A stretch of DNA of 64,000 nucleotides from an uncultured Pelagibacteraceae bacterium (GTDB lineage: Bacteria > Pseudomonadota > Alphaproteobacteria > Pelagibacterales > Pelagibacteraceae). The stretch covers positions 1 through 64,000 of the forward strand of contig CACMDE010000007.1 of NCBI GenBank assembly GCA_902612345.1. Direction: 5' to 3'. Under the pieces are notes generated by a model that made no database searches, was not told the origin of the DNA, and saw nothing but the letters and a program-made list of their open reading frames with translations. This document shows, one piece after another, positions 1 through 64,000 of this stretch (position 1 is the first letter of the stretch; each line of letters begins with the position of its first letter). A program made the translations under genes and the position numbers.

Positions 1-260
1 TGTGTAAAAGCTCTTGTGACTTTAAAGGTTTTGTTTGGATCAAGCTTTATTAAAATTCTTGAAATATTTTTTTTAGATTTATCTGAATTAGAGTTAAATT
101 TATTTGTTTTTGAGAGTTTTCGGATTTTTTCAACTAGATTAAAAAATGTTTCTCCCTCTTGATCTTTTATTACTTTTCCAAGTACAAAACCTAAATATCT
201 AACATCTTCTCGGAGTGATTTTGTAGGAATTCTGTCGTAATAGAGGTCTCTTTTTATCAT
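1..260 (-). CDS. ppc: Phosphoenolpyruvate carboxylase, N-terminal fragment (cut by window edge)
   Basis: I translated this from the ATG at 260 on the minus strand. The frame stays open to base 1, giving about 86 residues. The N-terminal pattern SLREDVRYLGFVLGKVI, then EGETFFNLVEKIRKL and a later KTFKVTRAFT, matches the start of bacterial PEP carboxylase (LRxDVxxLGxxLGxVI ... LVExIRxL ... RAF). The enzyme carboxylates PEP to oxaloacetate in the cytoplasm (anaplerosis). The catalytic His and Arg residues lie outside the window. It starts 21 bp after the FAH-family gene, so it may be co-transcribed with the leftward sugar operon, although it is a housekeeping gene. Identification rests on N-terminal similarity only. 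Confidence 0.85.
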   Translation of the reverse strand, partial: MIKRDLYYDRIPTKSLREDVRYLGFVLGKVIKDQEGETFFNLVEKIRKLSKTNKFNSNSDKSKKNISRILIKLDPNKTFKVTRAFT

Positions 261-281
261 TAGATTGTAATGATAATATTT

Positions 282-1130
282 TTATTCTTTATAAGCAACA
301 ACGCTATGTTTTTGTTCACCTAACTTATCTATACCTAAAGTAACTTCCTCTCCACCTTTTAAAAACCTTGGAGGTTTCATGTTTTCCCCAACACCTGGGG
401 GAGTGCCAGTACAACAGATATCTCCAGGATGCAAACTCATGCATGAACTCATGTAAGATACTAACTCTTTAACTCCAAAAATCATTTTCTCAGTATTTCC
501 AGTTTGCATTCTTTCACCATTCACATCTAAATACATATTTAATTTATCATAGTCAGTAAGCTCATCTTTTGTAATAATATAAGGACCTATTGGACCAAAT
601 GTATCAAAACCCTTACCTTTATCCCAGGTCAATCCTTTATTTTTTTGAAAATTTCTTTCACTTACATCATTTACTAAAAAAAAACCCAAGACGTGGTCCA
701 AAGCATTTTCCACGCTTACATTTATTGCCTTTTTCCCGATGACAAAACCTAATTCAACTTCCCAGTCTGTATGTTCTGAACCTTTAGGAACTATTATTGG
801 ATCATTAGGTCCAACAATACAACTTGTAAACTTCGAAAAAATAATAGGTTCCTTTGGTATTGGAAGATTCTGTTCCTCAGCATGATCTTTAAAATTTAAC
901 CCTATGCCAATAAACTTTGACGGATTTGAAACACAAGGCCCTATTCTTAAATTTGAATCTAAAATTAGTAAATCATTTATATTTATTTTTTTTATTTTTT
1001 CTAAAGTTTCAAAATTTAAATTATCAGGATTTAAATCACCTATTACAGAGGACAAATCTCTAAAATTATTTTGATTATCAATTAATGCTGGTTTTTCAGA
1101 TCCAATATTACCTATTCTTAATAATTTCAT
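282..1130 (-). CDS. Fumarylacetoacetate hydrolase (FAH) family protein
   Basis: This 282-residue protein has the FAH fold at about residues 70-280. The metal ligands are visible: the WEVE motif with E124 and E126, and D155 in LVNDVSERN. It also has the family's HPGDIxxTGTPPGVG block near 234-248. Members hydrolyse or decarboxylate beta-diketo or acylpyruvate acids. Close bacterial relatives are 2,4-diketo-3-deoxy-L-fuconate hydrolases and misnamed ureidoglycolate lyases. It is the last catabolic gene of the leftward sugar operon, 16 bp after the ROK kinase, so cleavage of a diketo sugar acid to pyruvate plus a small acid is a reasonable inference. The exact substrate cannot be read from the sequence. 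Confidence 0.85.
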   Translation of the reverse strand: MKLLRIGNIGSEKPALIDNQNNFRDLSSVIGDLNPDNLNFETLEKIKKININDLLILDSNLRIGPCVSNPSKFIGIGLNFKDHAEEQNLPIPKEPIIFSKFTSCIVGPNDPIIVPKGSEHTDWEVELGFVIGKKAINVSVENALDHVLGFFLVNDVSERNFQKNKGLTWDKGKGFDTFGPIGPYIITKDELTDYDKLNMYLDVNGERMQTGNTEKMIFGVKELVSYMSSCMSLHPGDICCTGTPPGVGENMKPPRFLKGGEEVTLGIDKLGEQKHSVVAYKE

Positions 1131-1146
1131 AAATTAATTATATAAA

Positions 1147-2046
1147 TTAATAATTAATATTTCTACCTAATCTTGCCGCACCTCTCACACCACTTGCATC
1201 ACCAAACTTTGGTTTTAAAAAGATACCTTCAAATTCATTACCGGCAACAAATTTTCTAACTTTTGATTGAATTTCATTAAAAAAGTCAATTTCATTTGAC
1301 AAACCACCTCCAAAAATAAAGACATCAGGATCTAGAATATTTACTACTGATGCAATAGCCATTGATAAATTATCTTTAAATTCTTCAATTATTTTTTCAG
1401 CATCAAGGTCGTGTTTTCTATAAAGTTCGAAAATTTCATGGGCTTTTAAATCTTTTTTAAAGTCCTTCTTAAATTTTTTAGATAAACTTAAGCCAGATAT
1501 TGAACTTTCAATTTCGCCTTCTCTCAAATTATTTTTTTTGACTTTTGTTTCCTTGCCAATTAATGGAAGTTGATTGTGTCCCCACTCACCCGTAATTCCA
1601 TGAGGACCTGAGACGATTTTTTTATCTATTACTAAACCACCTCCAACACCAGATCCTAAAATTATTCCAAATACAATTTTATAATGTTTTCCTGAACCGT
1701 CTATAGCTTCTGACAAAGTAAAACAATTTGCATCGTTTTCACAAAAAATTTCTCTACCAATAGCTTCGCGTAAGTCTTTTTGGAAAGGTTTATTGTTTAT
1801 CCAATCGCAATTTGGTGAATTTTTAATTAATCCAGTGTGAATAGAATGTATACCTGGATGACATAAACCAATTGGCAATTCTTTTCCACTTTTTGACTCA
1901 ATATTTTTAACAATTTCACAAATACTTTTAATTATAGATTTGTAATCTTTTGGGCAATTAATTCTTGATCTGCCCGTCTCTTCTCCATTATCATGTAACA
2001 AAATATACTCTATTTTTGTTGCACCTACATCGATTCCAATTTGCAT
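1147..2046 (-). CDS. ROK-family sugar kinase lacking the zinc-binding Cys motif
   Basis: This 299-residue protein has the ROK/actin-like ATPase layout. DVGATK at 6-11 is the phosphate loop, ENDAN at 103-107 carries the catalytic Asp105, GSGVGGG at 131-137 binds ATP, and GEWGH at 153-157 supplies the usual sugar/zinc-site Glu and His. Where most ROK kinases carry CxCGxxGCxE, this protein has a Lys/Asn/Glu stretch at about 169-182 with no cysteine, so the structural zinc is probably absent. Relatives phosphorylate glucose, fructose, mannose or N-acetyl-hexosamines. It sits 1 bp from the aldo/keto reductase gene in the leftward operon. A cytoplasmic hexokinase role is likely; substrate unknown. 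Confidence 0.85.
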   Translation of the reverse strand: MQIGIDVGATKIEYILLHDNGEETGRSRINCPKDYKSIIKSICEIVKNIESKSGKELPIGLCHPGIHSIHTGLIKNSPNCDWINNKPFQKDLREAIGREIFCENDANCFTLSEAIDGSGKHYKIVFGIILGSGVGGGLVIDKKIVSGPHGITGEWGHNQLPLIGKETKVKKNNLREGEIESSISGLSLSKKFKKDFKKDLKAHEIFELYRKHDLDAEKIIEEFKDNLSMAIASVVNILDPDVFIFGGGLSNEIDFFNEIQSKVRKFVAGNEFEGIFLKPKFGDASGVRGAARLGRNINY

Positions 2047-2047
2047 A

Positions 2048-3073
2048 TCAATATGAACTAGATTGTTGCCAAATATTTATATTTCCATCTTTTGCCTTTT
2101 TATTTATATTCTTTATCTCATCTTTTGAGAAATATAAATTATCCAGACTTTCTAAATTTTCCTTTAATTGACTTAAACTTTTTACCCCAACTAATGAAGA
2201 TGTGACGGTTTTATTATACAATGTCCATGCTATTGCCATTTGAGATAAAGTTTGACCTCTTTTAAGTGCTAAATTATTCAAATCAGATATAATCTTAATA
2301 TTCCTTTTTGTTATTAAAGATTTATCTAAATAAGATGTTTTATCATTTGCCCTTGAATTAACAGGTATATTTTTTAAATATTTATCAGAAAGCATCCCTT
2401 GAGCTAATGGTGAAAAAATTATACATCCTATCTTCAGTCTTTTTATTGTTTTGATTAAGTCTTTTTCTATCCATCGATTTATAAGTGAGTAAGAGGGTTG
2501 ATGAATAAATAAATTTATTTTTTTTGACTTTAAAATTCTATAAATTTGTAAAGTTTTCTTTGAAGAATAAGAAGATATTCCTATATATAAGGCTTTACCA
2601 GATTTATAAATTGACTCAAGTGCATCAACAGTTTCCTCTAGAGGTGTATCAGGGTCAAACCTGTGAGAATAAAAAATATCTAAATAATCAAGCTTCATTC
2701 TTTTTAAACTCTGGTCACAGCTTGCTATTATATGTTTTTTAGATCCCCACTCTCCATATGGACCATCCCACATGTCATAACCAGCCTTAGACGAAATAAT
2801 TAATTCATCTCTATATTTTTTTAACTCTTTAGTTATAATTTTTCCAAAATTTGTTTCTGTACTTCCGTAAGGTGGTCCGTAATTATTTGCTAAATCAAAA
2901 TGAGTGATACCTTTATCAAAAGCATAAAATAATATTTTTTTTATCTTTGATAATCTAATGTTCTTTCCAAAATTGTGCCATAAACCTAAACTGATCAAAG
3001 GTAAGGAAATTCCACTGTTACCACATTTCCTATAAGTCATTTGATTATATCTTTTAGGTGTAGCGTAATACAT
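2048..3073 (-). CDS. Aldo/keto reductase (YghZ/GPR-like)
   Basis: This 341-residue NADPH-dependent aldo/keto reductase is a (beta/alpha)8 barrel. The catalytic tetrad is visible as D60 and Y65 (FDLANNYG), K96 (SSKAGYDMW) and H137 (FYSHRFDP). The GxxYGxxE-type loop and the MWDGPYGEWGS segment resemble E. coli YghZ/L-glyceraldehyde-3-phosphate reductase and potassium-channel-beta-type reductases. It probably interconverts a sugar or aldehyde and the corresponding alcohol, or detoxifies an aldehyde made by the pathway. It lies within the leftward operon, 1 bp after the PfkB kinase gene. The reaction in this pathway is an inference. Confidence 0.85.
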   Translation of the reverse strand: MYYATPKRYNQMTYRKCGNSGISLPLISLGLWHNFGKNIRLSKIKKILFYAFDKGITHFDLANNYGPPYGSTETNFGKIITKELKKYRDELIISSKAGYDMWDGPYGEWGSKKHIIASCDQSLKRMKLDYLDIFYSHRFDPDTPLEETVDALESIYKSGKALYIGISSYSSKKTLQIYRILKSKKINLFIHQPSYSLINRWIEKDLIKTIKRLKIGCIIFSPLAQGMLSDKYLKNIPVNSRANDKTSYLDKSLITKRNIKIISDLNNLALKRGQTLSQMAIAWTLYNKTVTSSLVGVKSLSQLKENLESLDNLYFSKDEIKNINKKAKDGNINIWQQSSSY

Positions 3074-3074
3074 T

Positions 3075-3989
3075 TCAGTATTTTTCTATTTCCTTTATTT
3101 TTGGCATTGAGTTAGCCGCACCAATCTTTGTAGTAGAAATTGCAGCAACTTTGTTAGCAAATTCTAATGCATCTTTAAATTTGTAATCGTTTGCTAGTGC
3201 AAATGCAAATGCTCCATTAAAAGCATCTCCAGCTCCAGTTGTATCTACTACCTTATTCTTAAGTTTAAACGTATCAACAAAATACTTTTCTTGTTTGTTT
3301 GCAAAATATAAGCCTTTTTCTCCAAGTGTGATTATAATATTTTTAATACCTTTATCCAAAAAATCTTTAGCTGCACTTTGTATATCACTTTTACTTTTTA
3401 AATCTTTTTTTAAATAATATCCTGCTTCTAATTCATTTGGTGTAAAAAAATCAATATTAGAAAATAATTTTTGATCTATATCTATTGCAGGTGCTGGATT
3501 TAAAATTGTGATACAACCATTATCTTTTGCTTTTTTTAAAGCATATAATGTAGTCTTTGTAGGAGTTTCTAATTGAGTTAAAAAGATATTTGATTTAACA
3601 AATATATCTTTCAAATTATCGATATCTTCGTTTTTAATTGAACCTGCAGCTCCAGGAACAATAGTAATTGCATTTTCACCTGAGGTTTCATTTACAAATA
3701 TTCCAGCAACACCTGTGTTTAAAGTTTTATCTTGAATAATATATTTAGTTTTAACTCCACTATCTTTAAATGTGGCTAAAGCCATATCAGAGTAGTTATC
3801 TTTTCCAATTTTAGAAACAAATTGTACATCTGCTCCAAGTCTTGCAGCAGAAATAGCTTGATTTGATCCTTTGCCTCCAGGTCCAGTTATATGATTATTT
3901 CCTATTACAGTTTGGCCAGTTAGTGGTATTTGTTTGCTAAAAAAAGACAAATCAGCCACAAAAACTCCAAACACAATTATAGTTTTCAT
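3075..3989 (-). CDS. rbsK: Ribokinase-like PfkB carbohydrate kinase
   Basis: This 304-residue PfkB-family kinase has the N-terminal substrate motif GGKGSNQA at 38-45, and the C-terminal DTTGAGDAF at 249-257 carries the catalytic base D255 and the anion hole. Both match ribokinase (RbsK), which phosphorylates D-ribose at O5. It follows a FucU/RbsD-type mutarotase by 7 bp and lies downstream of an RbsBC-like importer, so a ribose or similar pentose/hexose route is the simplest reading. IolC of the inositol pathway is also PfkB-family, so a 2-deoxy-5-keto-gluconate kinase role cannot be ruled out in an operon headed by IolD. Family assignment is firm, substrate moderate. Confidence 0.85.
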   Translation of the reverse strand: MKTIIVFGVFVADLSFFSKQIPLTGQTVIGNNHITGPGGKGSNQAISAARLGADVQFVSKIGKDNYSDMALATFKDSGVKTKYIIQDKTLNTGVAGIFVNETSGENAITIVPGAAGSIKNEDIDNLKDIFVKSNIFLTQLETPTKTTLYALKKAKDNGCITILNPAPAIDIDQKLFSNIDFFTPNELEAGYYLKKDLKSKSDIQSAAKDFLDKGIKNIIITLGEKGLYFANKQEKYFVDTFKLKNKVVDTTGAGDAFNGAFAFALANDYKFKDALEFANKVAAISTTKIGAANSMPKIKEIEKY

Positions 3990-3996
3990 TGATTAA

Positions 3997-4458
3997 TTAT
4001 TTCCAAACTTTTCCATTTGGTAAAATAACTCCTTTAGTCAATATAAAACAACCAAATGGTCTAGCATCGCTTGTTGAAACAATACAGTAGGCTTTTTTTG
4101 CAATACTGTAGAATTCTTCTCTTTCAATTGATCCTACTTTCCAGTTTTTGCCTGAAACCTTTTTAACAATTTTTATAAATTCCTTATGTGTTTGTGTTAA
4201 CTTTTTAGGTTTATTATCAACTTCCATTCTATAAACAGAAAAATTTCCATTCTTTACAGAAAAACTATCTAAAGGAAAAACTGAAAGTATAGCCTCTGCA
4301 GCTTTTGGTATATTTACGCCATCTAGACGTATGGTATTTTTATTATATTTATTAGATGGAAAATTAGCGTCAGCCAGAATTAATTGTTCTCCATGACCCA
4401 TCGATCTTAGATGAAATAATAGGTCAGGACTTAAAGTAGGATTTATATTAATTAACAT
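3997..4458 (-). CDS. fucU: RbsD/FucU-family sugar mutarotase
   Basis: This 153-residue protein starts like E. coli FucU (about 140 residues). It has SPDLLFHLRSMGHGE with H22 at the position of the catalytic His of RbsD/FucU, then ADANFPS, RLDG at about 45-48 and a PLDSF segment. The family catalyses anomer or pyranose/furanose interconversion of ribose or fucose so that the right form reaches the kinase or dehydrogenase. It is encoded just before the ribokinase-like gene and just after the terminator that follows the binding-protein gene. It looks closer to FucU than to RbsD by eye, which leaves the sugar open. Confidence 0.85.
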   Translation of the reverse strand: MLININPTLSPDLLFHLRSMGHGEQLILADANFPSNKYNKNTIRLDGVNIPKAAEAILSVFPLDSFSVKNGNFSVYRMEVDNKPKKLTQTHKEFIKIVKKVSGKNWKVGSIEREEFYSIAKKAYCIVSTSDARPFGCFILTKGVILPNGKVWK

Positions 4459-4473
4459 TTCAAACTTATATTA

Positions 4474-4508
4474 AATAAAAAAAGGGTGAAATGTAAAATT
4501 CCACCCTT
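4474..4508 (-). terminator. Intrinsic terminator after the leftward substrate-binding-protein gene
   Basis: Read on the minus strand, AAGGGTGG (4508-4501) pairs with CACCCTT (4488-4482), enclosing a short AT-rich loop region, and is followed by a run of T (4483-4474). It lies 18 bp after the stop of the binding-protein gene and before the mutarotase gene. Inside an operon, such a hairpin would lower expression of downstream kinase and enzyme genes or stabilise the upstream mRNA. Confidence 0.8.
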
Positions 4509-4526
4509 AATTTTAATTACTAACCT

Positions 4527-5450
4527 TTATTTAAAGTCGTTAGCATTCTTTTTGGTAACTAACTGAGTTCCAGTATCAATGTTTAGATCAATACTTCCCC
4601 CATTAGCCAGTTCTAAAGCATATTTAACTCCATATGCTCCCATATTATATGAGAATTGAGCAATAGTTGCTGTCATCTCTCCTGCTAAAATACTCTTAGC
4701 GGCATCAGGAGTTGCATCAAATCCAACAACAATTACATCATTCATATCTGCATCTTTAAGTGCTTGCATTGCACCTAAACCCATATTGTCATTTGAAGCA
4801 AAGATTGCTTTGATATTTGGATTTTTTAAAATTATTGACTCAGTTACAGATCTTCCTTTTGCTGTATCCCATTCAGCTGTTTGAGTAGCAACAATTTTTA
4901 AGCCACAATTTTTAAACCCTTTAATTGCTCCATCTCTTCTTAGCAATGCAGTAGATTGAGACTCAATTCCAGTAAGTATCGCAACATCAGATCCTTTTGG
5001 AGTTTTATCACATATAAATTTAGCAGCTAACTCTGCACCATTCATATTATTAGTTCCAATGAATGTTACTCCTTCGTTAATACCTTTTGTATCAACAAAT
5101 ACAACTGGCACTCCACTTTTGATTGCATCATCTACAATTGGAGCAAATGCATTAGGATCACCTGGCGCTAGTGCAATTGCATCAACACCTTTTGCAAGTT
5201 GGTCTTCAACTTGGTTTATCTGCGCTTGAACATCGCCTTCTTGAGGTGGTGCTACTAAAACAAGATCTACTCCTAATTTTGCTGCTTCCTCTTTAGCTCC
5301 TTTTTCTACAGATGCCCAAAACGGGTTTCCAGATCCAGGACCTTTGATGCTAAATAAAATTCTTTTATCTGCATTTGAAGAAGTGGCTACACTTAATAGA
5401 AGAAAGACAGATGCAGTTAACACACCTATTAATTTTCTTAACTTATTCAT
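4527..5450 (-). CDS. Periplasmic sugar-binding protein, CUT2 (RbsB-like) ABC importer
   Basis: This 307-residue protein has an N-terminal Sec signal peptide (hydrophobic 7-22, probable cleavage after S-N-A at 25-27) and a Peripla_BP_4 (LacI/RbsB-type) ligand domain. Visible family features are NPFWASVEKGAKEEA near the N-terminus, a DQLAKGVDAIALAP segment, the ASNDNMGLGAMQAL region and GFDATPDA. It delivers a monosaccharide to the permease encoded next. The ATG has a strong Shine-Dalgarno, AGGGGAG. The 111-bp gap before it (after the permease gene) holds only AT-rich sequence. An RbsD/RbsK-type neighbourhood suggests ribose or a similar sugar, but the ligand cannot be called from sequence. Confidence 0.9.
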   Translation of the reverse strand: MNKLRKLIGVLTASVFLLLSVATSSNADKRILFSIKGPGSGNPFWASVEKGAKEEAAKLGVDLVLVAPPQEGDVQAQINQVEDQLAKGVDAIALAPGDPNAFAPIVDDAIKSGVPVVFVDTKGINEGVTFIGTNNMNGAELAAKFICDKTPKGSDVAILTGIESQSTALLRRDGAIKGFKNCGLKIVATQTAEWDTAKGRSVTESIILKNPNIKAIFASNDNMGLGAMQALKDADMNDVIVVGFDATPDAAKSILAGEMTATIAQFSYNMGAYGVKYALELANGGSIDLNIDTGTQLVTKKNANDFK

Positions 5451-5561
5451 ATTTATCTCCCCTTTAACAATTAATTATTAAAAAATTAATTTAATAAAAT
5501 TTTTCATTAAAATTCAACATTTTATAAAAATTGATAAACTATATACAACTATCAAGTGTAT

Positions 5562-6599
5562 TTATTTCCTTGTTCCTAGATCTCTTCTCAAAACATCGAC
5601 ATAAACAGCTAGTACTATAATTGAACCTATTAACACTTGTTGCCAAAAAGAACTAACATCCATTAAATTTAGTCCATTCCTAAGAATGCCCATTATCATA
5701 ACACCAGCAAATACACCAAGAACTGTCCCTCTTCCTCCAAAAAAACTGGCTCCCCCAATTATACATGCTGCTATAGCGTCTAACTCAGATTGCAAACCAG
5801 CATTAGGATATCCTGAGTCTGCTCTTCCTGCTAAGATTAGTGCACCTATTCCAGATAAAAATCCACACAATGAATATACTATCACCAAAATTTTGTTTAC
5901 ATTCACTCCTGATGCTCTTGCTGCATTAGGATTTCCACCTATCGCATAAATCCATTTACCAGTGCGGGTATGATTCATAAATATCCAAAAAATAATATAA
6001 ACAATTGCTATCAAGACTAAACTCACTGGAAGGTATTGTGATTTTTCGAGACCCAACCATGTTAAATCAATACGTCCATGACCAAGATATCTTACTTCAT
6101 CGGTAAAACCACTTATTGGAGTCCCACCAGAAATAAGATTACCTGCACCTCTAAATATATAAAGTGTTCCAAGAGTCATAATAAAAGGGTGAGGCATCCG
6201 TAATAATGTGATACCCATTCCATTAATCAATCCACAAAGAAAACCAGCAACAAGAGGAGTTAATACAACAATAAACCAAGGAGCTCCAGCCTTTGCAACA
6301 ATTGCTAAAATCATAAGTGATAACATCATTATAGATCCAACTGATAGATCAATACCTGCAGTTACAATTACCATGAATACACCTAGAGCAAGCATAGATT
6401 GCCATGATATTTGTTTAAAAATATTTGTAACATTTCTCCATGACAAGAATACATCCGGCTGTAGAAAGTGCATAACTACTATCATTATTAATAGTAATAA
6501 TAAAATTCCATATCTATCGAAATAAGGGATTAATTTAAGATATAATGAATTCTTTTCTTGGTCTTTATTTTCCATAATTATTTTTTTCCCATTATCCAT
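5562..6599 (-). CDS. CUT2 sugar ABC transporter permease (RbsC-like)
   Basis: This 345-residue integral membrane protein has about nine to ten hydrophobic segments. It shows the BPD_transp_2 hallmarks GIDLSVGSIM near 85-94, a TLGTLYIFRGAGNLI segment in the middle, the EAA-like loop around GNPNAARASGVNVNK, and AACIIGGASFFGGRGTVLG towards the C-terminus. It forms the transmembrane channel for the adjacent binding protein and ATPase. Its start overlaps the ATPase gene end by 22 nt, which implies translational coupling. The family is certain, the sugar is not. Confidence 0.9.
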   Translation of the reverse strand: MDNGKKIIMENKDQEKNSLYLKLIPYFDRYGILLLLLIMIVVMHFLQPDVFLSWRNVTNIFKQISWQSMLALGVFMVIVTAGIDLSVGSIMMLSLMILAIVAKAGAPWFIVVLTPLVAGFLCGLINGMGITLLRMPHPFIMTLGTLYIFRGAGNLISGGTPISGFTDEVRYLGHGRIDLTWLGLEKSQYLPVSLVLIAIVYIIFWIFMNHTRTGKWIYAIGGNPNAARASGVNVNKILVIVYSLCGFLSGIGALILAGRADSGYPNAGLQSELDAIAACIIGGASFFGGRGTVLGVFAGVMIMGILRNGLNLMDVSSFWQQVLIGSIIVLAVYVDVLRRDLGTRK

Positions 6600-7327
6600 C
6601 CAATTACTTCGTCTCTAGACGTATTTGATAATTCGGATTCTGCAAAATTTGTTCCTTGAAATAATGCCATAACGCGGTCACATACTGCAAAAATATCATC
6701 CATCCTGTGACTAATTACTATTACTCCAACACCAGTTTTTTTTAAGCTGTTGATTAAATCTAAAACTTTTCCAACTTCTTTTATTGCTAAGGCTGCTGTA
6801 GGTTCGTCCATTATGACTACTTTAGCATTAAATGCTGTTGATCTTGCAATTGCTACAGCTTGTCTTTGACCTCCTGAAAGTTCTTCAACTTTTTGGTCTG
6901 CACTTTTAACATTGATTTTTAATTTTCCAAGATGCGCATCTGTAAGTTCTTTTATTTTTTTAAAATCTAAAAGTTTAAATAATCCAAGATTTCTTGTTGG
7001 CTCTCTTCCTAAAAAAATATTTTCTCCTATTGGAAGATTTCCTGCTAGTGCTAAATCCTGATAAACCATTTCTAAGCCAAGATTTTGTGAGTCTTTTGGG
7101 CTTTCAAGTACTTCCTTTTTACCTTCAAAAAATAAAGAACCGTTACTTGGTTTATAAAGTCCTGACAAAACCTTCATTAATGTAGTTTTTCCAGCTCCAT
7201 TATCTCCTACTACACCAAGACATTCTCCAGAATGAATTTTTAAATTTACATTTTCTAATGCAGTTATTGTTCCAAAATATTTGGTTATTTCTTTTGCCTC
7301 TAAAAGAAGTTGATTTGATATTGGCAT
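6578..7327 (-). CDS. CUT2 sugar ABC transporter ATPase, single-domain FrcA-type
   Basis: This 249-residue protein contains one ABC domain. Walker A is GDNGAGKTT at 41-49, the Q-loop is VYQDLAL at 88-94, the signature LSGGQ is at 150-154, and Walker B is VVIMDEPTAAL at 170-180. CUT2 ATPases such as RbsA and MglA usually have two fused ABC domains of about 500 residues. This half-size form resembles rhizobial FrcA and must act as a homodimer. It is encoded upstream of the permease gene with a 22-nt overlap and energises import by the neighbouring binding protein and permease. Confidence 0.9.
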   Translation of the reverse strand: MPISNQLLLEAKEITKYFGTITALENVNLKIHSGECLGVVGDNGAGKTTLMKVLSGLYKPSNGSLFFEGKKEVLESPKDSQNLGLEMVYQDLALAGNLPIGENIFLGREPTRNLGLFKLLDFKKIKELTDAHLGKLKINVKSADQKVEELSGGQRQAVAIARSTAFNAKVVIMDEPTAALAIKEVGKVLDLINSLKKTGVGVIVISHRMDDIFAVCDRVMALFQGTNFAESELSNTSRDEVIGWIMGKK

Positions 7328-7349
7328 AAATTATGAAAATATAAAAAAT

Positions 7350-8372
7350 TTAATTAATTGCAACAGGTTTTGATGCTAAAAGTCTTACTGTTTTTGATTT
7401 AGCCTGTTTGCAGAATTTTGGTGGTAATTTTTTAGATATGAGGTTCATGTCTTTTAAAACTATTTCTCCCATATTATAAAACGCTGTTTTTAAAGCTCCA
7501 GCTCTGTGAGCTGAAAATAATATATTTTTTTGTTTTCTAATAGGGTCTTTTTTGTGAACCGGTTCATTAGGAAATACATCTGTTGCAACATAAATATCAC
7601 CTTTTTTTAATCTTTTAACTAAATCTTTAAAATTAACGATTGCCGCTCTACTCATCAAAACCAAAATTGAATTTTGTCTCATTTTGTTTATTAGTTTTTT
7701 ATCAATTAAATTTTTGTTTTCTGTTGTTATTGCTGCAAGAACATAAATTATTTCACATTCTTTGAACATTTCTTTTAAACCAACTGATTTAAAACCTAAT
7801 CGACTTATTTGTTTTTTTGGAATCCAAGGATCATATACATTTATTTTTTTAGAAAAAGGAAGTAGCAAGGGGTATAAAGCTTTTGCTAAGTCACCAAAAC
7901 CTAATAACCCTATTTTCTTATTAGTTAATAGCGATGCTTTCATATTGCTTTTAAGACCATAAATTTCTTTACCATTTATAAAATCAAAATGAGAATTATG
8001 AATATTCCTTAACAAAGATAATGTCATGCCTAAAGCAATTTCAGCAACTGGTATTGAAAAAACAGGTGATGTAGCAATTACGTGAATATTTTTTTTGAAA
8101 CAATACTCATAATCAATGTTATTCATAAAATTACTTTCAACATTTATAATACACTTTAATTTTTTAGCTTTAGATAAAAGTTTTTTTTTGAGATCTGGCT
8201 GGCCAATAATAAAAGTTGCCTTATGAATATTTTTTTCATAAAATTTAAGTTTATTTCTTTTTGGAGCTACAATTAAATTATATTTTTTTTTTAATTCTTT
8301 TAGTTTTTTTTTTGTAAAAATTAAATCTAACTTTCTTGGAAATGGATCAGAAATTACAATCGGTTTTACCAT
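7350..8372 (-). CDS. D-isomer-specific 2-hydroxyacid dehydrogenase family protein
   Basis: This 340-residue protein has a catalytic domain split around an NAD-binding Rossmann domain, whose LLGFGDLA loop is a variant GxGxxG. The catalytic triad is visible in order: Arg in MSRAAIVNF, Glu in FPNEPVHKKDP, and His in FSAHRAG. Family members reduce 2-keto acids or oxidise 2-hydroxy acids with NAD(P). It lies between the ATPase gene and a Gfo/Idh/MocA gene (0 bp gap), so it probably handles a hydroxy or keto acid from the sugar pathway. Very Lys-rich, like the whole genome. Substrate unknown. Confidence 0.85.
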   Translation of the reverse strand: MVKPIVISDPFPRKLDLIFTKKKLKELKKKYNLIVAPKRNKLKFYEKNIHKATFIIGQPDLKKKLLSKAKKLKCIINVESNFMNNIDYEYCFKKNIHVIATSPVFSIPVAEIALGMTLSLLRNIHNSHFDFINGKEIYGLKSNMKASLLTNKKIGLLGFGDLAKALYPLLLPFSKKINVYDPWIPKKQISRLGFKSVGLKEMFKECEIIYVLAAITTENKNLIDKKLINKMRQNSILVLMSRAAIVNFKDLVKRLKKGDIYVATDVFPNEPVHKKDPIRKQKNILFSAHRAGALKTAFYNMGEIVLKDMNLISKKLPPKFCKQAKSKTVRLLASKPVAIN

Positions 8373-9527
8373 TTAATTCATCAATTTTTTAATTTCCTGC
8401 TCTGTGAATTTTTTTGGTTTATCACATGTTGTTTTAATTTTTTGTGGTTTACCAGTTATTGCAGCTTTCATGGTTGATTCTATTATATCTAAAACATGTA
8501 AAGATAGTTCGCCATTACACCGATGTTTTTTACCTTTTTCTATTGCATAAAGCATTTCGGACATTCCCACACTTCTATAATTTGCATTTGTCGGTGACTC
8601 GTTTGATCTGCCACTCAATGATGTAATATTAATTTTACCTAATTGCATTTTATCTGTTTTGTGTTCTCCCCATCTTCCACCTTCTGTAACCGATATATAA
8701 ACAGAACCCCCAAACATATTTGGATCGGGTACAATTATTGAACCTTTTGTACCATATAGTTCCATATGATTTCTTTGATGATTTATAACATCGAATGAAA
8801 TTGTAATCTGAATTATTGCACCATTGTGAAATTGAACTGTTGCTAAATATGTGGTTGGAACTTCAACTTTAAAAGTTTTCCCTTTTTTAGGTCCTGCACC
8901 ATAAATTCTTCTCTTAAATGCAGTTAGCGTTCTTCCTTGAACCTGTTTGGCTGGACCAAGTAAATTTACTAATGTTGAAAAAAAATAAGGTCCCATATCA
9001 ATTACTGGACCTCCTTGCTTTCTATACCATGACTCAGGTGTTGGATGGAAAGATTCTACTCCTGGAAAAGCAAAAATTGCATTCCCTAATTTAATTTCTC
9101 CAATTAAATCAGAGTCGATAAGTTCTCGTGCTTTTTGACCTCCTCCTCCTAAAAAAGTATCAGGAGCATTACCTATATAAAGTTTTTTTCTTTTAGCTAA
9201 ATTAACTAATTCTTTCCCTTTTTGAAATTGTGTTGCTAGTGGTTTTTCTGAATAAACATGTTTTCCAGCGTTTAGAACTTTTTTAGATACTGAGTAGTGA
9301 GATTGTGGTATGGTTAAATTCAAAATTACTTCAATTTCTTTGTCTTTGAGCAGTGATCTAACTGATGTAGATTTAATATTATAAAGTTTAGCACATCTAT
9401 CGGCTGCTTTTTGGTTTATATCCGCACAAGCAACAATTTTAAAATTGTTAAAATACTGATGTCCTCTAAAATATGTTTCTGCTATATGGCCACATCCAAT
9501 TAAACCTACTTTGAATACTTTATTCAT
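8373..9527 (-). CDS. Gfo/Idh/MocA-family NAD(P)-dependent oxidoreductase
   Basis: This 384-residue protein has an N-terminal Rossmann motif GLIGCGHIAE near 8-17, the family's YSEKPLA motif with the catalytic Lys near residue 95, and a C-terminal beta-sheet domain that includes GGPVIDMGPYFF. Relatives oxidise or reduce cyclitols, glucosides, N-acetylgalactosamine or 3-keto-sugars. It is the second gene of the leftward operon, 9 bp after iolD, and one of three Gfo/Idh/MocA enzymes in this island. It could be an inositol or inosose dehydrogenase or a related sugar dehydrogenase; the paralogue at 17201 looks more like classical IolG. Confidence 0.85.
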   Translation of the reverse strand: MNKVFKVGLIGCGHIAETYFRGHQYFNNFKIVACADINQKAADRCAKLYNIKSTSVRSLLKDKEIEVILNLTIPQSHYSVSKKVLNAGKHVYSEKPLATQFQKGKELVNLAKRKKLYIGNAPDTFLGGGGQKARELIDSDLIGEIKLGNAIFAFPGVESFHPTPESWYRKQGGPVIDMGPYFFSTLVNLLGPAKQVQGRTLTAFKRRIYGAGPKKGKTFKVEVPTTYLATVQFHNGAIIQITISFDVINHQRNHMELYGTKGSIIVPDPNMFGGSVYISVTEGGRWGEHKTDKMQLGKINITSLSGRSNESPTNANYRSVGMSEMLYAIEKGKKHRCNGELSLHVLDIIESTMKAAITGKPQKIKTTCDKPKKFTEQEIKKLMN

Positions 9528-9536
9528 TTACCAAGT

Positions 9537-11381
9537 TTAAACGCCTTGTCTTTGTTTAGATTTACCCTCTTTATGAAGTTTTAAAGCTTCCTCATTTTCT
9601 TTTGTTTTTGGCATTTCAAGTGTAGGGCTTTCCCAGTAAGCTGAGCCTTCAAGCCATTGGTAAGAATGCGTTTTAATTGAAATTACATATGTTGTTTTTG
9701 ATTTTTTAGCTCTTTTGAAGGCTTCCTCTAATTCGCTAATTGTATTTACTTCCTCTGATTTTGCACCCATGCTCTCTGCATGTTTAGCAAAATTTACATT
9801 AACTAAATTTGAAACTTTTGAACTTTCAAACAGACAATTAAATTCTTTTCCACCTTTAAATAATTGAAGTCTGTTTATTACTGCATGACCTCCATTATCA
9901 CATACTATTACTATCAATTTATTATTTGTAATAACTGATGAATAAATATCAGAGTTATATAAAAGATATGATCCATCTCCTACGAATGCTATTACTTCTT
10001 TTTCTGGATTTGCCATTTTTACTCCAAGAGCTCCTGAAATTTCATATCCCATACAACTAAAACCCCACTCGGTTTCATGAGTGTTTAATTCTCTTGGTCT
10101 CCAAATTTGAACTACCTCACCAACTAAACCTCCAGCAGCAGTTACAGCTATATCCGATGAATCTGAATTTCTATAAACTGCACCTACAGCGTGAGCATAA
10201 CTTGGTAATTTCTGATTAGTTGGTCCACTTTCTTTATCAACATATTCATTCCAAGATTTTAATTCATCTCTTGATTTTTTATACCAATCTTCTGGTGCTT
10301 TCCAATTTCCTAGTGCTTGGGATAATTCATTTAAAGTTACTTTCGCGTCTCCTATTACTGACTGTGCCATATGTTTATTTGCATCAAATCTTGAAACATT
10401 TACTGATACTAAAGAAAAATTTGGATTTTCAAAATTTGCCCACGAACCTGTTGTAAAATCTCCAAGTTTAGTACCTACAGCTATAGCAAGATCAGTTTTT
10501 TTAGCAAAATTATTTGCCGCCTTTCCTCCTAATCCACCTATTGGGCCTAAGAAATGAGAATGGTCTCTTTTCATTGTAGAGTAACCCATAACAGTTTGAG
10601 TTACAGGTATATTATGTTTTATTGCAAAATTAGATAAATCTTCCATTGCATCAGAATAAAAAACTCCTCCACCAGAAATTATTATTGGATTTTTAGATTT
10701 TTTAATTTTTTCTACTGCTTCTTTGATTTGAAAATCATCAGGACGAGGTCTTCTTATATTATGAACTCTTTCCTTAAAAAACTCCTCAGGATATTCAAAA
10801 GTCTCACCTTGTATATCTTGGCTTAGTGAAATACATGCTGGTCCGCAATCAGCTGGATCTAACATAACCTGAATTGCCTGAGGTAAGGTTTGTAAAATTT
10901 GTTCTGGTCTTGTTAATCTATCAAAATATCTAGTGACAGACTTAAAAGCATCATTTTGAGTAACATTGGGACTATTAAAATGTTCGACTTGTTGGAGAAC
11001 AGGATCTGGCATTCTATTCGCATATGTGTCTCCTGGTAAAAACAATATTGGTAATCTGTTACTCATTGCAACTGCAGCTGCTGTGACCATGTTTGTTGAA
11101 CCAGGTCCAACAGAACTTGTTGCTACAAAAATCTGTTTTCTTCTTTTTGCTCTAGCGTATGCAATACCGGTTAATGCCATGTTTTGTTCGTGATGACCTC
11201 TATATGTTGGAAGGCTTTCTTTGTTTTCCTCCAATGCTTGGCCTAAACAAGCTACATTTCCATGACCAAAAATTCCAAAAGCACCAGCAAATAATGGTTC
11301 TTTTTTACCATCAATTAGAATTTTTTGTGCAATTAGATGTTTTACAATTGCATGCGCACAAGTAAGCTTTATTTTTTTCAT
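9537..11381 (-). CDS. iolD: 3D-(3,5/4)-trihydroxycyclohexane-1,2-dione hydrolase-like ThDP enzyme
   Basis: This 614-residue thiamin-diphosphate enzyme of the acetolactate-synthase fold is slightly shorter than Bacillus IolD (about 637). The IolD-like N-terminus has GAFGIFGHGNVACLGQAL (about 33-50), and RGHHEQ places the ThDP-activating Glu at 65. The C-terminal ThDP/Mg motif is GDGSYL...N with CDNGG. IolD opens the ring of the diketone formed by IolE to give 5-deoxy-glucuronate. It is the first gene of the leftward operon and faces the aldehyde dehydrogenase gene across 53 bp. IolG- and IolE-like genes are nearby, which supports a cyclitol ring-opening role. Confidence 0.88.
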   Translation of the reverse strand: MKKIKLTCAHAIVKHLIAQKILIDGKKEPLFAGAFGIFGHGNVACLGQALEENKESLPTYRGHHEQNMALTGIAYARAKRRKQIFVATSSVGPGSTNMVTAAAVAMSNRLPILFLPGDTYANRMPDPVLQQVEHFNSPNVTQNDAFKSVTRYFDRLTRPEQILQTLPQAIQVMLDPADCGPACISLSQDIQGETFEYPEEFFKERVHNIRRPRPDDFQIKEAVEKIKKSKNPIIISGGGVFYSDAMEDLSNFAIKHNIPVTQTVMGYSTMKRDHSHFLGPIGGLGGKAANNFAKKTDLAIAVGTKLGDFTTGSWANFENPNFSLVSVNVSRFDANKHMAQSVIGDAKVTLNELSQALGNWKAPEDWYKKSRDELKSWNEYVDKESGPTNQKLPSYAHAVGAVYRNSDSSDIAVTAAGGLVGEVVQIWRPRELNTHETEWGFSCMGYEISGALGVKMANPEKEVIAFVGDGSYLLYNSDIYSSVITNNKLIVIVCDNGGHAVINRLQLFKGGKEFNCLFESSKVSNLVNVNFAKHAESMGAKSEEVNTISELEEAFKRAKKSKTTYVISIKTHSYQWLEGSAYWESPTLEMPKTKENEEALKLHKEGKSKQRQGV

Positions 11382-11434
11382 ATTTGTAGATATATTCCCA
11401 TAAATTTCACTTAATAAACCATAAAATAAAAATT
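11382..11434. promoter_or_regulatory. Divergent promoter region between iolD and aldehyde dehydrogenase genes
   Basis: This 53-bp AT-rich gap separates two divergent start codons, so both the leftward iolD operon and the rightward ALDH-aldolase operon must be started from here or from just inside the genes. I see no clear palindromic operator and no confident -35/-10 pair. No regulator gene is present in the island. Confidence 0.5.
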
Positions 11435-12877
11435 ATGTATAGTAAATTTGGACAATTCATAGACGGTAAGTGGCAACAAGCTGAGAAAAAAGAAACTTAT
11501 GATGTTATAAATCCTGCTACTGAAGAAGTAATAGGAAAAGCTTCAAAGGCGTCTTCTGTAGATGTTCAGAAAGCATTAAAATCTGCAGAGAGAGGACTGC
11601 AAGTTTGGAAAAATACCACTCCATGGAAAAGATCTTACATAATCAGAAAAATTGCAGATTTGATGAGGCAAAAGCAAGATGTTTTATCTAAATGGTTAAC
11701 TCTTGAGGTGGGAAAACCATTGGCAGAAGGAATTGGTGAAACAGGAGGGGCTGCGGATATATTTGAATGGAATGCAGAAGAAACAAAAAGAATTTATGGT
11801 CAAACAGTTGAAAGTAGATTTCCTGATACTAGAGTGCATGTATACTACCAACCTGTAGGAGTGGTTGCTGCATTAGTACCATGGAATTTTCCATTAGTCT
11901 TAGCTGCAAGGAAAATTTCTACAGCTCTAGCTGCTGGTTGCTCAGTTATTTGCAAACCTGATGTAATTACACCTGGTACTGTTATGGAATTAGTAGATAT
12001 ATGTAAAGAAGCGGGAGTTCCAGCTGGTGTTGTAAATCTTTTATCTGGAGATCCTGCTGAAATATCAAATGAATTATTAGAGTCTGATATCGTAAAAAAG
12101 GTTTCAATCACTGGATCAACTAGAGTTGGAAAATTAATATTAAAAAAAGCAGCAGATAAAGTTCAAAGAGTTACTATGGAACTAAGTGGTCATTCACCAT
12201 TTATAGTTTTTGATGATGTGGATATTAATAAAGTTGCTGATATGGCTATCACTGCAAAATTTAGAAATAATGGTCAAGTTTGTATTTCACCGAATAGATT
12301 TTATATTCAAGAAAAGAAAAAAGATGAATTTATCAAAGCGTTTATTGATAGAGCAAAAAAATTAAAAATCGGAAATGGTCTGGATAAAGATGTGCAATTA
12401 GGACCATTGACTACATCTAAAAGATTAGGAGAAATTGAAGAACTTGTTGAAATCACAAAAAAAGAAGGAGGTAAGGTTTTACTAGGTGGCAAAAGACCTT
12501 CTGGTTTTAACAAAGGTTATTTTTATGAACCAACAATTTTTGATGATGTTAAAGATGATTTCACAATTATGAAACAAGAACCTTTTGGACCATTGGTGCC
12601 AATGCTTTCATTTAAAACTTTTGATGAAATTATTGAAAGAGCAAATGATAACGACCTTGGTCTATGTAGTTATATTTATACAAATTCTATGGAACAAGCT
12701 AATAGAGCTTCAGAATTAATGGAAAGTGGAACAGTTGCTGTAAATACAGCTGCAGTTGCTGTTGCCGAAGCTCCTTTTGGAGGCATTAAACAAACAGGTT
12801 ATGGTCGTGAGGGTGGATCAATGGCAATTAAAGATTATCTTAATGTTAAATATACCCATCTAGGTCTTAAGTCATAA
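11435..12877 (+). CDS. NAD(P)-dependent aldehyde dehydrogenase (non-acylating)
   Basis: This 480-residue ALDH has PWNFP with N151, KPD with K174, GSTRVG at 227-232, the general base E249 in MELSGHSPF, and the nucleophile C283 in NNGQVCISP. Relatives include succinate-, glutarate- and 2-oxoglutarate-semialdehyde dehydrogenases and lactaldehyde dehydrogenase. The general-base Glu249 points to hydrolytic oxidation to a carboxylate. This argues against a CoA-acylating IolA/MmsA role, even though the gene faces iolD. It is the first gene of the rightward operon, 1 bp before the aldolase gene, so it probably oxidises an aldehyde from a sugar-acid pathway. Confidence 0.88.
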   Translation: MYSKFGQFIDGKWQQAEKKETYDVINPATEEVIGKASKASSVDVQKALKSAERGLQVWKNTTPWKRSYIIRKIADLMRQKQDVLSKWLTLEVGKPLAEGIGETGGAADIFEWNAEETKRIYGQTVESRFPDTRVHVYYQPVGVVAALVPWNFPLVLAARKISTALAAGCSVICKPDVITPGTVMELVDICKEAGVPAGVVNLLSGDPAEISNELLESDIVKKVSITGSTRVGKLILKKAADKVQRVTMELSGHSPFIVFDDVDINKVADMAITAKFRNNGQVCISPNRFYIQEKKKDEFIKAFIDRAKKLKIGNGLDKDVQLGPLTTSKRLGEIEELVEITKKEGGKVLLGGKRPSGFNKGYFYEPTIFDDVKDDFTIMKQEPFGPLVPMLSFKTFDEIIERANDNDLGLCSYIYTNSMEQANRASELMESGTVAVNTAAVAVAEAPFGGIKQTGYGREGGSMAIKDYLNVKYTHLGLKS

Positions 12878-12878
12878 G

Positions 12879-13670
12879 ATGAAACAAAATAAAGTTAAAA
12901 AGATGATGCAAGAAGGTAAACCAGTAGTAAATGGTTGGCTTCAAATTCCAAGCTCTTTTTCTGCTGAAGTAATGTCTCATCAAGGATGGGACTCTTTAAC
13001 TATAGATATGCAACATGGTGTTATAGATTATCCAAATGCACTTCAAATGTTGCAGTCTATATCAACTACAGAAGTAACGCCTCTTGCTAGAGTTAATTGG
13101 AACGAGCCCGGACAAATTATGAAAATCTTAGATGCAGGTTGTTATGGCGTAATTTGTCCAATGGTTAGTAATAAAACTGAAGCTGAAAAGTTTGTACAAG
13201 CATGCATGTACCCACCAAAAGGATACAGAAGCTTTGGTCCTATCAGAGGATTAATTTATGGTGGTGGAGATTATGGCGATCATGCAAATGAGGAAATTTT
13301 AAAAATTGCAATGATTGAAACTAAAGAGGCATTGGAAAAACTTGATGAAATAATGAGCACTGCTGGTATAGATGGAATATATATTGGGCCTGCAGATTTA
13401 AGTTTAGCAATAGGTCAGAAACCTGCATTTGATAACCCTGAAGGATCTCCTACATATAAGGAAATTTTGAATATATTAGAGCACGCAAAAAAAAATAAAA
13501 TTTTTGCAGGTATTCATAATGCTACACCAGAATATGCTAAAAAAATGTTAGATTTAGGATTTAACTTAGTAACTATTGGCTCTGATCAAAGATATATGAG
13601 TGCAGGTGCAAAAGAAGCAGTTTCAAAACTTAAGACTGTAAAATCTAAAGAACAGTCAAAAGCATACTAA
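12879..13670 (+). CDS. HpcH/HpaI-family 2-keto-3-deoxy-sugar-acid aldolase
   Basis: This 263-residue TIM-barrel class II aldolase has catalytic His46 in DMQHG (many relatives have DxEHG, so the acidic residue is Gln here). Arg71 in LARVNW binds pyruvate, and the metal ligands are E147 (MIETKEA) and D173 (GPADLS). The family cleaves 2-keto-3-deoxy acids to pyruvate plus an aldehyde; known members act on 4-hydroxy-2-oxoheptanedioate, 2-keto-3-deoxy-rhamnonate and 5-keto-4-deoxy-glucarate. Between an aldehyde dehydrogenase and a hydroxyacid dehydrogenase, it forms a plausible aldolase-oxidation module that yields pyruvate and a short acid. Substrate not determined. Confidence 0.88.
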   Translation: MKQNKVKKMMQEGKPVVNGWLQIPSSFSAEVMSHQGWDSLTIDMQHGVIDYPNALQMLQSISTTEVTPLARVNWNEPGQIMKILDAGCYGVICPMVSNKTEAEKFVQACMYPPKGYRSFGPIRGLIYGGGDYGDHANEEILKIAMIETKEALEKLDEIMSTAGIDGIYIGPADLSLAIGQKPAFDNPEGSPTYKEILNILEHAKKNKIFAGIHNATPEYAKKMLDLGFNLVTIGSDQRYMSAGAKEAVSKLKTVKSKEQSKAY

Positions 13671-13676
13671 ACAAAA

Positions 13677-14639
13677 GTGTCAAAAAAAAAAATTTTAATT
13701 ATTCAAACTATTCATGAAGCTGGTATTAAACTTTTAATGGATAATTCAAATTATGAATACGAAATTATAGAAAATTTAGAAGCCCAGGATATAAAATCAA
13801 AAATTTCTAACTGTGATGCTATTTCGATAAGAACTGCAAACTTATCAGGTGAATTAATTAATTGTTCAAAAAATTTAAAAATTATTTCAAGACATGGTGT
13901 AGGCTATGACAATATTGATCTTAAAGCTTCTAAAGAAAAAAATATTACCTTAGCAATAACTTCTACTGCCAATGCCGTTGCTGTTGCTGAGCATGTTTTA
14001 TTTATGCTTTTAAATATTGCAAAAAGAAAAAGTATGTATAATGAAACCGTAAAATCTGGAAAATTTTCAAATCGTAATAAACTTCCCAAAACTATAGAAA
14101 TTTGGAATAAAAATATTCTTATTGCTGGTTTTGGAAGAATTGGACAATGTTTGATCAAAAGATGTCTAGGATTTGAAATGAATGTGTTTGTTTATGACCC
14201 TTTTGTTTCTAAAGAAGTTGTTGAGAGTTTAGGGGGTAAAAAAGTTGAAAACTTGGAAGATTCGATAAAAAATATGGATGCTGTTTCATTGCATGTACCT
14301 TTAAATGATAAAACAAAAAATTTAATAAACTACAATTTATTAAAAATAATGAAAAAAAATTGTATAATTATAAATGCAGCAAGAGGAGGAGTAATAAACG
14401 AGACCGATTTAGATAGAGCTTTGAATGAAAATTTGATTTTTGGAGCTGGTTTAGATGTTTTCGAAAAAGAACCACCAGATCAAAACAATCCTTTACTTAA
14501 AAATGATAAAGTGTTCTTAAGTCCCCATACAGCTGCCTTTACTGAGGAATGCATGGTAAGAATGGGTAAAGAAACTATTCAAAATATTATTGATTTTTTT
14601 GAAAAAAAATTAGACAAATCAAAAACTATAAAACTTTAA
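13677..14639 (+). CDS. D-isomer-specific 2-hydroxyacid dehydrogenase (SerA/hydroxypyruvate-reductase-like)
   Basis: This 320-residue protein begins at GTG (13677). The Rossmann motif is IAGFGRIGQ, and the catalytic residues are Arg in NAARGGVIN, Glu in FEKEPPD and His in SPHTAAF. It resembles phosphoglycerate dehydrogenase without ACT domain, hydroxypyruvate reductase or glyoxylate reductase. It follows the aldolase gene by 6 bp and overlaps the next gene by 1 nt (TAATG). It probably reduces or oxidises a 2-keto/hydroxy acid released by the aldolase branch, for example tartronate semialdehyde or hydroxypyruvate chemistry, but this is inference. Confidence 0.87.
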   Translation: MSKKKILIIQTIHEAGIKLLMDNSNYEYEIIENLEAQDIKSKISNCDAISIRTANLSGELINCSKNLKIISRHGVGYDNIDLKASKEKNITLAITSTANAVAVAEHVLFMLLNIAKRKSMYNETVKSGKFSNRNKLPKTIEIWNKNILIAGFGRIGQCLIKRCLGFEMNVFVYDPFVSKEVVESLGGKKVENLEDSIKNMDAVSLHVPLNDKTKNLINYNLLKIMKKNCIIINAARGGVINETDLDRALNENLIFGAGLDVFEKEPPDQNNPLLKNDKVFLSPHTAAFTEECMVRMGKETIQNIIDFFEKKLDKSKTIKL

Positions 14640-15139
14640 TGAGAATTAATTTTAAAAATTTTGGTCTATTAGAATCATTGGTAATATTATCAGTAGTCTA
14701 TGTTGTTGGGATGTTGATTTGGACTGCAAGCACCAGACCAGAAGTTGAAGCTAAAGCGAATCTTGTTAAAGAAAATCATAAAAAAGTTGTAGATTTTATA
14801 AATAATGAAGTGAATAAATGCGGTAACTCAGATGAAAGTTTAGAAACTGTCTGGGGCGACCCATGTAACGGGGAGTGGATAGCAGATAGGGTTGTAAACT
14901 ATATAAATAATAATCTTCAAATAGAAAATCCATTTTCTGATGATACAAAAGTTAAAACTGATCCAGACCCAAGAATAAAAGCTGAAGGTAAAGCAGGTCA
15001 AACTGTCGAAATGGGTGTTATATTTTTAATGTCCTCGAATTTTCAAGCCGAACCAGGTTCAGAATGGATAGTTGGTACTTGTTTTAAATCTCCATGTGTT
15101 GCGGCTGGCAACAACGAGTTAACATCAATTTATAGATAA
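14639..15139 (+). CDS. Unrecognised membrane-anchored protein with pilin-like N-terminus
   Basis: This 166-residue protein has one hydrophobic segment at about residues 10-29 and then a polar domain. The start KNFGLLESLVILSVV recalls a type IV pilin or pseudopilin: if cleaved before F8, Glu12 falls at +5. However, Asn7 replaces the Gly normally at -1. Four cysteines (C61, C76, C148, C153) could form two disulfides in the periplasm. The pilin-like helix continues into a charged EVEAKANLVKENHKKVVDFI stretch, as in pilin N-terminal helices. It overlaps the upstream dehydrogenase gene by 1 nt and ends next to convergent iolE. I do not recognise a family; it may be a minor pilin or a membrane tether. 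Confidence 0.65.
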   Translation: MRINFKNFGLLESLVILSVVYVVGMLIWTASTRPEVEAKANLVKENHKKVVDFINNEVNKCGNSDESLETVWGDPCNGEWIADRVVNYINNNLQIENPFSDDTKVKTDPDPRIKAEGKAGQTVEMGVIFLMSSNFQAEPGSEWIVGTCFKSPCVAAGNNELTSIYR

Positions 15140-16042
15140 TCACTTAATATCAATCTTAATATCAGATTTATTTAAAGTTTCAGTTAAATAGTTGTAACCT
15201 TTAATTGCATACTCAAGAGGGTTGGCTTTCTTAGGATCTTGCTCAGCTTCAACTACTAACCAGCCCGAATAATTATTTTTTTTTAAAATATCAAATAAAG
15301 GTTTATAATCTATACACCCGTCGCCAGGAACTGTAAAAGCCCCCTCTAGAAAAGCTTCTCTAAAACTTAGATCTTCTTTAAAAGATTTCTCAAGAACATT
15401 TTTTCTTATATCTTTACAATGAACATGCTTTAGTCGAGTTTTATAATCTTCTATAATTTTTACGGATTCACCTTTTGCAAAAAACATATGTCCTGTATCC
15501 AATGTTAGTTTTACGCTTTCGTGTGTATTATCTAGAAGCCTTTCAGTATCTTTTTGTGTTTCAATTATTGTACCCATATGATGGTGGTAAGCCAAAGGCA
15601 TTCCTTGGTCCTCTAAATATTTTCCCATTTCAGAAATTTTAAAACAGTATTTTTTCCATTCATCGCTTGCCATCTGCGGTCTTGTAGATAATCTTCTATT
15701 AGGATCACTTTGAATTGAACCCGAAACTTCTGCAAAAACAATACATGGGGCTTGGCAATCTTTAAAAAGTTGCAGTTGCCCCTTAATCAAATTTTTTTCA
15801 TCTTCAACTGAATTTTTTCTCAAATTTGCGCCATACCATCCTGAACAAAGCTTTAAATTATACTTTTCTAGTTTTGGAATTAATTCAGAAGAATTTTTTG
15901 GAAATTTACCACCACTCTCAATACCAATATACCCAGCCTGGCTAGCTTCCTCTAGACATTGCTCTAAACTAGTATCTCCTCCTAACTCAGGCATATCGTC
16001 ATTACTCCAAGCAATTGGTGCTACTCCTAATTTTACTGGCAT
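15140..16042 (-). CDS. iolE: Inosose dehydratase-like sugar isomerase/epimerase (IolE)
   Basis: This 300-residue TIM-barrel protein (AP_endonuc_2 / xylose-isomerase-like fold) has the IolE features GVAPIAWSNDDMPELGG at 6-22, AYHHHMGTIIE mid-protein, LTLDTGHM (metal-ligand region), HVHCKDIR and a late VVEAEQDP. IolE removes water from 2-keto-myo-inositol to give the cyclohexane-dione that IolD hydrolyses. It is encoded alone on the minus strand between two rightward groups, converging with the pilin-like gene at its 3' end. At its 5' end it diverges from a Gfo/Idh gene across about 30 bp, suggesting shared promoter control with that gene. Confidence 0.88.
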   Translation of the reverse strand: MPVKLGVAPIAWSNDDMPELGGDTSLEQCLEEASQAGYIGIESGGKFPKNSSELIPKLEKYNLKLCSGWYGANLRKNSVEDEKNLIKGQLQLFKDCQAPCIVFAEVSGSIQSDPNRRLSTRPQMASDEWKKYCFKISEMGKYLEDQGMPLAYHHHMGTIIETQKDTERLLDNTHESVKLTLDTGHMFFAKGESVKIIEDYKTRLKHVHCKDIRKNVLEKSFKEDLSFREAFLEGAFTVPGDGCIDYKPLFDILKKNNYSGWLVVEAEQDPKKANPLEYAIKGYNYLTETLNKSDIKIDIK

Positions 16043-16073
16043 TATATTTTTTTATTTAATAAACTATATCTTG

Positions 16074-17219
16074 ATGAATGCAATACGATCAAACAAAATA
16101 TTTTTCGGAATTGTTGGTGGTGGGCCAAATTCTTGGATTGGACATGTCCATAGAATATCTGCAAGATTTGATAATAGATACACCTTGTGTGCAGGAGTAT
16201 TTTCAAGAAATAAAAATATTTCTAGGAAATTCGGAGTTAGTCTTGGTTTAGATCCAAGCAGATGTTACTCAAATTACAGTGAAATGGCTTTAAAAGAGAC
16301 AAAAAGGAAAGATGGCATTAAAGTTGTGGCAATCATGACTCCCCCATCAAGTCATCAAAGGATTGCGGAAAAATTTATTGAAAAAAATATTAATATTATT
16401 TCAGATAAACCTTTTGCTGGCGATATTTTGCAGGCCAAAAAATTATACAAAAAAATTAAATCAAATAAAAAAATAAAATATGCTCTTACTCATAATTACT
16501 CTGCTTATCCAATGGTAAGAGAAGCAAAAAAGATGGTTGAATTAGGTAAAATTGGTAAAGTTGAATATTTAAATGTAGAATATATACAAGATTGGTCTGA
16601 AGGAGAAAAAATTACACCAAAGAATGCAAAAAGAATTCTTAAATGGAAAATGGATAAATCAATTGTAGGATGTTCAGCGGTTCTTAATGAAATAGGATCT
16701 CATGCTTACCACTTAGCAATGTATATATCTGGCCAAAAAGCAAAAAAAATTTACGCGGATGTAGAGCAAATATCTAAAAAAATTAAATGTGATAAAAATG
16801 CTAGAGTCCTTATGAATTTTGATAATGGAGCAAAAGGCCAACTTTGGACAAATATTTTGGCAAAGGGAGGGGTTTATGGTCTAAGAATTAGAGTTTATGG
16901 TAGCAAAGGGAGTTTAGAGTGGGTACAAAATGATCCTAATTATCTTAAATTTAATCCTTCAAAGGGTGCAGTCATTTTAAAAGAAAGAGATTTTTATTTC
17001 TCAAAATTTTCTAAAAAATTTTCAAGAGTTAAATATGGTCATCCAGAGGGATACTTAGATGCTTTTGCAAATATATACAAAGAATTCGCAGATTTTTTAA
17101 ATAATAAATCAAAAAAGAAATTTTTCTTTCCAAATGAAGATGAAGGATTAGAAACAGCTAAATTTATAAACGCTTGTAAAATTTCCTCAAATAAAAAAAA
17201 ATGGGTAGAAGTAAAATAA
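16074..17219 (+). CDS. Gfo/Idh/MocA-family oxidoreductase
   Basis: I chose the ATG at 16074 over a TTG one codon upstream; the protein is about 381 residues. The N-terminal Rossmann motif is FGIVGGGPNSWIG, an expanded loop seen in some Gfo/Idh/MocA enzymes. The catalytic Lys lies in ISDKPFAGD (EKP replaced by DKP). A CSAVLNEIGSHAYHL segment resembles the substrate-binding Asp/His helix. It probably oxidises a cyclitol or keto-sugar with NAD(P). The gene diverges from iolE and overlaps the next Gfo/Idh gene by 19 nt, so the two oxidoreductases are probably made together. Substrate unknown. Confidence 0.85.
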   Translation: MNAIRSNKIFFGIVGGGPNSWIGHVHRISARFDNRYTLCAGVFSRNKNISRKFGVSLGLDPSRCYSNYSEMALKETKRKDGIKVVAIMTPPSSHQRIAEKFIEKNINIISDKPFAGDILQAKKLYKKIKSNKKIKYALTHNYSAYPMVREAKKMVELGKIGKVEYLNVEYIQDWSEGEKITPKNAKRILKWKMDKSIVGCSAVLNEIGSHAYHLAMYISGQKAKKIYADVEQISKKIKCDKNARVLMNFDNGAKGQLWTNILAKGGVYGLRIRVYGSKGSLEWVQNDPNYLKFNPSKGAVILKERDFYFSKFSKKFSRVKYGHPEGYLDAFANIYKEFADFLNNKSKKKFFFPNEDEGLETAKFINACKISSNKKKWVEVK

Positions 17220-18217
17220 ATATAGCACTTTTTGGTCTAGGTAGAATTGGATTAATGCATGGGAAAAACCTCATGAGAGATAAAGATTTTAATTTACAAT
17301 ATGTGTTCGATTTAAATAAAAAATTAACTCAAAAAGTATCAAAAATTCTTAAATCAAAACCAATAGATAATCCATTAGAAGCTTTAAAAGATAGTAAATT
17401 AGATGCAGTTTTTATTGCGTCTACCACTTCAACACATATTAAGCTTATAGTTGACTCTGTAAAATATAAAAAAGTAATATTTTGTGAAAAGCCTTTGGAC
17501 TTAAATATTAATAAGATAAATGATTGTAAGAGAAAAATAAAAAAATTAAAACCCAAAATTCAACTAGGTTTTAATAGAAGGTATGATCCTGGTCATAATA
17601 GTTTAAAAAAACATTTATTAAGTGGCAAAATAGGAAAGCTAGAAAAAATCATAATAACAAGCAGGGATCCTGCCCCACCTTCATTCAAATATTTGAAAGA
17701 GTCTGGAGGTATTTTTAGAGATATGATGATTCATGATTTTGATCTTGTAAGATTCTATCTTGGAAATGATGAACCAAAACATCTTATTGCTGCTGGTAGC
17801 AATATATCTAGCTATAAATTTAATAAAATTAAAGATTATGAGTTAGCTTCATGTATGATAAAATCTAAAAAAGGTGTTCAATGCATAATTACCAATTCAA
17901 GACATTGTAGCTTTGGTTATGATCAAAGAGTTGAGATTTTTGGCTCTAATGGGATGATAATTTCCGAAAATAAAAGAGAAAAAGAAATATCTTTACATTT
18001 AAAAAATTCAACATCGGGTAAAGAACCATTAATGCATTTTTTTATTGAGAGATATAAAGAAGCTTATAAAAACCAATTATATGATTTTGCTAAGTTTGTG
18101 AAAAAAAATATAAAACCATTAGCTCAATTTGAAGAAGGTAGAAAAGCTTTAATAATGGCAAATGCCGCAAAAAAATCTTTATCATCTAAAAAATTTGAAA
18201 AACTTAATTTCCGATAG
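17201..18217 (+). CDS. iolG: Inositol 2-dehydrogenase-like Gfo/Idh/MocA oxidoreductase
   Basis: This 338-residue protein has the N-terminal GLGRIGLMHG Rossmann motif, FCEKPLDL with the catalytic Lys, LGFNRRYDP, and GGIFRDMMIHDFDLVRF, in which Asp and His are the IolG catalytic pair. These match myo-inositol 2-dehydrogenase, which uses NAD to make 2-keto-myo-inositol. Together with IolE and IolD it would give the first three steps of inositol breakdown. It overlaps the preceding oxidoreductase gene by 19 nt and precedes an importer gene set by about 100 bp. Scyllo-inositol or another cyclitol could equally be the substrate. Confidence 0.82.
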   Translation: MGRSKINIALFGLGRIGLMHGKNLMRDKDFNLQYVFDLNKKLTQKVSKILKSKPIDNPLEALKDSKLDAVFIASTTSTHIKLIVDSVKYKKVIFCEKPLDLNINKINDCKRKIKKLKPKIQLGFNRRYDPGHNSLKKHLLSGKIGKLEKIIITSRDPAPPSFKYLKESGGIFRDMMIHDFDLVRFYLGNDEPKHLIAAGSNISSYKFNKIKDYELASCMIKSKKGVQCIITNSRHCSFGYDQRVEIFGSNGMIISENKREKEISLHLKNSTSGKEPLMHFFIERYKEAYKNQLYDFAKFVKKNIKPLAQFEEGRKALIMANAAKKSLSSKKFEKLNFR

Positions 18218-18321
18218 AATCAACTATTGCTAGAATGTAACCTGACACCTTTACTTTTTATATTTATTTTGATTAAGTTTCTTTTTTAAAAGTTAACTTT
18301 AAATTTAAAGAGGAATAAATA

Positions 18322-19245
18322 ATGAAAACAATAAAAAACTTTATCTTAGCAATAGCTGCATGGGCGATGATGTCAGTGTCAGCTTTAGCTGTAGATGTAA
18401 TTGTTGTTTCACATGGTCAAGCAAATGACCCTTTCTGGTCAGTTGCAAAAAATGGTGTGGACTCTGCTTGTAAAGATATGGGAATATCTTGTAAGTACAC
18501 TGCGCCAGGTACTTTTGACATGGTTGAAATGGCAAAATTAATTGATAACGCTGTATCACAAAAACCAAAAGGTATTGTGATTACTCTTCCAGATGCTGCC
18601 GCTTTAGGTAAATCTGTGAAAGCTGCTATAGCTGCTGGTATACCAGTTATTTCGATGAACTCAGGTTCTGATGATTATGCTTCATTAGGAATCAGCGCTC
18701 ATGTTGGACAAACTGAGTTTGAAGCTGGTGTAGGTGGCGGACAAAAAATGAAAGCTGCTGGTGGTAAAAAAGCATTATGCGTTAACCACGAAGTTGGAAA
18801 CGTTGCACTAGATAGAAGATGTGCAGGTTTCAAAAAAGGCTTTGGTGGAAGTGTTGATATTTTAGGTACTTCTAATGACCCAACAGAAATTCAAAAAGCT
18901 GTTGCTGCTAAATTAGGTGGTGGATATGATACTATTCTAACTTTAGGTGCTGGTTTATCTGGCGAAGCAGCACTAAAAGCTTTAGAAGCTGCTGGAAAAG
19001 TTGGTAAAGTAAAATTAGGTACATTCGATATGTCACCTAATATGTTAAAAGCTGCTGCTGCAGGAAAAGTAGAGTTTTTAATTGACCAACAACAATACCT
19101 ACAAGGTTACCTGCCGATTGCAATTTTTGCTCAGTATATGAGATGGGGAACAATGCCAGCTGGTGTAGTAATGACTGGACCTGGATTTGTAACTCCTGGC
19201 AATGCTAGCGCTGTAATTAAGTGGGCAGCTCAAGGTTATAGATAA
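18322..19245 (+). CDS. Periplasmic sugar/cyclitol-binding protein, second CUT2 importer
   Basis: This 307-residue protein has a Sec signal peptide with probable cleavage after SALA at residues 20-23. The Peripla_BP_4 domain begins VDVIVVSHGQANDPFWSVAK, followed by a KGIVITLPDAAALG segment and CVNHEVGN. GC-richer codons and many Ala/Gly residues suggest high expression. It is preceded by AGAGGAA ribosome-binding sequence and followed 14 bp later by a strong terminator, before the permease gene. The neighbouring iolG/iolE-like genes make inositol or a related polyol a good candidate ligand, but the binding residues do not settle this. Confidence 0.9.
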   Translation: MKTIKNFILAIAAWAMMSVSALAVDVIVVSHGQANDPFWSVAKNGVDSACKDMGISCKYTAPGTFDMVEMAKLIDNAVSQKPKGIVITLPDAAALGKSVKAAIAAGIPVISMNSGSDDYASLGISAHVGQTEFEAGVGGGQKMKAAGGKKALCVNHEVGNVALDRRCAGFKKGFGGSVDILGTSNDPTEIQKAVAAKLGGGYDTILTLGAGLSGEAALKALEAAGKVGKVKLGTFDMSPNMLKAAAAGKVEFLIDQQQYLQGYLPIAIFAQYMRWGTMPAGVVMTGPGFVTPGNASAVIKWAAQGYR

Positions 19246-19259
19246 AATATAATGAAATT

Positions 19260-19294
19260 AGGCCTGACTAAATTTTAGTCAGGCCTTTTTTTTT
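19260..19294 (+). terminator. Strong intrinsic terminator between binding-protein and permease genes
   Basis: A perfect 11-bp stem, AGGCCTGACTA (19260-19270) with TAGTCAGGCCT (19276-19286), encloses a 5-nt AATTT loop and is followed by an 8-T run (19287-19294). It is among the most GC-rich elements of the window. It probably makes most transcripts end after the abundant binding protein, with partial read-through into the permease and ATPase genes. Confidence 0.93.
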
Positions 19295-19320
19295 ATTTAT
19301 TTATAAATTATAAATCATCT

Positions 19321-20448
19321 ATGTCTGTAAAATCTCAAAGTATTCAATCCAAAAAGCAAACTAGGCAAGATGAAAGATTAAAAAAAATTTCTCCATTAAG
19401 GGTGTTGTTAAATAGACCTGAACTTGGAGCTTTAGGTGGATCAATTTTAGTTTTTATATTTTTTGGTATTGTTGCAGGTGATACTGGAATGTTTAGCGCC
19501 TACGGAACTTTAAACTTTTTAGATGTTTCAGCAAATTTAGGAATAATTGCAATTGCTGCTGCTATGTTAATGATCGGTGGTGAGTTTGATTTGTCAATTG
19601 GATCGATGATTGGTTTTGCGGGAATTTGTATAGCAATACCTGCTATCTACTGGGGATGGCCCTTATGGATGAGTATTACTTTTGCTTTCGCTATGGCAGT
19701 TTTAATTGGATACTTTAATGGAATAATGGTTGTCAAAACTGGACTGCCCTCATTTATTGTTACACTAGCGATGCTATTTATTTTAAGAGGAGCAACGTTA
19801 GCAATTACTCGATTAATAACTGGAAGAACCCAAGTTCCAGGTTTAAGAGTTTTAATTGAAGATGATCCGATTGCATGGATATTTGCTACTGATACATTTC
19901 AATGGTTATTTACTTGGTTGGGTAAAATGAAATTAATTGCATTAAGAACTGATGGAACGCCACTTGCAACAGGAATTCCACCTTCTGTTATATGGTTTAT
20001 TGCTCTAACATTATTTGCAACATGGATATTAATGAAAACAAGATATGGAAACTGGATATTTGCATCAGGCGGCGACAAGGTAGGTGCAACAAATGTAGGT
20101 GTTCCTGTTGGAAGAGTGAAAATAAGTTTATTTATTGGTACAGCTGTAGCCTCAACAATTTTTGCATGTATTCAAGTTTTGGATGCTGGTTCTGCAGATA
20201 CTATGCGAGGAACATTAAAAGAGTTAGAAGCAATTGCTGCTGCTGTTGTAGGTGGTTGTTTGCTAACTGGTGGATATGGATCAGCGATTGGAGCTGCTTT
20301 AGGGGCAATTATTTTTGGAACAGTCTCAATGGGAATATTCTACACAGACGTTGATACAGATTGGTTTAAAGTATTTCTTGGAGCAATGATGTTAATTGCG
20401 GTTGTATTTAATAATTATATCAGAAGAAAAGTTACGGAGAATAAATAG
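19321..20448 (+). CDS. CUT2 sugar ABC transporter permease
   Basis: This 375-residue integral membrane protein has a Lys/Arg-rich cytoplasmic N-terminus (about 1-35) and then multiple hydrophobic segments. BPD_transp_2 signatures are present: [14 protein letters not shown] near 82-95, [19 protein letters not shown], the [19 protein letters not shown] loop, and [16 protein letters not shown]. It is the channel partner of the binding protein at 18322. The gene lies 26 bp after the terminator and overlaps the ATPase gene by 1 nt. Longer than the leftward permease because of an N-terminal extension and a periplasmic loop around residues 180-210. Confidence 0.9.
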
Positions 20449-21242
20449 TGTCTGAATATTTAGTTCAATTCAATAATATTAGTAAATTTTTTGGGAAAGT
20501 AATTGCGCTCAAAGATGTAACTATGAGGTTAAGAAAAGGTGAAATAATGTGCCTTCTAGGTGATAATGGTGCAGGAAAATCCACCTTAATTAAAACACTA
20601 GCCGGTGTGCATAAACCTGATGAAGGAGAAATTATTTTTGAAGATAAAAAGATTGTTTTTGACTCTCCAAGAGATGCTTTAGATATAGGGATAGGTACAG
20701 TTTACCAGGATCTAGCTTTGGTTTCATTAATGAGTGTAACAAGAAATTTTTTCATGGGTAGAGAACCACAAAAAGGAATTCCATTTTTCAAATCTTTTGA
20801 TGTAGAAAAAGCTAATAAGATTGCAGCAGAAAGAATGGGACAAATTGGGATTGATGTAAGAGATCCATCTCAAGCAGTTGGAACAATGTCTGGAGGTGAA
20901 AGACAATGTTTGGCTATATCTAGAGCAATTTATTTTGGTGCTAAAGTTTTAGTTTTAGATGAACCAACTTCTGCTTTGGGAGTTCATCAAGCTTCTATGG
21001 TTTTAAAATATATTGTAAAAGCTGCATCAGAGGGATTGGCTGTTATATTGATCACGCATAACGTTCACCATGCATATCCTGTTGGAAATAGTTTTACTGT
21101 TTTGAATAGAGGAAGAAGTATGGGTACATTTCAAAAAAAAGATATTTCAAGGGAAAAACTTTTAAGTATGATGGCTGGAGGAGAAGAATTAGATAAACTT
21201 GAAGTTGAATTAAAAGAGATGGATAGAGTAGCAAAAACTTAG
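20448..21242 (+). CDS. CUT2 sugar ABC transporter ATPase, single-domain FrcA-type
   Basis: This 264-residue protein with one ABC domain starts at GTG (20448), overlapping the permease stop by 1 nt. Walker A is GDNGAGKST, the Q-loop VYQDLALV, the signature MSGGERQ and Walker [12 protein letters not shown], with a HNVHHAYP switch region. Like the ATPase at 6578, it is half the size of RbsA/MglA and must dimerise. It powers the second CUT2 importer. The two ATPases of this window share the GDNGAGK and VYQDLAL motifs and look like paralogues. Confidence 0.9.
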
Positions 21243-21333
21243 TTTAACAAAACTTTCACATCAGATTTACTTATAAATCATATCTTACAAAAATTTAGTT
21301 TGTTATAATTTATTTATAAAAAAAGGAGAAAAT

Positions 21334-21657
21334 ATGAAATTTGTTGTATTAGGCAAATATTCAAATCAAGGTCTTGCTGGTTTCGTAAAGAATCCTTCAG
21401 ATAATAGAGGTGAAGCTGCAAAAAAAATCACTGAGGCAGCTGGTGGAAAACTTTTGGACATGATGACTCTTAGGGGGGCATATGATTTCATTGCTATTGT
21501 TGAAGGATCTGATTTTGAAACTATGGCAGGTATGAAAATGTTAATGCAATCAACAGGTACAATTGAAGATATGAGCATTATGGAAGCTGTTGACTTTAAC
21601 AAGGCTGCAGAAAAAGCTGCTAAAGCCGCTTCTGCTTATAGACCTGTTGGTAAATAA
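21334..21657 (+). CDS. GYD-domain protein
   Basis: This 107-residue protein matches the GYD family (dimeric alpha/beta-barrel ferredoxin-like fold): FVVLGKYSNQGLAGFVKNP, a GGKLLDMMTLRGAYDF core in which the GxYD signature reads GAYD, and IVEGSDFETM. The biochemical role of the family is not established; members often lie beside oxidoreductases or metabolic genes. The gene is preceded by a good AAAGGAGAAA ribosome-binding site and followed by a strong terminator, so it is probably a monocistronic or last gene of the transport operon. Ala-rich C-terminal tail. Confidence 0.8.
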   Translation: MKFVVLGKYSNQGLAGFVKNPSDNRGEAAKKITEAAGGKLLDMMTLRGAYDFIAIVEGSDFETMAGMKMLMQSTGTIEDMSIMEAVDFNKAAEKAAKAASAYRPVGK

Positions 21658-21664
21658 AGCTTTT

Positions 21665-21702
21665 AACTTCCAGTCCTAGGACTGGAAGTTATTTATTTTT
21701 TT
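21665..21702 (+). terminator. Intrinsic terminator after the GYD gene
   Basis: A perfect 26-nt palindrome, AACTTCCAGTCC-TA-GGACTGGAAGTT (arms 21665-21676 and 21679-21690), is followed by ATTTATTTTTTT. It ends the sugar-transport/GYD transcription unit before moaA. Confidence 0.93.
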
Positions 21703-21730
21703 GATTATGATTAGAGATTAAAAAAATAAT

Positions 21731-22717
21731 ATGCTTAGAGATAGTTTCGGAAGGACTTTTCCATATATAAGACTTTCAATTACAGACGTCTGTAATTTTA
21801 AGTGTGGGTATTGTCTGCCTAATGGATATATGCCAGATAAAAGTGATAATAGAAAATTTCTTCACTTAGAAGAAATAAGGCGTCTTGCAAAAGTTTTATC
21901 AAAATTGGGTGTATGTAAAATAAGACTAACCGGTGGTGAACCTACAGTAAGAAAAGATTTTTTTGAAATAATCAAAATTTTAAAAAGTGAAGCTGGTATT
22001 AAAAAAGTTGTTATTACAACAAATGGTTATCATTTAGATCAAAAAGCTAAAATGTTAGTAGATAGCGGTTTAAATGGAATTAATATTAGTATTGACAGTC
22101 TTGATAGAGATACCTTTAAAACTATTACAGGTCATGATCGACTGCCAGAAATTTTAAAAGGAATTAAAATTTTACAAGATTTAAATTTTGATAATATAAA
22201 AATTAATGCAGTCCTTTTAAACGGTATCAATGCATCCGATAAAGATTTTGAGTCTTGGGCAGAATTTATTAAAAACAATAAAGTAGATTTTAGATATATA
22301 GAATTAATGCAAACTGGGGATAACTTGGACTATTTTAATAAATATCATATTTCCTCAAAAATTTTTAAAGAATACTTAAATAAAAATAGTTGGATTTATC
22401 AAACTTTAGGTAAAGATGCGGGTCCATCATTAAATTATATCAATCCAGAATTTAAAGGGAAATTTGGAATTATAGCTCCATACTCAAAAGATTTTTGTAG
22501 ATCATGTAATCGTTTAAGAGTTACTTCAAGAGGAGATTTAAGATTATGTTTGTTTGGAAATACAGGAATAAGCATCAGACATTTATTACAAAAAGATGAT
22601 CAAACTGAAGAATTACAAGACCTAATACTAGGACAAATGAAATTTAAAAAAGAGTCACACTATTTAGAACTTGGTGAAACAGGATTGACAAAAAATTTAT
22701 CAACTACTGGAGGATAA
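21731..22717 (+). CDS. moaA: GTP 3',8-cyclase (MoaA), molybdopterin biosynthesis
   Basis: This 328-residue radical-SAM enzyme has the N-terminal CNFKCGYC cluster (C21, C25, C28), LTGGEPTVR for SAM binding, and a second 4Fe-4S site C256/C259/C273 in FCRSCNRLRVTSRGDLRLC. The C-terminal Gly-Gly tail required for catalysis is present as STTGG. It converts GTP to 3',8-cyclo-7,8-dihydro-GTP, the first step of the Mo cofactor pathway. It heads a tight moaA-moaC-moaD-moaE-msrP-msrQ operon. I saw no Moco riboswitch in the short leader. Confidence 0.95.
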   Translation: MLRDSFGRTFPYIRLSITDVCNFKCGYCLPNGYMPDKSDNRKFLHLEEIRRLAKVLSKLGVCKIRLTGGEPTVRKDFFEIIKILKSEAGIKKVVITTNGYHLDQKAKMLVDSGLNGINISIDSLDRDTFKTITGHDRLPEILKGIKILQDLNFDNIKINAVLLNGINASDKDFESWAEFIKNNKVDFRYIELMQTGDNLDYFNKYHISSKIFKEYLNKNSWIYQTLGKDAGPSLNYINPEFKGKFGIIAPYSKDFCRSCNRLRVTSRGDLRLCLFGNTGISIRHLLQKDDQTEELQDLILGQMKFKKESHYLELGETGLTKNLSTTGG

Positions 22718-23263
22718 TTGAGTAAATTTAAATTAATAAATCAGGAGGATCTAAAAGATTGGGCAAAAGAAATTTTTCAAAAAAATTCTTTTAATATGAT
22801 TGATGTATCTTCTAAAAAACAAACTTTTAGAAGAGCTTTGGCGTCTGGAAAAATATATGTGGGAAAAGAAGTTTTTAAATTAATCAAAGATAAAAATATG
22901 CCAAAAGGAGATCCTATAACTCTTGCAGAGGTTGCTGCAGTTTTAGGGGTTAAGAAAACAAGTGAACTAATTCCGCTATGTCATCCTCTTCCAATAGATC
23001 ATACAGCTACTAAGATAATTATGAATGAAGTAGATAATTCTTTAGAAGTTTTTTGTGTAGTATCTGCAGTTGCTAAAACAGGAGTTGAGATGGAGGCAAT
23101 AATGGGTGTAAACGCAGCATTAATAACTATTTACGATTTAAGCAAAATAGTAAATCCACATCTAAAAATTGATAACGTTAAATTATTAATTAAAGAAGGT
23201 GGAAAAAGCGGTGTTTGGAAAAACCCAGATGGATTACCAGGTTTTTTAGAGAATATAATTTAA
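22718..23263 (+). CDS. moaC: Cyclic pyranopterin monophosphate synthase (MoaC)
   Basis: This 181-residue protein begins at a TTG directly after the moaA stop; no better start is available before the conserved domain. The MoaC pattern is clear: FNMIDVSSK, RRALASGKIYV, VLGVKKTSELIPLCHPLPIDH, a KTGVEMEA segment and TIYDLSK. It makes cyclic pyranopterin monophosphate from the MoaA product. About 20 residues longer at the N-terminus than E. coli MoaC. Translation is probably coupled to moaA. Confidence 0.94.
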   Translation: MSKFKLINQEDLKDWAKEIFQKNSFNMIDVSSKKQTFRRALASGKIYVGKEVFKLIKDKNMPKGDPITLAEVAAVLGVKKTSELIPLCHPLPIDHTATKIIMNEVDNSLEVFCVVSAVAKTGVEMEAIMGVNAALITIYDLSKIVNPHLKIDNVKLLIKEGGKSGVWKNPDGLPGFLENII

Positions 23264-23266
23264 ATT

Positions 23267-23536
23267 ATGAAAATAACAGTAGAGTTGTTTGGTGCAGCTA
23301 GAGAATTTAGCAATAAAGATTTTATTGAGTTAAATCTCTTACAACCGAGTTCAATAAAAGATTTAAAAAATGAGCTAGTTAAAATGATTGATGATAAGTT
23401 TAATGGAAATCAAAACTTTAAAAAAATTGTTATGTCATCTGCATTTTGTTCGGAGAATGACAATATTGTCTCAGACAATTTTAAAATAGATAAAAAACAA
23501 ACATTTGGCATAATACCACCTGTTGGAGGCGGTTAA
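23267..23536 (+). CDS. moaD: Molybdopterin synthase sulfur carrier subunit (MoaD)
   Basis: This 89-residue ubiquitin-like sulfur carrier has the MoaD start KITVELFGAAREF and a C-terminus FGIIPPVGGG that supplies the Gly-Gly thiocarboxylate. It donates sulfur to cyclic pyranopterin in the MoaD2-MoaE2 complex. It lies 3 bp after moaC and overlaps moaE by 1 nt. The triple-Gly end is a little longer than the usual final GG. Confidence 0.92.
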   Translation: MKITVELFGAAREFSNKDFIELNLLQPSSIKDLKNELVKMIDDKFNGNQNFKKIVMSSAFCSENDNIVSDNFKIDKKQTFGIIPPVGGG

Positions 23537-23982
23537 TGCTACATGCTAAGGTAATAGACTCAAAAAATCAAAAAATTGAAATCAAAAAAGCAGAAGAATT
23601 TTTAAAATCATCTAGATTTGGAGCATTAATATATTTTGTTGGAACAGTTAGAAATGTTAACGACGACAAAAAAGTAACTGGGATAACCTATGACTCTAAA
23701 GATAGTCTTGTAATAAAAAGTTTTGAAGAAATATATAATGAAGCTGACGAAAAACTTAAGATAAAAGATAAAGCTGTGTTTATTGAACACATTAAAGGAT
23801 ATGTAAGTTTAGAAGAAAAAAGTATTTTGATTGGTGTTGGGTGTAAACACAGAGATCAAGCTTATGTTTTATCAAGATATATAATTGAGGAAATTAAAAA
23901 AAGAACACCTATATGGAAAAAGGAACACTACGAAAATCAAGATAGCGAATGGTTAAAAGGAACAACTATCGAGGCTAATTAA
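23536..23982 (+). CDS. moaE: Molybdopterin synthase catalytic subunit (MoaE)
   Basis: This 148-residue protein shows the MoaE motifs [32 protein letters not shown] and the C-terminal [11 protein letters not shown], with catalytic Lys residues. It forms the heterotetramer with MoaD and converts cyclic pyranopterin monophosphate to molybdopterin. The gene overlaps moaD and msrP by 1 nt each, which indicates tight translational coupling. Confidence 0.93.
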
Positions 23983-24875
23983 TGAAAATATCTAGCACTC
24001 AAATTACCCCAGAAAAATTTTACAAAAATAGAAGAAAATTTATTAAACAATTAGGACTAGCCTCATCAGCTTTTTATTTCGCACCTACATTATTTAGTAC
24101 TGCCAATGCATCTAATAAATTGACTGAATACAGATATATTACCACTTACAATAATTATTATGAGTTTGGTACTGGTAAGAATCATCCAGTTGAAAGATCT
24201 CAAAATTTTATAACTGATCCGTGGAGTATTACAATTGATGGAGAAGTAGATAAAAAAATAACACTATCCATGGACGACATAAAAAAAATGTTTCCTGTCG
24301 AAGAAAGAATATACCGTCTTCGATGTGTTGAAGGTTGGTCCATGGTCATACCTTGGTTGGGTTTTCCATTAAATAAGCTTTTAAAAAAAGCTAATCCTAC
24401 CAGTAAAGCTAAATTTGTAAGATTTGAATCTATTCTAGATCCAGAGCAAATGATTGGTCAAAGATATCCAATCCTAGATTGGCCATATAAAGAGGGTTTA
24501 AGAATTGATGAAGCAATGCATCCATTAACTATTATGGTGACTGGTCTTTATGGAAAAGAACTTCCAAATCAAAATGGTTCGCCAATTAGATTAATGGTTC
24601 CATGGAAGTATGGTTTTAAAAGTGCAAAAGCAATAGTTAGAATTTCTTTTGTAGCAAAAATACCAACATCTTCATGGATGAAAGCGTCACCAAGAGAATA
24701 TGGCTTTTATTCAAATGTAAATCCAACTGTTGACCATCCAAGATGGTCTCAAGCAACAGAAAGAGTTATTGGTGAGGGTATAATGTCTCCTAGAATACCT
24801 ACTCTTATGTTTAATGGTTATGAGGAGGAAGTTGCTCATCTTTATAAAGATATGGATTTAAGAAAATATTATTAA
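23982..24875 (+). CDS. msrP: Periplasmic methionine sulfoxide reductase, molybdopterin subunit (MsrP/YedY)
   Basis: This 297-residue sulfite-oxidase-fold protein has a Tat signal: twin Arg at 17-18 in [10 protein letters not shown] and probable cleavage near ANA at 41-43. The Mo-coordinating Cys115 lies in [14 protein letters not shown]. It reduces methionine sulfoxide in periplasmic proteins using electrons from the membrane haem protein MsrQ, encoded 2 bp downstream. It is a direct user of the cofactor made by the four moa genes upstream, which explains the operon. Close in size to E. coli MsrP (about 300 after processing). Confidence 0.94.
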
Positions 24876-24877
24876 CC

Positions 24878-25459
24878 TTGCTTAGATATTCAAAAGTTTT
24901 TGTATTTTTATTATGTCTGTGGCCTCTTTATTCAATTATTTATCAAATTTTTTATAATAAGTTAGGTGCAGAGCCAGTCGATAAAATAATAAATCATTTT
25001 GGTGAATGGACTTTAATTTTTATATTTTTAACTCTCTCCATTTCACCACTAAAAAAAATAACTAATTCTACAATTTGGATTAAATATAGAAGAATGTTGG
25101 GATTATTTGTATTTTTTTATGCATCAATACATTTATTAAGCTACGTGGGTCTTGACTATAGATTTGATTTTCAGCCAATTATTAATGATGTTTTAAAGAA
25201 AAAATTTGTATTTATAGGTTTTGCAGCATGGTTACTTTTAATACCTCTTGCTATTACATCATCTAATAAAATGATGAGAATTTTAAAACATAATTGGAAA
25301 AAAATTCATAGATTAATTTACATAATAGGCGTTTTCGGTGTTTTACATTTTGTATGGTTATCAAAAACTATATTTTTTAAACCATTAATATTCTTAGTTA
25401 TTTTAATTATTCTTTTGCTATTTAGAATAAATTTTAAAAAATCAAGTTCTAAAATCTGA
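24878..25459 (+). CDS. msrQ: Haem-containing membrane subunit of MsrPQ (MsrQ/YedZ)
   Basis: This 193-residue protein starts at TTG (24878), 2 bp after msrP. It has about six transmembrane segments of the ferric-reductase-like type, with conserved features TLSISPL, YRRMLGLFVFFYASIHLLSY (haem-ligand His region) and KKIHRLIYIIGVFGVLHF (further His ligands). It passes electrons from quinol or flavin through haem b to MsrP. Its last 18 nt overlap the convergent mocA gene. Confidence 0.9.
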   Translation: MLRYSKVFVFLLCLWPLYSIIYQIFYNKLGAEPVDKIINHFGEWTLIFIFLTLSISPLKKITNSTIWIKYRRMLGLFVFFYASIHLLSYVGLDYRFDFQPIINDVLKKKFVFIGFAAWLLLIPLAITSSNKMMRILKHNWKKIHRLIYIIGVFGVLHFVWLSKTIFFKPLIFLVILIILLLFRINFKKSSSKI

Positions 25460-26017
25460 GGCTTTGTCAAAATCTTTAAAAACTTTTTCCGTTGATACTT
25501 TTATATAATTTGTACTCTTTTGTAATCTTTTAACCATATACTTGGCACCAATATTACCCTCGATTTTTTTAAATTTTTTTAAAATCGAAATGTCAAATCC
25601 TATTGGGTTCCCTATTCTATTTTTATATTTTAAAGCATGAACTAAATATTTCTTTCTTATTATAGAATTGTAAATTTTATTGATGTCTGAAGTTTTTACA
25701 AATGGCATATCAGATTGAAGAATTATAAAACCTTTATCTTGCTTGTTTATTTTTTTTAAACCTTTTTTAATAGAACTTGATATTCCTTGTTTGTATTTTT
25801 TATTATAAACAAATATAAATTTTTTATTATTTTTAATTATTTTTTTGGTTTCTTTAAATTGATGACCAAGCACAATAATTATTTTTTTTATTTTACTTTT
25901 TTGAACTGATTTTAATACATGATGGATAAGGGGTTTATTTTTGAATTTTTTTAACAATTTATTTTCATTTTTAAGTCTTTTTGATTGACCGGCAGCCAAT
26001 AATATTCCTGTGATCAT
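25442..26017 (-). CDS. mocA: MobA/MocA-like molybdenum cofactor nucleotidyltransferase
   Basis: This 191-residue nucleotidyltransferase has the N-terminal LAAGQSKRL loop, a VLGHQF segment, QSDMPF with the metal-binding Asp and a late GNIGAKYM. The family transfers CMP (MocA) or GMP (MobA) to Mo-molybdopterin. Its place after xdhC genes in a form II cox cluster favours MocA-type MCD cofactor for the CoxL enzyme. It overlaps the XdhC C-terminal gene by 4 nt and the convergent msrQ end by 18 nt. Extremely Lys-rich. Confidence 0.85.
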   Translation of the reverse strand: MITGILLAAGQSKRLKNENKLLKKFKNKPLIHHVLKSVQKSKIKKIIIVLGHQFKETKKIIKNNKKFIFVYNKKYKQGISSSIKKGLKKINKQDKGFIILQSDMPFVKTSDINKIYNSIIRKKYLVHALKYKNRIGNPIGFDISILKKFKKIEGNIGAKYMVKRLQKSTNYIKVSTEKVFKDFDKASDFRT

Positions 26018-26694
26018 TTTTTATATGTTTCAGAGACTAATTGAGCAATGATTGATAGGGCTATTTCAGGTGCAGATTTTCCTCCTAATTTAATTCCAAT
26101 CGGTCCATGTATTAAATTAATTTGTTCACTTGTAAACCCTGATTCTTTTAATCTTTGACATCTATTTTCGTGAGTTTTTTTACTTCCAAGCGCGCCTATG
26201 TAATAAAACTTTTTATTTAAAGCATGTTGTAATGCTGGATCATCTATTTTTGGATCATGTGTTAAAGCAATTAATGCAGTATTTTCATTAGTCTCAATTT
26301 CTTTAAACGCTTCAACAGGCCATTTATTTACTATTTTCAAATCAGGAAATCTTTGTGAAGTTGCAAAGTATCCCCTAGGATCAATTATAGAAATTTCAAA
26401 ATTCAAACTCTTTGCAAAATCAACTAAATATTGAGCGATGTGAACGGCACCAATAATTATTACTTTTATTGGTCTTATATATGTTTCAACAAAAATATCT
26501 GAGTTTTCAATAATTCCATTTTTTTTTGACTTAAAAAAATTTTCTACTTCTTTTTGAAATTTGTCAAAATCTCCAGATAATTTTTGTCCAGGTTCATACA
26601 CTTGGCTTTCACCATTTTTAAGATTTGTAACTATTGCAAACTCTACTTTTGAGGATTTATTTTTAATGATTTGTTCTAATGTTTTTATATTCAT
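26014..26694 (-). CDS. XdhC/CoxI family protein, C-terminal Rossmann half
   Basis: I chose the ATG at 26694, which overlaps the stop of the N-terminal-half gene (TAATG); a longer frame upstream overlaps that gene out of frame and is not credible. The 226-residue protein carries the XdhC_C Rossmann domain: KVIIIGAVHIAQYL, IIDPRGYFA, ALTHDPKIDD, YIGALGSKKTH and a final GPIGIKLGGKSAPEIA. XdhC proteins bind and sulfurate the Mo cofactor for insertion into xanthine-dehydrogenase-type enzymes. Here the two halves are separate, tightly coupled genes in the cox cluster. Confidence 0.88.
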   Translation of the reverse strand: MNIKTLEQIIKNKSSKVEFAIVTNLKNGESQVYEPGQKLSGDFDKFQKEVENFFKSKKNGIIENSDIFVETYIRPIKVIIIGAVHIAQYLVDFAKSLNFEISIIDPRGYFATSQRFPDLKIVNKWPVEAFKEIETNENTALIALTHDPKIDDPALQHALNKKFYYIGALGSKKTHENRCQRLKESGFTSEQINLIHGPIGIKLGGKSAPEIALSIIAQLVSETYKK

Positions 26695-27023
26695 TAGTTT
26701 ACTTGTTCCAGATAAACTGCAATTTCTCCACCACAGGCGAGTCCAACTTCCCAAGCACTTTCATTAGAAACTTTAAATTCAATTTTTTTACATGCTTTGT
26801 TTTCTTTAATTAAATCTATACATTCTCTAACAACTGCAGTTTCTACACATCCGCCAGAAACTGATCCTGAAAAATCTCCATTTTCGTTTACTATCATTCG
26901 ACTTCCAACTTGTCTTGGTGAAGATCCCCATGTTTGAATTACAGTTGCTAAAACTACTTTTTGATTGGTTTTGATCCAATCTAATGCCTCATCTAAAATT
27001 TTCTCATCAAATGAATTTCTCAT
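26694..27023 (-). CDS. XdhC/CoxI family protein, N-terminal half
   Basis: This 109-residue protein carries the XdhC_CoxI N-terminal domain: VVLATVIQTWGSSPRQVGSR, GSVSGGCVETAVV, which contains the conserved Gly-Gly-Cys cofactor site, and GLACGGEIAVYLE. Together with the following gene it makes the XdhC-type maturation factor that delivers sulfurated Mo cofactor to CoxL. It overlaps that gene by 1 nt and starts 21 bp after coxM. Confidence 0.88.
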   Translation of the reverse strand: MRNSFDEKILDEALDWIKTNQKVVLATVIQTWGSSPRQVGSRMIVNENGDFSGSVSGGCVETAVVRECIDLIKENKACKKIEFKVSNESAWEVGLACGGEIAVYLEQVN

Positions 27024-27044
27024 CTGATAAAATATAATTCTTAT

Positions 27045-27830
27045 CTAACAAGCATCAACGGCTTTTTTAGCCTGAGTTACAACTAAACTAGCTCTATATT
27101 CTGCTGAAGCATGAATATCTGAGTTCATATCTGAACTATCTAGTTCCATATTTTGAATAGATGTCGAAGAGAAGCTATTAGAAAGTGCTTTTGATAAATC
27201 CTTATCATTATACACACAAGGTTTTGCTCCTGTTACTGCAACATTAACATCTTTTTTATGCTTAGCAACATAAACCCCTACTACAGCATATCTTGATGCA
27301 GGATTTGGATGTTTTTGATAGCTAGACTTTTCTGGTATTTGAAATTCTATAGCCTCAATAAGTTCACCTTTTTTTAAAGCAGTTTCAAACATACCTTTGA
27401 AAAATTTTGAAGCCTCAATCTTTCTATCACTTGTATGGATAGTTGCATTTAATGCAATACAAGCTGATGGGTAATCAGCTGACGGATCATTGTTTGCAAC
27501 CGAACCACCAATTGTTCCTCTATTTCTTACTTGAGGATCGCCTATGCCCTCAGCTAAATTAGCAAGAGAAGGTATAGCTTTTTTTACTTCTTTTGAATTC
27601 GCAACTTCTACATGTTTTGTAGTTGCTCCAATCGTAACTGATTTTCCACTAACCTTAATACCTGATAGTTTTTTTATATTTTTTATATCAATTAAATCTT
27701 TGTAGGAAGCCAACCCTAATTTCATTGAAGGAATTGTTGTCATTCCTCCTGCTAAAAAAGCAGAGTTTGATGATGATAATTTTGAAGCTTCCTTGCTGTC
27801 TTTCGCTGAATGATAATTAAAATCTTTCAT
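27045..27830 (-). CDS. coxM: CoxM-like FAD subunit of a form II CO-dehydrogenase-family enzyme
   Basis: This 261-residue flavoprotein subunit has two FAD-binding motifs, FLAGGMTTIPSMKLG near 26-40 and TIGGSVANNDPSADYP near 106-121, preceded by GDPQVRNRG. It accepts electrons from the 2Fe-2S subunit. It is encoded after coxL with a good GGAGGAA ribosome-binding site. The S-L-M gene order matches form II (not form I M-S-L) cox clusters. Confidence 0.9.
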   Translation of the reverse strand: MKDFNYHSAKDSKEASKLSSSNSAFLAGGMTTIPSMKLGLASYKDLIDIKNIKKLSGIKVSGKSVTIGATTKHVEVANSKEVKKAIPSLANLAEGIGDPQVRNRGTIGGSVANNDPSADYPSACIALNATIHTSDRKIEASKFFKGMFETALKKGELIEAIEFQIPEKSSYQKHPNPASRYAVVGVYVAKHKKDVNVAVTGAKPCVYNDKDLSKALSNSFSSTSIQNMELDSSDMNSDIHASAEYRASLVVTQAKKAVDAC

Positions 27831-27837
27831 ATTCCTC

Positions 27838-30216
27838 CTAAGCCGCTTTTGAATTTGATTTTTTTAAGTTTTTACAAGCTTTCCAAACTTTCTCTGCAGT
27901 TGCTGGCATAGTTATTTCCTGTCCACCCAATGCATCTATAACCGCATTCATTACCGTCGGTGGTGCTGCGATTGCACCTGCTTCTCCACAACCCTTAACA
28001 CCTAACGGGTTTGTTGTTGCATGTGTACAAGTATATCCAATATTAAACTCTGGAAAATTATCTGCTCTAGGCATTGTATAATCCATGTATGAGCCTGTCA
28101 TCAATTGTCCAGTCTCATCATACTCAGCATTTTCATACAGAGCCTGACCAATACCCTGAGCTAAACCTCCATGAACCTGACCCTCAACGATCATTGGATT
28201 TATAATTCTTCCAAAATCATCACATGCTGTATATTTTTCAAGTTTAACCTCTCCAGTTTCTGGATCAATTTCAACTTCAGCAATATGAGTTCCTGCCGGA
28301 AAAGAAAAGTTTGAAGGATCAAAAAATGCGGTTTCCTTAAGACCTGGCTCTTCTCCTTCCGGTAAAGGAGATTTCATTTCATCTCTCACACCTGGTAGGT
28401 AACAAGCAAAAGCAATTTCGCCTATTGTTTTCTTCTTGTTTGATTTAGCTACGATGAATTCTCCATCTTTAAATTCAACATCCTCTGGACTTGCTTCTAA
28501 CATTTTTGCTGTAACTCTTTTTCCTTTTTCTACAATTTTTTTACAAGCATTAACAATAGCTATACCACCAACTGTAAGTGATCTAGAACCATATGTGCCC
28601 ATGCCAAATGTTCCTTTATCAGTATCTCCATGAACAATATCAATATTTTCTATTGGGACACCTAACTCATCAGCTGCAATTTGTGCAAATGTTGTTTGGT
28701 GACTTTGTCCATGACTGTGTGAGCCTGTATAAACTGTAACTTGGCCTGTTGGATTAAATCTTACCTCAGCAGATTCCCATAAGCCAACTCCACAACCTAA
28801 TGACATTACTGCTGCAGATGGTGCGATACCACACGCCTCAAAATAAGATGAAACTCCAATTCCTCTCAGTTTACCTTTTGAAGCTGAATCTTTTCTTCTT
28901 GCTTCAAAACCACTGTAGTCAGCCATTTGTTTGGCTTTTTCCATACCAGCAACATAATCTCCTGAGTCTACAGTATGAACTAAAGTTTGTTTAAACGGAA
29001 AAGATGTTGGAAAATTTTTTACTCTTAATTCGGTTTTATCTATCCCAAGTTCCATTGATGCTTTTTCAACTAATCTTTCAATTGTGTAAGTTGCTTCTGG
29101 TCTTCCCGCTCCTCTATAAGCATCGACAGGAGCTGTATTTGTAAAAACTGCTTTAACATTACTATATGCCGCGGGTATTTCATAAACACCTGTCGCACAA
29201 GGTCCAAATAAATAAGTAGGAGTTACTGTTCCAAAAACCCTTGCATATGCCCCTAAATTGGCAATTGTCTCATTTTTAAATCCTAAAAATTTACCATCAT
29301 TTGAAACAGCTAACTCAGCATGTGTAACATGATCTCTTCCATGAATATCAGTTAAAAAAGACTCTGATCTTTCAGCTACCCATTTAATTGCTCTATTAAT
29401 TTTTTTTGCTGCCCAGCTGCATACTATATCTTCGTTATAAACATTAATTTTTGATCCAAAACCTCCTCCAACATCTGGAGCGACTACTCTCAATTTATGT
29501 TCAGGCGAAACATTGCCAAAAGCAGACATGATTAGTCTAGACAAATGTGGATTTTGACTAGTAGTATATAAAGTTATTTCCTCTGAAGCTGAATTATAAT
29601 CAGCAAGACAAGCTCTAGGCTCCATTGCATTTGGAATTAATCTATTATTAATTATATCTATTGAAATTACCTTATCCGCTTTTTCAAAGGCTTCTTTAAC
29701 TTTTTGTCTATCACCAAGTAACCAATCAAAACATAAATTTTTATCTATACCTTCATGAATAGTATCTCCATTCATTGCATCTGCAGTACTAGTAACAGCT
29801 TTAAGCACTTTGTAATCAACTGAAACTTTTTCAGCGGCAGCTTTTGCTTCTTCTAAGCTCTCAGCTATAACGACAGCTACAGGATCACCAACAAAGTTAA
29901 CAATATCTTTTGCTAACGGAGGGTTAGCTGGGCACTTCATTTCTGTTCCATCTTCACTTCTAATCGCCCAACCAGCAATTAAACCTCCAATTTTGTCTTC
30001 GGCAATTTCAGATCCTGTCAAAATACTTACAACACCAGAAGATTTTTGTGCTTTTGAAATATCTAATTTTTTAATTTGAGCTCTTGCATGTGGAGATCTA
30101 ACAAAAATAGCATATGTTTGGTTTGCAAGGTTGATATCTGATGTATACCTTCCTTTTCCAGTTAAAAATCTTTTATCTTCTTTCCTCTCAACTCGTGAAC
30201 CAACTAAACTTGCCAT
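27838..30216 (-). CDS. coxL: CoxL-like molybdopterin subunit, form II (AYRGAGR type)
   Basis: This 792-residue xanthine-oxidase-family large subunit has VGSRVERKEDKRFLTGKGRY at the N-terminus, GGGFGSK at 250-256, the active-site loop AYRGAGR at 366-372, and the Mo-site Glu745 in GCGEAGAIAAPP. True CO-oxidising form I enzymes carry AYxCSFR with a Cys that binds copper. The AYRGAGR loop here marks form II, whose physiological substrate is uncertain. The enzyme hydroxylates a small molecule in the cytoplasm and passes electrons via CoxS and CoxM. Strong AGGAGG ribosome-binding site. Confidence 0.92.
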   Translation of the reverse strand: MASLVGSRVERKEDKRFLTGKGRYTSDINLANQTYAIFVRSPHARAQIKKLDISKAQKSSGVVSILTGSEIAEDKIGGLIAGWAIRSEDGTEMKCPANPPLAKDIVNFVGDPVAVVIAESLEEAKAAAEKVSVDYKVLKAVTSTADAMNGDTIHEGIDKNLCFDWLLGDRQKVKEAFEKADKVISIDIINNRLIPNAMEPRACLADYNSASEEITLYTTSQNPHLSRLIMSAFGNVSPEHKLRVVAPDVGGGFGSKINVYNEDIVCSWAAKKINRAIKWVAERSESFLTDIHGRDHVTHAELAVSNDGKFLGFKNETIANLGAYARVFGTVTPTYLFGPCATGVYEIPAAYSNVKAVFTNTAPVDAYRGAGRPEATYTIERLVEKASMELGIDKTELRVKNFPTSFPFKQTLVHTVDSGDYVAGMEKAKQMADYSGFEARRKDSASKGKLRGIGVSSYFEACGIAPSAAVMSLGCGVGLWESAEVRFNPTGQVTVYTGSHSHGQSHQTTFAQIAADELGVPIENIDIVHGDTDKGTFGMGTYGSRSLTVGGIAIVNACKKIVEKGKRVTAKMLEASPEDVEFKDGEFIVAKSNKKKTIGEIAFACYLPGVRDEMKSPLPEGEEPGLKETAFFDPSNFSFPAGTHIAEVEIDPETGEVKLEKYTACDDFGRIINPMIVEGQVHGGLAQGIGQALYENAEYDETGQLMTGSYMDYTMPRADNFPEFNIGYTCTHATTNPLGVKGCGEAGAIAAPPTVMNAVIDALGGQEITMPATAEKVWKACKNLKKSNSKAA

Positions 30217-30236
30217 TACTAAAACCTCCTAAATTA

Positions 30237-30698
30237 TTACATTTTTGTTGCTGCTTCTTTTACTGCTGCAACAATATTTTGATATCCAGTACATCTACAG
30301 ATATTACCTTCTAACCAATCTCTAATTTCTGTATCAGAAGGTTTTTTATTTTTTTGTAAAAGATCTACTGCACTCATAACCATGCCAGGTGTACAGAATC
30401 CACATTGTAAACCATGTAGCTTTTTGAATGCCTCTTGCATAGGATGCATTTTTCCATTTGTTGCTAATCCTTCAATTGTAGTAACTTTAGAACCATCAAT
30501 ATCAGCGGCTAATGCGGTACAACTTTTTAATGAGTTGCCATTTACATGAACCACACACGCTCCACATTGACTAGTATCACAACCAATATGTGTGCCAGTT
30601 AAATTTAGATGGTCTCTTAAAAATGTAGATAATAAAGTGCTATCTTGAACTTCTTTCTCAACTTTTTTACCGTTTATCTCAAGTGTAACTTTTCTCAT
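30237..30698 (-). CDS. coxS: CoxS-like 2Fe-2S subunit
   Basis: This 153-residue protein has two 2Fe-2S domains. The plant-type cluster is ligated by C40, C45, C48 and C60, and the helical cluster by C99, C102, C134 and C136 (CGFC and CRC). It carries electrons from the CoxL Mo site to FAD on CoxM. It starts the S-L-M gene set, 20 bp before coxL, with an AGGGGAA ribosome-binding site. The 100-bp region upstream, before coxG, is AT-rich and probably holds its promoter. Confidence 0.93.
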
Positions 30699-30801
30699 GC
30701 TTCCCCTTTACATAATTTATTACAATTATATTAGATTTAAACATTAAGAAGCTCTTTGTTCAACTCACTTATTAAAATAAATTCTAGTAAGAGTAGAAAA
30801 A

Positions 30802-31374
30802 TTAATTAATAAAAAACAATACAATCGCTGCTGAACCTACAATTATTCCCACAATTATGTAAATATATTTTTTTTCACTTTGGGTTTTTTTCTTTTCTTC
30901 ATCCAGGTTGGATTCATCTTTTTTAGCTTGAGGAGTTTCACGTGAAATCAGTTCTGAAAATTTACCAAAAAAAATATCAGCCATTTTTTTTGCTGTCATA
31001 TCTATCAATCGTGAACCAACTTGAGCGATTTTTCCACCAACCTGTGCGTCCACAGAATAAATTAATTTTGTTCCACCATCACTATCTTCTAATTTAACAT
31101 CAGCCTCTCCTTGTGCAAAACCAACTGGTGAGTTCCCTGAACCAGTTATTTTATAACTGTGCGGTGGTTTTAAGTTCTGTAATTCTATATCTCCACTAAA
31201 AGACGCGTTAAATGGACCTATTTTGTTAGTAGCTTTAGCTGAAAAATTCGTATTTGAATTCTTTATAAATTCATCACATCCAGGTATTGATTGTTTAAGG
31301 ATCTCAGGATCGTTTAAAGCTTCCCATACTTTTTCTTTTTTTAAATTGATTTGATATGAACCAGATAATTTCAT
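30802..31374 (-). CDS. coxG: CoxG-like SRPBCC protein with C-terminal membrane anchor
   Basis: I chose the ATG at 31374 (190 residues), not the TTG six codons upstream, because MKLSGSYQI is the family start. Residues 1-145 form the CoxG/SRPBCC domain: VWEALNDPEILKQSIPGC, GPFNASFSGDI, GSGNSPVGFAQGEAD and a VGGKIAQVGSR segment. A charged linker and one hydrophobic helix (about 169-189) follow. CoxG helps recruit CO dehydrogenase to the membrane in carboxidotrophs. It lies upstream of coxS on the same strand, separated by about 100 bp. Confidence 0.88.
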   Translation of the reverse strand: MKLSGSYQINLKKEKVWEALNDPEILKQSIPGCDEFIKNSNTNFSAKATNKIGPFNASFSGDIELQNLKPPHSYKITGSGNSPVGFAQGEADVKLEDSDGGTKLIYSVDAQVGGKIAQVGSRLIDMTAKKMADIFFGKFSELISRETPQAKKDESNLDEEKKKTQSEKKYIYIIVGIIVGSAAIVLFFIN

Positions 31375-31397
31375 AGAATAAACATATACCAATATTT

Positions 31398-31643
31398 ATG
31401 GATGAAAATACAAAAAAAGAATTACAATCTAAAGCATTTGAAAGACTTATAAATCATTTAAGGGACAGAAAAGATGTTCAAAACATTGATTTAATGAATT
31501 TGGCAGGATTTTGCAGAAATTGTTTATCGAAATGGTATCGTGAAGAAGCTAAAAAAAAAGGGATAGAAATTACTGACCCTGATGCAAGGGAGCATGTTTA
31601 TGGAATGCCCTACACTGAATGGAAAGAAAAGTATCAAAAATAA
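31398..31643 (+). CDS. DUF1244 family protein
   Basis: This 81-residue cytoplasmic protein matches the small proteobacterial DUF1244 family: AFERLINHLRDRKDVQNIDLM, the conserved FCRNCLSKWY with two cysteines, and REHVYGMPYTEWK. Function is unknown in the family; the Cys pair could bind a metal. The gene diverges from coxG across 23 bp and precedes an EamA transporter gene by 15 bp. Confidence 0.88.
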   Translation: MDENTKKELQSKAFERLINHLRDRKDVQNIDLMNLAGFCRNCLSKWYREEAKKKGIEITDPDAREHVYGMPYTEWKEKYQK

Positions 31644-31658
31644 ATATTTTTCTTTTTA

Positions 31659-32507
31659 ATGATTAGGTTATTTCCATTTATATTTATTTTACTTTGGTCG
31701 TCTGCATTTATTACAACAAAACCGATAGTAGATAATAGTGAGCCCTTCTCAGCTCTAGCTTTTAGATTTTTAATTGTAGCAATAGGTTTTTTAATTTTTT
31801 CATACTTAAGTAAAAAAGAAATTATAATTTCAAAAAAAAATTTAGCTGAGTCTCTATTAACAGGAGTATTATTTCACGGATTATATTTGGGTGGTGTTTT
31901 TTTTTCTATATCTAAGGGAATGCCGACGGGTATTGCAGCATTAATTGTAACACTACAACCAATTCTAACAAATATTTTTGCCGGTCCATTGCTAAATGAA
32001 AAAATTGGATGGAAACAATGGTTAGGGATTGCATTAGGATTTGTTGGGGCTGTTCTTGTGTTAGGTTTTGATATTGGTGAAAGTATTCCGGTCTCTGGAG
32101 CTGTGGCTACATTTATTGCTTTATTTGCAATTACAGGATCCACTATTTGGCAAAAAAAATTAAGTCAAAATGTTTCTCTACCAGTGAATAATATGTATCA
32201 AGCAATTGGAGGTTTTCTTTTTCATACATTAATAATTATATTCTTTGTAGAGCCTTATATAAATTTTAATACTACTTTTATTATTGCAATGGCTCATCAG
32301 ATTTTACTAGTTTCTTTTGGTGCATTTACAATATTAATGTTTCTTATTAAACATAATTCAGCAAGTAAAACTGTCTCTATATTTTTTCTAATACCTGCTA
32401 CCTCAGCTTTTATTGCTTGGTTATTTTTAAATGAAAGTTTAAGTTATATAGATATTTGTGGTTTTGTAATTGCCTCACTTGGTGTTTTTATTGCAACAAG
32501 AAAATAA
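31659..32507 (+). CDS. EamA-family (DMT) transporter
   Basis: This 282-residue membrane protein has about ten hydrophobic segments in two EamA repeats. The first opens with LLWSSAFITTKPIVDN and AFRFLIVA; the second has SGAVATFIALFAITGSTIWQKK. A late AWLFLNESLS motif is typical of the superfamily. Members export amino acids, purines or other metabolites; the substrate cannot be told. It ends 1 bp before the convergent moaB. Confidence 0.88.
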   Translation: MIRLFPFIFILLWSSAFITTKPIVDNSEPFSALAFRFLIVAIGFLIFSYLSKKEIIISKKNLAESLLTGVLFHGLYLGGVFFSISKGMPTGIAALIVTLQPILTNIFAGPLLNEKIGWKQWLGIALGFVGAVLVLGFDIGESIPVSGAVATFIALFAITGSTIWQKKLSQNVSLPVNNMYQAIGGFLFHTLIIIFFVEPYINFNTTFIIAMAHQILLVSFGAFTILMFLIKHNSASKTVSIFFLIPATSAFIAWLFLNESLSYIDICGFVIASLGVFIATRK

Positions 32508-32508
32508 A

Positions 32509-33009
32509 TTATTTTTCTTTAAGTCTAGGGAACAATTCTACAAAATTGCATGGTTTATGATTTACATCAAGCTGATGAACTAAAATTTTATCCCATGCAT
32601 CAGTAACTCCTCCTGATGAACCTGGTAATGCAAATATATATTTACCATTTGATAGAACTGCAGATGCTCTTGATTGGATTGATGAAGTTCCTACAGTTTC
32701 TAGACTTAAATATCTAAATATTTCACCAAATCCTGGTATATGCTTGTCCGCTATTTCATCCAATGCTTCAGGAGTAATATCTCTTCCCGTTAAACCAGTC
32801 CCACCTGTTGTAATTATCACATCTAAATCTTTTTTATTTGTCCAATCTTTTATAATAGTCTTAATATCTTCTTTGTTGTCTTTGCAAATTTTTCGTTCTA
32901 CTAAATTATGGTTAGCTTTCTTAATTTTCTCAACTAAGATATTTCCAGATTTATCAGTTTCTAATGTTCTGGTATCAGTAACCGTTAAAAGTGCTATATT
33001 TACAGACAT
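32509..33009 (-). CDS. moaB: MoaB/MogA-family molybdenum cofactor protein
   Basis: This 166-residue protein has the MoaB features LLTVTDTRTLETDKSG, ITTGGTGLTGRDITPEAL and FALPGSSGGVTDAW. MoaB/MogA proteins adenylylate molybdopterin before Mo insertion by MoeA. It belongs with the moa, mocA and xdhC genes nearby, though it is separated from them by two other genes. It starts 9 bp from the divergent TauE gene. Confidence 0.92.
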   Translation of the reverse strand: MSVNIALLTVTDTRTLETDKSGNILVEKIKKANHNLVERKICKDNKEDIKTIIKDWTNKKDLDVIITTGGTGLTGRDITPEALDEIADKHIPGFGEIFRYLSLETVGTSSIQSRASAVLSNGKYIFALPGSSGGVTDAWDKILVHQLDVNHKPCNFVELFPRLKEK

Positions 33010-33018
33010 AATTTATAA

Positions 33019-33762
33019 ATGATTATATTACCAATTTTATTTTTTGTTACAGCAATATTATATTCAAGTGTTGGTTTTGGCGGAGGATCAACATATCTTG
33101 CTTTGTTGCTCATATGGGAAATACCATATTATATCCTTCCAGTTATAGCGTTGGGATGCAATATAGTCGTAGTTTCTGGAAATTCTTTTAATTACATTAA
33201 AGCAGGAAACTTAAATTTCAAACTGTTAACACCGTATTTAATCGGATCTGTGCCTATGGCTTTTCTTGGAGGAACTTTAGAAATAGATAAATATATTTTT
33301 GAAATTTTATTATTCTTCGTACTTCTTGTTTCAGGTTTATTGTTACTATTTAATTTTAAATCTTATGATGACAATCATAATAAATATAAAGAAATAAAAT
33401 ATATATATTCATTGTTCATTGGATCTGTTATTGGCATCCTATCAGGAATCGTTGGTATTGGGGGAGGGATATTTTTAAGTCCTATATTATTTTTGTTAAA
33501 AGCTGGATTGCCAAAACATATAGTAACTTCCTCTTCAATATTTATACTTATTAATTCCTTCGCAGGTATTATTGGTCAATTAACTAAACCATATGTATTA
33601 AACAATGTTATAGAATATTGGTATTTATTATTTTTTGTACTGATTGGCGGTCAGGTTGGAAATTATCTAAATTTAAAAATTTTACCGACAAGATTTTTAG
33701 CGTTAATTACATCTTGTTTGGTAATTCTTGTGGCTGTAAGAATAGGTATTAAAATTATTTAA
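33019..33762 (+). CDS. TauE/SafE-family anion permease
   Basis: This 247-residue membrane protein has about eight hydrophobic segments. The paired family motifs are visible: YSSVGFGGGSTYLALLL at the start of the first half and GILSGIVGIGGGIFLSPILF at the start of the second. Members are implicated in export or uptake of sulfite, sulfoacetate and other organosulfur anions. It is encoded 1 bp before a homocysteine-methyltransferase-like gene, which hints at sulfur metabolism, but the ligand is unknown. Confidence 0.9.
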   Translation: MIILPILFFVTAILYSSVGFGGGSTYLALLLIWEIPYYILPVIALGCNIVVVSGNSFNYIKAGNLNFKLLTPYLIGSVPMAFLGGTLEIDKYIFEILLFFVLLVSGLLLLFNFKSYDDNHNKYKEIKYIYSLFIGSVIGILSGIVGIGGGIFLSPILFLLKAGLPKHIVTSSSIFILINSFAGIIGQLTKPYVLNNVIEYWYLLFFVLIGGQVGNYLNLKILPTRFLALITSCLVILVAVRIGIKII

Positions 33763-33763
33763 C

Positions 33764-34681
33764 ATGGATCTAGATTACTTTAAAAAAGTTAAAATACTCG
33801 ACGGAGGCCTGGGTCAAGAATTATTATCGAGAGGGTTAATTTCTAAGGGGACTCTATGGTCGACAAGTGCGGTTGTAGATGAAAAATATCATCAGTTGTT
33901 GATTGATGTTCATCTTTCTTTTATTGAGTCAGGTGCAGATGTAATTGTAACTAATAATTTTAGTAGTAGAAAATTTAGGTTAATTCAAAATAAAATTGAC
34001 CATAAATATAAATATATTAATGAGAAAGCTTGTGAATTAGCTAACAAAGCTAGAGAATTATCAAAAAAAAATATTTTAATAGCTGGGAGTCTTCCTCCAC
34101 AAAATGGTACTTATGTTGCTGATGAAAGAGATATTAGCAATATTAAAAAAGATTTTTATGAACAAGCAAAAATAATTCAACCATATGTTGATTTTTTTTA
34201 TTTAGATGTAATGTCAAGCGCTAAAGAAATTGAAGCTGCATGCGAAATTACTGAAAAAATGAACATGCCTGTTCTTGTTGGGTTGCACTTAAAAAAAAAT
34301 GGAAAATTAGTTTCAGGAGAAACTCCTTCTGAAATTGTAAAAAAATACAAAACAAACAATTGGTTAGGTTTAATAGGGGCGTGTATTTCCTTAGAAATAA
34401 TTAATGACAGTTGTACAGAAATGAAAAATTCCAAAATTCCATTTGGATTTAAAGCAAACCTTTGGAAAGTTGATGAACCAACTCCAGTTAATAGTTTTAA
34501 TAAAGCTGAACATAATGAAATAGGGCCAAACCCTAATGATGTTTTGGGTTGTAGAAATGAAATAACACCAAAAATTTTTTGTGATTTTGCCAAAAAAATA
34601 AAGGATAAAGGGGCGACTATTTTAGGTGGATGTTGTAATATAAATCCTTCTCATATAAAGGCATTAGCCTCTTTGAAATAA
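33764..34681 (+). CDS. Homocysteine S-methyltransferase family protein
   Basis: This 305-residue protein with the Pfam S-methyl_trans barrel has ILDGGLGQELLSRG at the N-terminus and zinc ligands C207 (IGACISLE) and C290-C291 (GGCCNINPSHI). It would transfer a methyl group from betaine, S-methylmethionine, DMSP or a similar donor to homocysteine, or remove methyl groups from a donor. It resembles the short BHMT/MmuM-like enzymes. It is 1 bp after the TauE-like gene, so likely co-transcribed. Donor unknown. No SAM riboswitch could fit upstream. Confidence 0.87.
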   Translation: MDLDYFKKVKILDGGLGQELLSRGLISKGTLWSTSAVVDEKYHQLLIDVHLSFIESGADVIVTNNFSSRKFRLIQNKIDHKYKYINEKACELANKARELSKKNILIAGSLPPQNGTYVADERDISNIKKDFYEQAKIIQPYVDFFYLDVMSSAKEIEAACEITEKMNMPVLVGLHLKKNGKLVSGETPSEIVKKYKTNNWLGLIGACISLEIINDSCTEMKNSKIPFGFKANLWKVDEPTPVNSFNKAEHNEIGPNPNDVLGCRNEITPKIFCDFAKKIKDKGATILGGCCNINPSHIKALASLK

Positions 34682-35578
34682 CTAATTTCCCCAAAAATTT
34701 TTAGAGTTAGATGATTTTTTTACAAAATAAATACCAACAATTATAGCAATTAGAGCAATTATAACTTTTGATGTAATAAGTTCATTTAATATGAAATATC
34801 CAAGAATTACACCAAAAATTGGAATAAGATAAGCCACTTGGGCTTGAAATACTAAACCATTTTTTTTCAAAATAGCAAATCTTAACAACCACGCAACACC
34901 AGTTGGAAAAATTCCTAAATAAATCAAAGCCAATGTTGAGTCTAAACTGGGTGATAAATTCCAAGGTTGCTCAAAAAAAAGTGAGATTGGGCATACTATT
35001 AAAGTCCCCCAAATAAGAATAGAGGCAGTAACGTTTTCGTTTTTTTTATGACTGATCTTTAAGGTTAAAATTCCGCCAATAACATAAAAAGTCGACCCTA
35101 ACAAAATCATAAGAGCATAAAAGAAATTGGAATTTGTAATTAATAAATTATCTGAAAATAAATAAATTACTCCCAAAAAACCTGACAATATACCAATTAT
35201 TTTAAATAAATTAATTTTTTCTTTATCAACAAAAAAATGAGCTAATATTGTAGCACTTATTGGAGTTGATGACATGAGTATTGCTGCAAGATTACTTTGT
35301 ACTTTTTGAACACCGTATGCAATTAAGAAAAAAGGAATAACTAAATTTATAATACCAATTGATGCATACCAAATCCAATCTTTTGAAAATGCTTCAATTT
35401 TAATATTTTTAGCTAAACATAAAATTACAACTGGTATTGCTCCAAATAAAATTCTTAAAAATGCGATTGTAATAGGTCCATAAGAATATGTTGCTATTTT
35501 AATATTAAAAAATGCGGAAGCCCAAATTAAAGCTAATGTTGATAATAAAAAATAGTCTATGGTTTTTGGAGATGTCAT
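34682..35578 (-). CDS. EamA-family (DMT) transporter
   Basis: This 298-residue protein has ten predicted hydrophobic segments in two EamA repeats. The N-terminal ALIWASAFFNIKIATY motif, PITIAFLRILFGA, an ATILAHFF segment and a late LGYFILNEL are typical. The substrate is unknown. Its stop abuts the homocysteine methyltransferase stop, and its start overlaps the YbaK-like gene by 4 nt (ATGA), so it forms an operon with nnrD and the YbaK gene. Confidence 0.88.
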   Translation of the reverse strand: MTSPKTIDYFLLSTLALIWASAFFNIKIATYSYGPITIAFLRILFGAIPVVILCLAKNIKIEAFSKDWIWYASIGIINLVIPFFLIAYGVQKVQSNLAAILMSSTPISATILAHFFVDKEKINLFKIIGILSGFLGVIYLFSDNLLITNSNFFYALMILLGSTFYVIGGILTLKISHKKNENVTASILIWGTLIVCPISLFFEQPWNLSPSLDSTLALIYLGIFPTGVAWLLRFAILKKNGLVFQAQVAYLIPIFGVILGYFILNELITSKVIIALIAIIVGIYFVKKSSNSKNFWGN

Positions 35579-36057
35579 TCTGTAATATTTTTAATTGAAC
35601 CTTTAGTGATTTTTTTTAAGTTGTCAAAATCTATTTTAAAGATACAATTTGGATGGCCTGCTGCAGCATATATATGGTTAAATCTTTTCAACCCTTCGTC
35701 AATAAAAACTTCTATTTGCGACAAGTGTCCGACTGGAGAAACGCCTCCAATTGTAAATCCTGTAACTTCTTTAACTTCATCTGCGTTTGCCATTGAAATA
35801 TCTTTTTGATTTTTAATTTTTTTTAATTTATTTAAAGAACATCTCTTGTCTCCAGAAACTAAACAAAGTACAAAAGCATCTTCTGTTTTAAATAACAAAC
35901 TTTTTACTATTGATCCAACTTCTGTATTTAAACTTTCTGCAGCTTCTTGTGCAGTTCTAGCAGATGAGTTTAAAACAATAGCCTTTAAATCATTGCTAAA
36001 TTCATTTAATTTTTTTTGGACTCTTTTAACTGGTTCTTTATTTAGAATATCTTCCAT
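35575..36057 (-). CDS. YbaK/EbsC-family aminoacyl-tRNA deacylase-like protein
   Basis: This 160-residue protein with the YbaK/prolyl-tRNA-editing fold shows EVGSIVKSLLFKTEDAFVLCLVSGDKR split over residues 46-72, with the conserved Lys of the family, then FTIGGVSPVGH and YAAAGHPNCIFKI. Family members hydrolyse mischarged Cys- or Ala-tRNA-Pro and related tRNAs. It overlaps nnrD by 20 nt upstream and the EamA gene by 4 nt downstream. The precise tRNA target is not known. Confidence 0.87.
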   Translation of the reverse strand: MEDILNKEPVKRVQKKLNEFSNDLKAIVLNSSARTAQEAAESLNTEVGSIVKSLLFKTEDAFVLCLVSGDKRCSLNKLKKIKNQKDISMANADEVKEVTGFTIGGVSPVGHLSQIEVFIDEGLKRFNHIYAAAGHPNCIFKIDFDNLKKITKGSIKNITE

Positions 36058-36883
36058 ATATATTTGTTATTATTATCTTTAAGTTTTTTATTAAATCCTC
36101 TGCAATAAGTCCTTTTTTTAATTTAAGCGCAGTTTTGCTATGTATCCATACTCCAGCTGATGCAGCCTGAATTGGACTCATTTTTTTATCACCTACTAAA
36201 CTCGATATTAAACCTGCTAAAACATCTCCTGTACCAATTACAGCAAGTTCGTTTGAGGATTTATTGTTGAGAATTATTTTTTTTTGATTTGCAATTAATG
36301 TGTGGCTTCCTTTTAAAACAATTGTAGCCTTTATTTTTTTTATAGCAGATAGAATTAATTTTTTATGACTCTTAATATTTTTCAATTGAGGAAAAATTGT
36401 TCTAAATTCTTTTATATGCGGAGTTATTATTTTATTCTCATCTAAAAGCTTGTGGAGACGATTTGTTTTTCCCTTAAATGAAGTGAGGGCATCTGCATCT
36501 ATGACAACATATTTAACATTTTTCAGTAGATATGAAGTTTTTTGCATCGTAATTTTTGAAACGCCAGACCCAGGTCCAATTAAATATACAGAGTTTTTAT
36601 TTTTATTAACGAAGTTTTTAAACTCATTTAGACTATTTACCTTTTTTTTTAACATCGAGGGAAATTTTAAAGCAAAGAGTTTGAAATTTTTATTTGTGCA
36701 AAGCATTTTTACAGAACCTACGCCTGTCCTAAGAGCTGCCTCAGCGCTTAACATGGACGCTCCTATCATCTGATTTTCTCCTGATACAACTATTAATTGA
36801 CCTCTACTGTATTTATGACTTTTTTTATTTTTGAGAGGGAAATTTTTTACCCAAATACTCTGGGAATTCTTAATAATTTTCAT
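36038..36883 (-). CDS. nnrD: ADP/ATP-dependent NAD(P)H-hydrate dehydratase (NnrD/YjeF C-terminal domain)
   Basis: This 281-residue protein is the carbohydrate-kinase-like domain of YjeF: GQLIVVSGENQMIGASMLSA, LIGPGSGVS, VIDADALTSF and the active-site GTGDVLAGLISSLVG. It dehydrates damaged NAD(P)H hydrates. Many bacteria fuse this to an N-terminal NnrE epimerase (total about 500 residues); here only the dehydratase half is present. It leads a three-gene leftward set with the YbaK-like and EamA genes. Confidence 0.87.
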   Translation of the reverse strand: MKIIKNSQSIWVKNFPLKNKKSHKYSRGQLIVVSGENQMIGASMLSAEAALRTGVGSVKMLCTNKNFKLFALKFPSMLKKKVNSLNEFKNFVNKNKNSVYLIGPGSGVSKITMQKTSYLLKNVKYVVIDADALTSFKGKTNRLHKLLDENKIITPHIKEFRTIFPQLKNIKSHKKLILSAIKKIKATIVLKGSHTLIANQKKIILNNKSSNELAVIGTGDVLAGLISSLVGDKKMSPIQAASAGVWIHSKTALKLKKGLIAEDLIKNLKIIITNIYGRYSK

Positions 36884-36927
36884 ATCTAATTATCACAGTT
36901 ATGAGCAAATTGCATAGCTGTTATCGG

Positions 36928-36933
36928 TATAAT
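36928..36933 (+). promoter_or_regulatory. Possible glnA -10 element
   Basis: A perfect TATAAT lies 58 bp before the glnA start in a 108-bp intergenic region. No matching -35 hexamer sits at the usual 16-18 bp spacing (a TTGCAT is only 12 bp away), so the assignment is tentative. I saw no convincing sigma-54 or riboswitch element. Confidence 0.35.
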
Positions 36934-36991
36934 CTTGTTCTTATTATTGTAGTTTTTGGTATTCACTTGTAGAATTTACACAGGAGATAAA

Positions 36992-38398
36992 ATGAGTGCA
37001 AGTGATGTTTTAAAATTGATGAAAGATAAAGAAATTGAATACGTAGACTTGAGGTTTACGGACCCAAGAGGAAAACTTCAACATTTAACAATGGACTCAA
37101 CAGTTGTTGATGAAGGAATGTTAAACGATGGTGTATTTTTTGATGGTTCATCAATTGCTGGCTGGAAGGCAATAAACGAGTCCGATATGATTTTAAAACC
37201 TGATCTAGGTAGAAAAGTAGTTGATCCATTCACTTCTCATAATACTCTTGTATTGTTTTGCGATATTTTAGATGCAGTTAAAAAAGATCCATATGAAAGA
37301 GATCCTAGAGGAATTGCAAAAAAAGCTGAAGCTTATTTAAAAACTACCGGAGTCGGTGATAAAGCTTACTTTGGTCCTGAACCAGAGTTTTTTGTATTTG
37401 ATGATGTAAGAATTAAAAACGAAATGAATGAAACTGGTTTCGTAATTGATAGTACAGAAGGCCCATATAATTCTGGAAAAAAATATGAAAATGGTAACAT
37501 GGGTCATAGACCAGGTGTTAAAGGTGGTTATTTCCCTGTACCACCAGTAGATAGTGCTCAAGATATGAGAGGTGAATTTTTAAAAGGTTTGAGAGATGTT
37601 GGTATTACAGTTGAAAAACATCACCATGAAGTTGCTCCAAGTCAACATGAATTAGGAATGTTATTTGGTACGTTAGTTAACCAAGCGGATAACGTTCAGT
37701 TATATAAATATGTAGTGCAGATGGTTGCCCATTCATTTGGTAAAACAGCTACTTTCATGCCAAAACCTGTAAAAGGGGATAATGGTTCTGGAATGCATAC
37801 TCACCAATCAATTTGGAAAGGTGATACTCCTGTATTTTCTGGAGATAAGTACTCTGGATTATCAGAAACAGCACTACATTATATTGGTGGAATTTTAAAA
37901 CATGCAAAAGCAATTAATGCTTTTTCAAATGCTACTACAAATAGTTACAAAAGATTAATACCAGGATTTGAGGCTCCTGTTCTTTTAGCATATTCTGCAA
38001 GAAACAGATCTGCATCATGTAGAATCCCTATTACATTAAGTAAAAAGGGTGCAAGATGTGAAATAAGATTTCCAGATGCAGCAGGAAACCCTTACTTAAC
38101 ATTCTCCGCAATGTTGATGGCTGGTTTAGATGGAATTAAAAATAAAATTCATCCAGGTGAGTCTTTTGATAAAGATCTTTATACTTTACCAGAAGAGGAA
38201 ATTAAAAATATTCCAACTGTGTGTGGTTCGCTTAGAGAAGCAATGGAGAGCTTAGATACAGATAGAGAGTTTTTGAAACAAGGAAATGTATTCACTGACG
38301 ATCAAATCGATGCTTACATATCTCTAAAATTTGAGGAAATATATAATTTGGAACACACTCCACATCCGATTGAGTTTCAGATGTATTACAGTAGCTAA
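36992..38398 (+). CDS. glnA: Glutamine synthetase type I
   Basis: I chose the ATG at 36992 behind an AGGAGA ribosome-binding site; this gives 468 residues, the size of E. coli GlnA (469). A 12-codon extension upstream is not supported. Key motifs are [44 protein letters not shown], a late [12 protein letters not shown] and [11 protein letters not shown]. The adenylylation Tyr is retained in DLYTLPEEE, so GlnE-type control is possible. It joins ammonia to glutamate in the cytoplasm. A strong bidirectional terminator follows. Confidence 0.96.
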
Positions 38399-38438
38399 TT
38401 AATAAAAATAAAAAACTACTTTTTATTTTTAATTAGCT
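38393..38438. terminator. Bidirectional terminator shared by glnA and the convergent small gene
   Basis: A long inverted repeat has a left arm at 38393-38414 and a right arm at 38420-38438. They pair over 19 bp with one 3-nt bulge around a 5-nt loop ACTAC. Both arms are A/T runs with AGCT at the base, so either strand ends in a T tract. The left arm contains the glnA stop and the right arm encodes the end of the minus-strand 62-residue gene. Confidence 0.85.
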
Positions 38439-38604
38439 GGGCATCAGCAATTTTAGATTTATTTACACCTTCTTTGATTGTGTATTCTAAAGTTCCGTTT
38501 GCACCAGCATTAACTGCTTTTCTCTGAGATCTAAATAATACTTTTTCTTTTAAATCTTGAGCAAGCTTAGCTGCATTTGATTGTAGATGTTTTAAGTCTC
38601 TCAT
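38416..38604 (-). CDS. Small basic protein of unknown function
   Basis: This 62-residue basic protein starts at ATG and has an N-terminal amphipathic helix pattern (LQSNAAKLAQDLKEKVLF, 7-24) followed by RSQRKAVNAGANGTLEYTIKEG. I do not recognise a family. The plausible composition (mixed residues rather than a low-complexity shadow), its fit between the glnA terminator and sufA, and its own start support a real gene. The reverse-strand sequence carries no competing gene. Its C-terminal codons lie in the terminator arm. Confidence 0.6.
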   Translation of the reverse strand: MRDLKHLQSNAAKLAQDLKEKVLFRSQRKAVNAGANGTLEYTIKEGVNKSKIADAQLIKNKK

Positions 38605-38665
38605 GATTCATTAAAGATAACATAGATATGCATTTGACGCAATGCAGATATGCACTAAACTAATA

Positions 38666-39001
38666 CTAGATTTTAAAGGATTCCCCACATCCACATCTCT
38701 CGGTCTCATTTGGATTTTTAAATACAAATGATGACGAAAATTCCTCAGTTTTATAGTCCATTTCTGTTCCAAGTAAGTACATAACAGCACCAGCATCGAT
38801 AAAAACTTTTACTCCTTTATCTTCAATTACTTCATCGTTTGGATTTGAATTTTTTGCGTATTCCATGATGTAAGACATACCAGCACAACCGCCAGCTTTA
38901 ACTCCAATTCTAACTCCAATTGAGTCTTTTTGAGCACCAGACATTATCTCCTTAATTTTGTTAGCAGCATTATCACTGAGTTTTATTATTGGATTTGTCA
39001 T
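38666..39001 (-). CDS. sufA: A-type iron-sulfur carrier (SufA/ErpA-like)
   Basis: This 111-residue HesB/IscA-family protein has the three cluster-binding cysteines: one in GGCAGMSYIMEY and two in the C-terminal CGCGESF. It carries 2Fe-2S or 4Fe-4S clusters from the SufBCD scaffold to target enzymes. It is the last gene of the suf operon and overlaps the SufT-like gene by 4 nt. Confidence 0.92.
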   Translation of the reverse strand: MTNPIIKLSDNAANKIKEIMSGAQKDSIGVRIGVKAGGCAGMSYIMEYAKNSNPNDEVIEDKGVKVFIDAGAVMYLLGTEMDYKTEEFSSSFVFKNPNETERCGCGESFKI

Positions 39002-39297
39002 AGGTTTAACTCTAGTTTTGCTGCCTCCGACATCATCGATTTATCCCAAGGTGGATCCCAAACTAAATCAAGATCTACTTCTGTTACCTCTTTAATCTCT
39101 TTTACACTATTTTTGACTTCATTAGGTAAACTTTCAGCTACTGGACAATTGGGTGAAGTTAAAGTCATTTTTATATAAACTTTGTTGTCTTTATCTACTG
39201 TTACGTCATATATCAATCCCAATTCATAAATATTAACTGGAATCTCTGGATCATAAATTTTTTTAATTTCGGTAATTACTTTTTCTTTAATTTGCAT
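38998..39297 (-). CDS. sufT: SufT-like DUF59/MIP18-family protein
   Basis: This 99-residue DUF59 protein has YDPEIPVNIYELGLIYDV, KMTLTSPNCPVAESLP (conserved Cys) and DLVWDPPWDKSMMSE. SufT proteins help Fe-S cluster maturation under high demand. It overlaps sufU by 1 nt and sufA by 4 nt, so it is clearly part of the suf operon. Confidence 0.9.
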   Translation of the reverse strand: MQIKEKVITEIKKIYDPEIPVNIYELGLIYDVTVDKDNKVYIKMTLTSPNCPVAESLPNEVKNSVKEIKEVTEVDLDLVWDPPWDKSMMSEAAKLELNL

Positions 39298-39767
39298 TAG
39301 TCAATGTTCTCACTATTTATTTCCTCTTGTGTATTATCTATAGCAGATGTCAATGTATGCCAAGATAAAGTTGCACATTTTACTCTCATTGGATATTTTT
39401 TCACACCAGACAAACACATGAGTTTGGTTTTTTCATTTTCTTCTAAGATTTTATTATTAAGTTTATCTTTTTTTTTAATCATTTCTAAAAAATCTTGAAC
39501 TATTTCTTTTACTTCATGTTCTTCTTTACCTTTAACCAAATCAGTCATAATTGATGCTGAAGCCATTGAAATTGCACATCCTTGACCCTCAAATGAAATA
39601 TCCTGAACTTTTTTATCCTCATCTAATTTGAGATAAACATGAACTTTATCTCCACACAGAGGATTATGTCCTTTAGCATCTTTATTAAAATTTTCTGTCT
39701 TTCTTAAATTTCTAGGATTTTTTCCGTGATCTAAAATAATTTCTTGATATAATTCTTTTAAGTCCAT
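39297..39767 (-). CDS. sufU: SufU/IscU-like protein
   Basis: This 156-residue NifU_N-domain protein has ELYQEIILDHGKNPRN, NPLCGDKV, EGQGCAISMASASIM and a C-terminal Cys pair in LMCLSGVKKYPMRVKCATL. The 18-residue-type insertion before the last cysteines marks the SufU subtype, which accepts sulfur from SufS. The gene lies between sufS and sufT with 1-nt overlaps. It probably works as sulfur acceptor and SufS activator in place of SufE. Confidence 0.92.
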   Translation of the reverse strand: MDLKELYQEIILDHGKNPRNLRKTENFNKDAKGHNPLCGDKVHVYLKLDEDKKVQDISFEGQGCAISMASASIMTDLVKGKEEHEVKEIVQDFLEMIKKKDKLNNKILEENEKTKLMCLSGVKKYPMRVKCATLSWHTLTSAIDNTQEEINSENID

Positions 39768-40984
39768 TATTTATTAAATATTTTCTTACATTTATTAATT
39801 GATTCATTCAATTTATCAATATCTTCTCTTGTATTATAAATTCCTAAAGATGCTCTTGCGGTAGCAGCTAAACCCAATTTATCATGAAGAATTTGGCAAC
39901 AATGATGTCCAGCTCTAATTGCAACACCATCTTCGTCTAAAATAGTTGCAATATCATGTGCATGAATTCCATCTAAGGTAAATGATAAAACTGAACCTTT
40001 GTTTTTGGGATTACCCACTAATGTAACTGAATTATTTTTCCTCAAAACTTCTTCGCCATATTTAGTAAGTTCATTCTCATGTTTTTCAATATTTTTAATA
40101 CCAATTTGATTTAGAAATTTAATTGACTCAGCAAATGCTATTACTTGTGCTGTTGCCATAGTGCCCGCTTCATATTTGTTTGGCAAATCACCAAACGTAA
40201 TACCATCCTTTTTAACTTCGCTTATCATACCTCCTCCGCCTTGGTAAGGTGGTAGAGCTTCAAGCCATTTTTTCTTTGCATAAAGAATTCCTAATCCTGT
40301 TGGCCCATACATTTTATGACATGAGATTGCGTAAAAATCGCATCCAATTTCTTGCATATCAATTCTGAGATGTGGTGCACCTTGGCATCCATCTATAAGA
40401 ATTGGTATATTTTTTGAGTGAGCTAGTCGTGTAATTTCTTTTATTGGCAAAATTGCTCCAGTTACATTTGATAAATGTGTAATGGCTATCATCTTTGTTT
40501 TAGGTGATATTAATTTTTGTATACTCTCAAGAGAAATTTCCCCGTCTGAGTTTATCTCAGCAAATTTAATTTGAACCCCTTTAGATCTTCTTAAATAATG
40601 CCATGGTACATAATTCGAGTGATGTTCAAGTTCTGTAAGTATAATTTCATCACCTTCTTTTAAAAATTTTTGTCCAAAAGTATTAGCAACCAAATTGATT
40701 GCCTCTGTTGCGCCTTTTGTAAAAACAATTTCATTAGGATCTTTTGCATTTATATATTTCTGCACCAGACTTCTTGTCTCTTCATATAAATTCGTAGCTG
40801 CAACTGCTAAATAATGAACACTCCTTCCAACATTTGAAAATTCTTTTGTATAAAAATCATAAATTCTATCAACAACAACTTGGGGTTTCTGAGAGGAGTT
40901 TGCGCTGTCTAAATATACAAGATCATTATTATGAACTTTATTATTGAATATCGGAAATTGTTTTTTTATATTTTCAATATTCAT
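39767..40984 (-). CDS. sufS: Cysteine desulfurase (SufS)
   Basis: This 405-residue class V aminotransferase has YLDSANSSQKP, TKGATEAINLVA, LTELEHHSNYVPW, PLP-binding Lys in SCHKMYGPTG and the catalytic Cys in RAGHHCCQ (group II SufS type). It takes sulfur from cysteine and passes the persulfide to SufU. It overlaps sufD by 4 nt and sufU by 1 nt. Confidence 0.95.
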   Translation of the reverse strand: MNIENIKKQFPIFNNKVHNNDLVYLDSANSSQKPQVVVDRIYDFYTKEFSNVGRSVHYLAVAATNLYEETRSLVQKYINAKDPNEIVFTKGATEAINLVANTFGQKFLKEGDEIILTELEHHSNYVPWHYLRRSKGVQIKFAEINSDGEISLESIQKLISPKTKMIAITHLSNVTGAILPIKEITRLAHSKNIPILIDGCQGAPHLRIDMQEIGCDFYAISCHKMYGPTGLGILYAKKKWLEALPPYQGGGGMISEVKKDGITFGDLPNKYEAGTMATAQVIAFAESIKFLNQIGIKNIEKHENELTKYGEEVLRKNNSVTLVGNPKNKGSVLSFTLDGIHAHDIATILDEDGVAIRAGHHCCQILHDKLGLAATARASLGIYNTREDIDKLNESINKCKKIFNK

Positions 40985-42225
40985 GTTGATAATCCCATTG
41001 TAGATTTAATAATATTTTTTATTTCTTCGTCTGTAATTTTTTCAATCACATCTAGCAAAAATCCTTTAATAAGAAGATTTTTAGCCTCTTTATAATTTAA
41101 GCCTCTAGATCTAAGATAAAAGATTGAATTATCGTTCAAACTACCAGAAGCTGATCCGTGAGAACATTTAACATCATCTGCATAAATTTCTAACTCTGGT
41201 TTTGCATTAAATTCTGAATTTTCATTTAGCAAAATTGCCTTGCTTAATTGATAACCATCAGTTTTTTGAGCATCTTTATCTACATATATTTTTCCCTGAT
41301 AAACACTTTTTGATGAATTATCTAAAACACTTTTAATCAACTGATAACTTTTAGTATTTTCAATTAAGTGATTAATATTGGTTTTAATTTCATGATGTCT
41401 ATTTTCACTTAAAGAAAATATACCATTAACAAAAGCGGAAGAATATTTTCCTTTTAGATTACAATTTATTTCATTTTTAAAAAATTTAGATCCATTTGAT
41501 AAAATAAATGTTTCTGAAACACTATTAGTTTCTTGATCAATATTATTGAATGAATATTTAATGTTATTATTGGTTAGATTATCTAATTTAAAATTTTTAA
41601 GAACAGAATCTTTTTTTAATTTAAAATTATAATAAATATTTATAAAGTTTTTATCTGATATATCATTGAATGTATCAATAAGTTTAAGAGAGCTATTTTC
41701 TCCTAATAAAAAATTAAGCTGAATATTTATATTTGTGGAATTTAATTCACTATTGGTTGTGTGGTAAATTACTACAGGTTTTTTGACATTATAACCATCT
41801 TCAACATGAATTTTATAATTGTAAATTGCAAAAGCATTATTTAGATCTATAAGCGCATTATCTTTAAATAAATTATTATCTATTTTGGTTTCTTTAGAAA
41901 TTTTTACCTTATTACTATCTTCATGTTCAAATTTAATTTCTTCTAGTTTTCCATTTATAAAAACTATTTTGTTATGTTCTAAATTTTTTAAATATAATGA
42001 CTCATCAATTTTGTTTGATTTTGTTGTGTCATTGTAAAATATTAAATTTTCAATATTTTTATTAATTATTTGATTTAAGTCAGAAAATTTCCAACTCTCT
42101 AATTTTTTTGATGGAAAACCTTTTTCAATAAATTTATTTAAAAATTCTTTTCTAAATTTTGCCTCATCATTTAAAGATGAATTTTTATATGTATTTTCAA
42201 AATCTGTTATAATTTTTTTTTCCAT
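40981..42225 (-). CDS. sufD: Fe-S assembly scaffold subunit SufD
   Basis: This 414-residue protein is diverged and Asn/Lys-rich in its N-terminal half. The SufBD core is visible in the C-terminal part: YQGKIYVDKDAQKTDGYQ, ILLNENSEFNAKPELEI, the DVKCSHGSASG motif with the essential His, and LRSRGLNYKEAKNLLIKGF. It forms the SufBC2D scaffold on which clusters are built. Located between sufC and sufS. Confidence 0.93.
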   Translation of the reverse strand: MEKKIITDFENTYKNSSLNDEAKFRKEFLNKFIEKGFPSKKLESWKFSDLNQIINKNIENLIFYNDTTKSNKIDESLYLKNLEHNKIVFINGKLEEIKFEHEDSNKVKISKETKIDNNLFKDNALIDLNNAFAIYNYKIHVEDGYNVKKPVVIYHTTNSELNSTNINIQLNFLLGENSSLKLIDTFNDISDKNFINIYYNFKLKKDSVLKNFKLDNLTNNNIKYSFNNIDQETNSVSETFILSNGSKFFKNEINCNLKGKYSSAFVNGIFSLSENRHHEIKTNINHLIENTKSYQLIKSVLDNSSKSVYQGKIYVDKDAQKTDGYQLSKAILLNENSEFNAKPELEIYADDVKCSHGSASGSLNDNSIFYLRSRGLNYKEAKNLLIKGFLLDVIEKITDEEIKNIIKSTMGLST

Positions 42226-42960
42226 TTAATTAAAATTCTCATATCCTTTTTTTTCAAGTTCTAAAGCTAACTCTGGTCCACCAGACTTAATTATTTTCCC
42301 ATTCATTAATACATGTACAAAATCAGGTTTAATGTAATCTAATAATCTTTGATAGTGAGTAATAATTAAGAAAGAATTATTCTTTTTTCTTAAAGAGTTT
42401 ACTCCATCAGCAACTATTTTAAGAGCATCAATATCTAATCCAGAATCTGTTTCATCCAAGATCGAAAGCTTTGGATTTAAAATTGACATTTGTAGAATTT
42501 CATTTTTCTTTTTTTCTCCACCTGAAAAACCAACATTAAGTTGTCTACTTAACTTTTCTTCACTAAACTTTAATTCTTTTGATTTATTTTTTACTAAATT
42601 TAAAAATTCAATTGCATCAAGTTCTTTCTCACCTCTCGCTTTTCTAATTGAGTTTAGCGATGTTCTAAGAAAAGTATTTGTGTTGACGCCAGGAATTTCT
42701 AGTGGATATTGAAAAGCTAGGAAAATGCCTTTATGAGCTCTCTCTTCAATCTCTAAATCAAAAAGATTCTTATTTTCGTATAAAATTTCACCACTTACAT
42801 CATACCCTTTTTTGCCTGAGAGAATGTTTGATAATGTGCTTTTTCCTGATCCATTTGGGCCCATAATTGCATGAACCTCACCCTCTTTGATTTCAAGGTT
42901 AAAACCATTTAAAATACATTTTTTTTCAACATTAGCCTTTAAATTATTGATCTTTAGCAT
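42226..42960 (-). CDS. sufC: Fe-S assembly ATPase SufC
   Basis: This 244-residue ABC ATPase has Walker A GPNGSGKST, Q-loop AFQYPLEIPGVN (SufC-specific), signature FSGGEKKKNEILQM and Walker B LSILDETDSGLD. It drives conformational change in the SufB-SufD core. It lies immediately before sufD (0 bp) and immediately after sufB. Confidence 0.96.
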   Translation of the reverse strand: MLKINNLKANVEKKCILNGFNLEIKEGEVHAIMGPNGSGKSTLSNILSGKKGYDVSGEILYENKNLFDLEIEERAHKGIFLAFQYPLEIPGVNTNTFLRTSLNSIRKARGEKELDAIEFLNLVKNKSKELKFSEEKLSRQLNVGFSGGEKKKNEILQMSILNPKLSILDETDSGLDIDALKIVADGVNSLRKKNNSFLIITHYQRLLDYIKPDFVHVLMNGKIIKSGGPELALELEKKGYENFN

Positions 42961-44397
42961 TTAACCTACACTTCCTTCTAAACTTATCCCAACAAGCTTT
43001 TGAGCCTCGACTGCAAACTCCATTGGCAGCTGTTGCAAAACCTCTTTGCAAAAACCATTAACAATTAAACTTACAGCTTCTTCAGAGCTTAACCCCCTTT
43101 GTTGGCAATAGTACAACTGCTCCTCACTTATTTTAGAAGTGGTAGCCTCATGCGCAATTGTAGAGTCTGAATTTTTATTCTTAATATAAGGGATGGTATG
43201 TGCTCCACATTTGTTACCCATTAATAAAGAGTCACATTGTGTATAATTACTTGAATTTTTTGCTTTTTTGAAAATGTCAACTAAACCTCTATATGTCATA
43301 TCTGATTTTCCTGCGCTTATACCTTTTGAAATAATTTTACTTTTTGTATTTTTACCGATGTGTATCATTTTAGTACCGGTATCAGCTTTTTGATGGTTGT
43401 TGGTAATTGCAATTGAGTAAAATTCACCAATTGAGTTATCGCCTTGAAGAATACAACTCGGATATTTCCAAGTTATTGCAGAACCTGTTTCTACTTGCGT
43501 CCATGAAATTTTTGAATTGTTCCCCTTGCAAAGACCTCTTTTAGTTACAAAATTATATATTCCACCCTTGCCATCTTCATCACCAGGGTACCAATTTTGA
43601 ACAGTTGAGTATTTTATTTCAGCATCATCTAAAGCTATAAGTTCAACGTTTGCAGCATGTAATTGATTTTCATCTCTCATTGGGGCTGTGCAACCTTCCA
43701 AATAACTTACATAACTTCCTTTATCAGCAATAATTAAAGTTCTTTCGAATTGTCCAGTATCTGATGCATTAATTCTAAAATACGTTGAAAGTTCCATAGG
43801 ACATTTGGTATTTGGTGGAATATAAACAAATGAACCGTCAGTAAATACTGCCGAGTTTAGAGTTGCAAAAAAATGATCACTTATTGGTATGACTGTTCCT
43901 AAATACTTTTTTACTAATTCTGGATATTTTTGTACTGCCTCAGATATAGAGCAGAAAATAATACCTTTCTCAGTAAGTTTATCTTTAAAAGTTGTAGCTA
44001 CTGAAACTGAATCAAATACTGCATCTACTGCTATATTGTTCAATCTCTTTTGTTCTTGCAAAGGAATTCCAAGTTTTTTGTAAGTCTCTAAAAGTTTTGG
44101 ATCAAGTTCATCTAAATTTTTTGGTTTTTCTTTAAAATTCTTGGGTGCTGAATAATAGTATAAATCTTGATAATCTATTTTTGGGTATTTAGGTTTTTGC
44201 CAATCTGGTTCCTTAAGAACTTTTAATCTTTCAAAAGCTTTAAGTCTCCAATCTAATAACCACCTTGGTTCTTTTTTTATTTTTGAGATAAATTTTATTA
44301 CTTCTTCATTTAAACCTTTGGGTGCTTTAAAGTTTTCTATATCTGTAGAAAACCCGTATTTATAATCTTTTAATTTTTCTAATTCTTTTTCTCTCAT
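42961..44397 (-). CDS. sufB: Fe-S assembly scaffold subunit SufB
   Basis: This 478-residue protein has all SufB hallmarks: [35 protein letters not shown], a [18 protein letters not shown] segment, [21 protein letters not shown] split over adjacent strands, and the C-terminal [14 protein letters not shown] with the sulfur-accepting Cys. It is the main site of cluster assembly. First structural gene of the operon, 3 bp after the IscR-like regulator gene. Confidence 0.96.
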
Positions 44398-44400
44398 AAA

Positions 44401-44808
44401 TTAATTTCTTATCAAATCCTCTAATTTTTTATTTTCGAAAAAAGCATTTATGTGTAAATCTAATTCATCCCATAAATTGTGAGTGATACATTTACTTGAT
44501 CTTCCATTGCATCCTTTTTTTGAGTCCTTATCACAACCAATTGTTTTCACGTTTTCATCTAATGCCAAGAAAATCTCTGACAATTTTAAGTTATTCGGGT
44601 TTTTTGATAAAATATATCCACCGCTTGATCCTCGAACACTTTGAACTATGTTATGCTTTTTTAATTTTAAAAAAATTTGTTCTAAGTACATTAATGAAAT
44701 ACTTTGTCTTAATGAAATATCTCTTAGACTAATAGGTTTATTGGCTTTAAAGCTGGCCATATCAGCCAAAGCCATAACTGCATATCTTGATTTTGTATTT
44801 AACCGCAT
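44401..44808 (-). CDS. iscR: Rrf2-family iron-sulfur regulator (IscR-like)
   Basis: This 135-residue winged-helix Rrf2 protein starts MRLNTKSRYAVMALADMA. It has the HTH segment around ISLRDISLRQSISLMYLEQIF and RGSSGGYIL in the wing. Three Cys for the 2Fe-2S cluster are spaced C-6-C-6-C in GCDKDSKKGCNGRSSKC, followed by ITHNLW. With its cluster, IscR represses the isc/suf promoter; apo-protein relieves it. It leads the suf operon, and a matching operator overlaps its own promoter. Confidence 0.92.
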   Translation of the reverse strand: MRLNTKSRYAVMALADMASFKANKPISLRDISLRQSISLMYLEQIFLKLKKHNIVQSVRGSSGGYILSKNPNNLKLSEIFLALDENVKTIGCDKDSKKGCNGRSSKCITHNLWDELDLHINAFFENKKLEDLIRN

Positions 44809-44830
44809 ATTTATTTAGTTTTTATGCAAT

Positions 44831-44859
44831 GTATATATATACCCGACTAAAATAGTCAA
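44831..44859 (-). promoter_or_regulatory. Promoter of the iscR-suf operon
   Basis: On the minus strand a TTGACT -35 (44859-44854) is followed 17 nt later by a weak ATATAC/TATATA -10 (about 44836-44831). The start codon of iscR lies 23 bp beyond. The -35 sits inside the IscR-type operator, which fits repression by blocking RNA polymerase. Confidence 0.65.
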
Positions 44860-44863
44860 GTTT
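44839..44863. promoter_or_regulatory. Type 1 IscR operator (iron-sulfur box)
   Basis: The 25-bp site reads ATACCCGACT at 44839-44848, AAAAT at 44849-44853 and AGTCAAGTTT at 44854-44863. This agrees with the E. coli type 1 IscR consensus (ATASYYGACT, central W-rich spacer, AGTCRRSTAT) at every defined base except the A of the final TAT. It overlaps the -35 element of the suf promoter and lies just upstream of an IscR-type gene with three conserved cysteines. Confidence 0.85.
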
Positions 44864-44946
44864 AGCATAAATTTTAGTTCTTGCAATTTGTCGCTCTATT
44901 TTGATAGAAAAATATAATTTTTTTTTGAGATTAATAATCAATAACA

Positions 44947-45603
44947 ATGGAAAATAAAGTTTTAGAATTATTTATACCAGGGCCTGCGGGTAGATTAGAG
45001 GCTAAATATTATAAAAGTAAAAAAAAAACTTCTCCCATCGCACTAATTTTACATCCTCACCCCCAATATGGTGGGACCATGAATAATAAAATCGTTTTAG
45101 AAACTTTTAATGTTTTTATGGAAAATGAATTTTCTGTTTGTAGAGTAAATTTTAGAGGTGTAGGAAAAAGTGATGGTGAATTTGACAATGGTCAAGGTGA
45201 ACTAGCAGATGCCGCTGCAGCCTTAGATTGGATTGAAAGAGAAAACTTTGATAATAGTCAATGTTGGATTGCAGGCTTTTCCTTTGGTTCTTTGATAGCA
45301 ATGCAATTATTAATGCGTAGACCTGAAATAAATAGATTTATGATAATTTCTCCTCAACCAAATGTTTACGATTTTAGTTTTTTAAGTCCGTGCCCAACTT
45401 CTGGTGCTATTGTATATGGAAAAAAAGATGAATTAGTTTCTATGCAATCAATTAATGAGCTTAAAAATAGACTTTCAAATCAAAAAGGAATAAATGTTGA
45501 GTTCATTCAAATTCAAGATGCAAATCATTTCTTTTCTAAATCTGAAGAAAGTTTACATAAATCCATTAATAAGTACATTTTAAAAGAGTCTGCATTATTT
45601 TAA
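44947..45603 (+). CDS. Alpha/beta hydrolase
   Basis: This 218-residue protein belongs to the small alpha/beta hydrolase group often annotated as X-Pro dipeptidyl-peptidase-like or dienelactone-hydrolase-like. It shows LILHPHPQYGGTMNNKIV, NFRGVGKSDGEFDNGQGE, the nucleophile elbow GFSFGS, and a late DANHFF with the catalytic His. A Asp in KKDELVS may complete the triad. Cytoplasmic; substrate unknown. It diverges from the iscR-suf operon and ends overlapping convergent anmK by 4 nt. Confidence 0.85.
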   Translation: MENKVLELFIPGPAGRLEAKYYKSKKKTSPIALILHPHPQYGGTMNNKIVLETFNVFMENEFSVCRVNFRGVGKSDGEFDNGQGELADAAAALDWIERENFDNSQCWIAGFSFGSLIAMQLLMRRPEINRFMIISPQPNVYDFSFLSPCPTSGAIVYGKKDELVSMQSINELKNRLSNQKGINVEFIQIQDANHFFSKSEESLHKSINKYILKESALF

Positions 45604-46697
45604 GAAAAACTTACTAATTCACCTCCAGTTATAGGATTTGATACTTTAGTGGTGCTTGGAAATGAAATAATTTTTTTATATAAAGATCTAATGCTTAGAT
45701 AACCAAATGCTTGGGACTCTATATAATCCCCATCAATATCAAACTCATCTATTCTTATAATTTTTTTATTAACTAAATTCTCCAAATTTTTGATCAATGT
45801 ATTATTTTTTCTACCACCTCCACACAAGATTATTTCAAACTCTCCTTTTAGTTCTTTCATAATATTTTCAGATATGACTTTTGCTGTAAAATAATTTAAA
45901 TTCGCCAAAGCATCTTCTAATGAAAGACCTTTAACAAAATTTATATCAAAATCTTTTTTATCAAATGAATGCTTTTTAATAGAATTATAATATTCATGAT
46001 CTAAAATATTATTAATTAATGTTAAATCTATTTTTCCTTGAGAAGCTATTTTTCCGTTTTCATCGTAATTAAGTTTTTTTATTTTTTTTATATACGTATC
46101 CATTAAACAATTGCCAGGTCCGATATCTTTTGCTAAAAAATGTTCGTTGCTAATATAAGTGAAATTAGCGATACCTCCTATATTTAAAAAAACGACTGGT
46201 TTTTTAATATTTAATTTTTTTTTAAGTAATTGATGATAAATAGGTGTTAATGGTGCACCATCACCACCATGCAGAATATCATTTTGTCTAAAATTAAATA
46301 TTACATCTTTTTTTAATATCTGAGAAAGAAGAGAAGCATTTCCTATTTGAATTGAATATTTTTCGTTGGGCTTATGTAAAATTGTTTGTCCATGAAATCC
46401 AACTATTCTAGGATTAACATTATATTCTTTACAAATTTTAGATGAGATTTCTGAATGTTTAATTGTAATTTTTCTTTCAAGAGTTTTATATTCTTGAAAA
46501 TTTTTTTCTACATCCTCAATACTATTTATTTTATTACTGAAACTCTCTAGAGAATTTTTCAATTCCAAGTCGTATTTTAGATATAAATTGCCTATAATAT
46601 CAAGATATTGTTCACCATCAGACTTTATTAAAGACGCATCAATTCCATCCATCGATGTTCCGCTCATTAAGCCTAATGCATTTACAATTTTATCCAT
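45600..46697 (-). CDS. anmK: Anhydro-N-acetylmuramic acid kinase
   Basis: This 365-residue protein of the actin/hexokinase superfamily shows the AnmK start GLMSGTSMDGIDASLI, GFHGQTILHKP, FRQNDILHGGDGAPLTP, NIGGIANFTYI, DIGPGNCLMD and a late ILCGGGRKN. It phosphorylates and opens 1,6-anhydro-MurNAc to MurNAc-6-phosphate in peptidoglycan recycling. It diverges from tyrS across 46 bp. Retention in a streamlined genome suggests active wall recycling. Confidence 0.94.
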   Translation of the reverse strand: MDKIVNALGLMSGTSMDGIDASLIKSDGEQYLDIIGNLYLKYDLELKNSLESFSNKINSIEDVEKNFQEYKTLERKITIKHSEISSKICKEYNVNPRIVGFHGQTILHKPNEKYSIQIGNASLLSQILKKDVIFNFRQNDILHGGDGAPLTPIYHQLLKKKLNIKKPVVFLNIGGIANFTYISNEHFLAKDIGPGNCLMDTYIKKIKKLNYDENGKIASQGKIDLTLINNILDHEYYNSIKKHSFDKKDFDINFVKGLSLEDALANLNYFTAKVISENIMKELKGEFEIILCGGGRKNNTLIKNLENLVNKKIIRIDEFDIDGDYIESQAFGYLSIRSLYKKIISFPSTTKVSNPITGGELVSFS

Positions 46698-46743
46698 ATT
46701 GATTGTTGATTAAATATAAATAAGTATAAGTTAGTTTATCTAT

Positions 46744-47970
46744 ATGAATAAATTTTTACAAGAATTCCATGATAGAGGATACTTTTATCAATGTACTGAT
46801 GACGATAAATTAAGTGAAATTCTAAATAATAAAAAGATTAAAGCATATATAGGTTTTGACTGTACAGCTGAGAGTCTTCATGTTGGAAGCTTACTTCAAA
46901 TTATGTGTTTAAGGTTACTTCAAAAGCATGGACATCAACCTATTGTTTTATTAGGTGGCGGCACCACCAGAATTGGAGATCCCTCAGGAAAAGATAAAAC
47001 TAGACAGATACTTAATGAAAAAACAATTGAAAAAAATATTCAAAATATAGAGAAAATTTTAAAAATTTTTTTACATTCAAATGATAAAGAAACAAAACCA
47101 ATATTTGTAAACAATTATAATTGGCTTAAGGATTTAAACTATATTTCTTTTTTAAGAGATATAGGGAAACATTTTACAATAAATAAAATGCTAAGTTTTG
47201 ACAGTGTTAAACTAAGATTAGAAAGAGAACAGTCTTTAAGCTACATGGAATTTAACTATATGATTTTACAGGCTTATGATTTTTTAGAGCTAAATACTAA
47301 ATATAATTGTATGCTCCAAATAGGTGGATCAGATCAATGGGGAAATATAGTTAATGGTGTAGAATTAATTAAAAGACACTCATCCAAGGAGGTTTTTGGA
47401 CTTACAACTCCTTTAATCACAATGGCATCGGGTGCTAAAATGGGAAAAACTGAAACTGGAGCTGTATGGTTAGATAAAAAATTATTATCATCTTATGATT
47501 ACTGGCAATTTTGGAGAAACGTTGATGACAGAGATTTAGAAAAATTTCTAAATATGTTTACAGATATTCCAGTTGATGAAATAAAAAAAAGGAAACAAGA
47601 AAATATAAATGATCTAAAAATATTATTAGCAAATCAAGCAACATCAATGCTCCATGGTGAAGACGAAACAAACAAATCTTTTCAGCAAGCAAAAAAAATA
47701 TTTAGTGACAATTCCTCTGATGAAGGTTTGCCTAATATAAAATTGAATAAAGCAGAAATTGAAAAGAAAAATTTATCAGATATTATTTTAATTGCAAAAT
47801 TAGAAAGTTCTAAAAGTGAAATAAAAAGATTAATTAAAAATAGTGGTATTAAAATAAATAATTTAAAAATTGAAAAAGATTTGTCATTTTCTGAAATTAA
47901 CTTATCAAATAATAATTTTTTTAAGCTATCCATAGGTAAGAAAAAACACTATAAAATAGAAATTAATTAG
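46744..47970 (+). CDS. tyrS: Tyrosyl-tRNA synthetase
   Basis: This 408-residue class I synthetase has the HIGH motif as HVGS in ESLHVGSLLQIM, the tyrosine pocket YIGFDCTAESLH and LGGGTTRIGDPSGK, QIGGSDQWGNIVNG, and the KMSKS motif as KMGKT. A degenerate S4-like RNA-binding tail covers about 340-408. It charges tRNA-Tyr. Its 3' end overlaps the convergent AsmA-like gene by 8 nt. Confidence 0.95.
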   Translation: MNKFLQEFHDRGYFYQCTDDDKLSEILNNKKIKAYIGFDCTAESLHVGSLLQIMCLRLLQKHGHQPIVLLGGGTTRIGDPSGKDKTRQILNEKTIEKNIQNIEKILKIFLHSNDKETKPIFVNNYNWLKDLNYISFLRDIGKHFTINKMLSFDSVKLRLEREQSLSYMEFNYMILQAYDFLELNTKYNCMLQIGGSDQWGNIVNGVELIKRHSSKEVFGLTTPLITMASGAKMGKTETGAVWLDKKLLSSYDYWQFWRNVDDRDLEKFLNMFTDIPVDEIKKRKQENINDLKILLANQATSMLHGEDETNKSFQQAKKIFSDNSSDEGLPNIKLNKAEIEKKNLSDIILIAKLESSKSEIKRLIKNSGIKINNLKIEKDLSFSEINLSNNNFFKLSIGKKKHYKIEIN

Positions 47971-50161
47971 ATTTTTTTATTTTATCTAAAGTTCTGGTAA
48001 TAAACCTAGGAGTTAAAGTTTTTATAGGATTAACACTAGTATCCAAATCGTCTGGTGGGCCTTTTATTTTAAAGCTGACACCAAAAACTCCTTCCCCAGC
48101 TTTTTCTCCTATCAAGATATTACCTAACAAAGGAATTTTGGCTATTGTTTTATTAATTGTGGTAGCTGGAACCAATGTCCCCCTTAAACTAACTAATTTA
48201 TTTTTTTCAACGTACCCTTCCATTAAAATAGAAATCGCTGGTCCTAAAGCATATATTTCGTTAACATTAATTAATTCATCTGTATTTTCAAAAAACATTT
48301 CAAATTCATTAAATCTAATGCCTTGTCCTGTAGCTAAATCTGCTATTCCCTGCAAAGAAGCTAAAGATAAAAGCTTTGTCAGCGCTGGCATATCTTGAAG
48401 TTTAAAGTTATAAATTCTAAGCTCCGACTTCGAAAAATTATTCTTAATTTCTGTAGATGTATAATCTATTTTACCATCTTCAAAACCTTTAATAAATTTA
48501 AACTTTTTAACAAAAGGTTTTGCTACGTCTGAATATATAGTGGTAACTTTTTTACCATCAAGTTTCTGAATAGTATAAGTAAAATTATCAACAGAATTAA
48601 AATTTCCTAAAATATTCGCTTTATTAAATTTATTATTTTCGACTAGAGCAACACCTTTCAAGTTTTTTAAATTATGCTCATCATCAATTTTTGCATTTTT
48701 AATGTTAATATTTATCGAGGTATTAAGATTTTTGAAAATATCAAAAAAATTACTTTTTTTCCTGCTTTTGAGGCTTTTTTCGATATATGAGCTAAGGTCA
48801 AAATTATTAGAATTTAAATAAATTTTATTTTTAGACTTTTTAATTAATATATCATTTAAGTATCTATCCTTATTATAAAATGTACAATCTATTAATTCAA
48901 AACTATCAATTTTAAAATTTTTGGAAAATTCAATATTTTTAATTAAAAATTTACTATTGCTACTATAAAATTTTAAGTTATTAATTTTATATAAATTTTT
49001 ATTCTTAGTCGCTAAAATATTTACAAATAGCTCCTCACTTTGAGGTTTATGATAATTGATCGAGTCTATATATATTTCACTTTCATTTAAATCAGCATTT
49101 AATTCATATTTTTCAATGTTTTTATTTTTTGAATAATTAAACGAAATTTTTTTTGGTTTTGATTTTTCACTAATTATATATTTCGAATTCACTTTCATAT
49201 TAATTTTATTTTTATTTTTAATTAAAAAATTAATCTTTCCATTTGTTAAAAAAATTTCGTTATTAAAATTTGATATATAATTTTTGAGATTTATTTTTTT
49301 CAAATTAAGCTTTACATTTTTAATATCTATATCAGTCTGAAGTTTATAATTTTTAATTTTAAACTTTTTTGTAAAATCTATTTCAAATATAGATTTTGAG
49401 GGAAAGATAGCTTCGTCGTTAAGATAATTCTTCATATCATAATCAAATAATGCATGTGTTAAATTATTATTTATATTATTTTTAAAATCACCCTTAATCT
49501 TAATTAAATTTTTATCTATTAAAGCTGTAATATTATTGCTAATAAAATTAGTTTTTTTATAGTTTAATTTTAAATTTTTAATTTGTAAAAATTGATCTTT
49601 GTAATTTAAGCTAAAATTTACATTTTCAATTAGTTCTTTATCTAGTATGTTTATATTTACATCAGAAATTTTTCCTTTTAATTCTAAATTATAAACTTTT
49701 TGATCTTGAGCACTTGCTATAATTTTATAAGTAATTTTACCTTTTCTAACAATATTTTCTAAATACAAAGTGGGTATATTTATTTTATAAGCTCGAATAA
49801 ATTTTAAAAGATCTATAATTTCATTTTTTTCTGAATTAATAATAATTTTATTTATTTTGTTGTTCTGTTTAATTATAGAAATAATATCAACTAACAAATC
49901 AACATTTTTAATTCTCTGAACTTCATTATTTATATAGAAATTTAGATTTCTTGAATTTAAGGATAAGCTTTTTTCTTGTATATTTAATTTTATAAAGACT
50001 TCATTTAGGTCAATATTTATCCTGTTATCATGTTTAATTATTTCTGATTTAATCATCTCATTAAATTTTTTTGTTTTTATGCCATAAACACTAAGATAAG
50101 TGATAAATATTATTGTAATAATTAATAAAAATAAAAAAATTCTAATAAGATTTTTAAACAT
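47963..50161 (-). CDS. AsmA/DUF3971-like large envelope protein
   Basis: This 732-residue protein has an N-terminal membrane anchor (about 4-27) and a long, Asn/Lys/Ile-rich beta-repeat-like body. The C-terminal part carries a conserved-looking block: LPALTKLLSLASLQGIAD-like DMPALTKLLSLASLQGIAD near 603-621, ALGPAISILMEGYVE and LVPATTINKTIAKIPLLGN, typical of AsmA-like/YhdP proteins. These are proposed to bridge the periplasm and move phospholipids to the outer membrane. It overlaps prfB by 8 nt. Confidence 0.82.
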   Translation of the reverse strand: MFKNLIRIFLFLLIITIIFITYLSVYGIKTKKFNEMIKSEIIKHDNRINIDLNEVFIKLNIQEKSLSLNSRNLNFYINNEVQRIKNVDLLVDIISIIKQNNKINKIIINSEKNEIIDLLKFIRAYKINIPTLYLENIVRKGKITYKIIASAQDQKVYNLELKGKISDVNINILDKELIENVNFSLNYKDQFLQIKNLKLNYKKTNFISNNITALIDKNLIKIKGDFKNNINNNLTHALFDYDMKNYLNDEAIFPSKSIFEIDFTKKFKIKNYKLQTDIDIKNVKLNLKKINLKNYISNFNNEIFLTNGKINFLIKNKNKINMKVNSKYIISEKSKPKKISFNYSKNKNIEKYELNADLNESEIYIDSINYHKPQSEELFVNILATKNKNLYKINNLKFYSSNSKFLIKNIEFSKNFKIDSFELIDCTFYNKDRYLNDILIKKSKNKIYLNSNNFDLSSYIEKSLKSRKKSNFFDIFKNLNTSININIKNAKIDDEHNLKNLKGVALVENNKFNKANILGNFNSVDNFTYTIQKLDGKKVTTIYSDVAKPFVKKFKFIKGFEDGKIDYTSTEIKNNFSKSELRIYNFKLQDMPALTKLLSLASLQGIADLATGQGIRFNEFEMFFENTDELINVNEIYALGPAISILMEGYVEKNKLVSLRGTLVPATTINKTIAKIPLLGNILIGEKAGEGVFGVSFKIKGPPDDLDTSVNPIKTLTPRFITRTLDKIKKSN

Positions 50162-51252
50162 TTAATTTGTAAAGACTGCTTTCTATAAAGCTATCTATGT
50201 TGCCATCTAATATTTTATCTGGGTCAGTGCTTTCTTCTCCAGTTCTATTATCTTTCACCAGTCTGTATGGATGTAATACATAAGATCTTATTTGATGGCC
50301 CCAGCCAATATCAGATTTTGATTTTTCAATATTTTCATCTAGTTTTTCTTTTTTTTCTAACTCATATTCATATAATCGTGCTTTTAGCATTGTCATGCAT
50401 GTTTCTTTATTTTTATGCTGAGATCTCTCATTCTGACATTGTACTACAATGCTTGTTGGCAAATGTGTTATTCTAACTGCACTATCTGTAGTATTAACAT
50501 GTTGTCCACCTGCTCCGCTAGATCTATATGTATCTATTCTTAAGTCTTTCTCTAAAATTTCTACTTTAATATTGTCATCTAATACCGGATAAACCCATAC
50601 ACTTGCAAAGCTTGTATGCCTTCTAGCTCCTGAATCAAATGGTGAAATTCTTACAAGTCTGTGAATCCCAGACTCATTTTTTAAATATCCATATAAATAT
50701 TCTCCAGAAATTTTAATTGTAGAAGATTTTATTCCTGCCTCATCCCCTTTATGTTCGCTAATTAACTGAAAACTAAAATCTTTATTAGAAGCCCATCTAA
50801 TATACATTCTTCTCAACATTTCAGCCCAATCTTGGCTTTCTGTTCCTCCAGCGCCAGCATGTATCTCTAAAAAACAATCTAGCCGGTCATTTTCATTTGA
50901 TAGAAAACATCTAATTTCATTTTTTTTTACATCATTTTTGAGTTCTATAATTTGTGAAGTTACTTCATTAAGTATTTGACGATTATTCTCTTCATTGGCC
51001 AAATCAAATAAGTCTGAAAGGTCTTTTAATTTATAGATGTGTGAGTTATAAGCCTCAGTCAAATTTTCGTAAGATTTTTTTTCTTTAAGAACTTTTTCAG
51101 CCTCATTTTTATTCTTCCAGAAATTTGGATTTTCAATTTTTTTATTTAAAACTTCGATCTTTTTAAAAAGTTCCTTTTTATCAAAGAAACTCCTTAACTC
51201 TTAGATTTATTTTTTCTATCTCAATTTTTTGTAGCTGAAATTCGTTTTCCAT
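50154..51252 (-). CDS. prfB: Peptide chain release factor 2, made by programmed +1 frameshift
   Basis: The gene is in two frames. Frame one runs from ATG at 51252 for 23 codons to an in-frame TGA at 51183-51181. Skipping one base there opens the second frame, starting DKKELFKK, for 342 codons to 50154. The product is 365 residues, exactly the E. coli RF2 length. RF2 motifs are the anticodon-like SPF in ISPFDSGARRH, GGQ in GAGGQHVNTTDSAVRITH, and EIHAGAGGTESQDWAEML. It ends translation at UGA/UAA. Its start overlaps the penicillin-binding-protein stop (TAATG). Confidence 0.94.
51181..51195 (-). other. RF2 programmed +1 frameshift site
   Basis: On the minus strand the order is AAGGAG (51195-51190), TTT, CTT (51186-51184), TGA (51183-51181). 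An internal Shine-Dalgarno three bases before CTT-TGA is the same geometry as the E. coli prfB site. When RF2 is scarce the ribosome slips from CTT to TTT and continues in the +1 frame; when RF2 is plentiful it ends at TGA. Confidence 0.93.
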
Positions 51253-53588
51253 TAATAAAATTTATAAATATTATTTTTTGAAATATATTCTACATTACCA
51301 TATTGTATCTTATTATTAACTAAATCTTTTTCTTTAAAAGCTTCGATTATGATTGAATCATCATTGTAAGATGCTCTTTCTCCTGTAATTGAATTCACAA
51401 CAAGCATTTTGATTCCCTGGGGCACTTTAAATGGTCTTGCATTTTCCTTTTTTATTGTATTTTTTGCGAAGTTCTTAAATATTGGCATTGCTGTTCTTGC
51501 GCCGGTTTCGAATTTACCTAATGAAGAAGGTTCATCATATCCAACATAAACGCCAATTACATAATTAGACGAAAATCCAATAAACCATGTATCTGTATTT
51601 TTGTTAGTTGTTCCAGTTTTACCAGCAAGGTCCAAATTCAAGTCTTTAAGACCTTTTGCTGTTCCTCTTTTGACAGTTCCTTCTAAGATTGATGTCATTT
51701 GATAAGCTGTTTCTTTACTTATGATTTGTTTAAAATTATTTTTAATTTTAGGGGTCGTTTCACTTAAATAAGAAATTTGTGTACAACCTTCACATTCTCG
51801 TATTTCAGAATTAAAAATTGTGTTCCCTTGGCTATCTTGAATTCTATCAATAAATTTTGGATTAATTAATTTACCACCATTTACAAAACTACAATAAGCA
51901 GTGGTTAATTTTAACAAAGTTGTCTCATTTGATCCTAATGATAAAGATAAAAGTGCCTCGGGATTATCATATATATTTAAATCATTAGAAAAATTTGCAA
52001 TTTTTTTAATACCAAGATTCTGTGCAATTCTCACAGTCATTAAATTTCTAGACTTCTCAAGTCCAATCCTTAAAGTAGAAGGTCCATAAAATTTTTTTCC
52101 ATAATTTTCAGGTTTCCATAATTTTAAATCCTCCCCTTGATCAAAGACAATTGGTGCATCTAAAATTAGTGTTGCAGGAGTATATCCATTCTCTAAAGCT
52201 AATGCGTAAACAAAAGGTTTAAAAGCTGAACCAGGTTGTCTTAATGCTTGAGTTGCTCTATTAAATTCACTATTTTTAAAACTAAAACCACCGCTTAAAG
52301 CTAATATTCTGCCAGTATATGGATCCATAACAACAATAGCTCCATTAACTTTAGGTAATTGTTTTAAATTATATTTATTATTTTTAATTTTTTGTGCATA
52401 AATTACATCTCCAATTTTAAATAATTCTTCAAAATTTTTTTTTGTCCAATTAATTGATGAAAATTCAATTACACCCTGATTTCCCTCCATAGTTTCAATA
52501 TCAACTGAAAAACGATTAATATTTTTAATAATAGATAAATTCCATCCTATTGACTGTTCTAATTTATAATCATTAAGATTCTTATACCAATTTGTTGTAT
52601 ATTTTATATTTAACAATGGTCCTCTCCATCCTTTTTTTTTATCGAACTCAACTAAACCATTTCTAAGTGAATTCGTAGCTTGTTCTTGCAAGTCTAAATT
52701 TAATGGAGTTTTTATAGTGAAGCCTTGTTTATAAACTTTATCAAAACCATATTCATCAACAATTAATTTTCTAATATCTTCAATATAATAATTAGAGTTT
52801 TCAAGATAAACAGATTTTCTTTTTTTTAAAATTATTTTTTGTTTTGATAATTTGTCAAATTCATTTTTATTAAGATATTTATTATCATATAAATTTTTTA
52901 AAACTAAATTTCTTCTAAATTTAGCTAATTCAATATTTTTGTATGGATTATATCTACTTGGAGCTTTTGGTAATGCAGCTAATAATGCTGCTTCTGAATA
53001 ATCTAATTCGCTAATTGATTTATCAAAATATTGCAAACTGGCAGATGCAATACCATAACTTCCTTCGCCTAAATAAATTTGATTAAGATATAATTCTAAA
53101 ATTCTTTCTTTTGATAAAGCTCTCTCAATTCTAAAAGCAAGGATGGCCTCTTTTATTTTTCTATCAATTGATACCTCATTGGATAAGAGAAAATTTTTTG
53201 CGACCTGTTGTGTTATAGTAGATGCACCCTCAAGTCTTCTCGAAGAAAGAATATTTGAAATATTATTTATTATAGCTCTCAAAACACCTTTGGCATCAAC
53301 CCCAGGGTGTTTAAAAAAGTTTTTATCTTCAGCAGATAAAAACGAATTTACAACTAATATGGGTATGGAGTTAAAAGGTACAAATATCCTTTTTTCTGAC
53401 GAAAATTCACTTAATAATTGTCCATCATTTGAATAAAGTTTGCTTGAAATTGGTGGTTTATAATTTTTTAAAAATTTATAATCAGGTAGATCATTGGAAT
53501 AATACCATAAAATACTTACTATCCCTATAAAAGTGAGAAATGACAAAAAAATGGTTAAAATTAAGATTTTTTTTATTTGCTTAATCAT
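51252..53588 (-). CDS. mrcA: Bifunctional class A penicillin-binding protein (PBP1A)
   Basis: This 778-residue protein has an N-terminal membrane anchor (about 7-29). The GT51 glycosyltransferase domain has SAEDKNFFKHPGVD with catalytic E87, GASTITQQVAKN at 121-132 and LYLNQIYLGEGSYGIA. The transpeptidase domain has S454-K457 in RQPGSAFKPFVYA, SLGSNE, and KTG in AGKTGTTNKNTD. It polymerises and cross-links peptidoglycan in the periplasm. It diverges from the RNase gene across 87 bp and overlaps prfB by 1 nt. Confidence 0.95.
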   Translation of the reverse strand: MIKQIKKILILTIFLSFLTFIGIVSILWYYSNDLPDYKFLKNYKPPISSKLYSNDGQLLSEFSSEKRIFVPFNSIPILVVNSFLSAEDKNFFKHPGVDAKGVLRAIINNISNILSSRRLEGASTITQQVAKNFLLSNEVSIDRKIKEAILAFRIERALSKERILELYLNQIYLGEGSYGIASASLQYFDKSISELDYSEAALLAALPKAPSRYNPYKNIELAKFRRNLVLKNLYDNKYLNKNEFDKLSKQKIILKKRKSVYLENSNYYIEDIRKLIVDEYGFDKVYKQGFTIKTPLNLDLQEQATNSLRNGLVEFDKKKGWRGPLLNIKYTTNWYKNLNDYKLEQSIGWNLSIIKNINRFSVDIETMEGNQGVIEFSSINWTKKNFEELFKIGDVIYAQKIKNNKYNLKQLPKVNGAIVVMDPYTGRILALSGGFSFKNSEFNRATQALRQPGSAFKPFVYALALENGYTPATLILDAPIVFDQGEDLKLWKPENYGKKFYGPSTLRIGLEKSRNLMTVRIAQNLGIKKIANFSNDLNIYDNPEALLSLSLGSNETTLLKLTTAYCSFVNGGKLINPKFIDRIQDSQGNTIFNSEIRECEGCTQISYLSETTPKIKNNFKQIISKETAYQMTSILEGTVKRGTAKGLKDLNLDLAGKTGTTNKNTDTWFIGFSSNYVIGVYVGYDEPSSLGKFETGARTAMPIFKNFAKNTIKKENARPFKVPQGIKMLVVNSITGERASYNDDSIIIEAFKEKDLVNNKIQYGNVEYISKNNIYKFY

Positions 53589-53675
53589 TTCTATTTTATT
53601 TAATCTATGAATTTGTTAATGTTAAGGCACAAATTATATAAACAAAATTTAAATGAATAAAATAAAATCAAATAT

Positions 53676-55469
53676 ATGCCAAAAAACTTATTTATTGATG
53701 CCTCGCATCCAAATCAAACTAGAGTTGTTCTTAAATCTGAAAATGAAATCGAAGACTACGAATACGAAGGTAAAAATAATAGTCTAATAAAGAATAACAT
53801 ATACCTAGGAAAAGTAAGCAGAATAGAACCTTCTTTACAAGCTGCATTTGTAGATTTTGGAAGAGAAAGACATGGATTTTTATCATTTAATGATATTCAA
53901 AGTGATTACTATCAAATCCCACAAAGCGATATTGAAATAATAAAAAAAGAGGAGGAGGAAACTAGGATTGAATTACAAAAGCAAAGTGAAATTCAAGAAA
54001 AAGATCTGGAAGAAAAAGATTTAGAAGAAAAAATTCTTGAACCAGAAAATAAATTAGAAATTTCTGATGAGGAAAATCAAACTGGCGAGAAAAACTCTGA
54101 AATAAATCAAAATAATTATTCAATAAAAAAAAAGAGATATAAAATCCAAGAGGTTATTAAACCAAATCAAGTAATTCTTGTTCAGGTTCTAAAAGATGAA
54201 AGAGGATTAAAAGGAGCTGCATTAACTACTTTTATATCTATAGCTGGTAAATATACAGTTTTAATGCCCAACACTCCTAAAGGTGGTGGTATATCAAGAA
54301 AAATTTTTAGCCCAATAGAAAGAAAAAAAATTAGACAAATTTTAAATGTCATTGAAATACCTAAAGAGATGGGGCTAATTGTAAGAACAGCCGGCTCAAA
54401 TAAAACAAAAAATGATATAGATAATGATTTAAAAAATTCTATTAAAGTATGGGAAGAAATAAAAAATAAAGCAATGGATTCTTTGGCTCCTTCTATAATC
54501 TTCGAGGAAAGTGATATTATTAAAAGAAGCATTAGAGATATGGTTGACGATGATGTCCAGAGTATTTTTGTGGAAGGTAATGAAGGTTACCAGAAAGCAA
54601 AAATATATATAAAACAGCTGATGCCTAAACAGATAAAAAAAGTGAAAAAATATAGAGAAAAAATACCACTTTTTTTTAAAAATAATATTGAATCAAAACT
54701 TTATGAAATTTACAGAACCGAAGTAAAGCTTAAATCGGGCGGATATCTCGTAATTAATCCTACAGAAGCATTGGTTTCTATTGATGTAAATTCTGGAAAA
54801 TCTATTAAACAAAGGAATGTTGAAAGTACAGCTCTAGATACAAATCTAGAAGCGGCAGAAGAAATTTCAAGACAAATTAAAATAAGAGATTTATCTGGTT
54901 TGATAATTATTGATTTTATTGATATGCATAACTTTTCTAATAGAAGACAGGTTGAGAGAAAATTAAAGGAAAAATGTAGAAAAGATAGAGCTAGAATTCA
55001 AATTGGTAGAATTACTCATTTTGGTTTGTTGGAAATGTCTAGACAGAGACTAAGGGAAAGTAACGTCAAATGGAATATGTCTTTGACTAATGAATCTCAA
55101 GCTTTAAAAATATTAAAATTAGTTGAGATTAAATGTTTAGAAAATAAATCAAAAGAGATAATCATAAACTTAAATAAAAAAATTATAGATTTTCTCTCAA
55201 AAAATAGTGAAGAAGATATAGTTTTTTTTCAAAATAAAAATAAAGTAAAAATTACATTTAAAGAAAATTTAGATTTTGGCATAAATGATTATAAATTAGA
55301 ATTTAAAGCTAAAAATAATAAACTTATTGAAACGATTGAATCTGAAAACATTATTTATAGCAAAAATAATGTTATTAAATTTGAGGATAAAAAGAAAAAG
55401 TATAATAAAACTTTTGTGAAAAAAACAAAAAAAAAATTCTTCAAAAAATATAAAAAAAAATCTAAATAA
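53676..55469 (+). CDS. rne: Ribonuclease E/G without the zinc-link motif
   Basis: This 597-residue protein has an S1 domain (about 38-185) with an acidic Glu-rich insertion at 85-148, then the 5'-sensor and DNase I-like catalytic region. Catalytic Asp residues lie in [11 protein letters not shown] and [27 protein letters not shown] follows, but the CPxCxGxG zinc link expected next is replaced by [13 protein letters not shown] with no cysteine. The long C-terminal scaffold of alphaproteobacterial RNase E is gone; only a Lys-rich tail remains. It processes and decays RNA. Confidence 0.9.
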
Positions 55470-56238
55470 TGCCCTTCTTTGGTGAAGATGGACTGCCAAT
55501 AAAATTTTTTTTCATTCTTATAGATAAAAATGATTTCCTACCTGATATAACAGCAAATTTCATTGCTTCTGCCATCAAAATTGGATTTTTTGATTTTGCA
55601 ATTGCTGTATTTATCAAAACTCCATCACAACCTAATTCCATCGCCTCTGTGGCATCTGATGCCTGACCGATTCCTGCATCAACTAACAATGGTACATTTA
55701 TTTTTTGCCTAATCAATTTTATGTTCATTTTATTCTGAATTCCTAATCCAGAACCTATGGGAGCAGCTAAAGGCATAATTGCGACAGCTCCAACATTTTC
55801 TAATCTTTTTGCCATTAATGGATCGTCGTTACAATATACCATAACTTCAAAACCTTCTTTACTCAAAATCTCAGTTGATTTTAATGTTTCAATCATTTCA
55901 GGAAATAAAGTTTTTTTGTCACCTAAAATTTCTAATTTTACAAGTTTCCATCCACCGATTTCTCTAGCCAATCTAAGTGTTCTTAATGCATCTTTAGAAT
56001 TAAAGCATCCAGCCGTATTCGGTAAATAGGTTATTTTTTTTGGATTTAAGTAATCCATTAATAAAGGTTTATTTTTATCAATTATGTTTACTCTTCTTAC
56101 AGCAACTGTAACTATCTCAGCCCCAGATGCTTTTACTGCCTTAGCACACTCATTAAAGGATTTATATTTTCCAGTTCCAACAATTAATCTTGAGGTAAAT
56201 TTTTTATTTGAAATTTTAAAATAGTCTTTTTCTTTCAT
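55462..56238 (-). CDS. thiG: Thiazole synthase (ThiG)
   Basis: This 258-residue TIM barrel has [27 protein letters not shown] (with catalytic-region residues), [27 protein letters not shown], and [19 protein letters not shown]. It makes the thiazole phosphate moiety of thiamin from DXP, dehydroglycine and ThiS thiocarboxylate. It overlaps thiS by 1 nt and the convergent RNase gene by 8 nt. It ends with [13 protein letters not shown]. Confidence 0.94.
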
Positions 56239-56456
56239 TATCCTCCACCAATAAAATGAACAATTTCTATTTTATCATTTGATTTTAAAATAATTTTTTT
56301 AATTTTATTCTTTTGGACAATCAAGTTATTTTTTTCAATAGCAATCTTATTTAGAGGAAATTTAAATTTATTTATTAAGATACCTAAATTTATACCTTTA
56401 TCGACGCTAATTATTTTACCATTTAACTTTATTTTTATTTTATTTTTTCTAGCCAT
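56238..56456 (-). CDS. thiS: Thiamin sulfur carrier protein (ThiS)
   Basis: This 72-residue ubiquitin-like protein ends in VHFIGGG, the ThiS tail that is thiocarboxylated by ThiF. It has KIKLNGKII at the start and the [12 protein letters not shown] segment. It passes sulfur to ThiG, encoded 1 nt downstream. No other thiamin gene and no THI-box riboswitch are visible here; the start is only 16 bp from divergent aroQ. Confidence 0.9.
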
Positions 56457-56472
56457 GTATTATAAATAATTT

Positions 56473-56922
56473 GTGCAAAATAATATCATAATAATTAACG
56501 GTCCAAATATAAATTTGTTAGGTGATAGAGATAAATCAATATATGGAACAGAAACCTATCAAGAATTACTAGATAGATGTAAATTAGAGGCTGCAAAAAT
56601 TAAAATAAATGTTGAATTTTATCAATCAAATATTGAGGGAGAAATAGTAACTAAAATACAGGACTCTCGAAAGTTGTTTAATGGGATGATTATAAATGCA
56701 GCAGCTTTCACGCACACATCTGTGGCTATTAGAGATGCTTTAAGTTTATTTAAAAAACCATGTATAGAATTACATATTTCTAATATTCATAATAGAGAAG
56801 AATTCAGACATAAGTCTCTCATAAGTGATGTGGTAACTGGTATTATATGTGGTCTAGGTACCTATGGCTATATTTTAGCCATAAATTCAATTTATGAAAT
56901 GATCCAAAATGGAAATAAATAA
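56473..56922 (+). CDS. aroQ: 3-dehydroquinate dehydratase, type II (AroQ)
   Basis: This 149-residue protein starts at GTG (56473). It has INGPNINLLGDRDKSIYG with the catalytic Tyr, EFYQSNIEGEIVTKIQ, INAAAFTHTSVAIRDAL and ELHISNIHNREEFRHKSL. It dehydrates 3-dehydroquinate in the shikimate pathway. It overlaps accB by 14 nt, the common alphaproteobacterial aroQ-accB-accC order. Confidence 0.95.
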   Translation: MQNNIIIINGPNINLLGDRDKSIYGTETYQELLDRCKLEAAKIKINVEFYQSNIEGEIVTKIQDSRKLFNGMIINAAAFTHTSVAIRDALSLFKKPCIELHISNIHNREEFRHKSLISDVVTGIICGLGTYGYILAINSIYEMIQNGNK

Positions 56923-57331
56923 AAAAATTATTAAAGAATTAAGAGATTGTTTAGATGAGTTTAACTTAAACGAAATTGAATATTCATACAAAGATACAAA
57001 AATTAAAGTTTCTAAGAAATCAAATACTGAAGTTATATCCTCTGCTCCAGTAGTATCAAGTGGAAGTAATGTTAAAACAATTCAAGAAGAAACCTCTGGA
57101 AATAAAGTTACTTCTCCAATTATAGGAACAGCATATCTTGCGCCAGAACCAGGAGGAAAATTATTTGCTGAAGTAGGTAAAAAAATTAAAAAAGGTGATA
57201 CAATTATGATTGTTGAGGCAATGAAAACAATGAATCATGTTCCAAGTACTTTTGATGGTATTGTAAAAGAAGTGTGTGTATCCGATGGTCAGCCAGTTGA
57301 GTTTGGTCAAACTCTAATAATAATCGAGTAA
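56909..57331 (+). CDS. accB: Biotin carboxyl carrier protein of acetyl-CoA carboxylase (AccB)
   Basis: This 140-residue protein has a helical N-terminus, a short Ser/Val-rich linker (about 38-64), and the biotinyl domain with biotinylated K106 in EAMKTMNHV. SPIIGTAYLAPEPGG precedes it. It carries carboxybiotin between AccC and the carboxyltransferase in fatty-acid synthesis. The gene abuts accC (0 bp). Confidence 0.95.
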   Translation: MEINKKIIKELRDCLDEFNLNEIEYSYKDTKIKVSKKSNTEVISSAPVVSSGSNVKTIQEETSGNKVTSPIIGTAYLAPEPGGKLFAEVGKKIKKGDTIMIVEAMKTMNHVPSTFDGIVKEVCVSDGQPVEFGQTLIIIE

Positions 57332-58669
57332 ATGTTTAAAAAAATTTTGATAGCAAACCGTGGTGAGATAGCTGTAAGAATAATTAGAGCTTGCAAAGAA
57401 TGGGGAATTTCTACTGTAGCAATTCACTCTGATGTTGATAGAGAAAGTATGCATGTAAAATTAGCTGATGAGAGCATATGTATTGGTTCTCATCAACCTG
57501 CAAATAGTTATTTAAATATACCAGCTATTTTGTCTGCAATAGAATTAACTAATGCAGAGGCTGTACATCCTGGATATGGATTTCTATCAGAAAATTATAA
57601 TTTTGCGAAAATCTTAGAAGAAAATAATATTAAGTTTATTGGACCTAGTTCTAAACATATAAAGATGATGGGAGATAAAATTCAGGCAAAAAAAATAGCA
57701 ATGGAGTATGGCCTGCCTGTTATTGAAGGATCTGAGGGTGGAGTAAAAGATATTAAAGATGCTAAAGAAATTTTGAAATCAACAGGGCTTCCAGTTTTAA
57801 TAAAAGCTGCAGGAGGAGGAGGTGGTAAAGGAATGAAAATAGTCAAAATTGAAAGCGAATTTGAAAATCTTTTTCTTACAGCAAAATCAGAAGCAAAAAA
57901 ATACTTTGGTAATGATGAAGTATATATAGAAAAATTTTTTGAAAATCCAAGACATATTGAAGTTCAAATTTTAGCAGGGAAAAATAGAGTTATTCATCTG
58001 TATGAGAGAGATTGCTCAGTTCAAAGAAGACATCAAAAACTTATTGAAGAAACACCTAGTCCTGTCCTGAACAAAGAAACTAGAGAGGATTTGTTTAAGA
58101 AAACTTTAAATATGGTTGAAAAAATTGGATACGAGGGAGCTGGCACGGTTGAGTTTATTTACGAAGATGGAAAATTTTATTTCTTGGAAATGAATACAAG
58201 AGTTCAAGTTGAGCATCCTGTAACTGAGGTTGTTACAGGCATTGATATTATTAAAGAACAAATTTGGATAGCTTACTCTGGAGATACTGCTCTTGTGCAA
58301 AAAGATATACAACCGAGAGGTCATGCAATTGAGTGTCGAATAAATGCTGAAGATCCGTCAAAAAATTTTCAACCATCTCCAGGAACTATCGGTATGTGTC
58401 ATCAGCCATCTGGTTTTCGTACAAGGGTTGATGGGGCAATATATCAAGGATATAAAGTTACTCCTTATTATGACAGTATGGTTTGTAAACTAATATGTCA
58501 TGGAAGAAATAGAACAGAGGCAATACAAAGAATGAATAGATCTTTAGATGAGTTTGTTATTGAAGGCATTACAACAACTATTGAACTTCATAAAAAATTA
58601 ATAAATCATAAAAAATTTATCAATTCTGACTTTAATGTTACTTGGTTAGATAACGAAAAAATTATATAA
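57332..58669 (+). CDS. accC: Acetyl-CoA carboxylase biotin carboxylase subunit (AccC)
   Basis: This 445-residue ATP-grasp protein has ILIANRGEIAVRIIRAC, VHPGYGFLSEN, the Gly-rich AAGGGGGKGMK loop, ERDCSVQRRHQK and EMNTRVQVEHPVTE. It carboxylates biotin on AccB with ATP and bicarbonate. Its stop overlaps the convergent DUF2155 gene by 8 nt. Standard length for the family. Confidence 0.96.
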   Translation: MFKKILIANRGEIAVRIIRACKEWGISTVAIHSDVDRESMHVKLADESICIGSHQPANSYLNIPAILSAIELTNAEAVHPGYGFLSENYNFAKILEENNIKFIGPSSKHIKMMGDKIQAKKIAMEYGLPVIEGSEGGVKDIKDAKEILKSTGLPVLIKAAGGGGGKGMKIVKIESEFENLFLTAKSEAKKYFGNDEVYIEKFFENPRHIEVQILAGKNRVIHLYERDCSVQRRHQKLIEETPSPVLNKETREDLFKKTLNMVEKIGYEGAGTVEFIYEDGKFYFLEMNTRVQVEHPVTEVVTGIDIIKEQIWIAYSGDTALVQKDIQPRGHAIECRINAEDPSKNFQPSPGTIGMCHQPSGFRTRVDGAIYQGYKVTPYYDSMVCKLICHGRNRTEAIQRMNRSLDEFVIEGITTTIELHKKLINHKKFINSDFNVTWLDNEKII

Positions 58670-59072
58670 TTTTACAAGAGCTTAGCCACAGATCATATAC
58701 AGGGTGATCAAATGGATTTAATGTAGGGCTTGAAGAAAAAGTCCATCCATTGAATACAAAAACTTTTTCATTATTGGAGATATTTAAATCTTTAACTTGT
58801 ATATATGCAGTTATTTCAGGATCGTCATCAAATTTAGAATTTTCACATTTTAAAACTTTAATAAGTAAATTTTGATATTTTTTCTCCTCTCCAATATTAA
58901 ATTTTAATATTGTATTTTTTGAGCTCACTTTATCTAAAACATTTATTTCGACAACTACATTATATTGATCATTACTTGTGTCTTGTGCATCAGAAATAGA
59001 AATATTTATAAATATTACTAATAAAAGTAAAAGATTAGCTATTCCAAGATTTATATTTTTTTTTATTTGCAT
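58662..59072 (-). CDS. DUF2155-domain periplasmic protein
   Basis: I chose the ATG at 59072 (136 residues); a longer reading frame to 59144 lies inside the NDUFA12 gene and lacks a signal peptide at its start. From this Met there is an Arg-less Lys-rich n-region, a hydrophobic stretch (about 10-26) and probable cleavage near SDA. The DUF2155 domain follows: LDKVSSKNTILKFNIGEE, LLIKVLKCENSKFDDDPEI and VFNGWTFSSSPTLNPFDHP split by strand. Function unknown; next to NDUFA12 in many alphaproteobacteria. Overlaps that gene by 38 nt. Confidence 0.85.
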   Translation of the reverse strand: MQIKKNINLGIANLLLLLVIFINISISDAQDTSNDQYNVVVEINVLDKVSSKNTILKFNIGEEKKYQNLLIKVLKCENSKFDDDPEITAYIQVKDLNISNNEKVFVFNGWTFSSSPTLNPFDHPVYDLWLSSCKII

Positions 59073-59397
59073 TCTGATTTTTTTGTGGATTGTAAGCTTT
59101 TTCTGTTCCAGTTTGATTAGGTAAATGTTTTTTTTGCCAGTCATATTTTTTTAGATCGTGAGTATCCTCTATTTTATTTTTAATAGAATGTATCCACGAA
59201 TACCAATCTACAGGAATTTTAGTAGCTTCAATTTCACCTTTGTAAATAACCCACCTTTTTTTTCTTTTTTTGTTTTCATAATATTTATTTCCGAACTCAT
59301 CTTCTCCAACAAAATTTCCAAAAAAAATTGTTTGCAATCTTGTTCCAAAAGTTTGGCGATTCCACCAAGTCAAAATTTCTTTAATGAATGTCAACAT
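59035..59397 (-). CDS. NDUFA12-family NADH:ubiquinone oxidoreductase accessory protein
   Basis: I chose the ATG at 59397 (120 residues) rather than an upstream TTG. It has LTWWNRQTFGTRLQT, GNFVGEDEFGNKYYE, the RRWVIYKGE-like KKRWVIYKGEIEAT and a VDWYSWIHS segment, all diagnostic of NDUFA12. This is a supernumerary complex I subunit in alphaproteobacteria and mitochondria. The C-terminal tail is Asn/Lys rich. Its 3' end overlaps the DUF2155 gene by 38 nt. Confidence 0.92.
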   Translation of the reverse strand: MLTFIKEILTWWNRQTFGTRLQTIFFGNFVGEDEFGNKYYENKKRKKRWVIYKGEIEATKIPVDWYSWIHSIKNKIEDTHDLKKYDWQKKHLPNQTGTEKAYNPQKNQNANKKKYKSWNS

Positions 59398-59488
59398 AAT
59401 TATTTTCAATTTCTAATTGTAAAAAAAAAATTAGACTAAATTTGAATTATGTATATACATTAAATAGTTAAACTTAAAAGATTTTTAT

Positions 59489-60313
59489 ATGGCAAAATAT
59501 ATAGTTGAAACTTATTATACATGTAGCTTTAAAGTTAAGCATTATTTAGATGATATAAGTAATAATCAGCTCGATCAACTTGATAAAAGAGATGATGGAG
59601 AATTTGAAATTTTAGATGTTAAATTTGATAAAAGAAATACTAAAAATTTGGAAAAAAATTCAGCAAATATAGAAATAAAATATAAAGAATCACTTGAAAC
59701 ACAAAATAATGAAAATCTTAATAATTCCCCAAAAAATACTTTTTTAAACAACGCATTTAAAGAAAAAGTTACAAAAAGATTTGGTATGCCAGATAGAAGG
59801 AAGGGGTATATACAAAAGGCTACTATTGGCGATCATAAAGTGTATCTTCATACAGGAGAATACGAAGACGGAAAAATTGGAGAAATTTTTATTGATACTT
59901 CAAAAGAAGGAGAATTAGTTAAAGCCTTAATGAATAACTTTGCAATTGCAATATCATTAGGCTTACAATACGGAGTACCACTGGATGAATTCGTAAGTGC
60001 ATTTATAGGTACAAAATTTGAACCTTCAGGTAAAGTTCAAGGGAATGACAGAATACTAAGTGCTTCCTCAATACTTGACTATATTTTTAGAGAATTGGCT
60101 ATTTCATACCTTAATAGAGAGGATCTTGCTCATACACCTTCAATTTTAAATAAAGATTCTAATAGCGAGACAGATCAAAATAACGATGAACAAAACCAAT
60201 TTATAAAATTAGTAAAAGACATAACTAGTAAAGGCTTTGTTAGAAATAATTATAGAGAAAAATTAGTAGATCTTTCAGATATAAAACTTAATTTAAAAGG
60301 TAAGAAAAAATAA
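59489..60313 (+). CDS. Stand-alone protein similar to the C-terminal (TSCPD) region of B12-dependent ribonucleotide reductase
   Basis: This 274-residue protein has an N-terminal charged segment (1-95) with no recognised domain. Residues about 100-215 resemble the extreme C-terminal part of alphaproteobacterial Nrd[57 protein letters not shown] and [13 protein letters not shown]. This region contains the TSCPD domain. No radical, B12 or catalytic-cysteine motif of the reductase is present. It may be a separated NrdJ tail acting in trans or a nucleotide-binding regulator. It diverges from NDUFA12. Confidence 0.82.
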
Positions 60314-60314
60314 A

Positions 60315-62105
60315 TTAGTCAATTTTATTTAAGATTTTTAAATTTAATTCTTTTAACTGTTTTTCATTAATATCTGAAGGGGCATTCATCATTAGATCCT
60401 GAGCATTTTGATTCATTGGAAACATTGTAACCTCTCTTATATTTTTTTCATCGGCCAAAAGCATTACAATTCTATCAATTCCAGGAGCTATACCTCCATG
60501 AGGTGGTGCTCCATAACTTAATGCATTAATCATCCCACTAAATTTTTCATTAACTACATTTTTATCGTATCCAGCAATAGAAAATAACTTATACATTAAT
60601 TCTGGTATATGATTTCTAATTGCACCTGACGACAGCTCAACTCCATTACAAACAATATCATATTGATATGCTTTTAAATCTAAAGGCTTAGATAAATCTA
60701 GATTATTTGGATCTCCTTGGGGCATAGAAAATGGATTGTGACTAAAATTTATTTTTGAAGTCTCTTTATCAAGCTCAAAAATTGGAAAGTCTGTTATCCA
60801 ACAAAAAGCAAAGGCTGCTTTATCAATTATGTTAAGATCCTCACCAATTTTATTTCTAGATTTAGACATAATTTCATAGATATCATTTTCCTTGCTGCAA
60901 GACATAAAAATACTATCACCAATCTCAGCATTAGTAATTTTCATTATCTTTTTTAAAGAATCTGATGAGAAAAATTTACCAATTGGACCTTTTCCAGCTA
61001 ATTGATTTCCATCTTTTTCAATAGAAAGGTATGCTAACCCATTCCACCCTTGCTCTTTCGCCCACTTATCAATATTGTCAAAAAAACTTCTCGGTTTGTT
61101 AATAGTTTTTTTTGTGACTATAGCTTTAATTAACGATCCAGATTTTGATAATCTTTTAAATATTTCAAAAGTTATATCTTCTCTACTAAAAATTTCTGAT
61201 ATATCATGAATTAATAGAGGGTTTCGTAAATCTGGTTTATCTGTCCCGTATTTATTCATAGACTCTTTAAATGGAATTCTTGGAAATTTTTCAAACATCA
61301 TTTTCTTTTTTGAAAAATTTTTAAAAAGACTTACCATCAGCTTTTCTATAACTTCAAAAATATCATCTTGTTCTACAAAAGACATTTCAATATCTAATTG
61401 GTAAAATTCACCTGGGCTTCTGTCAGCTCTTGCATCTTCATCTCTAAAACAAGGTGCAATTTGAAAATATCTGTCAAAACCCGAAACCATAATTAATTGC
61501 TTAAACTGCTGAGGTGCCTGTGGTAAAGCATAAAACTTGCCAGGATTTAGTCTACTGGGCACTAAAAAATCTCTTGCCCCTTCTGGGCTTGATGACGTTA
61601 AAATTGGTGTTTGAAATTCATTAAAACCTAATTTTTCCATTTCTTTTCTTATGAATGAAATAACCTTGGATCTTAGAATAATATTACTATGAATTTTTTT
61701 TCTCCTTAAGTCTAAAAATCTATACTTAAGTCTTATTTCCTCAGCATATTCTTGATCTGAAAAGACTGGCAATGGAAGCTCTTTTGTCTTTCCTAGAATT
61801 TGAATTGCATTAATTTTGATCTCTATTTGTCCTGTGGGAATTTCTTTATTTACTGTTTCAGGCGTTCTTTCTAATACATTTCCTTCAATTTTTATAACAG
61901 TTTCAAGAGGAATTTTTTCTAATTTAGAAAAATTTTTATTACCTTTATCTACAATACATTGTGTAAATCCAAAATTATCTCTTAAATCAATAAATAATAG
62001 ATTGCCATGGTCTCGCTTTTTATGAACCCATCCTGATAGTAAAACATTTTTATTAACATGCTTTTTATTTAATTCATTGCAGTTATGTGTGCGGTATTTA
62101 TTCAA
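60315..62105 (-). CDS. aspS: Aspartyl-tRNA synthetase, probably non-discriminating
   Basis: This 596-residue class IIb synthetase has an N-terminal OB-fold with GWVHKKRDHGNLLFIDLRD, motif 2 in FRDEDARADRSPGEFYQLD, the QAPQQFKQLIMVSGFDRYFQI pocket and motif 3 in GIDRIVMLL. A His follows KKRD in the anticodon-binding domain (H34), as in synthetases that charge both tRNA-Asp and tRNA-Asn; discriminating E. coli enzyme has Leu there. It therefore probably works with a GatCAB amidotransferase. It abuts hda (0 bp). Confidence 0.94.
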   Translation of the reverse strand: MNKYRTHNCNELNKKHVNKNVLLSGWVHKKRDHGNLLFIDLRDNFGFTQCIVDKGNKNFSKLEKIPLETVIKIEGNVLERTPETVNKEIPTGQIEIKINAIQILGKTKELPLPVFSDQEYAEEIRLKYRFLDLRRKKIHSNIILRSKVISFIRKEMEKLGFNEFQTPILTSSSPEGARDFLVPSRLNPGKFYALPQAPQQFKQLIMVSGFDRYFQIAPCFRDEDARADRSPGEFYQLDIEMSFVEQDDIFEVIEKLMVSLFKNFSKKKMMFEKFPRIPFKESMNKYGTDKPDLRNPLLIHDISEIFSREDITFEIFKRLSKSGSLIKAIVTKKTINKPRSFFDNIDKWAKEQGWNGLAYLSIEKDGNQLAGKGPIGKFFSSDSLKKIMKITNAEIGDSIFMSCSKENDIYEIMSKSRNKIGEDLNIIDKAAFAFCWITDFPIFELDKETSKINFSHNPFSMPQGDPNNLDLSKPLDLKAYQYDIVCNGVELSSGAIRNHIPELMYKLFSIAGYDKNVVNEKFSGMINALSYGAPPHGGIAPGIDRIVMLLADEKNIREVTMFPMNQNAQDLMMNAPSDINEKQLKELNLKILNKID

Positions 62106-62768
62106 TTATTCCTCTAAAATTATTTTTATTGATTTATAATCAATTGGTTTTTTATTTATTAAACTAAACTGATCTACTTTATATATAAAATCTAATATTT
62201 TACCATACGACCTTTCAATTCTTTTAGTTATATATTCTATAATTTTTTTCTCAATTTTTATTTGTCTGTCAGAAAAATGTTTTAAAATTAATGCAAAAAT
62301 CATATCATCATCAGGCTGATCAATTCTAGCAAATATACAATTTTTTAACCGAGATTTTAAATCTGGTAGAGAAAAATTAATTGAATTTATTGGGTTAATT
62401 GAATTAATTATTAAATATTTATTATATTGCTCAGCAAAGTTTATTAAAGAATAAAGTATTTTTTCATCAGATATATAATTCATATTATCTAAAATTATAT
62501 TTTCATGAAATCTTATTTTATTGAAAAATTCATTATTAATTTCATCTGTTTTAATAATTATTGCTTTATTTTTTTTCTTAAATATTTCAGATAAGTGACT
62601 TTTACCAGAATATTTTTCACCATAAATATTTAGGATATTTTTTTCCCATTTCGGCCATGTCTCAATTAAACTAAATGCAAAATAATTACACTTTGATACA
62701 AAAAAATCATCGTAAGCAAAGTTTTGTTTTTGTTCAAATTTTAATAAAGTTTGATTTAATTTATTCAT
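62106..62768 (-). CDS. hda: DnaA-like AAA+ protein (Hda/HdaA)
   Basis: This 220-residue protein is related to the DnaA AAA+ domain. It has FAYDDFFVSKCNYFAF, a Walker A-like GEKYSGKSHL, LDNMNYISDEKILYSLIN as the Walker B region, SLPDLKSRLKNC, and a late EKKIIEYITKRIERSYGKI lid. Hda with the DNA clamp promotes DnaA-ATP hydrolysis to limit re-initiation. It has no DNA-binding domain IV. Its position between aspS and the DUF2066-purM genes matches alphaproteobacterial synteny. It overlaps the DUF2066 gene by 8 nt. Confidence 0.85.
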   Translation of the reverse strand: MNKLNQTLLKFEQKQNFAYDDFFVSKCNYFAFSLIETWPKWEKNILNIYGEKYSGKSHLSEIFKKKNKAIIIKTDEINNEFFNKIRFHENIILDNMNYISDEKILYSLINFAEQYNKYLIINSINPINSINFSLPDLKSRLKNCIFARIDQPDDDMIFALILKHFSDRQIKIEKKIIEYITKRIERSYGKILDFIYKVDQFSLINKKPIDYKSIKIILEE

Positions 62769-63840
62769 TTATAGTCCATATATTATTTTTTGAAGAAAGA
62801 TTTATTTTAAATTTTTGAAATTCTTTCATTAGTTTATCTGGCGTACTGTTGCTTAGAATCACAAATGAGGTTACCTGGTTATCAAAGTTGCTAATATAAT
62901 ATTTTTCAACTAATTCAATTTCTTTTAATATCCTTTCAATTTTTTCTACCATAAATATATTTTTAGAACTCACATTTAATTGAATATTAAGTTTAATTGA
63001 GGTGTTAATTAAATTTATTTTTTTCCACTCATCATCATATTTAATCTTTATTAATCTTATAAGTTCTTTAACTTTATCCTGATCCTCAAGACTAAATCTT
63101 TGAAATTCCTGTTTAAAATTAGATTCAATTGAATTGATACTTAATTTTGAAAAAGTTTTAAAACTATTATTATCTGTAAAAACAATAAAAATAATAAAAC
63201 TTTCATTTAATTCATATTTTGAAATAATTTCTTTAAAATCATAATTTTCTATAAAATTTATTCTTTCCTGAATTAATTTATAATCATCTAAATCTTCATT
63301 TTGTAATATATATGTTAGCAAGTATTGATGGTCATTATCCTCTTCGTAATACCAATTCTTATAAAAAGGATTTTCATTAAACAACATTAAATTACCTTTT
63401 TCAGAATCTATGAAAATTGGAATAAATAAAACTTTCTTTTCTATCATTCTTGAATGAAAAATATTCTTACTTCTTAAAAAGGTTAAAATTTTATTTTTAT
63501 CGAAACTTATTTCAAAAATACCATAATATTTGTTATCTTCAAATTTTTCGTTTACGACTGAAAAACTATCTACAAAACTTTTTATTAATCTAAGATTTTG
63601 ATTTTTGATCAATTTATAATCTTTTGATATTGTGATCTTGCTTATCAATATTTGAAATGCTCTTTGAAAAGCTTTATCAATTATATTATCTTTATTAAAA
63701 TTGGTATTATATTCATCTGAAATCTCAATATTTTCAATTTTATATATATTTGCATGGACAATATTTGTGGAAAAAATAAATAAATAAATAAAAAATAGTA
63801 TAAAAAAATTGTATAGAAACATTTTAGATATTTTTTTCAT
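62761..63840 (-). CDS. DUF2066-domain protein
   Basis: This 359-residue protein has a signal peptide or anchor (about 8-31, possible cleavage near VHA). A DUF2066-like region follows: AFQRAFQILISKITISKD, VVNEKFEDNKYYGIFEISFDKNK split, and LRSKNIFHS. The remaining part is Phe/Lys/Ile rich with no motif I know. The family is found next to hda and purM in alphaproteobacteria; function unknown. It diverges from purM across 7 bp. Confidence 0.82.
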   Translation of the reverse strand: MKKISKMFLYNFFILFFIYLFIFSTNIVHANIYKIENIEISDEYNTNFNKDNIIDKAFQRAFQILISKITISKDYKLIKNQNLRLIKSFVDSFSVVNEKFEDNKYYGIFEISFDKNKILTFLRSKNIFHSRMIEKKVLFIPIFIDSEKGNLMLFNENPFYKNWYYEEDNDHQYLLTYILQNEDLDDYKLIQERINFIENYDFKEIISKYELNESFIIFIVFTDNNSFKTFSKLSINSIESNFKQEFQRFSLEDQDKVKELIRLIKIKYDDEWKKINLINTSIKLNIQLNVSSKNIFMVEKIERILKEIELVEKYYISNFDNQVTSFVILSNSTPDKLMKEFQKFKINLSSKNNIWTINE

Positions 63841-63847
63841 AATTTAT

Positions 63848-64000
63848 ATGCCTAATAACTTAACATATGCAAAGAGTGGAGTTAACATTAGATCTGCAGA
63901 TAAATTTGTAGAGTTTATATCCAAAATAACTTCAAAACATAACAAAAATAAGAAACAAAATAATATTGGAAGTTTTGGATCTAGTACAAAAATACCGTCT
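63848..64000 (+). CDS. purM: Phosphoribosylformylglycinamidine cyclo-ligase, N-terminal fragment (cut by window edge)
   Basis: I translated this from the ATG at 63848 for 51 codons to the window end. MPNNLTYAKSGVNIRSADKF followed by VEFISKIT and IGSFGSSTKI matches the PurM N-terminus (TYxxAGVDIxAGxxxV ... GGFGGxF). PurM (AIR synthetase) closes the imidazole ring in purine synthesis. It diverges from the DUF2066 gene across 7 bp. Confidence 0.85.
   Translation, partial: MPNNLTYAKSGVNIRSADKFVEFISKITSKHNKNKKQNNIGSFGSSTKIPS

Follow-up and report, generated by a model that had tools for sequence, protein, structure and literature searches.

The locus at 59489-60313 raises the question of why the tail of NrdJ, the B12-dependent class II ribonucleotide reductase (RNR), should be encoded as a protein of its own in a SAR11-type host. 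The gene is a single open frame of 274 aa on the plus strand of the window, by which we mean the whole stretch of 64,000 nucleotides that was analysed. A preliminary description made from the sequence had read it as a separate NrdJ tail behind a charged N-terminus, possibly acting in trans with a shortened NrdJ or serving as a nucleotide sensor. Here, we describe the protein and its origin, and then weigh what the tail may do in SAR11 and in other Alphaproteobacteria. Families are labelled with f codes (f1 is the window's group and f2 its sister family), genomes with G codes, and loci with L codes.

A free tail protein and its parts

The gene, its parts, and its synteny neighbours are as follows.

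57332-58669, plus strand: accC, biotin carboxylase, synteny neighbour
58662-59144, minus strand: DUF2155 protein, synteny neighbour
59035-59394, minus strand: NDUFA12-like protein, synteny neighbour
59489-60313, plus strand: complete gene for the nrdJ-derived tail protein, 274 aa (Pfam and NCBIfam matches; position of the full nrdJ of the sister family)
59489-59650, plus strand: N-domain, residues 1-54, orphan, predicted beta hairpin and short helix (conservation, model)
59651-59776, plus strand: variable linker, residues 55-96 (33% mean identity, low pLDDT)
59777-60145, plus strand: IscU-like (TSCPD) core, residues 97-219 (Pfam, NCBIfam, conservation, model)
60194-60307, plus strand: conserved C-motif, residues 236-273 (conservation; contains S-x-G-[FY]-x-R)
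60227-60244, plus strand: S-x-G-[FY]-x-R, residues 247-252, inside the C-motif
60315-62105, minus strand: aspS, aspartyl-tRNA synthetase, synteny neighbour (class II synthetase, OB-fold and GAD domains)

The reading as a separate NrdJ tail was right. The NCBIfam model of alphaproteobacterial NrdJ, NF005736, aligns residues 62-261 of this stand-alone frame to profile positions 934-1132 of 1222 (E 3.4e-67), and the TSCPD profile search that had been proposed placed Pfam TSCPD (PF12637) at residues 109-204 (E 6.7e-13; 49.2 bits, above the gathering cut-off of 22.8). TSCPD was the only Pfam domain found on the 274-aa protein, with no PF02867 barrel, and the N-x-C-x-E catalytic motif was not found in its sequence. 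The protein misses the NF005736 equivalog cut-off (227 versus 1737 bits). Since the aligned span is 934-1132, only the middle of the tail is represented, and the protein lacks the catalytic barrel as well as the final 90 profile positions, which hold the cysteine end. Thus, the claimed likeness to the last section of NrdJ holds for the C-terminal part, but the terminal cysteine domain is missing. The sole cysteine, C12, is a serine in the relative L018; the core (residues 97-219) contains none, and there is neither a zinc finger nor a redox end. The 62-261 match is conserved only in part, because it takes in much of a linker (residues 55-96) that evolves fast.

AlphaFold2, run with 61 aligned sequences, modelled the core confidently (all ten-residue blocks in 101-210 at 87 or higher) and the rest poorly (pTM 0.48). 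A Foldseek search with the tail model gave no match at E 0.001 or better. Residues 104-215 superpose weakly on IscU, SufU, and SufE (Z about 4.3, rmsd 2.9-3.0 over 85-90 residues), and the SAR11 core lacks their cluster-ligand cysteines. Because unrelated folds score equally, no function follows from the IscU resemblance.

Modelled alone, the N-domain forms a beta hairpin and a short helix (pLDDT 89), for which we found no fold match in the PDB. Pfam gave no match to the window copy and none better than E 0.05 to the other members. In a sample of 385 genomes from the class, the N-domain is confined to f1, apart from two weak matches (E 0.006 and 0.007) within apparently unrelated ORFs. That it is a leftover of the NrdJ N-terminus was considered and rejected (profile comparison probability 0.2 percent, E 0.37).

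Origin at the nrdJ locus and selection in SAR11

In f1, the gene order is accC, DUF2155, NDUFA12, tail gene, and aspS, which was Pfam-checked in the window. At three f2 loci, a nrdJ of 1194-1203 aa with N-x-C-x-E follows accC, DUF2155, and NDUFA12 in the same orientation; aspS lies downstream at two of the three, and L065 ends before it (L063 was Pfam-checked). The tail gene is therefore orthologous to the ancestral nrdJ locus, and the presence of a full nrdJ amid identical neighbours in f2 indicates that it is nrdJ reduced in place. The two forms are consistent within their families: 34 of the 37 genomes of the window's genus (f1) gave a match, in frames of 272-299 aa, and 23 of the 24 genomes of sister family f2 gave one, in frames of 1196-1218 aa. 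The full f2 NrdJ at L063:6778-10362 also shows a weak match to the Pfam TACO1/YebC N-terminal domain at residues 290-363 (E 3.5e-5, under the cut-off).

From these loci, a sequence of events can be proposed. The f1 ancestor would have carried a full class II RNR here; with class I NrdAB as dNTP source, the catalytic part could then have been lost (a net loss of about 860 residues before the tail core) along with the cysteine-rich end. The IscU-like core and the S-x-G-[FY]-x-R segment would have been kept, preceded by a new N-domain and a flexible linker.

The RNR content of the host accords with the absence of NrdJ catalysis. The window genome (83% complete) yielded one TSCPD match, one NrdB, and one barrel frame, which is the 651-aa NrdA. 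Neither a short nor a long NrdJ was found in the near-complete relatives G012 (1,343,202 bp), G267, and G158 (99-100% complete), where all barrel matches fall in one NrdA frame. The suggestion of an in-trans role with a shortened NrdJ is accordingly unsupported: NrdA is the sole barrel frame in all four genomes, and the search for a shortened nrdJ elsewhere in them found none. No full-length nrdJ shares the window genome with the tail gene either; the full gene occupies the same position in f2. We found no NrdB in the three f2 genomes tested. Caulobacter vibrioides, which served as a control, gave matches for both TSCPD and class I RNR.

The tail is widespread in SAR11. A profile search with 17 aligned relatives confirmed 593 loci, of which the best 80 are all from SAR11 (Pelagibacteraceae, Pelagibacterales, Ca. 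Pelagibacter). Order-wide, 366 of 398 genomes gave a match, as did 145 of the 151 that are at least 90% complete, with the match type assigned by E-value (25 f2 matches as NrdJ-type, f1 as tail-type). The other six of the 151 had no match, and the tail-less genomes include G626, a 99%-complete draft. Eleven single-contig f1 genomes carry the tail gene, and none of the 20 listed of the 32 tail-less genomes is a single contig.

Selection was measured in 78 of the 81 SAR11 sequences with the tail gene, namely those that also carry accC and NDUFA12; the window is one of them. Mean pairwise amino acid identity and median dN/dS are listed below; the medians come only from pairs at dS 0.1-1.2, and most pairs are near saturation.

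N-domain: identity 0.883, dN/dS 0.060
Linker: identity 0.333, dN/dS 0.787
Core: identity 0.956, dN/dS 0.017
C-motif: identity 0.910, dN/dS 0.038
Whole tail protein: identity 0.807, dN/dS 0.072
AccC: identity 0.891, dN/dS 0.047
AspS (n=71): identity 0.813, dN/dS 0.073
AroQ (n=72): identity 0.763, dN/dS 0.151
NDUFA12: identity 0.743, dN/dS 0.158
DUF2155 (n=22): identity 0.565, dN/dS 0.355

The core is the slowest-evolving segment measured in the neighbourhood, in a comparison of a segment with whole proteins. The S-x-G-[FY]-x-R motif is present in all 81 SAR11 copies. The charged N-terminus reported earlier is genuine and conserved, at 88% mean identity over residues 1-54. The tail gene is neither a chance ORF nor a decaying pseudogene.

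Tail cores in other alphaproteobacterial lineages

The tail matched in 248 of the 385 genomes of the class sample, and eight families besides f1 have core-bearing proteins that lack the catalytic motif.

f10: free protein, 278 aa, with a different N-terminus and zinc-finger cysteines kept
f28: core on proteins of 526-533 aa, no catalytic motif
f65: core on proteins of 801 and 926 aa, no catalytic motif
f147: 807 aa, non-catalytic
f152: 912 aa, non-catalytic
f162: 808 aa, non-catalytic
f174: 1085 aa, non-catalytic
f101: 663 aa, non-catalytic

Together with f1, at least 18 of the 248 genomes are non-catalytic, which is probably a lower bound: the count covers all but about 20 genomes, any untested frame longer than 1,100 aa was counted as intact, and a short frame at the end of a contig was counted as a truncated gene (the ORF of G382 is cut by a contig end). 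Several of the non-catalytic genes adjoin apparent accC, aat, DUF2155, or NDUFA12 (DUF2155 and NDUFA12 were Pfam-checked in L105). In G068 and G394, all barrel matches lie in the NrdA frame.

On an rpoB tree of 61 genomes built by a quick method (G083 gave no rpoB and G444 a partial one), the non-catalytic label requires six changes, or five without the tail-less rows, and well-supported branches force four. The lineages concerned are f1; f10; f28; f152; f162 with f101 and f174; and f65 with f147. The tail-less label changes seven times over eight tail-less genomes, so complete loss of the tail is common too.

Between these proteins, the body has diverged far more than the core: body versus core identity is 41% versus 92% for G338/G416, 29% versus 86% for G338/G243, 36% versus 83% for G368/G444, and 64% versus 83% for G218/G086. 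The exception is f101, whose core reaches only 43-44%. The core of f28 is 50% identical to that of f2; these two families with a diverged core (43-50% identity to others) have no S-x-G-[FY]-x-R. The motif is kept in G338, G416, G243, G368, G444, and G278, and lost in G160, G218, and G086. G338, G416, G243, and G278 retain zinc-type cysteines but no terminal redox pair, and both features are missing from G368 and G444. In all, the terminal redox pair is gone from nine non-catalytic proteins of these other lineages. Catalytic NrdJs share 74 conserved core positions; 58 of these are retained by every one of the seven non-catalytic proteins compared (a comparison that left out f28 and f101), 63 by SAR11, and 52 by both, and 41 residues were invariant in this analysis. 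Directly next to the dead nrdJ of f28 and f101 lies a 153-aa gene of similar start sequence, which we take to be RidA-like (L109:9064-9525, L110:9625-10086, L112:4733-5194).

Some of these genomes have a second candidate gene. The other NrdJ of G338 has its own tail and zinc-finger end. The second NrdJ of G243 (574 aa) has no tail domain, so help in trans may occur there. The second tail match of G278 lies at a contig edge and is a nearly identical duplicate of that genome's dead gene, and in G123 (f65) the sole TSCPD match is in a 756-aa frame resembling a separate NrdJ.

The core is also conserved where NrdJ is catalytic. Of 55 loci, 43 have the core with N-x-C-x-E upstream, eight were missed by the pattern, and four are non-catalytic. 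Among the 43 catalytic bacterial NrdJs, conservation of the core exceeds that of the barrel (N-x-C-x-E onward) in 903 of 903 pairs (0.831 versus 0.675). All 43 have S-x-G-[FY]-x-R, and 40 have the redox-end pattern; one has a variant, and two fragments show none. Eleven alpha-like NrdJs from viral contigs follow the bacterial pattern (55 of 55 pairs), and in 15 other viral-contig NrdJs the gap is small (0.483 versus 0.457), with the core ahead in 66 of 105 pairs. This suggests extra constraint on the core in the alphaproteobacterial NrdJ type, as judged against a control that is small and made up of viral-contig rather than matched bacterial sequences. S-x-G-[FY]-x-R is missing from the catalytic NrdJ of one viral contig (L002).

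Viral contigs also hold other arrangements of this domain; phage RNRs are the topic of PMC10547690. In L245:3150-5881 and L247:3177-5879, a free TSCPD gene with a cysteine end lies between DnaB-like helicase and SSB genes, and the RNR active-site motif was not seen in the stretch examined. Short free TSCPD proteins of 129-162 aa occur in L258:4501-4890, L262:907-1395, and L293:4468-4947, and no RNR active-site motif was seen close by. In L257:2192-4878, NrdJ is split: the catalytic motif lies in a 729-aa ORF and the tail core in a 163-aa ORF after it.

What the tail may do without its enzyme

Free proteins consisting of the C-terminal cysteine-rich domain (CRD) of NrdJ are already known. An IscU-like domain is described for class II RNR tails in the part of PMC9669993 that we draw on, with which the weak fold resemblance of the SAR11 core agrees, and the relevant passage of PMC4520616 presents NrdJb of Pseudomonas as a free CRD proposed to re-reduce NrdJa. 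As far as these passages go, NrdJb of P. aeruginosa resembles the SAR11 protein: both stand alone, and both are based on the IscU-like (TSCPD) domain of NrdJ. However, NrdJb keeps the zinc-finger end and its cysteines and works with the catalytic NrdJa, whereas the SAR11 protein lacks the zinc finger and any cysteine in its core, has no NrdJa encoded in the genome, and bears an extra N-domain. Compared with the alphaproteobacterial NrdJ CRD, for which a portion of PMC5704485 shows a redox role, the SAR11 tail shares sequence, gene position, and S-x-G-[FY]-x-R, but it has lost the barrel and redox end and is encoded alone. In the open-licence literature, we found no report of a tail kept without the class II enzyme and without cysteines in several lineages.

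Loss of the cysteines excludes the known redox role, and with no NrdJ left, there is no short NrdJ for a free tail to serve, so binding or regulation remains. We consider it probable that nrdJ eroded in place and that the tail core was kept for a separate, RNR-independent docking or regulatory job in Alphaproteobacteria. Such a job would account for the retention of the core and S-x-G-[FY]-x-R, and the tail may bind a conserved partner as a docking or regulatory module; our guess is that the partner is most likely tied to dNTP supply or replication. We infer a second function of the tail module in Alphaproteobacteria more broadly. Only a little less confidently, we favour a bifunctional IscU-like tail that serves the enzyme and also an independent, strongly selected cellular function. 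The independent function would explain why the tail survived repeated enzyme loss, the clearest case being SAR11, where it is a free protein with a new N-domain. On the other side, the high conservation of the core in working NrdJs might stem from its RNR role rather than from a second one, and the tail is dispensable in places, as the eight tail-less genomes and seven changes on the tree show and as the 756-aa frame of G123 also suggests.

The main rival is that the tail is a trans regulator or oligomerisation subunit of NrdAB that reads dATP or dGTP. We regard this as possible though unlikely. NrdB was present in all 17 tail-only or dead-NrdJ genomes tested, compared with 13 of 37 with catalytic NrdJ and six of eight tail-less ones, but class I is needed anyway once NrdJ is dead, and this co-occurrence is therefore expected. 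Neither NrdA nor NrdB of the window genome has an ATP-cone, and the class II CRD drives dATP- or dGTP-induced oligomers according to the part of PMC5704485 that treats them. A tail-less genome from another family (G090; 1,410,127 bp; L227:2917-5667) has an NrdA of another kind, with two ATP-cone stretches, which prompted the idea that the tail might replace an ATP-cone where NrdA lacks one. That idea was rejected: five genomes without the tail also carry NrdA of the cone-less type, and the five tail-bearing genomes scanned alongside are cone-less as well, so the tail is no general ATP-cone substitute. Two further points weigh against a regulator of NrdAB: the strong conservation of the core across catalytic NrdJs, and the absence of NrdB from 24 of the 37 catalytic-NrdJ genomes tested (a set that overlaps only partly with the conservation set). 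In the Zymomonas RNR passage of PMC10746277, nrdA and nrdF are the only genes named.

Far less probable is an NrdJb-like thiol-disulfide CRD acting in trans for a truncated or phage-supplied NrdJ. The Pseudomonas protein is a precedent, within the account of PMC4520616, and outside Alphaproteobacteria TSCPD is commonly found in free frames of about 206-295 aa. However, for the host's own enzymes such a role is already contradicted: there is no NrdJ in the SAR11 genomes checked, and the window genome's NrdA bears its own C-terminal CxxC. The cysteine-free core and missing zinc finger, together with the redox pair lost from the nine proteins elsewhere, speak against it as well. Least credible of all is a harmless, slowly decaying relic without function, since, despite its descent from a lost enzyme and its fast-evolving linkers, it is contradicted by the selection analysis (core dN/dS 0.017, with most pairs near synonymous saturation), by retention in most genomes of a streamlined order, and by parallel retention in other lineages.

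A tail core kept for its own docking or regulatory job thus remains our preferred reading. Whatever its partner, a core gene of SAR11, a dominant ocean group, gains a definite origin. Annotation pipelines might label such proteins as B12-dependent RNR and so overstate the need for B12. Altogether, these lineages amount to a natural experiment that isolates the domain, with the enzyme and the redox cysteines gone and the core under strong selection, and because the core stands isolated in them, its role is directly testable outside RNR catalysis.
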